From Trametes villosa (lineage: Eukaryota > Basidiomycota > Agaricomycetes > Polyporales > Polyporaceae): a stretch of 64,000 nt of DNA. The notes under the pieces are model-generated. The model saw only the letters and a list, made by a program, of their open reading frames with translations. It was not told the DNA's origin and made no database searches. The position numbers and the translations under genes were made by a program. Positions 1-64,000 of the stretch are shown here, one piece after another (the first letter of the stretch is position 1; every line of letters begins with the position of its first letter). The DNA lies in the NCBI GenBank assembly GCA_002964805.2, contig PUDQ02000089.1, positions 124,001 to 188,000 on the forward strand. The letters run 5' to 3'.

Positions 1-335
1 CTCACCTCTATTTCGGAGACAGGCGGGAGAACGTCCCCGCCGGTGACTCTGTCGGTATACACCACAAAGGCGGGGGTTGACCCATACTCTCCCGACGACG
101 CCGAGCTCTGAGAAGCGGCAGCTGTCGCATTCCAAGTGTCTGCGGAGGTCGCATTGCCATGGCTGGGGGTGGTCGTATTCGTGGCACCAACGACGGTGGT
201 CGTATTGGTAGGCCAGACGTCGGTATGAGCCTTCGCAACCCTAGTCGAGCGGGAGGGTGCAGAGATCACCGAGCCCGACAGAAGTCCTACGAGCGTCAGA
301 GCAAAGAGTACAGCCGAGGACGAGAGGGACCGCAT
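1..335 (-). CDS. Secreted protein, first exon only (5' partial gene)
   Basis: The ATG at 335 opens a 110-codon exon that runs to position 6. There it meets a consensus donor (GTGAG at 5-1), so the gene continues off the left edge. The N-terminus MRSLSSSAVLFALTLVGLL is a clear signal peptide. It is followed by a Ser/Thr/Asn-rich linker with repeated NTTT and NAT sequons, typical of an O- and N-glycosylated extracellular stalk. The last part (AFVVYTDRV...PPVSEIE) looks like the start of a folded domain. From memory it resembles the op­ening of secreted GH18-like proteins of Agaricomycetes, but too little is visible to name it. Secretion is well supported; the enzyme class is a guess. Confidence 0.6.
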   Translation of the reverse strand, partial: MRSLSSSAVLFALTLVGLLSGSVISAPSRSTRVAKAHTDVWPTNTTTVVGATNTTTPSHGNATSADTWNATAAASQSSASSGEYGSTPAFVVYTDRVTGGDVLPPVSEIEV

Positions 336-1312
336 CTTGGCCAGTGCGCGCAGGAGAGATGAGCCAGGGGGATCTTGCCGCGGGTCAGGAGTCCTAGGCC
401 GACTAGAAGACGAAGAGCCCTTCCAGCCACGGATGTGTGGAATATATGCGCATGTAGTGTGCATTGCGGGGGTTGCTGCGGGCTCAATTCCGTCGGAGCG
501 AACATAATGCAGGCGGGAGGCAAAGGTGAAGTGCGCTCGTCCACGATGGACGGGTCCATTCCAGATGACCACTATGTTCTGGGCGGTGATACGTAGAGCT
601 ATCGGAGACATTCGTGAATATCACCAATGTAGGTGCTTCATGAACTCACTGATAAACTCACCATGTATGATTTCGTGGTCCTGAGGAGGACATCGCAATT
701 GTCGATAGTTAGCGATGCATGCCGCACGTCCCGAGCCATGCTGATTAGAACCATAATTCAACGCTGCCACTTGTGATGCCTATGGGCTGCATTGCAAAGG
801 AGCGCGTTACTTCACGCGATGGTGTTTGTGAAAGTTCAGAATACTGGGTGGACGAATGAGCGCGACTTGGCTGCCGCCCCAAGTGCTTGATTGCTCTCGG
901 AGGTGACGTCATCCACATTTCCCGCAATACCAGCGTCGTTCGTGAGTCGGAGAGCTCGTCTGCGAAGCCGCACAAAATCTTAATGACGACCTTCGCGGGG
1001 ATTGGTGACAAGCCGTTGGTAAAATGAAGGGCAGCCCTCCTGCGCACACACTTGATCAGATCACTGCACATACTAGGAAACTTCTGAATTCCGGACTTTA
1101 CAAGATTCAAGTTGATGTCGGCTTGAAGGGTTTGTACTATACAGATTGGCAACGGAAAGAGGAGAGAAAGCCCGCGTTAAGGCGCGAGAATAACAGTACG
1201 CTAAAATCCACAACTTCGCGGTGGCACGCGAGGCCCAAAGCACGCGGCGGCAGCACCTCCGCCCAAGAAACGAGGAAGCCATGCGGGGAACAGCACGAGA
1301 ATGGAGGCGCCG
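336..1312. other. Intergenic region, no gene seen
   Basis: This is the promoter side of the left-edge secreted gene and the 3' side of the bZIP gene, both on the minus strand. Open frames occur on both strands but none shows a domain, signal peptide or consistent splice sites. I see no tRNA or repeat. Confidence 0.6.
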
Positions 1313-2316
1313 CTAACGGTTCTCCTGCGCCTGCCCGTCGACTCCTCCCCCAGGGTTCTGCCCCTGATCTCCGTTGGGCGCACCTCCGTTCTGCTGGTCG
1401 GGTGGAGGGTGGCCCTGCATGGGTGGTGGGCCCCCGTTCGAGCCGTCGGGCGCCCCGGGACCGGAGCCCATGGCGAGGTTCGCGTTCGGATTGACGGCCA
1501 TCAGCTGGGCCTGCGTGGCCTGGAGCTGGGCGCGGAGGGTCGCGTTCTCGATCCGGAGCTGATCCACGATGGTGCGGCACTCCTCCCACCTCCGGTTCGC
1601 CTCGTCCGCAGACGCGAGCGCGGCGTCAAGCAGCTGCGAGCGCGACTCTAATGTCTTCACATGCCTGGAGAATGGAGATGAGACACTGCGGCAGGGTTCG
1701 CCGATAGAGAGAGAGAAGCGTACTGGTCTCGCCGCTCCCGGAACGCGCGCTGGGCCTTCCTGTTCTGCTCGGCTCGCTTGCTCTGGCTGAGCGTCCGGCC
1801 GCCGGCGGCAGCGGCACGCTGCTCGTCCGTCTGGGGCTGGGGCGGTGCGCCCATATGTGGGGGCGGCCCCGGGTGCGGCGGGGGCATCCCCCCTGGCGTG
1901 TAGTCCCCGGGGGGCGGCGGGTACGGGTACGGATAGGCCGGCTGGCCTGCGAGATGGGGCGGGGGCGGGTGGATGAGCGTGTGAGGGGGCGGGAGCGCGT
2001 GTGGCTGCATGGTGCCCGGGGGCGGCGGGGCGTGCATGACGGGGCCGGGGTTGGGCGGGCCTGGGGGCGGGGGCGGGCCCGCGTCGGCGTTGGCGGACGC
2101 GGGGGACTTGCGTTTCCTGGACGAGCGGGGTGCGGGCTGGGTCACGGAGGGGGGGTCGTCGCGGAGGCGGAGGGTCTGGAAGGTGCCGGGCGGTTGTGGC
2201 TGGGGCGGGGTGTGGTGGAGGGCATTGGGGTCGGCCGTCTGGGGGTGCTGCTGCTGGTGCTGCTGCTGTTGCGGCGGGGGCTGCGGTTGGTACGCGGGGG
2301 GAGGGTGTCCCAACAT
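1313..2316 (-). CDS. bZIP transcription factor, Yap/Pap1-like
   Basis: Two exons (2316-1724 and 1664-1313) are joined by a 59-bp intron, giving 314 residues. The first 170 residues are Pro/Gln/His-rich low complexity. The basic region SKRAEQNRKAQRAFRERRD contains the fungal Pap1/Yap signature NxxAQxxFR at about N185-R193. The intron falls inside the Gln codon just after it and joins the basic region to a coiled zipper (HVKTLESRSQLLDAAL...) with leucine or hydrophobic residues at heptad spacing. The C-terminus is Gly/Pro/Asn-rich. Pap1/Yap factors act in the nucleus in oxidative, metal or drug stress responses. The paired cysteine-rich domains of Pap1 and Yap1 are absent here, so the redox-sensing mechanism may differ. 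The start is the first ATG in frame with the basic region. Confidence 0.85.
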
Positions 2317-2408
2317 GGGCTCTGGCGGACGTCCTCTTAGACAATCGTCGGTGTATTAGTAAGAATCGTCGCGTGGCGGACTTTCATTCTCGAGCCCCCC
2401 TCCCCCCG

Positions 2409-2416
2409 CACGTGAC
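2409..2416. promoter_or_regulatory. G-box (CACGTGAC) upstream of bZIP gene
   Basis: A CACGTGAC element lies about 93 bp upstream of the bZIP start codon, in a pyrimidine-rich promoter tract. Such motifs bind bHLH or bZIP factors. Functional use is inference only. Confidence 0.25.
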
Positions 2417-2929
2417 CGTCTCTTCCTCTCCCGTCCATCCTCTTTCTCTCCCCGTCCCTCTCCGTCCGCGCCTTCCCACCGTCCCATACTACTCCCTGCG
2501 CATGCTGTAGCTGTCGGCTAAGTCGGCAGGGGAGCAATTGTCTACCCGTAAACGTCCCGTCAATGCTCAGTGCTCATCTTCTGCCTACAGCGCATGGCGA
2601 GCTGCCCACAACTCGTCGGATCCGCCTTGCAAAGCCTATCGCCCTCGGATTTCCACAGTCATACCAAATCTCTCAGCGTACCTGAGCTGACACATCCCAT
2701 TATTGCCTTCCTTCGGCTCCCCGGTGGCTTCTCTCGACCGATGACTCGGTCATCGGCATACGCTGCGCAAGTGTATAACAGTGACGCCTACTACTAACGC
2801 GGGGCTTTCGCACTGATTCATCAGGTGTAAGAAGCCTCCCGATCTGTTAGCAATGACCGAAGACACTACCTAGATTGCCTAGAACTAGGCAGACGGTCCA
2901 CATATCGAGGTGAGTTACTACATACAGTC

Positions 2930-3109
2930 CTCTGTAACGCCGTGCTCCACGCTCTGAGTTTCTATCTCGACGCTCATGCGCCGCTTCTGACAGATCCGAG
3001 CTTGCGCGTCCTACGTTTGAACGGTGGATATTTCGTCAACGCGCACTTCGCCATGTGCTCGCCCGCTCGATACTTCCTGAACGGCTCAACACTACGTCAG
3101 CTTTTCTGA
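2930..3109 (+). pseudogene. F-box/LRR-like coding remnant
   Basis: One frame reads LCNAVLHALSFYLDAHAPLL, continues with PSLRVLRLNGG and ends at a stop at 3107. This resembles the leucine-rich C-terminal part of Agaricomycete F-box proteins. A donor/acceptor pair lies just upstream (near 2910 and 2927). No F-box, start codon or continuous upstream exon could be found, so it is probably a decayed fragment. It could instead be one exon of a gene I failed to assemble. Confidence 0.3.
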
Positions 3110-3818
3110 CATGGCAGGGCCTGCGGATCATCGCATTCGCGGTCGAGCGCGCGCGTTGCTCAACACCTTGTCGGACAGGACACCTGTCGTGCGCACTGCA
3201 TGCATGTCGGCGATAGCACGACTACAGTTGGACTGCATCAAGCTGCAGCCGCATTACCGAGAACTCCCCGGCAATACGAAGCCCGCCAAGGCCACCCACC
3301 CAAATACCACTTGCATATCCATCTGCGTCGAAGACGCATGGTCGGCCCTGTTATGGCACCCAATCCCTCGTGTTAACGTCCATCTCCGAGGATGCAGTCT
3401 CCGGATTGCCTTCCGCGATGTGCGCGCTGCAGCCCTGGAGTCGGATGCCCGGGTAGACGTCCGTGATTGTATGGCCCTCCTGCGCGTGTTTCGTGTTCGA
3501 CGCAGTGTACAGTCTTCGAACCTTGTCCGTGTCCTATGTCGCATACGAGTAGGTTCGCGACTCGCGAGCACCGTTGTCGAGATGATGGACAACAACAATG
3601 ATCATTGTTCTCAAACGCGGCGGGCGCTACGGTGCGTCAGAGTGAGTTAGGCGCCTGATTCCGCCAATGGGAAGAGGCGCCTGGATGTCATAATTACCAA
3701 AAGCCGGTAAATGTTCCCACGCAAACACACCGCAACGCGTCGACGGCGAGCTCGGACGTTGTTCTCGACCGCCCTACCAGCCCACATACCCCGTCCCCCT
3801 GCAGAGCTGCCCTCCCTC

Positions 3819-5768
3819 ATGGCCACTGCAGCCTCTCCGGATGTAACAGGTACCCAGGTACGTCGTCCCAGCGCACTCGCCGGCAGCGCCCTTACACCCC
3901 CCAGTCCGCCAAGGGGAAGCAAGTCGCGGCAGAGCCACCGAGTGTCCAGCCTGCAGAGGGACACAGCGAAAAGACCAGTCCCGCAGGCGACGAGCCCACG
4001 CACGCCGCCGACGCCAGCAGCGGAAACGGCACCGCCAGCATGTCGCACCCCGCCGAGCAGCCCCACCCCCCCGCAGACAGCGCAGGGCCGGCCCCGGCGC
4101 CTGCCGCGCCCGCCGCGGTGCAGTCGACGGACTCGTCCGCACACGAACGGTCAGACGAGAACGAGCACGAGAACGGGACGGCGCGGAAGGATAAGGGCTC
4201 GCTCGAGAGCGAGCAGACGGGCACGCCGACGTACAAGGGCTCGTCGCCGCGCAAGGATGCGAACAAGTCAGTCTCTGACGGCGTCCACACCTCCTCGACC
4301 GCTGCTGAGCACACGGCCCGCCCCGACAGCGCCAGCGCCCCCGCCGCGCGCCGCGCGAAGAAGCAGGGCGGCCTGCTCTCGAAGCTCTTCCGCGTGCTCG
4401 TGCCCTGCGTCGGCCCGTCCTCGCGCGCGCACCCCGTCGACGTCGACGAGAAGCGCCCGGCGGACCAGGCGCCTGCGCCGTCGAAAACGAATGATGCGAG
4501 CACGTCGGCGTTGAAGGAGAAGCAGGCGGCCAAGGAGGCGGAGGACCTCCCGCCCGCACCGCAGGAGGCGCAACCGCAGCATTCGGCAGAGGCGACCGCC
4601 GTCAGCGGTGAGACGTCCGTCGACGGTGCCGGCCGTTCCACAGAAATACCCGCACCATTGCAACCCATCGAAATACCCCAAGCCGATGACACCTTCCTCG
4701 TCCCACCCACACCTACGAAAACCTTGCCTCTCGAGGAGACGGAGGGCGTCACGTCTGGCGCTGTTCAGCCGCCAGGATCGACGGGCGGAGGAGACAGCAT
4801 ACACGACCGCTCCAGGAGAAGTTCCAGGATCATATCGAACGGTGAGGACTCGGATGGTTCGACTAGCTTCACGGAGGATGAGGACCTGGACGAGGGGACG
4901 CCCGTGGAGGAGATTGAAGACGAGGAGGAGCGGCTTATCATGGCAGGTGGCGCCGGGATACCCATAGGACCTGTGAGTGCTGTCTTGGTTATATGTCATC
5001 AACACCCCTTCAACGCATACCTGGGATGCTAGGATGGCGTTCCTAGGCCACTCCTCCCCCCAGTCTCTCCGAAACACGCAGGGCGGAAATGCCTAGTTCT
5101 CGACCTCGACGAGACGCTGGTGCATAGTAGCTTCAAGGTATGGCCTTCGTACACGCTTCAGCTCCTCGTGGACTACTAACGAATTATGTGCAGGCTATCT
5201 CACAAGCCGACTACGTCGTGCCTGTTGAGATTGAGTACCACTGGCACAACGTCTACGTCATCAAGCGGCCAGGTGTTGACAACTTCCTGAAGAAGATGGG
5301 CGAAATCTACGAAGTCGTCGTCTTCACAGCAAGTCTGAGCAAGGTATGTGATGCTTCGTGTTATTGCTCTCCGGGTTTTTGGCACTGACAGATTGCGGTG
5401 GCAGTACGCGGATCCGGTCCTTGACAAGCTGGACATCCACCGTGTCGTTTCTCACCGACTGTTCCGTGAAAGTTGCTATAACCACCGAGGCAACTATGTC
5501 AAGGTACATTGGCCTTCTCATTACCGATCGTCTGGGCACGAGCTGACGCATCCCGCCTCAGGACCTCTCACAGCTTGGGCGACCAATCGCCGACACCATC
5601 ATCATCGACAACTCGCCTGCGTCGTACATCTTCCACCCGAACAACGCAGTGCCGGTTTCGTCGTGGTTTAACGACCCTCACGACACGGAGCTCACCGACC
5701 TCTGTCCGTTCCTCGCCGACCTGGCCGAGGTGGACGACGTCCGGGGCGTGCTCGACGGCGGCCTATGA
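3819..5768 (+). CDS. NIF/FCP1-type phosphatase, Psr1/CTDSP-like
   Basis: Six exons (3819-3857, 3905-4972, 5033-5137, 5194-5343, 5405-5503, 5562-5768) give 555 residues. The C-terminal 190 residues are a complete FCP1-homology (HAD) phosphatase domain. The catalytic motif [11 protein letters not shown] has the nucleophile at D393 and the acid/base at D395. Later come [16 protein letters not shown] and the [10 protein letters not shown] motif. The N-terminal 370 residues are low-complexity and acidic, with a short basic/hydrophobic patch ([14 protein letters not shown]) whose Cys may be lipid-modified, as in yeast Psr1/Psr2 at the plasma membrane. Family members dephosphorylate Ser/Thr of signalling or CTD substrates. 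In yeast they act in sodium stress and Whi2-linked general stress response. The start is chosen because a 13-codon first exon with a GTACGT donor joins in frame. Confidence 0.85.
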
Positions 5769-8700
5769 CACGGGGTACTGGTCCGGGAGTGAGGGGGATA
5801 TGGCTGGCCCCGGCCGGCGCCGCACTCCGCGCTTCTCGCTCTCTCCATTGTCTGCCTGTGCATGCTGTTCGTCTGTCGCGTCCTCGTAGCTTTCACGATT
5901 CACACGAACGTCGACCGAGTGCTTCAGACTGAGACGGCGCCCGCCCCTGCCCCTGTGCATATTCCCCACCGCTGCCGGCGCCGCAACTGGACGCCGCGAA
6001 TCCTGTCACCCCGCATTCCCATCGTACCTCGTGCAGAGCACTGCAGGCCGCGGCCGTGGATCCTCCTCGAGGGCCCGGTCCGGATCTGCTCTTCGTCGCA
6101 TCGCGCCGCCTAGACCTTTCCTTCGTTCGCCCTTCCGTCGGCCCGGCCGCCCTTCGTCAAGCCTTCGCCTCTCCCGGACTCCGAGTCCGCTATGTTCCCG
6201 CCCTTCCCAGTCCTATGTTTCCGATCCCCGTACATACGCAGTCGCCTCGTCCGTCCGTCATCCAGCTTTCGTATACCCCCGCAATCCTGCAATGCTCGTC
6301 ATGGTGCACTCTACCCTTCCCCTACCTCTACGTCTCGCTTCGCGCCCCATCCCATTCCACCTAGCTTACCTACCCTGCCTCCCCGCGCCCGACGGCCGAG
6401 CGTCCATACCGAAAATAGTCCTCCACGCAGATGTTGCCCGCATACACCCGCGCAAACCCCACACATCCGGACCTATAAACAACATCTGAGCCTCGTGCGC
6501 ACCCTCCTGCCTCGGACCTCGGACGTGCATACTCCTTCCTCTCCGCACCCGCACCCGTCTCGTATCCTTTCTTGACCTTCCCGTATGCATCCGCAGTGAG
6601 CTGCATCTAATCCTCGACCTCCTGGTTGTAGCTATCCCATGTTCGCGCTGCTCCCCGTTCGTACCTTCGCATTCCCCTTCTTCGTGCCTCGCGCTCACCA
6701 TACACGGACTTAGGCACTTCATATCTTCGCTCAGGCCCCGGCTGAAGCACCCACGTTCCTTCCTTTGCACTCAATTCACCTTCCACCTTCTCAATTTCCC
6801 ACTTCTTCTGCCACGGCTTGGCCTCGGACCGGACCGTCTCTGCGACCCCGCATGCATGCCCCGCACCTTGAACCCGTTATACGTTTCCCTCTAATCGACA
6901 TCCTCGGACCTTCTTATTATTCGCTGCAGTGTCGCGCCGTATTTTGTTTGTATTCCTTCCGTTTCGGTCACGTCTCTTTTCCAAGTCCCTATGTTCCCCT
7001 CGCATGACACGTTACTGTTGCTTCTTGGCGAGGCGGGTTGGCGTGCCGTGCGCTGCCATGCTGACTCGGGATACCAAGGAGGCTAGCGGGTGCGGTTTGT
7101 CGGCCCTCCTCGCCTTCTATGACGAATATATACGAAATGCGATGATATTCAGCTTCTGCCCCTTCGGTCAGATTACCGACGATGCACTAATAGCAGTAGC
7201 TAAGTACTGGGCCCCGTGGCGAAGGCATGGACTACGTTCACTTTTCACCGCGCAACCCCGTCGATGCATCATGCACTTATCACTCGCCCACTTCCGTACG
7301 CGGATGAGTGGAGCAGATCGAACTCGAAGTCTATTGAGACGATTATTTGGAACAACGGCCAGTCTATGGCGTGCACTATGTTGTGTCCTCAATAAACCTC
7401 AAAGAACTGTGTGAGAGAAAAATAGTGATAGGCCTGGAGACAGACAAAATATCAGAATAGCGCACCTGGACACCTGGGCCTACTGTCTAGAAGACGACAT
7501 CCGAGATGCCTTGTATAATGGTCAGTTGTAAACTCGCATGCGCGATCGGCACGCTGTTCCTAACTATTCCACCTTGTCGGAATCACAAACTAGGTGAACG
7601 CTGTTCTAGAGAACAGCGCATTGAGCCTGGCTGGCTCGGTAGGCTTAAAATCGGGCACCTCAAAGGTGCGACCGCGCAACCCTGCTTACCCGTCCAACGC
7701 TGCACGCAGTGTCCTAGCGACACGCAGTGTCCTAGCGACGCCATCCTCGCAACCTGGCACCGGAACCAGGAGGGTCGCACGGACGCCCGCCCAAGCCTGC
7801 GTGCATGAATGGTCAGCGCCAGGGGCCCGTCGCGGCACTTCTCCCTGTCAGTGTCATACTACCCGCCCCAAGGCTTCGCTTTCTTAACCCTCCGTTTTGG
7901 AGCTGTTGGGTGGACAGACGATCCGACGCGTTTCCGCGCGGGTCGTCCCTCCTCCGCCGCAAGAGACTTGTGCTCGAGATCTCGTGAGCTCTGCCCGGGG
8001 TCTCGGGTTTTCACGTTTGAAGGGCTTTATGGCTGTCGGGCGACTGACCTGAAGATGTGTCCCTCTAGGAGGAACGCGTCATCTGCGTGCCTGATGAACT
8101 GCTCGACAAGCCCCCCTGGGGACTACTGCGGCAAAGAGGTATACGTTCACCCCAAAAAGGGGTTCTGTGCATCGCATGCTGGCCTCCGCTACAATGCACA
8201 TGGCTTCTGTAAGCAAAACCAACGGTGACACGCTAAATGACGACCAATCGAAACCGGGTTTCTTTCCCGCTCGAGCTGCTGGTATAGCAAAATGTCATAA
8301 AACTCCCTCGAACTTGAGAATCGAGTAGGATCGACCAAACTTACGTAGGAATTCCGAGTGTCCGGACTGGATGTACGTGTTCTCTTGTTTAATCAGGCGT
8401 ATATATGCGTGTCAGAGTGTATGCACATCCTGGATACACCAAGTCTGCAGTGTTTGATTTTGCTTGTCGGGCGGCGCACCCGCTCTCCGGATGCGATTCG
8501 CCACGCGAGCAGTTGTTGGTTCTGCCGATGCTGCGGTGCCTGGGCATATTGAAGAAAGTGGAGCTCCACCGGCGGTTGGTATTTTAGGCCAGGTACTCGA
8601 CGGTCGGGTGCGTCGGATCGCATGCTGCGGTCTCGGGAGGAGTCCGGGCATAGAAGTTACGCCGACGGTGACAAAAGGTCGAGTGCACGGCGAGGATTGC

Positions 8701-9381
8701 GCACGGATTTTCCTCCTCGTCCGCACATGGGCTGGGGAGAAGAAGAGCGTCATGGCGACTGTTGACAAAAGCTGCGCAGGGAGGGTGATTGGGTGATGAT
8801 GGTCAGGACAGCATGGGTCAGCGGTGCGCGATGGAAGCTGTGGTGATCAGGCGCGGTGTTTGGGTTGTGTACACGCAGAGAGCCGTCTGGACGCCGCGGA
8901 AAGTCAAGTACGACGCGGGGGTGATGCAGACGGCCAGATCCGTGGACGGCGGTGAGGCGAGGGCTCGGACTCGGAGACGGAGGGTGGCAAAGACGGACGC
9001 TGGGCGCTAGCACGTGGCGAGCGCTGCTCGCAGGTCGCTGATGGGCGACTCGCACACTTGTTCGACGAGCACTTGTCTCCATCCTCCTCTCTTCTACTAC
9101 AGGCGCAGGTCAGCCGGACCCTCTTCTCCTCCTTCCCCCATCCCGCCGCGCATAGCGCGTCTCCCTGCGTCCTCTCTAGCTCCAGCGCAGAGCGCGCGCG
9201 CTCATCGGCTCCCGTCTAGCCTTCCCTGGTCGCTAGAGGTCTCGCAGCAGTTCACTCTCGGGTTCTTGGCATCTCTACCGCCTGCAGACAATCGCGCCTG
9301 CGGTCTCGTTACCAACTCTCTGTTTACGCCCTCTCCCGTCGCCCAATGCTTGCCACCCTGCAGCCTACACACAACCCGGCG
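5769..9381. other. Gene-poor 3.6-kb spacer, pyrimidine-rich at the left
   Basis: From about 5900 to 6960 the plus strand is strongly C/T-biased, and no frame there has family resemblance. It may include the 3' UTR of the phosphatase gene. Around 7400-8230 the bias ends, and a small Cys-containing reading frame (8055-8228) is the only hint of coding. The right end is presumably the promoter and 5' UTR of the RhoGAP gene. No tRNA, transposon ends or repeats beyond an 18-bp tandem pair were seen. Confidence 0.5.
7704..7739. repeat. Two perfect tandem copies of an 18-bp unit
   Basis: The unit ACGCAGTGTCCTAGCGAC occurs twice with no spacer (7704-7721 and 7722-7739). It looks like a simple slippage duplication. 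Confidence 0.85.
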
Positions 9382-12300
9382 ATGAGCAGCTATATGGATT
9401 CCCAAACCAGCACCCCCGCACAAACCGTGCTGACAGAGGACAGGTGCTGCCCGACATGCAAGAAGTCGGTAGTGGATGAGAAGGGAGGGGTCGTCGTCGC
9501 GTTTGGGTCAGTACCTTCTCCGCATTTTATACAGTTTGCGAGCTTGTTCGTCCAAGTTGAGATCCGAGGAGAGAGGGGAGGGCGACAATCCCCGTCCTTG
9601 CTCGGCTACACGCCCGGGGATCTCTTCCCTCCCCCATACATTCGAGGCTTCCGCCTCGATGTCCTCCCCCTCCAGACGCGTTCTGCTGCGCGCCAAGTCT
9701 GCGCACGGGTTGTCTGTTGCTATCCATGGCCGCATTGGCCTGGGCCTTGCGGACCTGCGCTTCCACCCCCGGGGTTGCCCTATCCCGAGACGCATATAAC
9801 TGCTTGAGAAGCGCGGTAACGCCTGCCCGCTTCGGTCAGCCTGATAGCAGGTATGGCACAATGCGATCCTAGAAGCGCTTTGCCGTGTCAGGGTATAATC
9901 ACCAACGCCCGGCATCTAGGCGTCTTACCGGGTCATGTACTGGGCAGCCGAACCTTCTGTCCCTCTTGCTCTCCTGTCCCATTCTAACACGCCGGAACAC
10001 CTTCGCTGATCATGTCTCGCGCCACTAGCCAATCCTTCTTCCACGTTGACTGCTTCAGGTGCGCGAAATGCGGGGACCAAGTGACGGCCGACACGAACCT
10101 GCTCCTCCTCTCGGACGGATCGCCTATATGCGACAACTGTTCCTACCACTGTAATATCTGTAAGCAGCCCATCCTCGACGAGGCGATCATGACCGGCAAC
10201 GAATCCTACCACGCGGGCTGCTTCAAGTGCAAGGTGTGCCAGAAGCGAATCGACGAGCTCGTCTTCGCCAAGACTAGCCACGGCATCTATTGCCTCGAAT
10301 GTCATAACGAACGAGTCGCGCGCAGCAGAGCGCATCAAGCGCGCAAGCAGGAGCGGGAACGGGAGAAGGAACGGGAAAGGGAGCGCGCGGCACAGGCACA
10401 GGCCGCCTTGGGCGGTGGAAGCGGAAGCACGAATAGTAGGCAAGACGACTTACGAGAGGGTCGGCCATCGACATCGACATCGGTGCGTGTTCGTGGTCGC
10501 GTTAACCTGTGATGAGATTTAGACCATTTTTGTGTCATGCGCAGACCGGTGCAGAACAAGGAAGGCCACCTTCGCAGGCCAACTCGGCGGGGGGCTCTTC
10601 ACCGGATGTCACCTCCCCGCAAGGCGCGCTTTCGCGGTCGAGTTCGCACCGCGCGCCGGGTTCGTCGGACGACCACTCGGCACCTTCGTCCGCGAGCGTG
10701 CGCCGGGGGTCGATTCTGTCCAAGCTCGTCGCCACGGAGTCGCAGCATCGCCAGCAGGAGCAAGGAGCATACTCCGCGCCATCGCCGCCTGGGGGCAACC
10801 CGTCCTCGTCGTCACAGCTACTGGGATCTCCCGGGGAGAAGGCTTCCATGCGCCTGTCAAAGAGGCATTCGGGGATGTTCATCGGCCTCCCCGCCTCCCC
10901 GTCCATTACGCGTATCAACCCGAATGCGGGCAGGCCGTCGACCGCAGGCAGCTCTGCGACCAGCTCCCCCATCGAACACCTGCGCTCGAACACGTCTCCG
11001 ATCTCGAGGATGGACTCACTGGGGGTACCGAATTCCGGCGACAGTACGAACAGCAGCCACCTGAACAAGCGCAGGAGCTTCGACGGACGGGTCCAGCCTC
11101 TCAATGTTCTCCGTCCGAGCTCGAGCAGCGTCTCGCTCAATACGAGCAACGGCACCCCCGGATCCGAGCGGATTCGCTCCCCACCTGTGAACGGCAACGA
11201 CGCCAACGCTGGGGGCCGGGACTCGCCCCAGCCATATTCCCCTTTACGCGACTACTTCAGCCCCTACAGCGCGACGGAGCCAAACTCGTACACCGACAGC
11301 GACTACCAAGACTCGCCCGTATCGCCCGCCAGGCGCAACGTCCAGGACTACGACGCCGAGCGTGCTGCAGGGGGGCGTGGGCGTTCCGCATCGTCGAGCG
11401 TCCCGGGCCCGAACGGGAATCAGGGCCGGCCGCCACGCCCAGTTCTCAACCTCGACAAGGTGCCTTCCCGTTCGACCAGTCTCGCAATCCCCTCGTCATT
11501 CGAGGCGCTCGAAGCAGAGTCGCCCTCCAACCTCGTGCTTGACCGCAGCCCGCGCACACCCGCTGACCCACGGCGGCCCCCGAGCCTGAACCTCAATGGG
11601 AGTAATCTGCACCCTTACGACCACCTGGACGACCGCAGAAGCCCGGACTATGTCCGCCACAGCGCGCTCTCGGGCGTCGAGTTCGAGGTGCGCCGCCCGG
11701 GCAGCGGGAGCTCGCTCCCGTCCTCCCCCGCGCACTTCGTCGACGTCCCACATGGCATCGAGAGCGGCACGGACACCGAGGCGGACTCGTCCGAGGACAA
11801 CCACGAGTCGAGCCGGATGAGCTCGGCGAGCAGCGACCGCCCGCCCTCCCTCCCGCCCAAGGAATACGCCTCGCAACCCTACCGGCGCCCGGGCGACCTG
11901 CGCATCGATGTCGGCGCGCGCGGGACGGAGACGGAGGAGAACTCGGCGGACGAGGCGGAGTCGTCGCCGGTCGAGCGCACGTCGCACTCGACGTTCATCG
12001 CGCCCGCGCTCCCGCCGATCCGCATCTCGATGGGCGGCGCGGACTTCTCGGACCTCATCCGCACGATGAGCGGCGTGCCGAAGGGCGCGGAGCGCATCAA
12101 GGACCTCGACCTCGCGCTCACCCCGCCCGACTCCGCGGGCCAGCCGACGACGCCGCGCAGCGACATCACCGTGCTTGGCTTTAACGACGGCGGTGCGGGG
12201 GCGGACGAGACGCCGGTGAAGCGCGTGCCGCATTCGCATGCACAATCGGCGGACAGGAGCGGCGCGACGAGCCCGGCATCGTCGTCGTCGCATGACTACA

Positions 12301-14723
12301 GCTCGTCGTTGGACGGCACCCGCCGCTCGAACGACCGCGAACGTGCGCGGCTGGACCCCACCGGGCGGGCTGGGACGCCACCGCTCACCGTGGCGCAGCG
12401 GAGGCGCGATAGGGTGGACTCTAACGCCACCAGCAACAGCGTGAACGGGCAGCGGAACGGCACGCGCATTACTGTCACTGCGCCGTCCGACGGCGTCGAG
12501 AACGCAAGGCAGAAGCTCCAGGAGGCGGTCGCCACCGCCACGGAGCGTGGGTCCGCGCAGGTCTCGCTAGACGTCGAGTTTGTGGAGACGGTGCTGTCAT
12601 TGCTGGAGCAGCAGCATCGGGACTACGGCGACTTGAGGCGCAACCTGGATGGCATGAAGGTGCGTGGGGTGTGTTTGCATGTCAACGGAGTCGTGTCGCT
12701 GATACGGGATTCGCGATGTATAGCGGGCGAGCAAGCAGTACATGGACGGGTTGACGGTCGCACAGACGGAGTACGACCGCGAGCTCAAGGCGCGGCGAGA
12801 CGCCGAGGCCGAAGTGACGCGCCTCCGAATCGTGCTGTCTGGCCAGGCCGCGCGACTCACCGCCATCTCGGGCGAGTCGAGGCGGCAGGAGGCGCAGAAG
12901 CAGCTGTCGCGGGAGATCACGGACCAGATGTCGACGCTCGAGCGCGACTTGTCGAAGCTGAAGGTTGAACGCGACATGACGCTGGCGGAGGTCGAGCAGC
13001 TCTCCGCGTCCAAGAGGTATGTGGATGACAGCGCCGTGGATGCAATGGCTTGCTCACGTCGCAACCATCCTACAGTTCTCCCTTGGTGGCTAGCTTCGAA
13101 GACGGTGGCGCGTCGATGACGCGGGCCTTGTCTATGCGCTTTGACAACATCAAGACGCAGTACCAGCATGAGCTCATCCCCCTGACGGAGCAGCGAGAGC
13201 TGCTTGTTCGTGAGCTCGCCGAGCTCAAGGCATCCCGTGATGCCTTCCTGGAGGAGACCACGGTCCTCAACCAGCGCAACGAAGAGCTCGCTAAGCTGAA
13301 CGCCCAGTACCAGCGCCGCCTCGAGGCCGCCGCCAACAACCAGAGCCCGCCAAAGGAGGACACCGTGCTGCAAGAACGCCGCGACACCAACTCCTTCGAC
13401 CGCGCGCGCTCGCCCCCAATGCTCAACGCGTCCGTGTCGTCGACGACGCTCGCGGCGACGGACGAGTCCGCGGAGACGAAGTTCATCAAGATCACGAAGC
13501 CGGACGTGCAGGACACGCCGCAGCCGGTCAAGGCGCGGTTCATCAAGTGGCCGGGCTCGAAGGCGGCGCCGAAGGAGAACGTCGCGGTGAACGGCGTCGT
13601 CGACGCGAGCAAGCCGAAGTGGCGCACGGAGCATATCTTCCAGCAGGTCAGCGTGTTGCGCGTCGCGCGGTGCGACCACTGCGGCGACAAGATGTGGGGC
13701 TCGCAGCTCCGGTGCACTAGTGAGTCCTCATGGGTGGTGTTGGATGCGATGGTTGCTGACATGGGACACTCTAGCATGCAACATCGCGGTGCACACGCGC
13801 TGTATCCACAGCGTGAACTTGGCGTGCTCGCAGCAACAGGCACCTTTACGCGACGACGGACAGCCACTTGCGCCGCTTCGTACGTATCTCAGCTTCGCTG
13901 TATATATGCGCCTATTCTAATCATGGTATCCTTCCAGCACCCTCTATGTTCGGTCGGGACCTTGTCGAACAGGTCAACGCAGACTCCAGGGAGGAGCCCC
14001 GAGTGTTGCCGGTCATTGTCGAGAAGTGTATCGACGCGGTCGATCATATCGGTATGTCTATTAAGCATCCTCTATGATCGCCCATCTGACATGCTGTGCT
14101 AGCTCTCGAACTCGAGGGTATCTACCGCAAGACCGGCGGCTCGGGCCAGTCCAAGATGATCACCCAGCTCTTCGAGCGCGGCGACTACGACTCCTTCGAC
14201 CTCCGGGATACCGACCGCTTCAACGACATCTGCAGCGTCACATCCGTGCTCAAGTCGTACTTGCGCGCACTGCCGAACCCGCTCTTGACGTTCGAGCTGC
14301 ATGATCAATTCATTGGTGCCTCGACGATCCGCGACCCTGCGATGAAGGCGAACACCTTTGCCGACCTTGTCCACGAGCTGCCGAGGGAGCACTACTACAC
14401 GTTGAGGGCACTCATGCTCCACTTGCATCGGTATGCCCGCAGCTCGCTCTATCTGCTAGCTGTTACTGACCATCCTTCTTCAGTGTGTGCGAGAGAAGTG
14501 AACAGAACCTGATGCACGCGCGCAACCTCGGTGTCGTTTTCGGACGTGAGTCGTGTCTACCGCTCCTGACGAATCTAATACTGACGCGTCCGGTACAGCG
14601 ACGTTGATGCGTTCGCGCGACCCTGGCGCAGAGTTCAGCGACATGGCGGGCAAGGCGCTCTGCATCGAGTGGTTAGTCGAGAACGCGCCGCGCGTGTTCG
14701 AGCAGCTGCCCCCGGTAGCATGA
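9382..14723 (+). CDS. Rho GTPase-activating protein with LIM, LIM, C1 and RhoGAP domains
   Basis: Ten exons: 9382-9506, 10029-10482, 10545-12659, 12739-13016, 13076-13719, 13775-13879, 13938-14051, 14103-14430, 14484-14545, 14599-14723; 1449 residues. LIM1 spans about 23-79 (CPTC ... HVDCFRCAKC ... CDNC) and LIM2 about 83-140. A long Ser/Pro-rich disordered region and coiled coils follow. A C1 domain comes near 1170-1220 (H-x12-C-x2-C ... C-x2-C-x4-H-x2-C). A RhoGAP domain fills the C-terminus, with the arginine finger R1287 in GIYRKTGG and the conserved FGPTLM. It resembles the Rga/Lrg family that switches off Rho/Cdc42 at growth sites to control polarity and wall synthesis. The first intron is 522 bp, ten times the others, and interrupts LIM1. 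An in-frame ATG at 9346 could add 12 residues; 9382 has the better context. Confidence 0.92.
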
Positions 14724-15489
14724 TTGCGACGAGCCTCAAGTACGACCTCGAGTTACGACCCCTAACACTATCACTATTCCGTATTTGCCCCATCCACCGC
14801 CCCGCGCGCCCCCTTCCTCCCCCACCCTGGTCTGTAGCCCTGTAGAACCCACACCGCCACTGTACCAAAAGCCCCTTCCCTCCTTTCCCTCGCCTTCCAC
14901 CTTGTTTATACCTCCTCATCCATGCCACTCTCACGTCCTACATCTCTCTTGGGTAGCCTCTTCGCATTTGGGACCTCTCGTCATTCACTTGTTCTTCTAC
15001 GCATCTCCGCGGCCGTGGCTCTCCCGCTCGTTCCCCCTCGCCCGCAGCACTACTTAGTATACGGCCGCAGTTTATCTATACCCGAGCTCTTATAAATATG
15101 TATACCGTCCTAACTACGGAGCCCTGCAATGCAGCCCATTGTCCCCGGGAAGAATAGGAATAAGATAGCGAGAGCACATACAGACAACATAGCACGGACA
15201 ACAGAGTACAAGCAAGAGAGACCTCCAGGAACGATGCCGATGAGACGGAGGGTCTACATGCGTGGTCATGTTTGCTCGCGGGACCGCTTCGATCGTGGCT
15301 CGTTATGCAACGTGCAGTAGAGGAAATGCCGACGAGGGCCCAAGGTCGCCGTCCCCGCAACGGCAGCGACGCGCGCTCCGAGAGGCGCGGTGTCAGTCCC
15401 GCTGCCGCGCACCCCGAGGGAAAACATGCGATCGAACACTGCGCAACGTGATTGTGGTCAGCTTCCATCGGCGGTCGCGGGCACGGACA
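14724..15489. other. Convergent intergenic region, nothing recognised
   Basis: This lies between the 3' ends of the RhoGAP gene (+) and the BTB gene (-). The left half is C/T-rich on the plus strand. No open frame has a recognisable domain. It presumably holds both 3' UTRs and polyadenylation sites. Confidence 0.6.
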
Positions 15490-17114
15490 CTAGGGAGACG
15501 AGAACGCACGGGTGGCGACGAACGCCTTCGCGGTCGTTTGACAGCTGAGGTGAGTGAGCGAGAGCGGCGGGCTCACGCCCTCGAACGTGCGCAGGTACCG
15601 GAAGACCATCGACGGTTGGCAGGGCCCGAAGCGGAATACAGCCTGGTAGGCCTGCTTCCACTTTTCTTCGAGCAGCCGCGCGCAGTTTGCTGGGTCTGGG
15701 CATGACAGACACTAGCATACAGGGAGACCCGTCAATGTCAGCGACGATTCTGCTAGAGAGGCATGGCGAATACGCACACACTGGTACTCCTTCGCGATTT
15801 GAACCAAGCCGAGCTTGAGGACGCGCTCCAGGAACCACGTCCGACGTTTCTCGAGCTTCAGCAGCGTCGCGGGGCTGAGCGTACTGAGCTCCTCGTCGGA
15901 CCATCCGCCGGGGTTGTCGAGCACGAATCGGCTCGCCTCCCGATACAGCTCCTCCTCGTCAAAGAGCTCCGCGATGCGGATCGCCTTCAGTGGCCGCCCC
16001 GCCGCGTGCGTGAGTAGGAAGGTGAGGCACTCGTTCTGTAGCGCGGGCACGTGCAGCTTGTGCGAGATATTCATGAGGCCCTCGACGTTGTTCCACGCGA
16101 TCGTGCATACAAGGCTAAACGCGTGTGAGTGAGCGAACGACCCATCGGGATGGTGTGAGCGGGTACGCACTGGGGATAGATATATTTCAGGAAGTCGTGG
16201 AAGGTATTAGCCTACGCCCTAGTGAGTACGTTTGGTCGTCCAATCTATCATGCGAGCATACCTTCTCCTCTTTCAGAACGATAATTGCATCTGGCCGCCG
16301 GTCCTGCAGCTTAGTCTGCCGCCGTTTCAAAGACCGCGATGACGGCGGGGCCGACAGTTTCCCGTCTACCGGTTTCCCGTCCACGTCCGGAGCCTTCGCC
16401 TTCGCCTTGAAGCTGGTTGTAGGACTGGTCGGCGTTGCAGGGTTCGACTGCTCCAGCTTATTCAGACTGTCCTCTCTGGCCTTCGCTTTCACCTCCGAGC
16501 TCAGCTCGCCCTCGTTGTCGCTCGGGTCATCGCGGATGATATCAACGTCGAACGCGAGCTCATCTGGGTCCATGTCCGGGTCCATGGGTGCGAACGTGAT
16601 CTCGGACTGCCTCTTCGCAGAGGAGCTGCCTCCGGGCACGGAGGGCGGCTGCGAGATGGTGATCACGGAGGACATGGACTGTGGTCGCGCCGTGTCCCGC
16701 TCGGTCTCAGCCCAGCCGCCGCTGAGCGCGGCCTGGAAGAAGGCAGAGGCAAAGTAGAGGACCTCCTTGTGCGCCCTTGACGGTCGCGCGCTCAGCCACA
16801 GCCACAGCACCGTCCGCGCGCAGTACTCACCAGAAGGTGGTGGACTCGACGACGATCTTCACGTTCCCGGGAAACTTGTACGCGCGGGTGAATGTCTCGT
16901 CGATCTCGATGGGGTCGTCCATGTCGCCGTTAGTGCTGAGGGACGACGCCATGCCATCCGACTCGTACTCCTCGAAGTACCACGGCGGGGAGCCGGCCGA
17001 CCTGAATATGCCCGCGGCGGCGGCGTGTGTTTCTGTTGGCGAGCTGAGAGAGGCAGAGTTAAGGTTATTAGGGCCTCTTGAGTTCCGCGCGATGAGGATG
17101 TGAGGCGGGTTCAT
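15490..17114 (-). CDS. BTB/POZ-domain protein
   Basis: Five exons (17114-16831, 16775-16262, 16211-16171, 16114-15778, 15711-15490) give 465 residues. The BTB fold is split by a long disordered insert. It opens at NVKIVVESTTFWAHKEVLYF, the standard strand-helix of BTB proteins. It resumes after the insert with DAIIVLKEEKANTFHDFLKY, then YPHLVCTIAWNNVEGLM and a BACK-like helical tail (HKLHVPALQNECLTFLL, REASRFVLDNPGGW). The C-terminus has a Cys cluster and a conserved-looking WKQAYQAVFRFGPCQPSMVF. Many Agaricomycetes carry this type. BTB proteins usually dimerise and serve as Cullin-3 adaptors or transcriptional cofactors, but no partner domain is visible. Another acceptor choice at the last intron (15701) would change a few residues around the Cys cluster. 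Confidence 0.82.
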
Positions 17115-17230
17115 CGTGGTCGAGTTTAAGTAGCATCTACAGCAGTAGGTCAATCAATACTCGGAATACCACCAAGTACGTAGGACTGCTTTCATGCAGT
17201 ATCAATAAAACCTTTGCCAACTGCATACAT

Positions 17231-17310
17231 GGCGCTATAGTGTAGTGGTTATCACTTGGGATTCTGATTTCAGCGTTCCCAAAACCCAGGTTCGAGCCCT
17301 GGTAGCGCCT
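17231..17310 (+). tRNA. tRNA-Gln(CUG) with an 8-nt intron
   Basis: The acceptor stem GGCGCTA pairs with TAGCGCC, with a T discriminator. The T-arm is CCAGG-TTCGAGC-CCTGG. The anticodon stem TGGGA pairs with TCCCA. The loop TTCTGA places anticodon CTG at 17264-17266. A short intron (17268-17275) sits after position 37, the canonical site. Mature length is 72 nt plus CCA. It lies 166 bp upstream of the PHS1 start on the same strand. Confidence 0.88.
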
Positions 17311-17476
17311 CTAGGATACCTTTTTGCCGCGCTCTGGGTCATCTGCATCACCGCCCGCGAAGACGCTTGAAGCTCTCGAAGGCGCCTCGTCGACTTCCGT
17401 GAGTTGGCATACGACGACCACGAACCCAGCTGGTTGCTTCACGACTTCGACGATCCTCCCAGCCAACGACCCAGCT

Positions 17477-18499
17477 ATGGCCCGCATTGAAGAAGTAGAC
17501 ACGACGCCCCCGAAGCCAGTCAGGCAGAGGAAAGGCACGTCGACCTTCGGTAGCTGCCTTTCACGCGTGTATACTTACCCGTCCTGTGAGCAGGCCCGCC
17601 ACCGCTCGTCAAGTACTACCTCGTGCTCTACAACATCCTCTCCACCATTGGCTGGTCCTACATCCTCGTCACCACGCTCGTGCACGTCTTCGACCTCGAC
17701 GGCGCGCACGCGCTCCACGCGACGCCCCCGCGCATTCCGCGCCCCTCCGCCGCGCGCAAGGGCGGCGACAGCCCCATCGCGTCTCTTTTGGCATTGGCCG
17801 CCCCCGTCATTCAGCGCGCAGGCACCGCGTACGCACGCGTCGGGAAGCAGACGGCGTTCGTGCAGAGCTGGGCCGCGCTCGAGGTGCTGCACGTGCTGCT
17901 GGGATGGGTCCGCAGCCCGCTCGTCACGACGCTCATCCAGGTCGCGAGCAGGCTGTATCTGGTGTGGGGGATTACGGGGCAGTTCCCTGAGGTGCGTTTC
18001 TCCCAGTTCTGACGTTCTGCATCTCGGGTGCGCTAACGCCACCGCGCGCTAGACGCACACGAACCCTCTGTACGTGTCCATGGTCCTGTCATGGTCGCTC
18101 ACCGAGGTCGTGCGGTACTCGTTCTATGCGTTCAACCTGCTCGGAACTGAGCCCGCCCCGCTCCTCTTCTTGCGCTACACGCTCTTCTACATCCTTTACC
18201 CGACCGGCGCGTCTTCCGAAGCGCTGCTCATTTACGCCACCATCCCTCCCCCGGGGCTCGGTTTCGGACACTCATTCGCGGTCAACGCGTTCGCGACGCT
18301 GCACACTTACGTCCGTCAGGGGCTCTTCCTCATCTGGTGGCCTGGTAAGTTGTGTACGCTTCACGTCAGTAGGAACTGGTGCTAAGATACTGCGGCAGGG
18401 TTGTATGTGATGTACACGCATATGATGAAGCAGAGGCGCAAGGTCTTCGGAGGTGCGGGCAAGGGGAAAACTTCGGGGACCAAGTCCAAGTCGCAGTAA
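17477..18499 (+). CDS. PHS1: Very-long-chain (3R)-3-hydroxyacyl-CoA dehydratase
   Basis: Four exons (17477-17549, 17594-17991, 18053-18344, 18399-18499) give 287 residues of PTPLA/Phs1 type. The enzyme removes water from 3-hydroxyacyl-CoA, the third step of each elongation cycle for very-long-chain fatty acids in the ER, which feed sphingolipids. Several TM helices are visible (KYYLVLYNILSTIGWSYILV, TEVVRYSFYAFNLL, RYTLFYILYPTG). The catalytic pair fits YPTGASSE: Y206 and E213, seven residues apart as in yeast Y149/E156. A lumenal insert (about 60-95) is longer than in yeast. The C-terminus KSKSQ is Lys-rich, compatible with ER retention. All introns fall in frame; the first is only 44 bp. 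Confidence 0.93.
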
Positions 18500-18643
18500 T
18501 GCTCGTACAGATTCAAGACGACACGTTTGCTTAGGTACGCTGACACGGCCATTCTGCGTAGGGAAGGTGGCTAACGTTCGGGCAGAGTACATAAAACCTA
18601 ATCACATGACATGTATGCGCACTTGTGCTACTATATGCCATCG

Positions 18644-20628
18644 CTACGTCTCCCGGTTGTTGACGCTAGGAGCGAAGCCTATCCGCCCGGAGTAGTCGAA
18701 GACCGTATACCCTGCCGCACAATCAGCTCTGCCCAGTCGCCGCATCTCGAGCAAGACTTACAGGACTTCAGGAACGCAGCGCCGACGATGGCGATTTGAG
18801 ACTCGAAGTTCTTGTCCAGCGCAAGGATCCCCCCGATACAGTCGCTGGTGTTCAGGTGAGCGTCAGAACAGCGCCGACGGTGCAAGGACCCGGAGACCAC
18901 CTACTCAGAACTCTCGTCTTGTTTCCCGATGTTGAAGTCGTCCGGGTGGATCGCGTACGGCCGCCCGTTCAGAACAAGCGACACGGCAGGCGCCGCACGG
19001 CACGGGTACGTGTAGAATCCTACGGCACCCACGTTAGCTCGTGGAAGGTGGTTGTGGATAAGATGGGCTCACCTGGGCCATATTGCACCGCCGGAGCTGA
19101 TCCCGGGATCTATGATTCGTTGGATCAGATGAGCCAGGTGCGCTTTCAGCAGATGCTCGTGGACGAGCTCACCTGAGCGTAGAACTCCGCAGCCATGCGC
19201 GCAGGAAGGTAGATGAGCGACGTCCCCGTATCAATGGCCTGTGCGCAGACGTGAGACCGAGAATGCACGCGGAGGAAGGAGCGATGTTACTGCAGGGGTG
19301 TCCATGGCGGTCTCCGTCCCGTTCACGGTGGTGCCATTCAGGGACAGCGTCCAGAAGGTCTGTGAAGGTCGTTGTGAGTGTACTCCTCACTTCGAGGCGA
19401 GGGAGCTTACGCGCGACGTGATGTCGTTCCAGGTCACAGGGCCCAGCACCTTCGTCGGATCGTAGCACCCGAAGCACACCTGTACCGCCGCATCCGTGAG
19501 TAATGCGCTCAGGATTCTGTGTATGTAGCCATGTATATGTGCGCTCACCTCGGAGCCCTGCTCTTCTTTGCGGGTCATGTGCACGGAGAACACGCTCGCG
19601 GCGAGCGCCTTCTGCTCAAGCAGATTCTCGAAAAACGTTTTCGCGGTGTCCGTGTCGTTCTTGATCTGCGCGATGGTCCCGAACGCGAGCCCCAGGATGC
19701 CGCTGATCGGCTCGTTGTCGAGGTCTGAGTTGACCTTCGTGACGGCGCAGAACGTCTGCTGGGGCACGCGTGCGCCGCCAATGGCGACGGCGTCCGTCGC
19801 GACGTTGCCCTCGACATGGCCGGTTCCCTGTAGAAGACGCGCTGGTCAGTCAACTCTCGGCCCAGGGATGGTTGTCTGTGGGAAAACGTACGTAGCCAAT
19901 CGTACATCCTTCCGGCGACGGCTTGAACGACGTGCTTTTCCGCGTAACGAACACGGGGTTCCGACAGTGCTTGCAGTTGACCGGGATCCACAGGTCCGCC
20001 GAGCCGGTGTCGACGTCGACCTGCAGCACCGCCGAACGCGAGCCAAAGCTCGCCGGCCCGTAGTACAGTACGTCGAGCGGGCCGGATATATAATCCGTCA
20101 ACGGCATGTGCGCCGTCACCGCCTCCGACGCTGGCGCGACGGGGTTCACGCCGATGATTCCCGCCTCGCTGCTGCTGCCGCTGGCGTCCTCGGCGGAGAC
20201 GTTCGCGCGGCTGGCGTCGAGCGTGCCCAGAGCCGCGCTGGCCTGGGGGATGGCGGAGGAGTTCGGCGGGTTGAAGGGTGGGTAGCCGGTCTCCGGATGC
20301 GTTTCGGGGTTGATGCCGATCCCAGCGAGGAGATCGCCCGCACGAGCATACTTTATCATGACACCCTTCAGCTCCTTGTTCTGTTCCACAAAACTTCGTG
20401 AGTGCGGTGTGAGGAGGAAGGCAGCGAAGATCTCACAGGAATGTCCGGGTTAAATATCCGGACGTCCGTCACATTGGCTGTTGTCAGATTGCCCTGGGAT
20501 CTGGGTCGTACCCATCTCGCGCTCTCGCCGGCCAAGAAGGCAGCGGGGTCGGGGCCCTGGGTGGGAGAAGCCCCAGCGGAGAGGGAGAAGACGAAGAGAG
20601 TAAGCTGCACGGCAAGCTGGGAGGACAT
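18644..20628 (-). CDS. Secreted aspartic protease, peptidase family A1
   Basis: Ten exons (20628-20437, 20380-19892, 19827-19549, 19479-19411, 19359-19291, 19238-19173, 19109-19073, 19019-18905, 18844-18762, 18711-18644) give 488 residues. The signal peptide is MSSQLAVQLTLFVFSLSAG, followed by a propeptide and a Ser/Ala-rich linker. The two active-site motifs are VDTGSADLWIPV (D188) and AIDTGTSLIYLP (D369). Other family landmarks are ISGILGLAFG, VTWNDITS and IVGAAFLKSWYTVFDY. The end (GRIGFAPSVNN) shows no GPI signal or membrane anchor. It is an endopeptidase active at acid pH, probably extracellular or vacuolar. It is divergent from the GH16 gene with a 581-bp shared upstream region, so co-regulation during substrate degradation is possible. 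The many tiny C-terminal exons are typical of basidiomycete A1 genes. Confidence 0.93.
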
Positions 20629-21209
20629 GATCAGGCACGAGAAGCGGGGGTTGCTCCAGGCACAAGAAGGGCGGAGTCAAAGAGCGATCGTCCCCGCCCC
20701 CGCGTACTGAATTGAAGACCGGGGTGTTCGCGGCTGACCGTGCGGGCTGGGTGGCGTTTCTTCAACACCTGCCTAAACGAGCAAGGGCGCGATCGCGGTC
20801 GAAGCTGTGCAGCCCGCTAAAACGGGCAGCGCGCCGCCGCATTCGCGCAGACGGACGACGCCCACACGGCCCGCGAGGATGTGCGACAGCGCCCGCTAAA
20901 TCTGCTGAGAGCGGCCCTGATTCAGCAGACAGAGCGCGAGAGGTGAATTGTGGTAGGCAGCAGCGCAGCCCGTTCAGAGCTTATCGGCCTCACCTTCACT
21001 CAGCCTTCGTCACCTGCGCCCGCCCGCGTTCGAATTGGGAAGCGAACTCGCTGAGGGGGCCATGTCAGCCTCCGCCTGCCGTACGAGTTCAACATGGGGC
21101 CGGGCCCAGAGCGTGGCGGCTCTCGCTATAACAGCCCTCCTCCGTGCGGCCCTGCTCTACCAGCCCCCCCTCCTCCGCCTCGCCACCCTCTCGCCACGCA
21201 GAGCCCTCC
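20629..21209. promoter_or_regulatory. Shared divergent promoter of protease (-) and GH16 (+)
   Basis: This 581-bp gap separates two start codons on opposite strands. A TATA-like CTATAAC (21126-21132) lies about 80 bp before the GH16 ATG. No clear TATA was found on the protease side. No coding signal is seen. Confidence 0.5.
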
Positions 21210-22488
21210 ATGTCCAGCACAATGCGTACAGCACTCGCCGCTCTGTCTCTCGCGTCGCTCCTCATGCTTCCCGCCAGCGCCCACTTCGTGCTCACGGACG
21301 AGTACATCGGCCGCGACTTCCTGCAGAGCTGGAACTGGGAGTCCTTCAACGACCCCACCCATGGCCGCGTGAACTACCTAGCGCAGGTTGACGCGATCAA
21401 CGGAAACCTAACATATGGTAAGTCGCCCAGGTTCTGAACCCGTGTGTATGCTAACTCCATATACCTAGCCACGGACAACAAGTTCATCATGCGCGCCGAC
21501 TCGCACAACGTCGTCGCACCGACCTCGCGCGGCAGGGACAGCGTCCGCATCACCTCGCAGCGCGCCTACGACGAGGCCGTCGTTATCCTCGACCTCAGCC
21601 ACATGCCCGAAGGCTGTGGCACATGGCCTGCCTTCTGGTCGCTCAGCCAGCGTGGGCCGTGGCCGAATGGGGGCGAGATTGACATTATCGAAGGTGCGCG
21701 GCGGGTCATCGGGGCCGTGGTCGTAATGTCCTGACAGGAGTCAAACACACAGGCGTCAACCAGGACAGGCAGAACCTGGCCTCGCTTCACACCACACCGG
21801 GCTGCACGATGCAGCCCCCACGCACGATGACTGGGCAAGTCTCCATCTATATCCCCAAACTCTCGTAGGCTGACCTAGGCCGCCCAGGACCGCGACGTCG
21901 ACGAACTGCGACGCGTCCGTGAATTACAACCAGGGCTGCGGCGTCTCGTTCGCGAAGCCCGCCTCGTACGGCGCCGACTTCAACAGCGCCGGCGGCGGGT
22001 ACTACGCGCTCGTCCGCTCCAAGACCGACGGCGTCCGCGTGTACTTCTGGTCGCGCTACGACCCCGCCGTGCCGCCCGAGGTGCGCAGCGGGCCCGTCGC
22101 GGGCCTGCTCGGCACGGAGAGCATGTACCCGACGGCGTCTTGGGGCCAGCCCGAGGCCGCGTTCGCGCTCGCGGATACGTGCGACTACGAGAGCCACTTT
22201 GACCCGCACGCGTTCGTGTTTGACCTCACGTTCTGTGTACGTCGTGCCTCCTCTTCGTAGCGACTAAGGAGAAAAGCTTACGTTCTTGCAGGGCGATTGG
22301 GCGGGTTCGGATTACCCTAACACTGGGTGCCCTGCGACATGCGACGATTGTGCGTAAAACGGTCGGGTTTCTCAATCACTTTTACTAACGTACTGCTGCG
22401 CATAGTCGTCATGAACAACCCTCAAGCATTCTCCAACGCGTACTGGGAGATCAACTCACTCAAAGTCTACACCCCCGTGCAGCAATAG
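21210..22488 (+). CDS. Glycoside hydrolase family 16, endo-1,3(4)-beta-glucanase type
   Basis: Six exons (21210-21417, 21469-21693, 21753-21834, 21888-22236, 22292-22349, 22406-22488) give 334 residues. A signal peptide (RTALAALSLASLLMLPASA) is followed by one GH16 catalytic domain. The catalytic signature GGEIDIIEG places the nucleophile at E139, D141, and the acid/base at E144. The Cys pattern and the VN motif after the signature match laminarinase-like enzymes such as Phanerochaete Lam16A. It should cleave beta-1,3(1,4)-glucan outside the cell, either remodelling its own wall or digesting other walls. The third intron uses a GC donor (GCAAGT at 21835): only this choice restores frame and gives the expected MTGTATSTNCD. 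No carbohydrate-binding module or membrane anchor is seen. Confidence 0.93.
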
Positions 22489-22746
22489 CACCCCTCCTAC
22501 CATTCCCGCTGATCAGTTACGAATCTGGGGTGACCGTAATCTGGAGCTACTAAAATATGGGGGCAATGTACGAATGGGAAGCATTCTTTCTGGCATAGAC
22601 GGGTTTGGAAATGCGACAACTGTTTGCGAGGCTACATCCATAGCGCCAGGAGTCCCCATGCTGTGTGAATGTGCATAGACATCGCCAAACGGCGATGCAA
22701 AACAACATTACCGGGGGGGACATCCTAGCAGAGTGGCAAAACGACT

Positions 22747-22830
22747 AGCCCACCGCGAGGGTCGAACTCGCAGCCTTCAGATCACCCGCTAGTAAGAGTC
22801 TGACGCTCTATCCGATTGAGCTAGGCGGGC
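22747..22830 (-). tRNA. tRNA-Lys(CUU) with 10-nt intron, copy 1
   Basis: Reading the minus strand: acceptor GCCCGCC/GGTGGGC, D-arm GCTC...GAGC, anticodon stem TCAGA/TCTGA, loop CTCTTA with anticodon CTT, then intron CTAGCGGGTG after position 37, and T-arm GCGAG-TTCGACC-CTCGC. Total length is 84 nt. It is followed by TCGTTTTGC, a Pol III terminator. It is identical in sequence to the copies at 26696-26779 and 29255-29338. Confidence 0.93.
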
Positions 22831-22963
22831 GATATTAGCCGAGTTCCCGTGGCGTACAGAACAAGTTAGGCACGATTTCTACCCGTGTCCAGGATACATG
22901 TACGGTAGTGACGGCACAGTAGCCTTAGTACCAGCATACGGACGGCGGAGAGTCCAACATCAT

Positions 22964-25546
22964 CTACTCACCGTCCTTTCCTGCCTTGTCGGGAGCTCCC
23001 AGCCCCGACAGCAGCTGGGTAAGGAGGCCTTCCAGACTGGCCAAGCGCGCGTTCAGTTCGTCCAACTTCCCCTCGAGCTTCGTCTCCAGCAGCGCTAGTC
23101 GATCATCCTGGGGGAGTCGGATTGGCGAAGGTTGTTCAGTGAGTGCCTGCGCCGCACCTTTTGTAGACGGGATGAGAACAAGGGTATGTGACCACCGGTC
23201 GTGGGTGTGCGCATGATCTGAGCTGGGGATTCGCCCGCTTAGCCACAACCTTTCGTGTTCGACCCGAGTGTTGCACAGGGTGCAGACAGAGGTGGATGCT
23301 AAATGTTTATACCAGGTTAGGTCCGGATCATGACCGGAGAGGGGAACGAGACAGAAGATACTTGCATTCACATTCGAGACAACACCAGTATTCTTCCGTA
23401 GGTTCAATTACCCGTTGACATTCCGCGCATAGCAAGCCGTTGTCGGTGCAGTGTGCAAGCGTCCGCTTCGCCGTGTTCAGAATCGCAAACAGGTAGGTCC
23501 GCAGTCGCGCCGAGCGAAATTGCACCACCGCGTGCTGTGGCTGCCGGGCATGTCCTCCATCGGAGAAGCACCGGTGGCAGAAATCGATAGCCTTCCCTAT
23601 CTCCATGGTGCAGTCCGCGCAGACGAGCCAGCTGCCCGTGATTGGCACAGTGTGGCATATGCTACAGGAGCACGACCTATCGGTGAAAACACGGTTGAGC
23701 AGAGCACTCGGAAGAAGGTGGGACGGTAACCTCACGTGTGCAGGATCTCGCGCGTGTACCGAAGCAGAGCCAACGCGTTCCACACATAGAGCTCCTGCGG
23801 ATGAGTCTTCTTCGACAGCTCCTGGCGTTCGCGCTCCTCCTCGGTGTCCAGCCTGTACATGCTGGCGATGCGCTTCGCCGTCAACGCGACGTACCGCTCG
23901 CGGAGTTCGCGGGGTGCGAGCAGGGCGGGAAAGTCCAGTTTCTGCAGATGTGCGCGGACGAGGTGCATCACGATGCTAATCGCGAGCTTCCACATCGAGC
24001 GTGGGCGGTTGGACGCGAGCTCCTCGGCTGGTGGATAGGTGAGGATGTCCTGGTATAGGTAGTGCTGGAACGTGGCCGAGGCGAGGACAGGGGATGCGGG
24101 AGATAGAGACGCTGGAGCGGGCAAACCATCGGTAGACGATGTCACGGTATGGAAAGGCGGGCTGGTACATTGGGAAGGCTGTATGACGGACAAAGGGAGA
24201 CCCCAGGACCCGTGGACGGCCTGTTCGCCCCAGAATTTGTAGTTGTGCTGCTCGTCGCCATGTGCCGTCGCCGTATTGTGCCACATGATTTTCTCCTTCG
24301 ACTGAAGCATCGTGTAGTCGCCGAGGAACGCAACCTGGACGCTGCCGGCGACGGGCTCGCGGACACTGTAAAAGTCGCACGTGCCGTTACCACCGCCGCG
24401 GATGGTGCCGTCTGATGTCTGAACGGCGATGCTGAGGCTGACGAAGCCACCGCCCCCTATGCCGATGCTGTACGTAGAAGTGCCGCTCCAATTGGCCACG
24501 AGCGACTTCTCACTCTCCCGGTGATTTGCAGGGTTGTCTTCGCCGACGACGGTGGCGTTGTGGTGTCCGTCAAGCATGATGCCTAGATATTCGAAGCGAG
24601 GAGCGTGGCTCGAAGGGGGGTCGTCTGTGATCCCATTCGGATACGGGCCGGACGATAAGGCATAGCGAGGAGCCCTGCTGTCAGCGGGGTATGGTGGTGC
24701 GTACGGTTGCATCGCGGGTTGACCGAAGACATGGGAGTACTAGATAGTCCATGAGTACTGGTGATGGTTTCGGACGGTGGTATACAGATGAGGCTTACCA
24801 AGCCGAGGAAGAAACTGTTGAGCCGCTCCGTTTCGTTCAGGTTTTGGAACTTGAGCACCACTAGAGGATGAAATCAAATTCTGAATCCAGCACATACGAT
24901 GCACAATGTTCTACCTCGCAGGACGCTAATGCGGTCCCCTCGAACAGCGGTCCAAACGACTTGCAGAAAAGGTTGGATGAGGGTGGCCACACGCCTGAAA
25001 CTACGGGAAGGTAAGCTTGAATAAGGAGCAGAAGAGGGGTTATGGCACCTACACCGTGAAGATAGATAACATACCGCACATTATCACAACGAGTGCGAGT
25101 AGCTCCACAGTGGTTTCTCGACTCTGGGTGAACCCGAGAGTTTGCGCTGTATGTGAGGGCGATACTCCAATTACATCCTTGAGGTTGGATGTTAGCGAGT
25201 CGGCCAACGACATGAAAATGATAGACACACCTCGCACGAATGGGTTCGGTTTAGCGTACTCATCGAGAACGAGCACAAAGACTTCGCTATTTCCCGGGAA
25301 CGCGACCTCTCTCTTGAGATAGGGAAAGCGAGCATGATGCTGTCACCTGGTACCACTGCCGCGCACTCATGTTCTCCTGTTCGTAGTAGATAAATCGTGT
25401 GCAGTCTCAAAGAAAAGAGGATGCGGCGAGAGCATACCTGAGGAGTTGAGATCGCCGTTAGATGGTGCGGCCAAGTTGCTACGCATAGCTATATTATTTA
25501 GGCCAGCAGCAGCACAATATACCACAAGGTCGGTTTCTTGAGCCAT
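22964..25546 (-). CDS. ZZ-type zinc-finger protein, shortened paralogue of the 36-kb gene
   Basis: The well-supported 3' exons are 24994-24915, 24860-24799, 24739-23736, 23676-23366 and 23298-22964. They align exon by exon with the last exons of the gene at 36260-40662: QVVW...DRISVLR, LKFQNLNETERL, a W-rich beta domain, ELRERYVALTAKRI, a ZZ-like finger (CSICHTVPI...CADC...CHRC) and a second Cys cluster (CAEC...CCLEC...CTLC). The final intron has a GC donor (GCAAGT) where the paralogue has GTGAGT. The 5' exons (25546-25438, 25376-25347, 25308-25231, 25177-25075) are tentative. They keep frame but use one 38-bp intron and do not match the paralogue. The helical N-terminal half and EF-hand of the full-length protein are missing, so this is either a truncated gene with a new 5' end or a decaying copy. 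Function unknown. Confidence 0.6.
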
Positions 25547-26081
25547 GTCGTTGCGCCGGATGAGGTTCATGGGTGTCGTGGGGGATGAAGAGCGACAACG
25601 CAGCTACTGAAGAGCGTCCTGTTCTCGGGTCACCGGTTTACATCGCCTCTCTGGGGACGCCAGAGGATGATTCTGGGCATGCGAATGCACCCTGGCCGGC
25701 CTGGCCGGGTCCCGGGAACAACGCAGCAGACTCGCAGCGCCAGACTCCAGTTGTGGTTCGATGAACGCTGGAGGCGATGTTAGGACTTGGAGGCGGTGAC
25801 AATGCTGCAATTTCCTGTTCGTGGTCTGCTCGATATGGAGCTGCACAGATACCGACGCTGCAGCCGCTGAATTGGCTCAGGATGACCATGAACTGACACT
25901 AGTACGACAACGTCCGGCGAAGGAGGCGAAAAGTACGCTGAACACTGTTTCACTGGAAGCTAGTGCAATGATATCAATCGAGGGGGCCGTACCTACAGTA
26001 AGAAGTGCAGGGCGATTGAGATCATGGCATGCTGGTGGGCATGCTGCGCCTCGAAGCGAGGAGGCAGGGACTTGAACTTGA

Positions 26082-26241
26082 ACGTTAACGTCCCAGCCAA
26101 ATGTCACGGTCTTTCGAAGTCCGCTGTGGCTGCATCAGTCAAGCGCCCGTCTGCCACCGCCACTTGCCACCAACCCTGCGCGCGGCCTTCGCGCGACCTC
26201 GTTCACCCCGCGCGCATCCTCGTTGAGCTCGCGCGCAGCCC
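26082..26241 (+). repeat. Left arm of a perfect 160-bp inverted repeat
   Basis: The arm starts with the palindrome ACGTTAACGT and ends GCGCGCAGCCC. Reading base by base, it is the exact reverse complement of 26478-26637. The arms are separated by a 236-bp loop. Identity stops abruptly at both ends, which suggests a recent duplication-inversion or ongoing gene conversion. No flanking target-site duplication was recognised. Confidence 0.92.
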
Positions 26242-26427
26242 GGTATTGGTCGCGCAGACATTCTAAGTGTTCAATACTCAGTGATTCTCGGTGGATGTAC
26301 ATCAAAATGCGATTTAAACTTCCCAATAGCATAAAGATCCATTTCGGAGCGAATTTTTGCGTTTGATATCCATAGGTACAGTGTACGCTCAGCGCGTACA
26401 TGGTATAGACAGTTCAGAAGCCCGCAG

Positions 26428-26532
26428 GCTGAACTCTGTCACGCACGGGATCAACACCATCGCGCGCGGGCTCAACGGGGCTGCGCGCGAGCTCAACGAG
26501 GATGCGCGCGGGGTGAACGAGGTCGCGCGAAG
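26428..26532 (+). repeat. Five 21-bp tandem repeats encoding heptads
   Basis: Five degenerate 21-bp units run head to tail (26428, 26449, 26470, 26491, 26512). Read in one plus frame they give the heptads LNSVTHG, INTIARG, LNGAARE, LNEDARG and VNEVARR. The last two and most of the third lie in the right arm of the inverted repeat and are therefore mirrored in the left arm. The leading Leu/Ile/Val and Asn spacing looks like a coiled coil, but I found no start codon with supporting context and no gene around it. Confidence 0.75.
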
Positions 26533-26637
26533 GCCGCGCGCAGGGTTGGTGGCAAGTGGCGGTGGCAGACGGGCGCTTGACTGATGCAGCCACAGCGGAC
26601 TTCGAAAGACCGTGACATTTGGCTGGGACGTTAACGT
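26478..26637 (-). repeat. Right arm of the perfect 160-bp inverted repeat
   Basis: Exact reverse complement of 26082-26241. It ends 58 bp before tRNA-Lys copy 2. A transcript through both arms would fold into a 160-bp perfect hairpin with a 236-nt loop. Confidence 0.92.
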
Positions 26638-26695
26638 CAAGTTTCGGTGTGCGCCTAAAACTGAGTCTCGACTTCAAGTCAACAGCAAAACGACT

Positions 26696-26779
26696 AGCCC
26701 ACCGCGAGGGTCGAACTCGCAGCCTTCAGATCACCCGCTAGTAAGAGTCTGACGCTCTATCCGATTGAGCTAGGCGGGC
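26696..26779 (-). tRNA. tRNA-Lys(CUU) with 10-nt intron, copy 2
   Basis: Same 84-nt sequence as copy 1, including the intron CTAGCGGGTG, and the same TCGTTTTGC trailer. Beyond about 5 bp upstream and 11 bp downstream the flanks differ from the other copies. Confidence 0.93.
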
Positions 26780-27079
26780 GATACCGAGCCAGGCACTGTG
26801 GCATGTATGATCTGCCAAGGCTACTACCGGTGAGCGCCGATTCATTAACTCGCCGGCTGGCCCATGGATTTCACTCTCCTCCATCCTCGTAGCATCCCAA
26901 TAACATCCGCAAACTGTATTGCACAGGAACTGATTATGTGAGTTATCGGGGCCGTGCCCATGATACCTTGATGCAACCCCAGTTCAAGCATGCCGTATAC
27001 TTCACGCTGACACGACGTGTTGCACTGTAGCGGATTGCGATATCGCCGAGCCTGACACTCAGTTGCTCCATCGTTCCAA

Positions 27080-28707
27080 ATGGCATCCCCGGAGCCTATC
27101 CTGAACTACGATGTTCTGCTCGTGATCCTACGCGCCTGTTCGAGGCCGGACTGCTCACGCTTCATGCGGACGGCTCGTTTCTTCTACACGCATGGAATGG
27201 AAACCCTGCTCTCGGAAGACGTGGAGTTATACACAGAGGAAAAGCTTTTGCGATTCCTTGCTTACCTGCGCAAGCCGGAAGACGACTCGCGCTACAAGTA
27301 CGTGCGCTCTCTCAAACTGCCATACGACGACCTCAGCGAGCGGGGGTCTCTGGAGCTCATCGATGCGCTGGCGTTGCTATCCCATCTCAACAAGCTGTCA
27401 TTCGGCGATGCTGAAACCCTTCTATCATCTCATCGCCATCTACCCGACGCATTTGCGGCGCTCACCCGCGTTCGGGACATTGACATGACTTATATTGGCC
27501 CAGTCGCGGCCAGGATGCTGATTTCCCTTCGCTCCGGGCTTGTCACGGTGGACTTTTCTTTCTATGACGACCGCGAAGACGCGCTGTTTGAGATTCTACC
27601 GGAGGATAAGTGGAATATATGCCACCCCACTATCCTCTTACAGCGTTCGTGCTCAACCCTTGAGAAGATTACCTCGTACTGCTGGCGTATGAACCCATAC
27701 ATTCCCCCCGACCATACCATTGTCTATCCGAAGATGCGCGAACTCGACCTCGAGGCAGCTCCTTTCCCACTTACCCTCTCATACGTCCGCGCCTATCCGT
27801 TGAATCTGGAACGCCTCAGCTTCAACATGATCGAGAGCACCGAGGAACATATCCGTTGGCCCGGGACCCTCGAACAACTCGACGCGCGCCATTCCTTCAA
27901 TGTAGCCCAGCAGATCAACTCGGGCTGCATTTGGCAGAAGTTGCGCTTTTTCTGGGGATGCCTGATGGACATCTATGTGCTAGGTCTTGCCTGCCCCGTT
28001 GACGAAGTCCATGTGCATAGTTTGCGAGGGAGTCTGCTCTACATGCTCGGCCCTACACTGTCCCACGTTCGTCCTCGGCGTCTCACATTACTACGTTGGC
28101 CAGGCGGCAAGCTCGACGGACCCGTGGACGAGATGTTCTCAGCCTTGGGAGGTCGCCGGGGATCCCGGCTCGAATTCCTTGAGCTAGCCATCGATTTTGA
28201 CTCGAAAGACCCCAAAAACCAAGAAATTGATATCGCTGACGTGCTGGTGCGTGTTCTATATTCGCTCTTGCGTACAAACCAGCAACTAACTATGGATCCG
28301 GCTGTTAGGACGGCTTACTCTCGACACTTCGGGACTCGCCCCTCCTGGACCTAAAGCTGAACATAGGGACGACGGACCTTGACCCTCGACCCAGCTCTAT
28401 GTCCATAGCAGGGGAAGCCATGGGCTACTTGCTGGATGACCTGCCGCTGCCCCCTCTCGAGATCAATTCCGAGGACTACCCGCTGCTCTGGGCCGAGCAG
28501 GCGGCGGATGCGTTTGACCTCGAGGAGTACGTGCGGCGATTTGCGAGGGAGATTCCTACACTACGACATGCGCGCGTCACCCTGGCAGGCCCGCGGGACC
28601 GCCGGAGGGAAGTCACGCTCGACGGCGGTCAGCTCGCGTTCCGGGAGAGCGTTGAGCGGAAGTATGGCGAGTATGAACGGATGGCTGCAGAAGCTTCAGG
28701 TTCGTAG
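27080..28707 (+). CDS. F-box-like protein
   Basis: Two exons (27080-28246, 28309-28707) give 521 residues. The N-terminus (PILNYDVLLVILRACSRPD, then RFMRTARFFYTHGM) fits the F-box helices of Agaricomycete F-box proteins, and the rest is a leucine-rich solenoid. The 62-bp intron has a GTGCGT donor, a CTAAC branch site and a TTAG acceptor. Without it the frame ends at 28354 with no sense beyond; with it the conserved-looking DSPLLDLKLNIGTTDLD is restored. F-box proteins recruit targets to SCF ubiquitin ligases. This family is greatly expanded in mushrooms and targets are unknown. There is an alternative reading as two separate genes, which the intron signals argue against. Confidence 0.75.
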
Positions 28708-29725
28708 TGGAGGCCCGCCCTTGTTTCGCCCGCTTACCTGATTATTCTCGATCCAGGTCAGCACATGCCAGAAGAATAATATCGGTATTTCTCTGCCTGC
28801 GGAGGAACTGCCTGCAAAATCGTCCGGCTAAGGACGAGCTGTTCTCATCTTAACGATTTGTAGTTTCTTCGCTAACAGACAGTGTCACATACGGCCAGCA
28901 TATCGGTACAAATACACTGAGCCCCAGATCGAGGTTTTGACACCCGCTCTTCGTCCTCCCTTCGCGCATGGGAGTCGCGCTGTGGATTACTGCTACGTTG
29001 CTTCAGATGCTCGTCCTTGGCGCGCGGGGAGCCTTCAGCCGGGACGTCATCCACGACGACCTGCGTATCCTGCACGACGTGAGTCTGCCAGTAGAACTCA
29101 GCGTCCTCGACAGCGCGCCGTTGCCAAGAGGTTCACCTCCACTTGGCACTCGTTCAGATGCTCCCGCCAGCAAGCTCAGCTGCTCAGGTCAGTCCGCTTG
29201 AGCATGGAGTTGTGCGCCTGCGATTATATATGTCACAAAGGCAAAGCCGATATCGCCCGCCTAGCTCAATCGGATAGAGCGTCAGACTCTTACTAGCGGG
29301 TGATCTGAAGGCTGCGAGTTCGACCCTCGCGGTGGGCTAGTCGTTTTGCTCTGATTTCCCGCTCATCCTGCCCCCTTCACTGGCTCCTAGGCCTGTATGC
29401 AGCATTTTTCCAAATCTCAATCCAGTTTACTTCCCTATTCTTGTGCTGGCCCCGCGAAGCAAGGGTCCAAGCGCCGTGTGCGCTTGTGTGGTCGTGTGTG
29501 ATCAGCAAGTACTGAGCGGCCCGGGCGGAAAGACGCTGAGTCGATCCCGCCGCTTGGTGGCGCTCCCTTCGCTTCCGCCCTCGTCGCTCTCCCGTCCTCC
29601 CCCGTCGACTCATCTGGTGTCGGTATTGTTGGCTAGACTTGACCGCAAACACAGATCCCTGTCATCAACAGCCGCCGTCTCTGCATTCCTCACACGTCGT
29701 AGAATTCGAAGGCGTTATCATCGAC
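28708..29725. other. Intergenic region around tRNA-Lys copy 3
   Basis: Apart from the tRNA (29255-29338) I see no gene. The stretch before 29726 is the promoter and 5' UTR of the R3H-associated gene. Confidence 0.55.
29255..29338 (+). tRNA. tRNA-Lys(CUU) with 10-nt intron, copy 3
   Basis: Identical over all 84 nt to the two minus-strand copies, but in the opposite orientation. It has the same anticodon CTT, intron CTAGCGGGTG and Pol III terminator (TCGTTTTGC). Confidence 0.93.
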
Positions 29726-31165
29726 ATGGAGTCGGCTCAGCAAACGTCTGCACCTTCCGCTCCGGCCAGTGATGGAGGCCCTGTGCCCATGTCCTTCCCG
29801 GCCATTCTGCGGACTTCAGGCTTAACTGACCGGTTTGCGCACCTACGTATCTCGTCGACGGAGAAGAGCGTACCGTCCTTATCTGCTGCCCGGCGTAACA
29901 AGCGGGTTGACAAGGAGGGCAAACGTTGGGTCCGGCGTATGGAGAACGGTGCGTGTGGTCGCCGGACTTCAGTTGCTGGGACTTATTGGCTGGCGGGAAC
30001 CTCTCAAACACAGCCCGGTTTGTCGGCAACGTCCATATCGTCGCTCCGTCCAGGAAGGACTACGCCGTTCCGTTACCCAACAGCCGTGCTACGTTCCCCC
30101 AGCCCCTGCCCAACTACCTCGCCCGCAACAGCGTCGTCCCTCCGGTATCCCCATCTTCTACCGAACCAAGCTCTGCCAATGCCGGCCGCTTCTCCTTGAG
30201 CCTCAAGGGCATGCGCCGCGAGCTTCGCAAGTCCGGCCCTAGCACGGAGCTACTCGTGAAGGAGGTGGAGGACGAGATAATGACTTGGCTAGAGGGAGGC
30301 GTGATGCTCGCACCCGACGATTCGGGCAACCTCTCTACGGCGGTACCTATCGGCACCTCGAACACGATCACGGAGGTCTCGAGGACGCCGCTACAGCTCG
30401 TCTGGAGCATCTCCGACGACGCCTTCTCGCGCTACATCGTGCACTGCTGCGCGCGTTATCACGACGTCGTCAGCTTCAGTGAGTATCCGCCCCCGCCGTC
30501 TTCCCTACCCCGCTAACCCGCGCGCAACAGGCAAGGACGCCTCCGGACAGCGCCTCACCTACCTCCTCCGGCCGAACGTCACCCGTCCGAGCCGGCACGC
30601 CGCGCCCACGCTCGACACCCCGCCCACGACGGACCTCTCCGAGCTCTCCGGGCACGACTTCGACACCGAGTCCGAGTTCGCGTCCGACCGCGACTTCTCC
30701 GACGCCGAAGGGCCCCGCCCCGCCCCCGGCGGCCTCGGCGCCATCGTCGAGTTGGGGTCAGACGCGTCCGCCCCGTCGTCCCCCGCGGTCGGCGCGCGGT
30801 ACGCGGGCTCTTCGGTGCCCTCGATGGCCCCGCTTGACGACTCTTGGTCCGTGATCGGCGGCTCTGACGTCGAGGGCGACCTGTCCGCGCCTGAGGGCGA
30901 GGAGGAGCGCCTCGCGCACGGCGTCGCCGCGCTTGAGCTGAGCGACGTCGAGGGCGACGCGGATAGGACGTTCACGGCGGACGTGCGGCGGCGCCAGGGC
31001 CCGGAGGCGTTGCGTTCGCGCCTGCTAGACCGTCAGCGGCGGGCGGCGTCGTCGCCGTCGCGGTCTCCTGCGAGGAGGGCACCGAGGAGGGCGCGTCGGG
31101 GAGCTGAGGTCGTGCGCGCGGAGAACTTTGGACGGAAGTCGTTCTACGACTACCTCTATTCGTAA
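29726..31165 (+). CDS. R3H-associated N-terminal domain protein
   Basis: Three exons (29726-29948, 30014-30478, 30531-31165) give 440 residues. The segment ARRNKRVDKEGKRWVRRMEN joined to ARFVGNVHIV is, from memory, the core of the fungal R3H-associated N-terminal domain (R3H-assoc). The next part (LVWSISDDAFSRYIVHCCAR YHDVVSF) fits the R3H helix that binds single-stranded nucleic acid. The last 200 residues are acidic and Ser-rich, ending in an Arg-rich patch and FGRKSFYDYLYS. A nucleic-acid role is inferred from the family; no enzyme motif is present. The intron inside the Ala codon after MEN restores the conserved motif, supporting the model. Confidence 0.8.
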
Positions 31166-31424
31166 ACGGCCCTCTCGCGTCCGTAGTCAAGTTCCAACTC
31201 CTCCGTTCCTTGGCCGTATTCGTATTCGCGTTCGTCATCGCCGAACGAGAGAAACATAGCGATGTGTATGTATGCATATATGTACACTGTACAGTATCCG
31301 AGCAGGAAGAATCACGTACTACAGTCCTAGAGTGGCAGAGTGGGGAGGCATGGGCGATAAGTCGAGGTGATACATAGGGACCATACATGGCAGTCCAAGA
31401 TGTGAATCTGCAGACCGAGTGCGC

Positions 31425-34400
31425 TCATCCGGTGAAGACCCGCGCTGTCAGGTAAAGCGTAGAGCCGGTGAAGCGCTGTACAGTCCTGGGATTAGCAGTG
31501 GGTGGGCTACGGATCACAAGGGGGCTCACGATGATGCTGGTAATGGCGACGAAGGCGAGGATGAAGGACATGTACGTCTTGGTGCGGCTGAATGTGTCGT
31601 TGCCGGTATCGGTGAACGTGTTCACCGCATCGCTACCGCCTAAAATCGCGACGAGCAGCAGGCCCTATCCGAATACCCGCGTCAACAACCCCTCCCTGTA
31701 CCGTACGGCGAGAGACCCAGCAACTCACGTTCGACAGGACCCACGCAAGCAAGACGTTCGTGCGCACGTTCGCGTAATAATCCTTCGCGAGCTGCTCCTT
31801 CTCGGCCTTGCTCGGGCCCGCGTTCGCGTTCGGGAGCGGCTTGCGGTTCTTGAGGTTCTCGAGCGCCTCCTCGTAGATGCTGTTCACGTCCGCCGCGTCC
31901 GTCGGCACCTCGAGGTCGACCTGCGAGTTGCTGTTCTGGATGACCGCGCCGAGGTCGGTGTTCACCTCGCTGTCCTGCTTCGTGCCCCAGGAGATCTGCA
32001 ACATGCGCCGCAGGTGAGTACAAGACGTAGCTGCCAGGGACATGTAACGCACATCGTCGAGGTTGGCGAACGCATAGCTGTGAAGAGATTGTATTAGGCA
32101 CAGCAAATTTCCGAGGGTTCAAACCGCCTTACATTTGCAGGATGTTCACGTAGCTCGGCGAGAGGAGCATATACGGTATGAAGCTCGTGAGCATGTGCCA
32201 CGGGTCGAACGAGAGGATGCTCGAGATCGCATACACTGCACATCCGCCGCGTCAGCACCCTGCTCTCCACCAAGACGAGGTACGCACGTACCTCCGTATG
32301 TCATGATAATGCTGAACAGCATGATGCGGTACGCGGACCCGCCCTGGTTCGCCGCCTGGATGGAGCACATGATGGCGCAGAAGATCACGTAGACCATCAG
32401 GACGGCGAAGATGATCGTGCAGATCTTGTACTTCCATCTCGCCCTACAAGACGGGTTAGCGACGTCCCTGCGAATAGTGCGCTGCAGAGGCTCACGCTTT
32501 GGGCTTGTTGCCCATGGAAAAGAGGAAGCATGCGATGACGAGACCGCCCATCAAGAACTACCCGCACAGGCGAGAGGATCAGCACCCTGTGGTCACAGCC
32601 GATATAGTACGCCCGCACCTGAATGACTGCGTTGAAGTACCGGATGCCCGGCATGCCAAACGCCTCGCTTTCCAGCGAAGAAGTCAAGATAACCTGAAAG
32701 CAGTGGTCAGCCGATCCATCACAGGCCGCAATAAGATGGTCGTATACTTACGAAGAACAGATAGAAATTCCCCTGCGCGTGTCACCATCAGTGCTGTCCC
32801 CTAGCGCAACCCGATCAAAAGGCAGCACTCACGACCGCAAACCATGCTGCAATCAGGTTGATCACGTTGTACACCGTCTCCACGACCAGCGCGAACTTCC
32901 GCCCAAGACTGTGGCCTGAGCGCAGAATCTGGCCCATGTGGGCGATGGCGTAAGTTGCGGCGAAGAACGACCCGTTCAACCAGCGACGGCGCTGATTGAT
33001 GAATTCCGGGAGAGCGTCGGGTACGTCCGTCTCCGCGATCGCGCTCTTGACATACTTCAGCACCCTGGGAGGACAGCGTCAGGGACTGTCGTCTGAGAGA
33101 ACTCTTGGAGAGATAGGCTTACCAGTTTGAATTGGCTTTCGCGACCAGCTCGAAACAAAGGATACGCTGGAATATGGAGTATTAGCGAATATCAGGTCTG
33201 GGCATTGCCCTAACGATGTCGACATACGTCTTCGGCGAGATCTAGGAGTCGGCCGGTAAGCGTAGGGCTGCACCGTGAATATTCTGCACTTACACATGTT
33301 GGACGTAAATATGTCCGTGTCTCGTCCGTGCAGGACCTCGCCCTTAAAATACGATGCGAGTGGGCCCGCGCCGTACTTGTCGTTCTGCAGCGCGATGTAC
33401 CTGTAGGCAGAGAACGCGCCCGGCTGGCATGTACCCTCGTTAGCCCGGACAGTCCATCCTGATCTAAGACAGGCATACCAAGACACTAATGTACCCGAAA
33501 AGGCTCTCAGTCGGCTTGTCGAGGATAGTCGAGATCTTGTACTCGAAGTTCTGTGCGGCAACTGCAGGGGTGGCGGTCAACCTCCGGCTGGGGCGATAAG
33601 CTTCAAACGCACCTAGTGGGTTTAGTAGGCCACGCCAATGCTTTCCCTTATAAGCCGCAATCTCGCCACATGCTCCGGCGACGTTCGAGTTTACGTCGAA
33701 CGCCTTCCAGAGATGGTATATGCTCTTGCTCCCCGGCATCGTCCCCACATCCAGGAGCACACACACGTTCGGCTACCACCCGCCCCGATCAGTCCCTTCT
33801 CCCCTCGACATTGCGCGCGCTGAGAGACGCACCTGAAGCAACTGCCCAAACGCGTTGAAGAACCACCTGTGCGAGTTGATCTTCTTCTGGTTCTTCTCCT
33901 TCATGCAGAAGATGATCTGCGTCGGCACGATGCCCTTGTCCGGATACTTGAAGTGCAGGTTCTCGTCTAACCCGAACGTCGTCGTGTACTCGAACAGGTG
34001 CGCCGTCACCGGCTTGTTGTTCACCATGTTCTTCATGTGATCGCCCGGCTGGTACACGCCGAGTAGTGTCAGGCAGTCGAGCACGCGCGGGTGCACCTTC
34101 TTTCGGCCGTCTGCGACAATGCATACAACCACCTGCGAGTGGGAGGGTTAGTGGGCAGTTCATATGAACGCCCGAGGGACGCACCTTTTTCCACGCGTCT
34201 TGCCCCCATGTGCGTGAATTCTTGCGCGAGCACAGGTGTGCAATGTTGCGCATCACGCCGTACATCGTCCGGCAAAAGAGGACCTCATCCTCCTATCAAC
34301 CCGTACCAGATCAGCACTCCCCGCAAATACAGATTCGCGCCGTGCACGCACATTATACATAGTAATAACAATAAACAGCTCCGTCGTGCGCCGCAACTCG

Positions 34401-35711
34401 TTCTGGCGGAGGAAGAACCCGCGCCGCTCGAACTCGTCCGGGTCGCACGTCACCGCCGTGTACCGCGTCTTCGTCGTCTCCGGCTCGCCACGGCGCGGGA
34501 GCACGAGCTTCGGCGGCACCGTCAGGTCGAGGACGAGGTTCCCGTTCGTGAGCTGTACCCGCTTCTTAGTCTTGTGCCGCCGCAGGACGCGCCCCGCCGG
34601 TGCGGGCCCGAAGTGTCGCGTCGTCACTGGCGTCTCGGGCTCCGCGAGCGAGGAAGAGGTCGTGAGCGAGACCTTTTCCGCGTCCGCGGGCTCGGACTGG
34701 GCGCGCAGGCGGGCGAAGGAGGGTGATTGGTCGAGCCCGGGGCGCTCGTTTGTGGACATCTGCGAGAGCGGTCGCCGTTGCGGGGATGGGGTGTAACCTG
34801 TGTAGTGCACGCTGCCGTCCCCGCTGATCTGGTAATCTTCGTCTTCGACAGCCGGCGTGGGAGAGCGCGAACGCGGTGGCCGGTACGATGCTCGCGAAGC
34901 CGTCCCGGAGGCGTACGCCTCTGTATCGTGGTTGAAGTGGTCGATGCCCGTGTCCTTAGGGTACACGCCGGACGTCGGGCGGTCCTGCGGCGCGTACGAC
35001 CACCCTGTCGGGTTGGATGGCATGGAGGTGACTGCGCTATATGCGGACACGGGCCGTGATGGCGCTGCCCAGGAGGTGCGTGCCGGGTTGTAGTACGGCG
35101 GATTGGGATCGTACAGGCTGGACCGGGACGTGTTCTGGGCAACGAGCGCAGGAGGGTGGGACGCTGGTGGATGCGGGACGGGTTGGTGGTATACCGGCGC
35201 ATGAGTGTCAGCGAAAGGGTCGTCTTCGGGAGTCTCGTACATGCCCTCCCATTCCAGCGGTTCTCCGGAATTGATCGTGGGCAGAGGACCGTATTCGATT
35301 TGCTGTGCTTGCCTGTGGACAAGAGATTGGCGTCAGCGAGCATTGCGTGTGCGCACACGACAGCGATACTCACCTTTGGCCAACCATTATCACAGTGGAC
35401 GCGCCAGACCCTGTGCTGCTCCTAGAAAGAGACGCGCGCTCGCCAGCCAAAGAGCCCTCCTCCGACGCTTCTGGCACAGGCGGCAAAGAGGGGTGGCGAA
35501 CAGGAGATGTACGCATGGTAGAGAAGCGCTGCTGCACATTGCTCACAGCCACATCAATCCTGTCGTATTCAACGGTAGAGTCCAGAGAGGGAAGAGGACC
35601 GTCAGACAGAGCATAGCGCATGATGGAAGAGCGGGGAGGCGGAACATCGCTGTAGTCTTCATTCTCGTCGTTGAGCGGGGTATACGTGAGGGGTCTGCGT
35701 CGGCCAGCCAT
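31425..35711 (-). CDS. Chitin synthase, division 1 (class I-III type)
   Basis: Eighteen exons from 35711 down to 31425: 35711-35374, 35312-34352, 34292-34185, 34132-33833, 33772-33613, 33561-33479, 33423-33294, 33241-33228, 33166-33123, 33064-32833, 32772-32752, 32693-32619, 32557-32496, 32443-32292, 32235-32133, 32077-32053, 31995-31729, 31664-31425; 1104 residues. A disordered N-terminal region of about 320 residues precedes the chitin-synthase N domain and the GT2 catalytic core. Landmarks are [18 protein letters not shown], the EDR motif split across exons 8/9 ([13 protein letters not shown]) and the product-binding QRRRW. Several TM helices follow. The enzyme polymerises UDP-GlcNAc into wall chitin at the plasma membrane. 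Exon 8 is only 14 nt, exon 11 is 21 nt and exon 16 is 25 nt; each is needed to keep the conserved sequence in frame. Divergent from the EF-hand/ZZ gene. Confidence 0.95.
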
Positions 35712-36259
35712 GTTCAGCGCGTAGATCAAGATGAGTCGTTCAGGAGGGGATCGCGAAGGGAGGCAGCGCTGAGGGGGCGGAGGACATGGACGTCGCAGCG
35801 AACGCGCGCAGCAAACTCGAACACGCGAAGCTGTATCCCGTCACGTGAGCGCGACGCGCCACACTTGTTAGGCGCCCAGATCGTACTTTCGCCTTCCGCC
35901 CTCTCACCCCCAGTCGTCGACCTGGCTTCTTCGTAGTCTCTGAAGAGGAGTCAAACTTGTACTCTCTGTGCTCTGGATTATGGCTTGGTGACGGTGCTGT
36001 GACTACTTGGACCGCCCTGATCTCGCTGTACTCACGCTGCGCATATGAAGTTCATCAAACCACACCTGACAGTTAGCTAACACTGTACTACTTTGCTGCG
36101 CTATCGCCAACCTGGCCGAAGACCCTCTTCTGAGTCATCCAAGCCTTCTGGTGTTCCGTGAGAAGCGATGGTAACCGGTTACCTCCCGAGCGTACGATCG
36201 CCCAAACTCCGAGGTGTTGGTTTCCATCTTGCACGATACCTAGAAAACTATCCGACGAC
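35712..36259. promoter_or_regulatory. Divergent promoter between chitin synthase and EF-hand/ZZ gene
   Basis: A 548-bp region between two start codons on opposite strands. No TATA box is obvious on either side. A palindromic TCACGTGA lies at 35841-35848. No coding evidence. Confidence 0.45.
35841..35848. promoter_or_regulatory. Palindromic E-box TCACGTGA
   Basis: A perfect 8-bp palindrome 130 bp upstream of the chitin synthase ATG. It is a candidate bHLH/bZIP site; no functional evidence. Confidence 0.25.
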
Positions 36260-39200
36260 ATGGCCCAAAAAACCAGTGGCAACTTAGACCATGCGCTTCA
36301 GGAGGCTAATACAGCCATTGCTAGCAGCGCGACTTACAAAGCTACAGCGTCCGAGGGCCGTCTCAACTCTTTAGGTACGCCCCCTGACCTTGATGGGACG
36401 CCATCTGACCATCTCAAACAAACAGGAAACAAAGTGTCCGGAGTAGTCCAGGGCGAGTATGCATCTGTGGCGCAAAGCGATGCAGCCGCGTCCGCATTCT
36501 CCCTAGTCAAGGAAGGAGTTGTCAACTTTGCGGAGAACAGCAAAATCCTCATGTCCGCCCTCGATGAAGTCGCCAAACTTCACCCAGTTGTACAAGGCAA
36601 GTTTGACATTTCCACGTCGCCGACCCTCCCGTCTGATTGCCAATATTCCTCATGGGTGCAGTGGCCGTGTCGCTCTTCAAGGCCGCGTTGACTCTCGAGC
36701 TCACCCGGAGGGAGAACGATGATAAGGTGCTCGCACTCAACGCCACGATGTGCGACATGATGTCAATCCTCACTCTGTACGTCCTATGCCCGGCCATCCT
36801 CCGTGTTGATCTATGCTCACCATTCAAAGGCTCAAACGTGTCGCCTCTGCGAAAGAACTCGACGCTCACGGTCTTACCATCGAAGATCGCCTACTACAGC
36901 GCATGACCGGCATCATCGAGTCGATCAAGGTCTGTGCGAAGACCTGCGACAGCTACCACAAACGAAACCTGACCAGTAAGTTGTTGTGTGACTCAAACTT
37001 GGCGATACCGGGAGCCTGATACGCCGCTCTGATAGTCAAAATCTTCACGAGCACGAAATGGAAGGCAAAGTTCACCGACGTCGCACAGCAATTCGTCGAC
37101 CACAAGGCCGGACTCCAATTGGATCTGCAGATGCACGCCAGCATCGGCATCGCAGCAACAGCAGAGACGCTCGCCACCATGAGCCAGAACGTCGAGGCAG
37201 TGATGGACATGGTCTTCGAGCTCATGCGCACCCCAGAGGAGCGCGAACTCGCGAACTTCGTCTCGAGCCGCCCGGGGGGCGCAGCGGGTGTCTTGAAGAA
37301 CAGTACCTTCCTTGCCCAGGTCCTCGCGAAGCAGCGGCCGGCGCGGGGAGACAGCCTCGCCCCGCCTGCGCAGGTCGACGAGCCCTTCACGGTCGAACGG
37401 CTCCAGCGGGAGGTGGCGAAGGATATCGAGAGCGTCGTGAGGGAAAACCAGTTCTTCGAGCAGAAGTTCGAGGCAATGCGCATTCAACTGGATGAGGTGC
37501 GCGTCACGATTCGGCATGAGACCGACCGGATGATCGACGCGGTGCTTTCTGGTCCTCACGAACGTATCATCGATCGGGTAAGCAGTCATTTATGCAGTAG
37601 CTTCGGGCGTCGCTCATATTCCGCTCAGGATCTCTACCACATATGGAAGGAAATGGTGAGCATTCAGCAACGAGCATTGACGATGTTGACTGACGTCGCC
37701 GATATATAGGGCTGGAAAGGGAGCGTGAAGGCCAAGCACCTCGTCATGGCCGTCCGCGACCACTTTGCCGAAGAAAGTCACGCCGCACTCGCGGTCATCC
37801 GCGACCTGACCGAGGACGGCGATCCCGAATTGGTTGCACGGAAGATGTCGCAGGTCGCGGAGGTCGCCCGTCGCACAACCCCCCTCGAGGATGCTTGGGC
37901 ACTCCAGTACATCACCGTGTCGCGTGTACAGCCGCTCATCGAAGCCATCGACAACGACGTGTCCTCGTTCGTCACGGTCACAGAAGTCAACGCGTTCACC
38001 TCGGCGAGACCTGCCGCTTGGAGGTGAGCACCTTATATCCAGAGTTATGGCAGTTCGTATGCTGAACATCCCGTCCAGCCTCCCGCGATGGATTGCCTAT
38101 TGGACCTTCGGTAAGACCTAACAGCACAGGTGCCTATTGCGTTGCATCTCTCATCTAAGGCATTCCAGGCTTCGAGATGACCATGCAATGGTATACTCGC
38201 CGCATCCGCGCGCTCTTTGCACGCATCCACTTCGATTCACGATGCGTGCTCCCCACTAACCGGTTGGCTTTGAGTACATTCGTATCATCCCCGCAAGTAT
38301 CCTTCGTCGAAAACCTCCTCTCTGGACTACACACAAGCGATGGCCGAGCAGGCGCGGACTGGGACTGGGATAGCGCGTTTGCCAAGTTCAAGAGCTACGT
38401 CGTGGACCACGAGAACCAGCTCGCGAAGCGACTACAAAGAGTCAAGTACTTCATCGACGAGGCGAACACCCTTACTACGCTCATAGTTGGTAGCGAGCGC
38501 CCCGAAACAGTAAGTTCCGTCTCTCAGCTATCGAGGAACGGAGTAACAGAACTGCGCCAGTATGCGCTTCCTCTCGTGTTCCTTCTGCTCAAGAGGAGTC
38601 TGTTCGTCATTCAGCAAGCCGCTCAGGTGAAGCTCCACGAGGATGAGCTCGCCATCATCCAGTGTTCCCTGCAAGTCATCTGGGCCACTATCGGTGATCG
38701 CGTTAGTACCCTACGAGGTAACATTAGACGCATTGTGCGCAAGCTACTTAGAGGCTCACTCCGCTTGACCACAGCGATGTTCAAGTTCCAGAATCTGCAT
38801 AACACGGAGCAGCTCGAAAACTTCTCCTTTGGCCTGGTGAGCCCTATGCCCATTCCGCCCCCTACGTACACCACGAGTACTCACATCTTGACTAGTATTC
38901 CTACGTGTTCGACCCGCCTAAGATGGGACCTTTCTGGGAGAGAGATCCAGCAATGGATATCCGACGCACACCTACCTTGGGAGAAAGGAGGGACGACCGG
39001 CACATCACGACCTCTGGTCAAGAATCTGACCCAGGCTCCGACGACCTACCTCTTTGCTACGGCCCCCAAGTCGAAGAGCTGGACGCCATCCTCGATGAAC
39101 GCTGCCCCACTGATGCCGTTGAAGAAGACGAGTCCGTCGATACCTCTGAGAACGAGAAGTCGCTCGTCGGTCATTGGAGCGGCACCTACACATACGGGAA

Positions 39201-40662
39201 CGGCATAGGGAATGACGGCCTTGTTAGCTTCAGCATCACAACCCACGCATTGGACGGTACGATCACCGGCAGCGGCAAGGACGCTTGCGGTCCCTTTACC
39301 ATCCGCGGCTTCGTCGCCAGCGACGGCCAAATCGCGTTCATCAAAGACTATGCGATGCTTCAATCGGGCGAGAAGGTGTTCTGGTACTACGAGGCGGAGG
39401 CACAGGAAGACTTGCTAGCCATCGACGGGTCCTGGGGTCTTCCTCGATCCATCATACAGGCACGCCGCCACGCCACAGCACCGACCTCGGACGGGCCAAC
39501 TACGGAGATCATGCCCCCGCCGGGATCGAAGACCGACGCACTCGTGGTCCTGGGCTCGTTCACCCTCCAGCGCCGCCCAGTCGAGTACTTCCTCGCCTGC
39601 CCGCCCGCCGAGGACTTCGAGCGCAACCGCCCCCGTGCGCTATGGACGCTCGCCATCAACGTCGCATTGCACACCGCCCGCGTAAGGTCGGGCAGACTGG
39701 ACTGGGCCGCCCTGCGCGCACGCCGCGAGCTGCGCGAGCGGTACGTCGAATTGACTGTGAAGCGCCTCGCGAACAGGTATCGACTGGGCGCCCAAGAGGA
39801 GCGCGAGCGCGAGGAGCTGCTGAAGGAGATCCACCCGGACGACCTGCACCTGTGGGGTGCGATGAGCTTATTCCGTCGCGCGCGCGAGGTCTCACATCGG
39901 TGAGCTCTTTGTTCCCTGCACAGGATACTCTGCTGAACAGTAATCTTGTTGGTAGGTCATACTCCTGCAGCATATGTCGTTCCGGGCCCATATTCGGCGG
40001 CCGGCTCGTCTGCGCCGACTGTACCACGGATGTGGGGAAAACGACTGACTTTTGCCATGATTGTTTCTCGGACCAAGGTCACGCCCGGCAGCCTTCGCAC
40101 GCGGTGGTACAACTCCGCTCGACACCGCTCCGCATATACCTGCTCGCAATCCTGAACGCGGCGAAACGGATGTCTACGCACTGCGCCGACAACAACCCTG
40201 CTCACGATGGCTCACCATGCGCGGAGTGCCAGTGCGCGATCAATCCCACGGACGCTTACTGGTGCTGCTTGGACTGTGAATGTGAGTGTGTTTTGCTCTG
40301 TCTACCTATTCAGCTACGGTGCGGACCTGATCGAGATTTCGCTCGTAGCGTTCACCTACGTCTGCGCTGCTTGCAACACTCGGATCGAGCACGAAAAGCC
40401 GTGGCTGCGCGAGCGACTTCGCAGCGCAGACTACGCACAGATACACGACTGGTCACACTCGCTTGTCCTAATCCCTGCGGCTGAAGGCCCAGCGCAGGCA
40501 CGGAAGCAAACGTCGATCGAGGATCGGCTGGCGCTGCTGGAAACGAGGCTCGATGGGAAGCTGGCTGATGTGAACGCCCGCTTGACGAGTTTCCAGAGTA
40601 TACTGGCTCAGGTGCTCTCAAGGCTGGGGTCTCTTGGTGTGTCTGGGAAGAGCGGCGAGTAA
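36260..40662 (+). CDS. Large EF-hand and ZZ-type zinc-finger protein (basidiomycete family)
   Basis: Thirteen exons: 36260-36596, 36662-36776, 36830-36975, 37036-37577, 37629-37655, 37710-38023, 38079-38110, 38169-38509, 38561-38717, 38775-38836, 38896-39899, 39956-40281, 40349-40662; 1238 residues. The N-terminal 390 residues are helical (VSLFKAALTLELTRREND, CDMMSILTLLKRV) and recall a four-helix adaptor or MLKL-like bundle. An EF-hand loop DNDVSSFVTVTE sits at D470-E481, followed by FTSARPAAWSLPRWIAYW. Then come a helical region, a W-rich beta domain, another helix bundle, a ZZ-like finger (CSIC...CADC...CHDC) and a second Cys cluster. I know similar EF-hand proteins only from mushrooms; their role is unknown, and calcium binding is inferred from the loop. 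The first intron uses a GC donor (GCAAGT at 36597). A further 51-bp intron at 36375-36425 is possible, since its removal also keeps frame. Confidence 0.82.
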
Positions 40663-41161
40663 GTAGGTAGCGGAGAAGCTGTAAGAGAAGCGAAAGGGAT
40701 ATGTTCACTACTTGGGATAGTTGCGAGTAACTTGTCGATGTAATGACCATGGCCTGATGACTATTAATGACATTACAGTGTGCTTACGTCGGGTTGTTAG
40801 TGACGATCATAGTCCGCATTTATGTAGATATATGTCTGCCTTACAACTTCCACACCGTTTGTGCGATGTGGCTGACGCTCTCTTCAACACTTTCGCGTCC
40901 TCCCACCCCTTCTTGTCTGTGCTCCCCTTGAAGAGCTCCAAATCTCAGGGTCAGAGGTGGGTGGCAAAACCCGGCATTGCACACGATATGTCATCGGAAA
41001 TCCTATGAGCAATGGGGGGTGCCTTGAGTCCTCTGACAACCGCGGGATCCGCATCTATCACCATACGATACCTCTATCCTGACCAGTATCTCCGTGCTCC
41101 TCGCCAATGTCCCTGTTGGCTCCCGCGGTCAAACCGTGATGACGGCGCGCAGAAGCCACGA
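40663..41161. other. Spacer before the peptide array
   Basis: No gene seen. It contains the 3' UTR of the EF-hand/ZZ gene and the far promoter of the first peptide gene. I looked specifically for another Met-Gln signal-peptide reading frame and found none. Confidence 0.5.
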
Positions 41162-41169
41162 CATAAAAT
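41162..41169 (+). promoter_or_regulatory. TATA-like box of P1
   Basis: CATAAAAT, 71 bp upstream of the P1 start codon. Confidence 0.5.
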
Positions 41170-41232
41170 GCCTCGAAAGCCCCTGACCTCTGGCATCACG
41201 CTTCTCAATTGTCGCGAGCCGCTTCTCCCGCC

Positions 41233-41376
41233 ATGCAAATCATCAACAAGCTTCTCTTCGTCGTTGCACTCTTCGCCGCTACGGCGGTCGCTCGTCCGGG
41301 CCCTGCGGAAGCTCTCCGCTGCACGGTGTGCTCGGCAGGTTTCTGCCCTTGCGGAGACCTGGTAGTCAGCCAGTAA
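41233..41376 (+). CDS. Secreted 4-Cys micro-peptide precursor P1
   Basis: 47 residues. The signal peptide MQIINKLLFVVALFAATAVA (cut probably after position 20) is followed by about 27 residues starting RPGPAEAL. The cysteine pattern is C-x2-C-x4-C-x-C in CTVCSAGFCPC. P1 and P2 share MQIINKL and PGPAE. Ten nucleotides after the stop is a GTAAGC donor, with an AACTGAC branch site near 41417 and an acceptor at 41453 or 41457. I do not recognise the family. The four closely spaced Cys suggest two disulfides or metal binding. Expression is likely, given its own TATA box and the conserved architecture, but unproven. Confidence 0.75.
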   Translation: MQIINKLLFVVALFAATAVARPGPAEALRCTVCSAGFCPCGDLVVSQ

Positions 41377-41889
41377 CGGGAACATGTAAGCCCATCAACA
41401 GCCCAGAAGAAGTAATGAACTGACGACATGCTTGCCTCGGCCCGTCACTGGAGCCAGGGTGGAGGCGGTGGTGGATGAATCGATGACCCAGGGCTCGTTG
41501 TTGTAGAATTCGGTAGACCCGTCTGAACCGCTGGAATCCTACTCCCTCGAACGACACGACGACGCTCGGCTCAGATTATGAAATCGAGTCGAGTATACAT
41601 ATTTGAGTGCGACAACCAAAGGCGGCATTCGCTATGCCTATCGACTTCGTATTGGGCTAGTACCGAAACCCGCGACCCATCAGTGGTCGGCGCCAGCAGC
41701 GCCGACGCTTCCCGCCAATCCCGAAGATACACGCCAAGGACGGTAGCAGTAGGTGCCTGCCCAACTCCTGACAGGAAGTTGACACCGCGCATCTGATGTC
41801 TTTCAGGGGAGCGAGAGTGATGGGTGCATCCGCTCTCCTTGCTATGTGCGTGGTCTCGAAGCCAGGTCAGCAGGGTGCCGGAGAGACGC

Positions 41890-41896
41890 TATATAA
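41890..41896 (+). promoter_or_regulatory. TATA box of P2
   Basis: TATATAA, 79 bp upstream of the P2 start codon. Confidence 0.6.
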
Positions 41897-41968
41897 CGAC
41901 GGCAGGGTTGAACCCCGAGCTCGATAACACGCCTTTCCGCCGCTACGAAACACACCTCCACTTGCACG

Positions 41969-42109
41969 ATGCAGATTATCAACAAACTCGTCCTCGTCGC
42001 GGCCCTCTTCGCCGCAGCTGTCATCGCCACCCCAGGCCCTGCAGAGGAAATCCACTGCGTCTGCGTGACGGACCCTTGCCCATGTGCGAAACAGGTGTCC
42101 GGCTTGTAA
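41969..42109 (+). CDS. Secreted 4-Cys micro-peptide precursor P2
   Basis: 46 residues: signal peptide MQIINKLVLVAALFAAAVIA, then TPGPAEEIH and the core CVCVTDPCPC (C-x-C-x4-C-x-C), ending AKQVSGL. The core is almost identical to that of P3. The predicted 3'-UTR intron is 42120-42170 (GTAAGC donor 10 nt after the stop, CTGAT branch, ATAG acceptor). No dibasic processing site, GPI signal or CaaX box. Family unknown. Confidence 0.78.
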   Translation: MQIINKLVLVAALFAAAVIATPGPAEEIHCVCVTDPCPCAKQVSGL

Positions 42110-42555
42110 GACGAAGCGGGTAAGCCCCGGCTAGGTCAGGGAGAGACGTGAAGCTGATGAATGCTTATAGTACTACCAGGTCATCTCACGCTAGGTAGAT
42201 TTGAGGAGCGCGAATGGGAATGGTGAAGGGAACAGCATGGGTTGTGGGTATGATGTCGATGTACCGTTGGGTGAAGAGCTGCATTACGTTTCCTCGTCCA
42301 CACCTGAGAGTCAGCGGAGTGAGACTTCTCATGAGTTGAAGAGGGCCAATGCTTGCAGTCGCATGCGGAGCTTCTCGCAAAGATGAACTCCGGGTGCTGC
42401 GATCACAAATACCTGCTAAGGAGATTCTGACATCTGACATACCGCGTCCGTCATCTCCCAGGAGAGAATACTGACATGCGCCTCCGTTGTCGCCGGAAAG
42501 CCACGGTCATCCACAGACCGACGTCAATTTGAACGCTGGGCCGACGGAGGTTCAG

Positions 42556-42564
42556 TTAAAAAGG
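42556..42564 (+). promoter_or_regulatory. TATA-like box of P3
   Basis: TTAAAAAGG, 76 bp upstream of the P3 start; weaker than the others. Confidence 0.35.
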
Positions 42565-42631
42565 CCGTTATCATGAACATCATTACTCACAACGCACCCC
42601 AGTCAGCCTCCTCGAACGCCGTCTTCACATC

Positions 42632-42787
42632 ATGCAGATCGTTAACTTGAACAAGCTCATCCTCGCTATTGCCCTCTTCGCCGTTGCGGCAGTTGCTATC
42701 CCGCATGAAGCAGAAATCCCTCATTGCGTCTGTGTCACGAGCCCCTGCCCGTGCGACGGAACGGGAAGGCTTCCTGACCTGAAGTAG
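42632..42787 (+). CDS. Secreted 4-Cys micro-peptide precursor P3
   Basis: 51 residues. The signal peptide (MQIVNLNKLILAIALF...) is two residues longer than in P1/P2. The mature part begins near IPHEAEIPH and has the core CVCVTSPCPC followed by DGTGRLPDLK. The predicted 3'-UTR intron is 42795-42848 (donor GTAAGA, 7 nt after the stop; ATCTGAC branch; CACAG acceptor). A close relative of P2 by core and position. No known domain. Confidence 0.77.
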   Translation: MQIVNLNKLILAIALFAVAAVAIPHEAEIPHCVCVTSPCPCDGTGRLPDLK

Positions 42788-43545
42788 CGGGGAGGTAAGA
42801 GAGTGCATTAATGATGGAATGCATCTGACATATGCGTGCGCACCACAGTCGCTTTCGAAGCCTTGGATCCCGAGGAGGGCGGCGGAGAACGAAGTTATAA
42901 GGGATGCAATAAAGCGCGTGTAGTTGTGTTTCGCCGTTTCTCCGCGAAACATGCCACCGTAGTAGTGCCCTCGTTTCGAAGGCGTGAGGGAAGACAATCG
43001 GAAGAATGTTCTAGTTGCCAGCCGCGGAATGTGTGTGCATGTCGTAGTGGATCAGGACGAGGTTTCTACTCGTCCACGTACCGTGAGAGGCCCCAATGCA
43101 CAACTTGGCAATCTTTGTCCTGTATGAAAACATGCCGTGAGCGTTCACATGTGTATGATCATGCCCCCAGGAGTTACATGATAGCGAGCAGGAGTTTTGA
43201 AGTCTCCGGTACCTAGATACGCCGCGCCACGGAACATCACCGCTGTCGCATCGACGTGCTGACGACGCGCCCCTGGACATGGACGATGGATACGATACCC
43301 GTGGTCTCCGGAGGAGGCCTCATGTGACCGCGTGTCCTGTTGCTTGAGCAGGCCGCCGAGCCCCGCTGTGCCGCGGCGCTCGCATTAGCAGCTGTCGATC
43401 TACTGACGTCGCTTAACCTCCTATGCGGCGGTTTCGAGCAGGACGTTGTACTTACAGAGGCCATGGCTTCCCTGTTTTCCTGTAGCGAGTACGACGAGGG
43501 CGGGCCTGACGCAACCGTCGGACGTTGTGCCCACTGTCCCTATTG

Positions 43546-43553
43546 CCTATAAC
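43546..43553 (+). promoter_or_regulatory. TATA-like box of P4
   Basis: CCTATAAC, 67 bp upstream of the P4 start codon. Confidence 0.5.
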
Positions 43554-43613
43554 ATGCGCCTCGCAATACACGCACCGTTCATTTCATTCTCCAACTCATC
43601 GTGCACAGACAGC

Positions 43614-43760
43614 ATGCAGCTCCCCACCATTACCAAAGCCCTCGCTGTTGTCGCCATCTTCGCCGCGCTCGTAGTAGCTGCACCTACCCCCCTGCCTAGG
43701 CCCGGCGAGGAATGTGTTTGCCGCGGAGCGTGCCACTGCCTCCCGCCGCTCGCAGAGTGA
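43614..43760 (+). CDS. Secreted 4-Cys micro-peptide precursor P4
   Basis: 48 residues. Signal peptide MQLPTITKALAVVAIFAALV, then a Pro-rich spacer (APTPLPRPGEE) and the core CVCRGACHC (C-x-C-x3-C-x-C), ending LPPLAE. The predicted 3'-UTR intron is 43790-43855 (GTGAGT donor 29 nt after the stop, AACTGAC branch, GTAG acceptor). It has one residue less between the Cys pairs than P2/P3. The CHC could bind a metal or form a disulfide; nothing known matches. Confidence 0.75.
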   Translation: MQLPTITKALAVVAIFAALVVAAPTPLPRPGEECVCRGACHCLPPLAE

Positions 43761-44533
43761 ACGACGATAAGCCTATCTAAAGGACGGAGGTGAGTGAAAT
43801 CATATTGCGCGCGTCCGGAAGGGCGTGTACCTCGGCGCCCGTAACTGACATGTAGACGAGTTGACAGGTCTCCGCCCTTGCTTGATGAGGGTACCCGGAG
43901 TGTGAACGTCCCGGGGTAGATAGGGTGCCTGCGTCCCGTGAGACAGGTAGCATGCGGTAGGGGGTCGGCACGGACGCGAGGTGGAGACGGTGCACTTTGG
44001 ACGGCGGGATGGTGGACAGGTGCTCGGCATACCGTAGGTGGCGCTGCCGTGGAATGAATTTGTCATGGATGTTCGTGGTTGTTACCAGTTGGGCTACTAT
44101 TGAACATAGTCCAGGAATCTATGCACACTTGTTGATTGTCATAGCACGCTGGCGTCATGGGTCGGCTCATCTACACTGGCGACGCAAGACTAGTTAAGCG
44201 TGATGTCATTTCGAGGAACAGCCTTAGGCTCACGAGTGGTAGCGACTATCCCCCGGGCTCAAGTCCGGCGAGCGCCCTCAGCGGGGAATACTTCCCGCCG
44301 ACTCGTCAGGAGTTTGGCTCACTCCCGACGGTCTCACGAATCTGCGTGCTTGCGGTATAGATAGCGGGTCATCTCACCGAGTTGTATGGGTTTGAACGTG
44401 AAGTTTGAATAGTCGGCCATCTCGTATCTGCACCTGAGCAGGATGAGTATGTTTGTCTGATGACTATCCAAGAATACATACGCATCTGGGCCCGACAACC
44501 AACTGTACACGAGAGCCGGCCGCCGACGGGCGA

Positions 44534-44543
44534 GCATAAAACG
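44534..44543 (+). promoter_or_regulatory. TATA-like box of P5
   Basis: GCATAAAACG, 77-86 bp upstream of the P5 start codon. Confidence 0.5.
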
Positions 44544-44619
44544 CATGCGGGGCGACATTCTAAGCTTCACTACCTCCTACAGTCAACTTCGCATCGCAGC
44601 GACTTGGGAAAACCTCACC

Positions 44620-44751
44620 ATGCAGATCATAACGAAATTCCTCGTCCTCGCCGCGCTCTTCGCCGCCTCCGTAGTCGCCGTACCGGTCGCCTCGCCGGAG
44701 ACCGACGTCCAGTGCATCCACGGCACTCCGCCCAACTGCACCAACCCTTGA
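44620..44751 (+). CDS. Secreted 2-Cys micro-peptide precursor P5
   Basis: 43 residues, the shortest member. Signal peptide MQIITKFLVLAALFAASVVA, then VPVASPETDVQ and a single-loop core CIHGTPPNC (C-x7-C), ending TNP. The predicted 3'-UTR intron is 44791-44863, whose donor is preceded by AACTCGACGCAG, a string also found at the P6 donor and partly at P7. P5-P7 share the VPVA/APVA start of the mature region. An Asn-Cys-Thr sequon overlaps the second Cys. Function unknown. Confidence 0.76.
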   Translation: MQIITKFLVLAALFAASVVAVPVASPETDVQCIHGTPPNCTNP

Positions 44752-45163
44752 GGGATAAGAACTGTATGGGTAACCTGGAACTCGACGCAGGTGAGTTTGG
44801 TGAGAATGAGGAGTGCGCAATGAACTGACCGCGCGAGGCGCCGTAACTGTCAATACTTGGCAGGTGCACGGAATTGCGAGGCGGTTTGAAGGGTACGGGT
44901 AGTTTGAGTATGGCGTTATGAGACCGTGTGGGGCTTGGAGCAGGAAAGGAGAAGGAGGTTCGCAATGTGAAGGTTCTATATCTGGATGGCGACGGCAAGT
45001 TGTTCAGTATCATCGCATTTCAGTATCGAAAGCCACGGCCTGTCCACGCCACCAGTGTAAGTTCCGAATACCGAGTGGGACGTCGTCGCCCGACGTGGGC
45101 GGTGCGCTCGTACGACGTGCTCATGGTATCGTAAACGCTCGAATGTTGCGACCAGCGGGCGGG

Positions 45164-45169
45164 TATAAG
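45164..45169 (+). promoter_or_regulatory. TATA box of P6
   Basis: TATAAG, 76-81 bp upstream of the P6 start, in the sequence context GGGTATAAGG shared with P7 (GGGTATAAAG). Confidence 0.55.
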
Positions 45170-45244
45170 GTGCATCTGGGGCGCCAACGTCTGGAGACAT
45201 CGCTCAGTCCAGTCCACATCACGCCGACGCAAACCTACCGTACC

Positions 45245-45406
45245 ATGCAGATCGTCCCCAGGCTTCTCATCCTCGCCGCCCTGTTCGTTACATCCACGGT
45301 CGCCGTGCCGGTGGCGCAGTCTGAGGCGGATGGGCTACGCACGCGCGAAACCTCCGCCTCTTGCAAGGATCCTGTAGAGTGCGGGTCGTCGTTCGCGGCA
45401 GCCTGA
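45245..45406 (+). CDS. Secreted 2-Cys micro-peptide precursor P6
   Basis: 53 residues. Signal peptide MQIVPRLLILAALFVTSTVA, then VPVAQSEADGLRTRE and the core CKDPVEC (C-x5-C), ending GSSFAAA. The sequence closely parallels P7 (APVAQPEADGLRIRS, CQNPVEC). The predicted 3'-UTR intron is 45418-45475 (GTGAGT donor 11 nt after the stop, AACTGAT branch, TACAG acceptor). Arg-x-Arg before the core could be a processing site, releasing a peptide of about 20 residues; this is inference. Confidence 0.77.
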   Translation: MQIVPRLLILAALFVTSTVAVPVAQSEADGLRTRETSASCKDPVECGSSFAAA

Positions 45407-45881
45407 ACTCGACGCAGGTGAGTTAAATCATCGAACTGATCATGCGCATTTAGCTCACCACCCGACACGGTACAGATTCAGTCGCCAATATCGACGACGA
45501 GATGCACGGGACGCGACCGCGCGCTGACTTCGCGGATGCGACCTTGACGCGAGAAGGGGGTGAATAGAGCAGCGTTAGTACGATGAGGCGGGACCTGGAG
45601 TGTAGGCTCACAGATAGCTTGAGAAGTAGCATTGTAAGCCTCGCATGGCATAGAGGGGTCCGGAGTGGGGAAGCGGTTAGCAAGGTTACTGTATATCTGG
45701 ATTTACGAAACTGTCGAGCATCACCACAACTTGGAATCGAAGGCCGGCCTGTCGACGCCGTTGGTGTAAGTTTCGAAGACCGAGCAGTGGCCCGTGGGGC
45801 GTCGTCGCCCGACGTGAGCTAACGTCCACACAATAGGCCCAGATGTCTGCGAGACGCTCGATGTAGACGGCAAGGGGTGGG

Positions 45882-45888
45882 TATAAAG
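45882..45888 (+). promoter_or_regulatory. TATA box of P7
   Basis: TATAAAG, about 90 bp upstream of the P7 start codon. Confidence 0.6.
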
Positions 45889-45971
45889 TCCGCCTGTGAC
45901 AGCGACGCTTCCGAATCAAGACCTCATCACTTGGTCAAGTCCACGTCGCACCGACGCCCGCTCGCCGCACC

Positions 45972-46124
45972 ATGCAGATCCTCGCTAAGCTCGCCATCCT
46001 CACCGCGCTCTTCGCTGCTTCGGTGGCAGCTGCGCCAGTCGCGCAACCGGAGGCCGACGGGTTGCGCATCCGAAGCGCCCCTGTGACCTGCCAGAATCCG
46101 GTGGAGTGCTCAACGCATCGTTGA
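45972..46124 (+). CDS. Secreted 2-Cys micro-peptide precursor P7
   Basis: 50 residues. Signal peptide MQILAKLAILTALFAASVAA, then APVAQPEADGLRIRS and the core CQNPVEC (C-x5-C), ending STHR. It is a recent duplicate of P6 in both coding and upstream sequence. Five nucleotides after the stop, the CAGGTGAGT of its sisters has become CAGGCGAGT. Splicing would then need a GC-AG intron (46130-46184, CTGACT branch, CCAG acceptor) or would fail. The coding frame is intact. Confidence 0.77.
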   Translation: MQILAKLAILTALFAASVAAAPVAQPEADGLRIRSAPVTCQNPVECSTHR

Positions 46125-46785
46125 CGCAGGCGAGTTATGGAATCGTGAGGAGTTGCGCATCGAGCTGACTGCATCACATGCCAGTAGAGTTGCCGATGTC
46201 TTCGAGAAGCACCACTGCGACTACGTGATGACTTGTCGGGTTCAGTCTTGGCGGCGCGGATGGGTGTCAGTAGGGTACCGTTTGTACGATGAGGCAGCGC
46301 CCTGCGTGTGGTACCGGGAGCCAACAGCCTGTTTGTGTAATCGCCCATATTGAGCGTTCTTGGCGAGCTGAATCATCACTAGACTTGACATCGGCGCTGG
46401 TCCAGTAAAATGAACGACAGACACAGGATACGCACCATTTGCTGTCGCGAAGTTGCGCCCCTGTTTGCTGATGGCCACTGACGATGTCAGAACATACGGC
46501 CCTCAGACTGGCGATGCGGGAGTCCAGGTGACTATACCTGTCAAATGTCACTCAGCTCCACAATATCACAGTCTGCGCGCATCTGTCATGTTGAACAACA
46601 CACGTACCTGTCCATAGTTCTCACCCACGTAGCCAATGCACTCCGCCCTATTCGTCGATGGGTGTCGACCAGGGTTATGTATAGCTGCGCGTTCCTGGTG
46701 CGCATGCGTATTCCCGAGTACGAGAAAGGCGGAGCTATCGTCAGCGTGGTAGAAGTGACAACTCGTATATGCCGATAACCCACCG

Positions 46786-46792
46786 TATAAAG
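46786..46792 (+). promoter_or_regulatory. TATA box of P8
   Basis: TATAAAG, 79-85 bp upstream of the P8 start codon. Confidence 0.6.
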
Positions 46793-46870
46793 CGACTTGT
46801 CATAGCGTTCCGGCTGGCTATCTCTCTCAGCTGCCATCATCCACTCCCCGCACCAACTTCACGAACCATC

Positions 46871-47029
46871 ATGCAGCTCATCAACAAGCTCTTCTTCATT
46901 GTCGCCGTCCTGACCGCATTTGCGGCTGCTGTTCCCGCCACGGAAAACAGCCTGCTTGAGCCGGAGCTCGTACCGGCACCCTGCGTTGGCGCTCCCCCTC
47001 ACTGCCTACCTCCTCGGGCGGAGGCGTAG
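46871..47029 (+). CDS. Secreted 2-Cys micro-peptide precursor P8
   Basis: 52 residues. Signal peptide MQLINKLFFIVAVLTAFAAA, then VPATENSLLEPELVPAP and the core CVGAPPHC (C-x6-C), ending LPPRAEA. It combines the INKL start of P1/P2 with a two-Cys core like P5. The predicted 3'-UTR intron is 47052-47106 (GTAAGT donor 22 nt after the stop, CTCACC branch, CTCAG acceptor). Last member of the array; no further copy was found downstream. Confidence 0.76.
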   Translation: MQLINKLFFIVAVLTAFAAAVPATENSLLEPELVPAPCVGAPPHCLPPRAEA

Positions 47030-47492
47030 GACTTCATGACGGCTTTAGGAGGTAAGTGCAATGTGCGTTCGGTAATACACGGCTCGAACGCTCACCGCAA
47101 CCTCAGGGGATGTCGAGTCGTGAATCGACACGAACCAGAAGGCAATTGTAACCCGTACGAACTCCTGGGGCTACAGAGTGTAGTAGGATTGTCGCTCGGG
47201 TCCATACTTGGAAGTACTTGTTGGGTTGTGTTCGCGCATGTCGTTAGCCATTCTGTTTTCAATCGGCCATGGTCAGTAGCATCGTGTCTCAGTGTGTGAC
47301 AGTGATCTGGAGTCGTAGAACGCGTCTTAGTCGCTGTAGTCGCTGGCATCGCGCCCGGTAATGGTACTTTGCAACGGTTCATGCTTTGCGCGCCCTGCCG
47401 GGCAGCGGGTACGGAAGTTGTACTCCACAGAACCAGGTGAGTAAAGAAACATGCACGCGGCGGAGAGCTACTAGTCGAGTACGTCGCAATCG

Positions 47493-47914
47493 ATGGGAGT
47501 ACGTGGTGGTCGGGAAGAGAGCGTCGATGGCGAGGCACTGAAATCGCCTCGGCTATCGCGACCGTCACAAGCACGTGAGCGGGCTCCGGATATGGGTCAC
47601 GGTGGTGCCTGCGCGTCTGACGGGAGCTCTTCGTGGGATGGCGTGACGGCGAACTTCGAAGGCAGCGACGACTCCCACCACTGGTCCTTGCCCTCGGAGA
47701 TCCAGCAGCACTCGCAGGACTCGCACAAGAGCCTAGAAGTCCTCCCGGTAAGTCTACGCTCGGCGATCGTGGCATACCAGCGGCATCTAGTAGTGGGACT
47801 CCTCGCGCGGGCCAGAACTTAGTAACCCTCCAGAGCACGCTTAGTGATCGCATTGGCCTCGGGATCGTCGCTTCCTTCATCTTAGCTACCGTTCTCACCA
47901 TGTTCAACAGTTGA
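47493..47914 (+). CDS. Candidate small tail-anchored membrane protein
   Basis: Two exons (47493-47747 and 47816-47914) join in frame across a 68-bp intron (donor GTAAGT, acceptor CCAG) to give about 117 residues. The first part is hydrophilic (FEGSDDSHHWSLPSEIQQHS). The second exon ends with a single hydrophobic helix, RIGLGIVASFILATVLTMFN, right at the C-terminus. No family is recognised. A start at 47592 is equally possible. It may instead be 5' untranslated sequence of the amidohydrolase gene just downstream. Low confidence. Confidence 0.3.
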
Positions 47915-47980
47915 GAACAGGAGGCCGACCACTTTCAAGTCGCCAGTGACGGCATCTCCGGAATTCCCACTGCACCAGGA

Positions 47981-50900
47981 ATGTCGGTAGCCTTCGCCCC
48001 CGCTAAATTGGACTTGTCCCCCGGCGGAATAGAGTCTGGCCTTGCTCCTCGAGGCGAGCGGCACTCGCGGCCTTCTGGCAACCTTCGGCGCCTTAGGGCT
48101 CTACTCTGTCTCGCCGTCCTATCCGGCGGTTATCTATACCTGGGACTTGGTGGGATAACTGAACCACGTCAGACGGAGAATCTGCCTATCAATGCTCAGG
48201 CGATCCTCAACCAATGCCGCTCCTTGCAGCTACAACCTGGGCCGCCGGAAGACTTCCACGCGCGGACCCACTCCGACCGGTTCCAGCCAGGAACCAAACC
48301 CGTGCTCATTCGCAATGCGACCATCTGGACTGGTTATGCCAAAGGTTCCGAGGTGTTGCAAGGGGATGTCCTCTTGGACAAGGGTCTGATACAATCCGTG
48401 GCTCATGTGTCCCCCGAGCTCCTGGCCAAATATACCAACATCACGACCGTCGATGCGAACGGGTACGCCGCGCTCACTGTTTCTTGATATACAGGCTGGC
48501 ACTGACCTACCAATTGTGCGATATAGCGCATGGCTGACTCCGGGGTATGTTTCGCCCTCGCGGATTCAGGTACCATACTGACCATCTGCAGCGTGATCGA
48601 CGTCCACTCGCATGCGTCTATCGAGTCGTCGCCCGCCTTGCCGTCCGCCAATGACGGTAACTCATACAAAGGTCCTATCGTGCCCTGGCTTCGTGCTCTA
48701 GACGGCTTGAATACCCACGACGACAGTTAGTCATTCCTCGTCAACTCCGCGAAAGACTATGTTCACCATCCTGGGCTCCTAGGCTTCCTGCACAATGCTG
48801 CCGGCGGCGTGACCACCTCTCTTATACTCCCTGGCTCGCTCAATGCGATTGGTAAGGGTGACTTCGACCACAACCTGGCTACATCTGACCTGCCAACGTG
48901 TTATAGGCGGACAAGGCTTTGTCATAAAGCTCCGACCCACGAAGGAACGGTCGCCGACCTCACTGCTACTCGAGCCGCCATACGGACTGAACGGGTCTGA
49001 GGTTGATCCCAGCGTGCCGCCTCGGTGGAGACATATGAAGTTTGTCTACTCCTCACCGCTGATGGAGACTTACACTGACCAGTTGAACCACTTAGACATG
49101 CTTGCGGTATGTTCGCGCTCGTCCGCGATGTTCGTATGCTGATCATCAGAATAGGTGAGAACCCCCGGTACTACCAGAGCACACGCATGGACACGGTATG
49201 GGCCGTGCGAGAGGCGTAAGTATCGCACCTATGTTTCTTGTCGTGTGATAACCAACATTGCTACCCCTCAGGTACGAAACCGCGCGGCAAATCAAGAACG
49301 CACAAGACGAATTCTGCTCGAACGCTCTCGCGGGAGAATGGGACGCCATCAAGGGCCAACACTTCCCCGAGAACCTCCAGTGGGAGGCTGTCGTCGAGAT
49401 CCTCCGAGGGCGGGTCAAGGTATGCCTCCTAAGCCCACGTGAAGACTTGAGCCGCGGCTGACGAGGAGTGCAGGTGCAAACCCACTGTTACGAGGCGCTC
49501 GACATCGACAACTTCGTCAGGGTGCGTCACCTCAGTAGCCTTACGCTTGAAAGGGAGCACTTAAAGCATTTTCGGACGATCTACGCAGCTGTCCAACGAG
49601 TTCCAGTTCCCCGTTGCGGCGTTCCACCATGCACACGAGGCGTACCTCGTCCCGGAGGTCTTGAAACGCGCATATAGTAAGTCTACTACCGCGTAACTCC
49701 TGCATGACAGCGATTGATGCGCCTTGCAGAGAACGTTCCCGCCATTGCGATGTTCTCCACGTTTGCGAGGTCAGTGAAAAACACCAAACCCACGGTTCGG
49801 GCTTGACGGCATGAGAATAGGTACAAGCGGGAGGCATACCGCCACTCTGAGTTCGCCCCGAAGATCCTCGCAGACGAGGGTATCGACGTGATCATGAAGG
49901 TGCTCCTCTCAACCATTCTTCAGCTGTCCGCGAGGAAGACTAACATCGGAACATTGGTATAGTCCGACCACCCTGCTATCGTTTCCCGGAACCTGGTGCG
50001 CGAGGCAGCGGTCGCGCACCATTTCGGGCTTCCAGAGAACATCGCGCTGTCTTCTGTTATCAGCACCCCGGCCAAGGTCCTCGGCCTGGATCACCGCATT
50101 GGGTTCATTGCGAGAGGTGTGCATTCACGTTTGTCCTTGTACTTACCCTGTCGCTAACACGTTTTCTAGGTTACGATGCAGGTGCGCACGCTACATGCCT
50201 CAACACATTCTGCCTCGCTCACGTTTATCCTAGACGTCGTCCTCTGGGATAGCCACCCGCTCTCGCTGGCCGCGACGCCCACCCAGGTGTTCATCGACGG
50301 CATCCCACAGTTCCCTGACGCCCACGTCGCTCCTAAACCGGCCGCACACCAGCACGCGCCCTCTTCGCCCGATTTCTCGCGCGAGGCTGCGGAGGCTGTG
50401 AAGTACGAGGGGCTTCCCCCGCTCGCGCCGAAACGCCGCGCAGATGTGGTCGCGTTCACGAACGTGTCGAGCTACTGGGTCAAGGACGAGAGCGGCGCGA
50501 TCGTCGACGTGTTCGCTTCGGAATCGGATGCTCGTTCGGCGAGGCTTCCGAGGACCGTCGTTGTGGCCCAAGGACGCGTCGTATGCGCCGAGAGCGATCC
50601 CGCCTGCTCGACCTATCTACTCAATTCGGAGACCGCCGTGGTTGACCTACAAGGCGGCGCGATCCAACCTGGACTCACAAGCTACGGCTCCTCGCTCGGC
50701 CTCGCCGAGATCGCGATGGAGCCCTCGACCGCAGACGGGCCCGTCATCGATCCGCTCGACCCGAACCAGCCTCCCCTGCTCGGCCAAGCCGGATATATCG
50801 CCCGCGCCGCCGATGGGCTGCAGTTCGGTACGCGGAACGCGTTGTATGTCTCCTCTTCCTTGTCCCCCTTATTTGGAATCACTGATGCCCTTATGTTGTC

Positions 50901-52000
50901 TAGGCTAGCGTACCGCTCTGGGGTGACTCTAAGCGTCACCGGCCCCTCGCATGCGGTGTGGCTGAGCGGGTTGAGCGTCGCGTTCTCCCCGGGTGCGGTG
51001 CACAGGCTTGCGCGTGGGGCGGTCGTGCGCGATGTTGTCGCTGTGCACCTTACGCTCGCCCATGGGGACCCGGGCCCGAGCGTTAGCACGAAGATCGGGA
51101 CGCTCCGTAGGCTGCTCAACGGCACTGTTGAGGGCGAGGTTGGTGCGTGGTTCGGGAAGGTCGCGAAGGTTAGTCTTGGTTGTGCTATGGTTCCGGTGGA
51201 TGAGATACTCAGTGTGAGTGATAGGGCGAGATTCCGCTGGTCGTGAACGTTGGGAACGCGGACATTATCGCTACACTCATCGCGCTCAAGAAGGAAGTGG
51301 AGGCAGCCACTGGAACCGGGATCAGGCTGACGCTCGCGAGCGCGCTCGAGGCACATCTTGTCGCTGAAGAGCTTGCGGAGGCAAATGTCGGCGTCATCGT
51401 GACGCCCTCGCGGTCCTTCGTACGTCCATTCTCTTGACAACCTGCCTATGAAGTTGCTGAAATGGCGAATGTGTAGCCTAGCACTTGGGATGAACACCGC
51501 ATGTCAGTCCAATTTTTGACGATAGCTATTCTAGCACAACAACTAATGCATATTTCTTCTGTAGCCTTCCCGGGCCTCCGTTGACTGCAGACAACCTGGT
51601 CGGGCACCTCATCAAGCACAACGTCACCGTCGGACTCGGTCCACGCGGTATCGATGCGCAAAGCCACCCTGGGTCAGCCGACATGGCCTCCTGGTCCGTA
51701 CGAAACCTCCGCTTTGACGCAGGCGAGGTGAGTGCTGCCATCCTTCCTACCAACTCGCGTGGCGCTAACAGGAAACTGTTCACGACTGCACAGGCTGTTC
51801 TGGATGCCGGCCCGGGCGTCCTCAACAAGGCGGCCGCCTTTGCACTCGTCTCATCGAATGTGGAGCAGCTGCTGGGGCTGGATCTGGATGCGAAAGAACA
51901 GGATCTGGTGGCGACTGTCGGCGGGGACCTGCTCGATTTCGAGGGCAAGGTCGTTGCTGTGATCTCTCCTCGGCAGGAGGCGGTCGATATCTTCGTCTGA
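47981..52000 (+). CDS. Membrane-anchored amidohydrolase (annotated as CE9-like in related fungi)
   Basis: Twenty exons: 47981-48462, 48527-48544, 48592-48725, 48783-48851, 48907-49039, 49096-49106, 49155-49215, 49272-49419, 49474-49521, 49589-49676, 49730-49769, 49821-49899, 49963-50116, 50170-50181, 50234-50843, 50904-51168, 51225-51419, 51477-51502, 51565-51727, 51794-52000; 980 residues. An N-terminal signal anchor (RALLCLAVLSGGYLYLGL) precedes a metal-dependent hydrolase fold. Metal ligands are in VIDVHSHAS (H172, H174), with further conserved AAFHHAHEAYL, MKSDHP and the composite-domain motif GYDADVVLWDSHP. A second, degenerate amidohydrolase-like half follows. The substrate is unknown; homologues are labelled N-acetylglucosamine-6-phosphate deacetylase-like or CE9. 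Micro-exons of 18, 11 and 12 nt are required: the 11-nt exon gives HMKHACGENP. Confidence 0.9.
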
Positions 52001-52267
52001 AGAAGCCTGGGATACCCCTGTTGTGTGCACCCAATCTGTTGTATGCGCTTGAAAGGCAGTACTAGTACTGTGACTTATACAGCCGGAGGCGTTGCTGATT
52101 CTCGGCGCCTGGCTGAACTTGAACGTTGAACGCCTGCCTAAATTAGAGTCACACCGGGGATCTGAGATCGATCGCCCCTCAATTTCGCAAACTCTGCCGC
52201 CCCGACGCAGTCGATCACCGAATACTGCAGAGCCTTTCCTCGACATCATCTTCGCTCGACGACCATC

Positions 52268-53732
52268 ATGGCCGACACCTCCGACAACATGGACGTTGAC
52301 GCGCTCGTCGCGCAGGGCCAGCTGCTCGTCGACGCGATCCTCCGGCGCGCACCACGCGCCGAGATCCAGTCCCTGATCGACGCGGGGGCTCCGGTGTGGT
52401 TCCAGGACGAGGAGGGGACGTCGCCGCTGCACGCTGCGGCGTACGTTGAGGACGAGGCGTTGGTGCGCATTTTGATTGATGAGGGTGCAATATGGAACGC
52501 GGGTGCGTGGATTGTTCATCTTCGGAGACCTGCATGTAGAAGCTGAACGGGTGGAGTAGTGGATAAACTGCACAACACTGCGGGGGACGTCGCGTTGTCG
52601 CTGAACAACGAGAAGTGTTACACGATCATCAGAGATGCTGGGATCCGCTCAGGTGCGCTTCTACTGGATCCGTTCCCTGTCGCAATGCTGAACTCTGAAT
52701 ATAGAGTTGCTGCTCACGCTTCTTGCGAAGCGTGCACCGGCAGCTAGCTCTCCCTTGAGCCTCATCCTGAAGGCTTCGGACACCACTCCCGCCGGCTCGA
52801 CCGACGCGTTTCTGACCACCCGGCTAGAGTACACCAAAGACGAGCACGGGCAAGAAATATGTCTCGTGAAGGTCGCAGACGAGGAAGAAGTCGGTGTAAT
52901 GATGGGATGGGAGCGCGGAATAAGTGAGCATATGCTTGAAGATACCGCGGCGTTCACTAAGTAGGCTAGTGCCAAGTGCAGGAAACCGTGCGCAAATCAT
53001 GCTCGGATCATGAGAACCTGGAGGAAGGCCTGAAGGTACTCAATGTCGGATTTGGGCTTGGGATTGTGAGTCTTCTCTCTCTCGCAGGCCAATCTACTGC
53101 AGTGCTGAAACTCTCTGTCTCCAGATCGACGGTCTCTTCCAGGACCTACCCACGAAGCCGTCCCTCCATGTCATCATCGAGCCCCACCCCGACGTGCTCG
53201 CGCACATGCGTGCACAGGGCTGGTATGATAAGCCAGGAGTCAAGATCCTCGAGGGCAAATGGCAAGACTTCGTCGAGAGCGACGACATCCTCAGCGTCGG
53301 CGGCTTCGACGTCGTGTACACCGACACCTTCTCTGAGGACTACTCAGGTACGCTATCTGCTCTTTATCTCTCCGGGTTGGTGCAGAGCCTCACTCACACG
53401 GCCGATATAGCACTACATCGCTTCTTCGGGCACGTCCCCGACTTGCTCGCGGGACCCGAGTCCCGCTTCGGGTTCTTCAACGGCCTGGGTGCCACGAGTA
53501 GGTCGCATCCCCGAGACAAGTTGCGATCGGTGCTGACGAACGATTCGCAGATGCCCTGTTCTACGATGTGTACAAGCACGTATCAGACCTGCACCTGGCA
53601 GATGTCGGCATCGACGTCGAGTGGAGCGACGTAGACGTGTTCGAGGGGGACGCGGACAGATGGGGGAAGACGCGGGAGTACTTCGCCATGCGCACGTACC
53701 GCCTGCCTACCGGTCGGATGAAGACCTTCTGA
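52268..53732 (+). CDS. RMT2: Protein arginine N5-methyltransferase with ankyrin repeats
   Basis: Seven exons (52268-52502, 52560-52652, 52705-52923, 52977-53065, 53125-53347, 53411-53497, 53551-53732) give 375 residues, close to yeast Rmt2 (412). The N-terminus has ankyrin-like repeats (EGTSPLHAAAYVEDEALVRI, then DKLHNTAGDVALSL). The C-terminal GAMT-type methyltransferase has the SAM-binding loop VLNVGFGLGIID, the acidic post-strand motif HVIIEPHPDVL and FDVVYTDTFSEDY. The enzyme methylates the delta-nitrogen of arginine, in yeast on ribosomal protein L12, in cytosol and nucleus. Every splice junction restores family sequence. Confidence 0.93.
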
Positions 53733-54163
53733 GCCCGCCGGGGAGCCCATGCGCGCTCTCTGCGAGCATCGCCCCAGAGTCATGAACACGCGCAGCACCG
53801 TTTGTTGTACCCACACTGTAATCGCACCCTCTTCTGTAAATACACGGTAACCAAAATAACAATCGAGGGTATTGGAGCGGAAGACAGATTGTAGTCTTGG
53901 TCCATCGCCATGGAGGCGATCGCGCGACCGCGATTCCCGAAGTGGCCGCGCAGCCTCATATCGGCGCTCGCGCGCAGCGCCTGCTCTCCGTCCCACCACC
54001 ACCACCACCGTCCCGACCCCCTTCACGTACCTCGTCGACCGGCTCGACTTTCTGTATCGCTTTTCTACTCCTTCTGTATACTAGCAGCCCGCTCCTCGCC
54101 ACTGCCAGTTCCCGGAGAACTTTCCCAGCACGCCCGTTCTTTCTTTGAGCAAGCTACGACAAG
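53733..54163. other. Intergenic region, nothing recognised
   Basis: 3' UTR of RMT2 and promoter of the next plus-strand gene. No coding or RNA signal. Confidence 0.6.
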
Positions 54164-55580
54164 ATGGCAGCGCCATACCAAACCCAATTCGCCGCGACGC
54201 AGAACATTGCTCTGGTGCGTCGCAGATGCTTGGGCTGGCCATTGTGCGGGATCTTGGGTCTGACGGAGGGGGACTGCAGCGCCTGCCGATCAACCAATCC
54301 CCGACGGAGACTGTCCCGTATGATCTTCAGAGATACGTGAGTGGCTCCATGCAGCTATACATCTTACCCTGTGCTCAACAAGATACCCCGCACCGCAGTA
54401 CTCGCGCGACGTCTGGGTTGCGCGGCAGCGCGCCGTCCTCACCAAGGGCGCGCGCGTCCTGAAGCCCCGCTTCGAGATCATCTTCGCCGTCTTCATGCTC
54501 CTGTAAGTCCCCCCTTCCATACTGTCTCGTTCCTTCAGCATCCCCGATAGTCCCAGAAAACGCGGTGCAGGTATTCGGTGACACATGTTCTGCGGAATAT
54601 ACAGAGGTTGCCCACCATGAGGTGAAAAGGCCGTGTCACGCTGCTCGTTTCGCGTAACGTCGCGTTCAAGCGACAGGACGTTAAAGCCGCTCGGGCACGA
54701 AAAGCCAATGTGTCTATCGGCCGGCCTGCTATAGGGATTTTCGGGGATCCTGCTCCCTCCCACATCTCCGTGCAACACCGCTGACGCAGCTCCCCGCCGC
54801 AGCGCCTCTTTCGCGGTCCCGATCGTCGTGTACTACGTTGTACTCAACGCGCTCCCGCGGCGCCAGGTCCGCTTCCACGACTTCGACGGACGCGCCTTCA
54901 CCGTCGACGAGCAGCAGTACTGGCAAGCCCGTGCTGCGAGCCTCGGCGCCTTCCTCGGTCTCATCGTCCTCGGCTGGCTCCCGTTCTTCGCCTGGAAGGC
55001 TCATGTGCGTATTCTTAATGTCATCCGACCGCAGACGGGAACGCGGGTGATTGACGGCTCGTGGTATTTCAGGGCAAACGTCAGGTCAACGAGATGCTCC
55101 GCAAGTTCAGTGCGGAGGACGCGGCGATGGCGGGCCCCGGTTCGTCGACGCCACAGTGGTCGATGAAGATGCCTGGCATCGGAAGCAAGGCGATTGTACG
55201 TATCCATATCTTCCGCCCTCCCCTTGTGCGCGCGGCTGAGTGCATGTATGCAGCACCTTATCATCTCGTACCCCCGTCCGATCATGGGCACGCCGTACGC
55301 GCCTGGTGCACTCCCTCCTGTAAGTGCCACCCCCGACAGCGTGGTAATCATGTGTCTAACAGCTGTCCCACAGTACGTCGTCAACGCGCCGATGGGCCAG
55401 TACGCGCCGTACATGGCCCCCGGCCATGCGCAGGGCCAGCCGCACCACGCGCCGGCGGACAACATGCACGGCGTGCCGTTGTACAACGACAGCGACGAGA
55501 AGATCCCGGACTACTCCGGGCCGACGTCCGACGCGTACCTGCCGCACGAGAAGGAGCGCTTCGAGGACGTCAAGGTTTAG
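54164..55580 (+). CDS. Two-TM membrane protein of unknown function
   Basis: Seven exons (54164-54214, 54280-54336, 54399-54502, 54803-55004, 55073-55195, 55254-55319, 55374-55580) give 269 residues. There is a short polar N-terminus, then two membrane spans: IIFAVFMLLASFAVPIVVYY and LGAFLGLIVLGWLPFFAWKA. Between them is a loop with FDGRAFTVDEQQYW. The C-terminal tail is Pro/Gly/Tyr/Met-rich (MGTPYAPGALPP, APMGQYAPYM) and acidic at the end. I do not recognise a family. The third intron is 300 bp against about 60 bp for the others. Frame and hydrophobic continuity across it (FMLL|ASFAV) support the join. Confidence 0.75.
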
Positions 55581-56203
55581 GCCTTAGGTTGGACGCTAGG
55601 TCATGAGGCGTCTTTGCGTTCAATAGGTGGCGGCGGCGTGCGCAGGGTTCGAATCACTGACGCCTGCGCTGCGGTGCTGCCATCTTGTTATGTTGCTCTT
55701 GTGCTTGCCACTGGTTTGTGAGCTGTTGGCAAAGCGGACTTTCCCTTCTGTTGCTTCAATGTATCGACTATCTTGAATGCATCCTGTGGGTGTGGTGGAA
55801 AACCAGAGTGTCGCGGAGCCTGGGGTGTGTGTTCCGCAGAACATCTTCCGATACATGCTGAACGTTTCGGGTGGCGGAAACATTTGACCGAAGGAATTAC
55901 CTTGAGCCTTGCATTACTATGCTACTGTTCCATTTGGCTTGCATGGCCGCAGCGCTAAAGGCTCATAGCGTGGACGTCGTCACTGCATAAAGAGACCCCC
56001 GTCCTTCTCTGGTCGACTTACCCAAACGAGCCTCTCTCAGCCGGGGATACTAGCAAGGCACGATTGAGCTCCCCGAGTTCAGAGGTTACCCTCCGTCACT
56101 CAGGATGCAGTATACGTTCCACGAAACGTATCCCGCAGGCCTCAGGACGTCCCGGAGAAGCGGGCGTGCACACGAAGCTGGATCATCGAACAAATGCAGG
56201 GTA
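55581..56203. other. Convergent intergenic region, nothing recognised
   Basis: Between the 3' ends of the two-TM protein (+) and BET5 (-). No coding sequence with support, no tRNA. Confidence 0.6.
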
Positions 56204-56960
56204 TCATTGAAAGACGGTGAGGCCTCTCACCAGGCGGTCTGTGCTCATACGGAAGTAGTCGTTGTCGATCCCGCGCTCCTTCGAGTCCATCTCCACCAGC
56301 GGATTGCGCACGACGTACTCCAGAAACGGGCCGGCGTAGATCTGGCGGAGAACGAAGCGGAGGGAGTCCGCGTTCTGGTCGCTGAGCATGACGAACTTGT
56401 AGCCCGAGAGCGTCTCGTAGAGGTGGAGCTTGTACGTCGACGTCTGGTAGTTCACGAACTGCTCGTCCCTGCGCAGCGGTTGGCGTCGACACGCGCCGGA
56501 GAGCGGGGGAGAGGAGGAGACGGCGCACGCACTTGCCCGAGAGCTTCCTGATCATGTTCCGGAGCGAGAGCACGACACCGTACACGAGCTTCGCCTCCTC
56601 GTCGAACGAGAGCGCCGCGGTCGGCGCGGGCGGCTGCGGCGCGATCGGGCTGTACGCCTGCTGGGTCGGCCCGGGCATCTGCGGGCCGTCGCCGTCGTCG
56701 TTCACCGCGACGACGATGCCGGAGGACGAGGCGAGCGTGTCGCGGTTGCGGCCGTGGCCCGTCGCGCCGGGGCCGAAGACGGGGGCGTAGACGGCCGGGA
56801 GGAGGCCGCCCTCGACGGCGGCCTTGGGGCGCACGGAGCGGTGCCAGTCCTGGTAGTACACGCAGGTGCAGTGTCTGTGTGCGCGTCAGGCGGCCGCGTG
56901 CGCGGCGTCGCAGGCGCGGAGGACGGACCTGTCGAATATGTAGAGGCTGTAGATGGTCAT
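56204..56960 (-). CDS. BET5: TRAPP complex subunit Bet5 (TRAPPC1)
   Basis: Three exons (56960-56929, 56874-56533, 56468-56204) give 212 residues. The longin-like fold starts MTIYSLYIFDRHCTCVYYQD, the classic TRAPPC1 opening. It continues after a long insert with YGVVLSLRNMIRKLSGKDEQ and ends with KLHLYETLSGYKFVML, FVLRQIYAGPFLEYVVRNPL. Bet5 is a core subunit of TRAPP, the Ypt1/Rab1 exchange factor that tethers ER-derived vesicles at the Golgi. The insert of about 85 residues (Gly/Pro/Asp-rich) makes it longer than yeast Bet5 (159). The intron in the Arg codon of FDR restores the motif. Confidence 0.94.
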
Positions 56961-57616
56961 GATCGACGAGGCGGTGGGCGTCGGGGGCGGGATGGAAGAC
57001 GGAGGAGGCAAGAGGCGCGTAGAGCACACGCGGGGCGCATTGCCTTGCCGCCCAACGATCGTCCGGATAAACCGGAAAGTGGGCACAGCCACTGCAACAT
57101 ACCCGCGGGGCCGCGCTAAACCGGCCTTCCTCCGATTCATCCTCGACCAAAACGCACCCAGAAACGCACCCGACGCACATCGCAGAGGCAGCGCAGCAGT
57201 AATATCGTAAGTAGACCTGGCGCAGTGGGAAGGTTTCAGTATCTCGTCGCTGACGCGTAGCCTACAGCGCTCTCACGTTCTTCAAGCTCGAGCCTTCACT
57301 ACTACTAGGTTGCTCAATGACCTCAGTGCCGCCGCCGCGATGCGGCATGAAGATATAATTGCAGAGACGGGGCTATGCACGCCCTTCCACCCGGGAGGCG
57401 CACTCCACCCATGCCGTCCTCGATTGTGTCTGCAAAGCGGCCGAGTGCGAGCTGTCGCGCAGCAGCGACGGCACGGATATGTATCTCCTGGACCTGGCCA
57501 GGGGCTGTGCAATCCATACTCTAACCTTCCGCGACCTCGGGACCGATCCCCTATATAACACAAGGCATGCGTTCTCAAAGTCATTCGCACGACCCCGCCT
57601 ACGCCCCTCCTCCCCC
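56961..57616. other. Divergent intergenic region, BET5 and MFS transporter
   Basis: Holds both promoters. Apart from the TATA box listed for the transporter I see nothing specific. Confidence 0.55.
57552..57558 (+). promoter_or_regulatory. TATA box of MFS transporter
   Basis: TATATAA, 59-65 bp upstream of the ATG at 57617. Confidence 0.55.
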
Positions 57617-59991
57617 ATGATCCTCGCCTATCGCTATATCCGGGACAAGAGACGGCGCGCGAAGGCAGAACGTGAAGCAAGCGAGAACGGGACGCAGCTA
57701 GTACCAGTCACAGAGGCCGAACAAGCTACTGCTCGACCCTTGCATGATGGCGACTCGCAGACGGTCAACAGCGCACCTCCAGCCGCTGCTTCGGCAACTC
57801 CTCGCGGAGGCCTCTCTTCATCCGCGAGGTGGAAGATAATGCTGATGATAGCGCTCTTCATCCCGGTCTTGTTCGAAACTCTCGACTACACAGGTCAGCT
57901 GGCTCGAAGCGTGGCAGTCGCGAGGCACATCAACTAACTCTTCTCTCACACTAGTGGTCGCGACAGCTCAGGTCCACATCGCAGTAAGTCCGCCCGCTCC
58001 TCAATCAGCGACAGGCACTCACCGCTCATTGTAGTCTGTCTTCAACCGCCTAGACCTGCAAAGCTACATTGGCACGGTGTACTTGCTCACTTCGACTGTC
58101 TTCCTGCCCCTGTTCGCCTCCCTCGCGGACGTATGGGGCCGCCACTGGGCACTCCAGCTCTCGCTGATCCTCTTCGCGGTCGGAAGCGCCATCAGCACTG
58201 GGGCGCACAATATGGCCACTATGCTCGCCGGCCGCGGCGTTGCAGGGATTGGCGCCGCGGGCATGCTCTCGGTTAGTCTTCCGTTCGTCCATGCGCGAAC
58301 CATACGCTCATGGATCTGCATTCAGATTTTCAGGATTATCATGGCAGACTCGCGTTCACTCGACGACAACAACTGGCAGCAATCCCTCCTGTTCTTCCTC
58401 TTCACCATCGGCTTCTGCATCGGTCCCGTTATCGGCGGCGCGCTCACGACTGTCTCCTTCCGCTGGATCTTCGCCATCAAGTAGGCCTTTCTCCCTTGCC
58501 ATGTCGTTCTTCTAGCTGACACGCTCCCCAGCCTCCCCTGCGCCGTTGTAGCGATCGCGCTCTCGTTCCTGATCCTCCGCGGGAGGACGAAAGGGCCGCA
58601 GCCGCGCGCTTCCAGCGGCCTCCCAGGCGCCGAGCCCGCGCGGGAGACGTTCACGCAGCGGATGCTCCGGATCGACTGGGTTGGCGCGCTCCTCTTCATG
58701 GCCGCCGGCATCCTGCTCCTGCTCGCGCTCAACTGGGGCTCCTCCTTCGCGTGGAACTCCGCGCGCGTCATCGCGTGCTTCGTCGTCTCTGGGGTCGTGT
58801 ACATCGCGTGGGTCCTCTGGGAGCGCATGCTCGAGCACAACGCGGAGGCCGACGCGGGCGCAGGGAAGAGCAGGCCGGCGTTCCTGCGGACGGAGCCGAT
58901 GATCCCGCTTGAGCTGTTCAAGAGCGCGGACATGTGCATCGTGCAGTACGCGGCGTTCGTGAACGGGATGGTGATGCTCGTCATGTTCTACTTCGTCGCG
59001 ATCTTCTTCGCGATCGTGCAGGGTTTGTCCGGCACCGACGCGGGCACGCAGCTCATATACTTTGCTCCGGGCATGGTGCGTGTAATGGCTGCGAAAGTGG
59101 TCTACAACACGCTGACTTGTGCGCATATAGGGTGCCGGATCTATCAGCTCCATCATATTGTTGAGGACTTTGCGGCAGGTGCGTCTACCCGTGTACGCGG
59201 AACATGTTGTCAGAGACTGACGGGTCTCCGTGCTACAGCCAAAGTGGCCCATCGTCTCGGGCGGGATCATCATGTGTGTCGGCCTCGGCCTCGTCTCATA
59301 CGGCATCAACCTCAACAACGAGAAGCTCGTGGACGGGTACGTCACTCTAGCTCGCGGCAGAACGTGAGGCGGCTAGTTGACCACGCGTCCCAGATTCATG
59401 GCTATGACGGGCGTCGGGGTGGGCCTGTCCATCGGCCCGCTCGCCGTACACGTCCGCTTCTCGCAGCCCGACAACCGCGTCGCCGTCGTCTCCGCCCTCA
59501 CCCTCTTCGTAAGCGTCCCCCCGCACCCCTCCTATCCTTATTGGCTCACATAAATCCCTCACTGCCCACAGAGCCGCTCGCTCGGCGGCACGGTCGGCCT
59601 CGCGCAGTGCGGCGCCGTGCTCAACGCGAAGGTGAACAGCCGCATCATCGCGCTCGTGCGCTCCGGCACGCTCCCGACCGCCGCGGCGGACGCGCTCGCG
59701 CAGGGGCTCGGCGCGGGCCTGAGCTCGCTTGAGAGCATCGACGGGCTGCCGGTGGAGGTGGGGACGGCGGTGAAGGACGCGTTCCGGGTTGGGTCGCGCT
59801 GGGCGTTCCTCTCGCTCTTGCCGTGGGCGGCGCTTGGGGTGATCGGGACGCTGTTCTTGTCGAGGATCCGGGATACGGACCGGGAGGCGAGGGAGGCTGC
59901 CGCGGCGGGGCAAGGGTTGGCGGCGAGGAGCGAGGGGGATGAGGAGAAGAAGTTGGGAGTGGCTGGTGGGGTGAGCGAGGCGAGGCCGTAG
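57617..59991 (+). CDS. MFS transporter, DHA2-like drug exporter type
   Basis: Nine exons (57617-57893, 57955-57983, 58035-58271, 58326-58480, 58532-59075, 59131-59178, 59239-59336, 59394-59508, 59572-59991) give 640 residues. A hydrophilic N-terminal tail of about 70 residues precedes roughly 14 membrane helices. Landmarks are the motif-A-like SLADVWGRHWALQLSL after TM2/3, AGRGVAGIGAAGML, the motif-C-like GFCIGPVIGGAL and GVGVGLSIGPLAVH late in the protein. Family members export toxic compounds or metabolites by proton antiport at the plasma membrane; the substrate cannot be read from sequence. It has its own TATA box. The 29-nt second exon keeps TM1 in frame. Confidence 0.88.
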
Positions 59992-61070
59992 TCGCGGGGT
60001 TGTTCGCGGTGAGCATCGGTTCTGGTAACGATCTGTTATGAGGCATCATGGACTCAGTAGTACTTGTAACCACGTCCTTACACCCGCTGAGGCGGCTTCA
60101 TAAATTACAATACGGGAGGCCCTGTAGCCATCGAAATGTATACCCTTTACAGAATCTATTAGTGCCCGTTTATCTCAGCATCTGAGAGGTTAGCATCGGT
60201 CTCGAATGTAGTGTGTGATTTCGTCTATGTTGAAGCCCTGAAGGGCTGCTAACTCAGAATAAACCAACCTGGAAGCTAGAGACGAGACTGGGCCCAGGAT
60301 GATCGAATTACGGGCGTTCCGCATTTCTCGGTGTAGGTTCGTTCAGGCACCGGGTGATACTTGTTGCGCTTTCCGAGGCGGCGAGGAGGTTCTCTCTCAC
60401 CATGGTCCTCTTCCGTGAACTTCTCAACTTCTCTCTCTGTTTCCCCTTTCAGTTTGGACCCTGCGATCGCGCACGTCGTCGCTGACTCAAGAGTTGCAGA
60501 ACATGACGTTGTATGCCAGCAAGAGCCTGGTGTTTCGGACATTTCGGACTACGATCCTCGCTCCTCACTGCCGGCGGTCTGCGATGCTGCATGAGGCTAC
60601 ATGCGGGTACATCGATCGGCACATTGGACGCGTATGCGCGGCACACGACCACCCGCCTCCTCCCGCCACTGGCGTACGCGCGGCACGGCAGCCGTTGCAC
60701 GAACGTGCGGGTTATGCAGCTGCGGATTCGGTGGCCCCCGCTCGCGGCCGAACCCATTTCCTGCTGAGTCCGCGTAAAGTGACTCCGCTACAGGTTGGTA
60801 GTACGGGGCTCCGCTTCATTGCTCTCGCAGCCTGCCAGAAGCGTTTTGACTCGCGTGGCCCCTCTAGCGGTCTCGGTCGTTCGGTTTTAGCGTTGAGCCC
60901 GAAGACTGGCACCTCACCAGCAACTGTCCCACTGGCAACGTATATAAGACCCTGAAGCATCTCCGCCAAAGATCCAGCACCCTGCGCTCTTCCTCGTTCG
61001 CCCCACCTCCCTCAGCCTCCCGGCTGGCTGCATCGCACCAGGTCCGAATCGTTCACGCATTCTTCTGACC
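59992..61070. other. Intergenic region between the two MFS genes
   Basis: About 1.1 kb with no convincing gene. It holds the promoter of the second transporter. Confidence 0.55.
60941..60948 (+). promoter_or_regulatory. TATA box of second MFS transporter
   Basis: TATATAAG, 123-130 bp upstream of the ATG at 61071. Confidence 0.55.
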
Positions 61071-63066
61071 ATGTCTTCCAAAGAACCTGAGGCTATATCT
61101 ATTAGTGACGCAGATGTCGAGAAGAGCATTGTCCAGGCGCCCGCCCTTCCCGTCACCGGCAACGACGGCGACGCTTCGGACACGTTCGAAGTCAAGCTCG
61201 AGCCGGAGGACGACCCGAAGTGTCTGAGCCTGTGGCACAAGTGGCTTGCGGTCCTCGTGATCTGCACGGCCACGCTTTGCGTCACATTCGACAGCTCGGT
61301 GGTATGTCCCTTTCGCTGTATGATTAAAGGCTGAAGTGGAACTGACGCGGTGCTGCTTATAGGCAGCGTTCACGGAACAGGGTCTCGTCAGGGATCTGCA
61401 CACCTCGCACGAGGTGACGATCCTTGGCGTGAGTTTGTACGTGCTCGGCCTGGGCATCGGCCCCCTGTTCGTCGGCCCGCTCTCTGAGCTTTACGGGCGG
61501 AATGCCGTCTACCGAGTGTCGTATGCGCTCTTCTTTGCGTTCACATGGCCCACTGCCTTCCCGCCGCACATCGGTACGTAAATCAGCAGCGCCTTATAGT
61601 TTGACTGCTAATAAGTTGTTTTCTCCAGCCGTCTTCCTCATCTTCCGGTTCATCACTGGTCTTTGCGGCTCCGCCTTCTTGAGCGTTGCGGGAGGCAGCG
61701 TCAGCGACCTCTTCGACAACCATCACGTCGGGACGTAAGTGCGGTCCGACTCGTCCTGTAAACTGATTGTCATTGGGCACCGTCTACAGGCCTATGGCAG
61801 TATACACATGCTCGCCTTTCGTCGGGCCCGTCCTAGGCCCGGTCGTAGGAGGGTAGGTTGGCCAAATTCTCCGATTATCCGATGCTAACGTCGTCCAAAA
61901 GATTCATCGTGCAGGTTCGTGTGCACTCGCAGCGCAGGTAAGTGGGCGTACTGAACCGCCCGACAGAACACGGACTGGCGGTGGTGCTACCGCGTGCTCC
62001 TCATCTGGCAGTTTGTGCAGAACGTGGCCCTGTACCTGGTATGATCATCTTTACCCTCCTCTTGCGACGATTCTCTGACAGGCTTCTCCAGTGCGTTCCG
62101 GAGACCTACGCCCCAGTCATCCTGAAGCGCAAGGCTCAAAGACTTCGCAAGACCACGGGCGACTCTCGGTACTATGCGCCGCTGGAACGCCAGCACCACA
62201 GCCTCGCGCGCATGATCTTGTTCAGCTGCTCGACGCCCTTCAGTAAGTGTCATATCAGTCTCCTTCCTCCGGTCTGCTAACGATCATTGCAGAGCTGCTC
62301 ATGTTCGACCGCATGGCTCTCGCTCTGGACGTGTGGTCCGCGCTGCTGCTCGGCATCCTGTACCTCGCCTTCCAGGCGTTCCCGATCATCTTCCAGGAGG
62401 TCCACGGCTTCAACGTCCAGTCGACCGGCCTCGCGTTCATCGGCATCGGCGTCGGCATCACCGCCGCGCTCTGCACCCAGCCGTACTGGAACCACCGCTT
62501 CCGCGAGGAGGCCCGCAAGCACGGCGGCCACCCGCCACCGGAAGTGCGCCTTCTCATTGCGCAGTGCGGCGGCGTCCTCGCCCCCATCGGTGCGCACCCC
62601 TTCCCTCCAACCGCCATTTCCTCCGCAGACATGCTGACTGCCCTTTGCGCGGACAGGCCTCTTCATCATGGCGTTCACGACGTTCAAGCAGGCGCACTGG
62701 ATCGGGCCCGTCATCGGCTCGGGCATCTTCGGCGGGGGGATGTACTACATCTACGCGGGCGTGTTCACGTACCTCGTCACCGCGTACCGGCCCATCGCGG
62801 CGTCCGCGATGGCCGCGAACAGCGCGCTCCGCGCGTCCTTCGCCGCCGTCTTCCCGCTCTTCGCGGGCGCGATGTACCACCGCCTCGGGACCGTCGGCGC
62901 GACCGCGCTCCTCGCCGGGCTCACGACGCTCATGGCGCCCCTGCCGTGAGTCTGCTCTGTTGCGGTGTCGCGTGAGGCAGCGTGTTGACTGACCTGGTCC
63001 TCCAGATTCGTTTTCTACCGTATCGGCGCTCGGCTCCGCGCGAACTCGCGTTTCGCCGCGCAGTGA
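61071..63066 (+). CDS. MFS transporter, DHA1 multidrug/polyamine type
   Basis: Ten exons (61071-61301, 61363-61573, 61629-61734, 61790-61852, 61902-61914, 61967-62038, 62092-62242, 62293-62589, 62657-62945, 63006-63066) give 497 residues with about 12 TM helices. Diagnostic DHA1 segments are TFDSSVAAFTEQGLV, the motif-A-like GPLSELYGRNAVYRVSY, RFITGLCGSAFLSVAGGSVSD, and motif C split over three exons (CSPFVGPVLGPVVGGFIVQN). The closest known relatives are Flr1/Tpo-type exporters. The fifth exon is only 13 nt (encoding FIVQ) and is essential for motif C. It is not closely similar to the upstream transporter, so this is not a tandem duplicate. Confidence 0.9.
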
Positions 63067-63918
63067 GCGTCGCGGAATGCGGTGCTCGCGGCTCTGCTGA
63101 ACGGTTCCCAGTCCTTGCGGGCCGATGGGAAGTGCGGCACGGCGTCGCAGCGGCGTCACCGAGCCGTCGTGTGTGGCAGCGTGTGTTGTAGTAGTGCTTC
63201 AATTCGGCCCTCCGTTGGGCGCTGCAGCGAGCGTTGCTATCTTCGTAACGGTTTCTGTCAGCCGCGAGAAAGGGTGCATGAGCAGACATATTATGTGCCA
63301 CTCAATACGACTTACACTTACAACAGTCCAGTGGTCGAGGTCCTCAATCTTGAGAATAGGATAGGAACACCGCGTCTGAGACAAGCCGCGAATATATAAC
63401 TTACTGATCGTGGTACTTATGTAGCTCCCGGTCGTGCGCGCGCGCTTAGGCTTCCCGGTGCTCCCTCGTGCAGGAAATCCGACATGTGCATTGTGTAATA
63501 TTCGATTCCGTTCCTCCACAACCGATAGATCCGAGATAAACATGGTGCACCAGTCAGTCCGAAGCAAAGCATCGATATCGGAATCCAGCAGGCGCGGGGT
63601 CGAGTACACTAGGTGAAGCTACTACTACTACTACTTCGGCTAAAGCTAAGGGCGGAGAACATCATATACGGCGTGAGATCAGGCAGGTATCCAAAAGCGG
63701 AAGCGAGCGTGGAGCAGGGAGAGGAGACGGTGTCCGTGCGGTAGAAATACAGTGCAATGCAGAGGCGTGCGCGGAGCGCGAGCCCATCCCGGGTCCCTAC
63801 GAAAAGTCCGGCCGAGAACACGATAAACCCCGAGCAACGAGCGGCGAGCGAAGATACACAACGAGCGAAGAAACCAGTGGAATGAATATACACAACACGC
63901 CGTGCACACGCACGCGCG
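63067..63918. other. Intergenic region with a short (CTA)n tract
   Basis: Convergent spacer between the MFS gene (+) and the gene entering from the right (-). It contains (CTA) repeated about five times at 63619-63634. Nothing else recognised. Confidence 0.55.
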
Positions 63919-64000
63919 CTACGGCTCGTGCCCGGTCACCGACACCCTCGACTCGTTCCGCGACGCGGAGAACACCGGCTCGAGCGTGCGCGGGCTCAGC
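63919..64000 (-). CDS. C-terminal end of a gene that starts beyond the window
   Basis: Reading leftwards from 64000, an open frame (LSPRTLEPVFSASRNESRVS, then VTGHEP) ends at a TAG at 63921-63919. Base composition and codon use match neighbouring coding exons, while the sequence after the stop does not. Only 26 residues are visible, so no family can be named. Confidence 0.5.
   Translation of the reverse strand, partial: LSPRTLEPVFSASRNESRVSVTGHEP

Follow-up and report, generated by a model that had tools for sequence, protein, structure and literature searches.

What do eight very small, apparently secreted peptides do in the polypore Trametes villosa? On the plus strand of the window (the whole 64,000-nucleotide stretch of contig PUDQ02000089.1 that was analysed), positions 41233-47029 hold eight ORFs of 43-53 residues that belong to one family. 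The answer we favour, tentatively and with a probability of about 35%, is that the family consists of disulfide-closed extracellular signals, encoded one peptide per gene.

Organization of the array

A sequence-only reading had placed eight plus-strand ORFs in this region, and all eight are there. The features are listed below; P0001 and P0002 are relatives outside the window, described in the next section.

41162..41168, plus strand: gene 1 TATA-like box CATAAAA, 71 bp upstream of ATG
41233..41376, plus strand: gene 1, 47 aa precursor, four Cys (CxxCx4CxC)
41386..41457, plus strand: gene 1 predicted 3'UTR intron
41890..41896, plus strand: gene 2 TATA-like box
41969..42109, plus strand: gene 2, 46 aa precursor, four Cys (CxCx4CxC)
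42120..42170, plus strand: gene 2 predicted 3'UTR intron; alternative acceptor +9 nt
42555..42561, plus strand: gene 3 TATA-like box
42632..42787, plus strand: gene 3, 51 aa precursor, four Cys (CxCx4CxC); window gene nearest P0002
42795..42848, plus strand: gene 3 predicted 3'UTR intron; meets the relaxed rule only
43548..43552, plus strand: gene 4 TATA-like box
43614..43760, plus strand: gene 4, 48 aa precursor, four Cys (CxCx3CxC)
43790..43855, plus strand: gene 4 predicted 3'UTR intron; alternative acceptor +12 nt
44535..44541, plus strand: gene 5 TATA-like box
44620..44751, plus strand: gene 5, 43 aa precursor, two Cys; resembles first half of Trametes gibbosa P0001
44791..44863, plus strand: gene 5 predicted 3'UTR intron
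45164..45168, plus strand: gene 6 TATA-like box
45245..45406, plus strand: gene 6, 53 aa precursor, two Cys
45418..45475, plus strand: gene 6 predicted 3'UTR intron
45882..45887, plus strand: gene 7 TATA-like box
45972..46124, plus strand: gene 7, 50 aa precursor, two Cys
46130..46184, plus strand: gene 7 predicted 3'UTR intron; GC donor
46786..46791, plus strand: gene 8 TATA-like box
46871..47029, plus strand: gene 8, 52 aa precursor, two Cys; resembles second half of P0001
47052..47106, plus strand: gene 8 predicted 3'UTR intron

Each gene does have the TATA-like box that had been claimed for it, at a distance of 66-90 bp and not 67-97 bp upstream. Among random 45-nt stretches taken from the window 1.5% contain such a box, and the short intron predicted directly after the stop codon of all eight genes is found at 3.5% of random sites; because both rules were drawn up after inspecting the sequence and the genes are paralogs, these rates argue against chance and do not represent eight independent events. 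The predicted introns are absent from the sequence-only reading and are an addition of this follow-up; position 47106, given there as the end of the array, is the final base of the predicted gene 8 intron. In the 300 nt upstream, no k-mer of 6-8 common to the genes exceeds background. Rfam has no match in 40500-47900, and RNA genes were rejected on this ground. The locus probably comprises eight genuine secreted mini-peptide genes in tandem, each with its own promoter and predicted to be transcribed and spliced.

A family outside annotation

Leave-one-out profiles, each built from seven of the genes, rank the left-out member right after those seven in all eight cases (E 4e-17 to 3e-5), with the best non-array fragment at E 0.0023 to 0.4. 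A profile of five extra-window sequences, themselves found with window queries and two of them from the same genome, recovers all eight genes (E 3e-21 to 7e-8). No ninth array member emerged from profile searches of six-frame window fragments (next E about 0.21-0.23), and a looser tblastn of 13 queries against the window gave weak hits outside the array, the best at E 0.003.

Two dispersed paralogs, with the cores CSCSGKTCSCSD and CSCTGRTCSCSDQN, lie on other contigs and share the CxCx4CxC core of genes 2 and 3, which is also present in P0002, a relative encoded on a further contig. P0001 is the 86-residue hypothetical protein BC628DRAFT_1423293 of Trametes gibbosa, in which two family members are joined head to tail; to our reading it is a gene-model fusion, and its record names no family. 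A profile search of the protein collection with 13 sequences gave, among the 8000 candidates retained, the two proteins that an earlier profile search had already yielded, and the two dispersed paralogs alone gave 62 candidates, none of them related at E 10 or below. Seven of the 11 matches to a start-region pattern are family members; of the other four, the two that were read, L014 and L015, look unrelated, and L012, the weakest match of its search, looks unrelated too.

The description of the family as unrecognised stands: none of the 13 sequences scanned has a significant Pfam match (E up to 10), NCBIfam, a library of prokaryote models, has no significant match for the family, and the PDB has no match for the one paralog queried. 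That annotation misses such genes is likewise borne out, the one named relative obtained in searches of the protein collection being P0001, which looks like a fused gene model. Since short ORFs are frequent in this G+C-rich window, the frames might be chance ORFs within a repeated non-coding unit. This is extremely unlikely, as extra-window profiles recover the genes, pS exceeds pN in the signal peptide in all 28 paralog pairs, TATA boxes and intron signals accompany every gene and the sequences are conserved in another species.

Precursor architecture

All eight precursors begin with Met-Gln-(Ile/Leu), in agreement with the sequence-only reading, and have a hydrophobic stretch that ends in Ala and is followed by X-Pro. 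The 20-residue signal peptide proposed for every gene appears right for six, while that of the other two would have 22 residues; with cleavage at these sites the mature part would span 23-33 residues, where about 23-34 had been estimated. Four genes have four Cys in the mature part and four have two, as described, and these may form disulfides. His adjoins Cys in four window genes (2, 3, 4 and 8) and, outside the window, in P0002 and each half of P0001. The charge of the mature part is 0 to -4 in all 13 sequences, none of which contains a dibasic Kex2 pair (KR, RR, KK), and by inspection the eight window genes and two paralogs each have a single core per precursor and no internal repeats.

Comparison with known peptide systems

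The family had been set apart from hydrophobins, defensins and CaaX pheromones, and these distinctions hold. Class I hydrophobins have eight Cys with two CC pairs, against two or four Cys, no CC and no Pfam match here. Defensins have 6-8 Cys, and the best Pfam match (Defensin_big, E 0.04) concerns one of the eight genes and scores 14.4 bits where the cut-off is 25. Basidiomycete lipopeptide (a-type) pheromone precursors end in a CaaX box and lack a signal peptide, and this class was rejected: all eight N termini are signal-peptide-like, seven genes have no Cys at -4, and gene 5, ending in Cys-Thr-Asn-Pro, has Cys at -4 yet no canonical CaaX box.

The genes could also descend by truncation from larger secreted proteins such as hydrophobins, with an old coding intron now in the 3'UTR. 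Truncation would leave an intron just past the stop codon, and a stretch of this genome, which we read as a class I hydrophobin, is weakly matched (E 0.0048) by the signal peptide and first Cys stretch of gene 7. The introns of that hydrophobin, read by eye, lie far downstream of the matched stretch, on which account truncated hydrophobins were rejected, and Pfam gives no hydrophobin match; the short forms, being conserved in another species, appear to be functional in their present state, and a remnant origin is very unlikely. A look for RiPP tailoring enzymes, weak because exons are split and only 30 of the 220 window ORFs (stop-to-stop, at least 110 aa) were covered in a part-search against Pfam, gave one match, a chitin synthase N-terminus, and one below-cut-off match to DUF2398 (E 0.0041).

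KEX2-processed repeat proteins (KEPs) and ascomycete alpha-type pheromone precursors share with the family a signal peptide, X-Ala or X-Pro before the peptide and a short released peptide; in some alpha-type pheromones two conserved Cys stand a few positions from each other, a further likeness, and alpha-like precursors occur in Basidiomycota (PMC6339444). They differ in having a dibasic Kex2 site, between the repeats in KEPs and before the STE13 signature in alpha precursors, which is present in 0 of 13 sequences here. KEPs moreover carry peptide repeats within the precursor, whereas the array has one peptide per gene and tandem duplication, and were rejected on both counts. STE13 substrates often have repeated XA or XP dipeptides (PMC6339444), and this signature of alpha-type precursors is found in the family, standing behind the signal peptide and not behind a Kex2 site.

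In-register X-Pro/X-Ala dipeptides after the signal peptide sum to 28 over 13 sequences, against 17.6 when shuffled (p 1e-4; p 2.5e-4 with eight representatives). Pro at +2 past the signal peptide is common among fungal secreted proteins; for that reason the first dipeptide was held fixed while the rest of the first ten residues was shuffled, and the dipeptide signal is in part generic. The runs vary among paralogs from one to four dipeptides, with one only in four of the 13 (genes 3 and 8, the L011 paralog and P0002). We infer a new feature here, in that the dipeptides would resemble those of STE13-trimmed fungal pheromones, but without Kex2 sites.

Conservation and selection

Between gene 5 and the first half of P0001, compared by eye, 14 of 20 signal-peptide residues are identical and 15 of 17 in the predicted released peptide; the three leading dipeptides differ at every X position and retain every Pro/Ala. 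Gene 3 and P0002 share an identical PHCVCVTSPCPCDG core and agree at 76% across 45 residues. In both orthologous pairs, compared along their whole length, conservation of the mature part equals or exceeds that of the signal peptide, and, judged by these alignments, mature cores are kept across species.

The sequence-only reading had counted dN/dS near 1 together with frequent frame breaks in related strains as a sign against the genes; all eight frames, paralogs of one genome, are intact. Mature pN/pS is 0.39-0.60 in the six closest of the 28 pairs in this genome (1-2, 1-3, 2-3, 5-6, 5-7 and 6-7, selected after the count) and 0.6 to 1.4 in the remaining 22, which are near saturation. Mature parts are under constraint in the close paralog pairs. 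In these 22 pairs the three codon positions differ to about the same extent (0.61, 0.60, 0.62), and pN exceeds pS in seven, a pattern that fits saturation or diversification alike.

Such diversification would suit competitor- or host-directed peptides (antimicrobials, toxins or effectors) kept as a diversifying array, and the peptides are small, secreted, Cys-containing, tandemly duplicated and divergent among paralogs. A parallel is Ssp1 of Pleurotus, a small secreted protein strongly induced in interspecific encounters and part of a secreted orphan gene family in a saprotrophic (white-rot) basidiomycete, although Ssp members are about 18 kDa against precursors of 43-53 residues here (PMC7105643). 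We nevertheless consider this role unlikely: the mature parts, neutral to acidic, are not cationic, in neither orthologous pair are they less conserved than the signal peptide, and no defensin match rises above chance.

Possible copper binding

The CxCx4CxC core of genes 2 and 3, P0002 and both dispersed paralogs suggests another function, that of secreted mini-copper-thioneins, in which CxCx3-4CxC would bind Cu(I) extracellularly or along the secretory pathway, either to buffer copper or to provide it to secreted copper enzymes. Members with two Cys would be derivatives, some with His as an extra ligand, consistent with the His residues beside Cys noted above. Neurospora and Agaricus copper-thioneins are very short and read CXC-X5-CXC-X3-CXC-X2-C, with CXC pairs 3-5 residues apart, and Tremella units read CXCX3CSCPPGXCXC (PMC4755600), with which gene 4, reading CVCRGACHCLPP, may be compared.

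Against this stand several observations, and we regard the thionein role as rather doubtful. The shortest fungal thioneins named in that source have seven Cys, and the terms 'signal peptide' and 'secreted' are absent from it (PMC4755600). The array peptides, by contrast, combine a signal peptide with four Cys at most (CXC-X3/4-CXC), two in half of the array, and so lack the seven-Cys pattern of family 8 metallothioneins; neither Pfam (13 sequences, E up to 10) nor the PDB (one paralog) gives a metallothionein, and non-Cys residues are kept across species beyond the needs of chelation. Metal-response motifs are not enriched in the 500 nt upstream of the genes (MRE 11 against 9.8 expected, ACE1 2 against 3.6, MAC1 0 against 0.3).

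A proposed role as processed extracellular signals

In the signalling model that we favour, each gene would yield one precursor, from which signal peptidase would remove residues 1-20 or 1-22. An STE13-type dipeptidyl aminopeptidase may next trim the X-Pro/X-Ala dipeptides successively, leaving a neutral to acidic peptide of 17-30 residues, with a single closing disulfide for genes 5-8 and two for genes 1-4. The paralogs would have diverged in the mature part while at least two stayed near-constant between species, which fits peptides that each match a particular partner. The signals would act between hyphae and be multiplied by gene duplication, not by repeats within one precursor.

To our knowledge, basidiomycetes have few known secreted peptide signals that act outside mating; an example is Qsp1, which as far as we know has no Cys and is not array-encoded. 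Qsp1 is a quorum-sensing signal of the basidiomycete Cryptococcus, a likeness to the family being that it is a short secreted peptide matured from a pro-peptide by a protease (PMC7537855). The sequence-only reading had left the role open; the charges of the 13 mature sequences shift it away from cationic antimicrobials and, without deciding, the data shift it towards processed extracellular ligands or metal binders. A bolder proposal, which we hold to be improbable, is a previously undescribed peptide-hormone-like system of polypores: a locus whose genes would each encode a different disulfide-closed, STE13-trimmed ligand, several of these being conserved across species, and would all retain the post-stop intron as a possible switch of transcript stability (retention versus nonsense-mediated decay).

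If the peptides are signals, mushrooms would have a family of non-mating peptide messages that could readily be synthesised and tested; if they bind copper, secreted thioneins would occur in relatives of fungi whose copper oxidases are secreted. Under either reading, the locus illustrates how annotation can overlook a gene family that is conserved.

A conserved tandem family that annotation misses

Eight plus-strand open reading frames of 43-53 codons each follow one another between positions 41233 and 47029 of the window and align as a single family, with 30-57% identity to gene 1. When the whole window, as 1732 six-frame fragments, was scanned with a profile that included the eight genes themselves, exactly these eight were singled out, the next fragment having an E-value of 0.21. 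When each gene was omitted in turn, the profile of the other seven recovered it in all cases, with E-values from 4e-17 to 3e-5, the best-scoring fragment outside the array having 0.0023 to 0.4. Five sequences from elsewhere, two of them in the same genome and all originally picked up with queries from the window, also gave a profile that recovered all eight, with E-values between 3e-21 and 7e-8 and the next fragment at 0.23. The eight-gene tandem family of short peptides proposed in the sequence-only reading is thus borne out.

Two relatives came to light when 5.8 billion proteins were screened for short words in common with the family; the dispersed paralogs described below, used alone as queries, found none there. 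The first, Trametes gibbosa protein BC628DRAFT_1423293 (P0001, 86 aa), reads as a gene-5-like followed by a gene-8-like precursor, the halves having been matched separately. The second (P0002, 49 aa) is close to gene 3. The T. gibbosa record is probably a gene-model error that fuses two separate mini-genes, which suggests that family members adjoin on one strand in this species too and agrees with the earlier expectation that such genes escape automatic annotation. The family is real and conserved, and annotation overlooks it. No description of it was found in the open-licence literature among the matches listed (titles and abstract openings), which is not proof of absence.

Dispersed members and genomic neighbourhood

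The window, positions 124001-188000 of contig C87, belongs to an assembly of 46.7 Mb in 140 contigs. Queries against this assembly were the peptides of array genes 1, 2, 4, 6, 7 and 8, those of both dispersed paralogs, both foreign relatives, and one start-region pattern (11 matches, against 2 in a reversed control). The array and two dispersed genes were found; the searches ran exon by exon and scored the best candidates only, so that the genome holds at least two dispersed members:

Contig C10, position 2163430 (in stretch L010): dispersed paralog, intron and ORF by reading
Contig C82, position 557867 (in stretch L011): dispersed paralog, intron and ORF by reading

In both, as read, a coding intron (56 and 69 nt) separates the signal peptide from the core; they encode 49 and 45 residues, with the C-terminal ends CSCTGRTCSCSDQN and CSCSGKTCSCSD. 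One further match (E 0.0048), made via the signal peptide, was to a gene that by eye looks like a class I hydrophobin (stretch L009, minus strand, about 1090-1629); its signal peptide resembles that of gene 7. Stretch L012 was rejected as a family member (E 1.3, no resemblance on reading), and of the pattern matches four fall outside the family, the two of these that were read seeming unrelated.

The array is flanked as follows:

34253-35332, minus: chitin synthase N-terminal domain (Pfam PF08407, E 2.5e-25), the start of a gene reading leftwards, beyond the ZZ-like gene
To about 40.7 kb, left of the array: long gene whose end is Cys-rich and ZZ-like, by reading
From 47981, right of the array: amidohydrolase-like gene with a membrane-anchor-like start, by reading; no Pfam match in the exons tried

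Nothing in the neighbourhood examined, with 30 of 220 window ORFs given to Pfam, points to a mating-type locus, to the handling of copper or to the tailoring of peptides. Around the dispersed copies, ORFs were read as glutathione-transferase-like, PrpF-like and phosphoglucomutase-like, and beside the C10 paralog three glutathione-transferase-like ORFs stand in tandem (stretch L037, 280-3860, by eye).

Promoters and a predicted post-stop intron

Every array gene has a TATA-like box, as the sequence-only reading had it, at a measured 66-90 bp before the ATG and not at the 67-97 bp given there; such a box occurs in 1.5% of random 45-nt stretches. Each gene also carries compact fungal-type intron signals after its stop codon, starting 6-40 nt past the stop and spanning 51-73 nt:

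41386-47106, plus: post-stop intron signals of all eight genes, by the relaxed intron rule

Under the first rule seven of the eight passed, and all eight did once one bound (donor to branch point) had been relaxed after gene 3 was seen; random window sites passed at 3.5% both times. As the genes are paralogs, the eight occurrences of box and intron are not independent. One dispersed paralog passes the relaxed rule, the other only with a weak GTC donor allowed. Since 3'UTR introns are the least conserved intron class in Cryptococcus (PMC5006051), retention of the predicted post-stop intron across an array whose mature peptides have widely diverged is unusual. The predicted intron could be a regulatory switch, for example via intron retention or decay, or a relic of a longer ancestor.

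Constraint, cysteines and possible metal binding

All 28 paralog pairs have a higher pS than pN over the signal peptide. For the mature part, pN/pS is 0.39-0.60 in six pairs, the closest ones and picked after the count, and 0.6 to 1.4 in the other 22, with pN above pS in seven. Differences in these 22 pairs are spread evenly over codon positions (0.61, 0.60, 0.62); they are therefore near saturation, compatible with relaxed, diversifying or old purifying selection. Across species, gene 5 and its T. gibbosa counterpart agree at 14 of 20 signal-peptide positions and, in the peptide predicted to be released, at 15 of 17 (by eye), gene 3 and P0002 are 76% identical over 45 residues, whole Cys core included, and gene 8 matches the second T. 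gibbosa half at 10 of 11 positions of CVGxPPHCLPP (by eye). The mature part is hence constrained at non-Cys positions too.

The cysteines follow CxCx4CxC in genes 2 and 3, P0002 and both dispersed paralogs, CxCx3CxC in gene 4 and CxxCx4CxC in gene 1. Genes 5 and 8 keep the outer pair only (CIHGTPPNC, CVGAPPHC), and genes 6 and 7 have C-x5-C. Nested disulfides (first to fourth, second to third Cys) would fit the joint loss of the inner pair. Gene 5 ends in Cys-Thr-Asn-Pro (44737-44748), as does its T. gibbosa relative, with Cys four from the end and without a canonical CaaX. That the family binds metal is an unlikely reading, kept in play because the CxCx4CxC core would equally suit one half of a copper-thionein of fungi (PMC4755600), and His adjoins Cys in several members; moreover, CVCRGACHCLPP of gene 4 (43713-43748) is similar to CXCX3CSCPPG, with which the copper-thionein repeat of Tremella begins in the same source. 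However, the array peptides have few cysteines and a secretory route, metal motifs are not enriched upstream of their genes, and the conservation of non-Cys positions likewise speaks against it.

Proposed processing and possible role of the peptides

With a putative cleavage point set from the (-3,-1) rule, Pro stands at +2 of the mature part in all 13 sequences (the eight array genes and the five from outside the window). X-Pro/X-Ala dipeptides run on in register past it, one to four per sequence, to a total of 28 compared with 17.6 in shuffles that hold the first dipeptide (p 1e-4; 2.5e-4 with eight representatives). In the leading dipeptides of gene 5 and of its T. gibbosa relative the X residues differ and Pro/Ala are kept. 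A Kex2 dibasic site is present in none of the 13 mature sequences. Spacers for STE13-like dipeptidyl aminopeptidases are known from alpha-type pheromones and some basidiomycete KEX2-processed repeat proteins (PMC6339444), and the array peptides share this dipeptide pattern. An STE13-like enzyme may trim the X-Pro/X-Ala spacer of the precursors. The best reading of the array, at a probability of roughly one in three (0.35), is that its genes may each encode one processed peptide serving as an extracellular signal.
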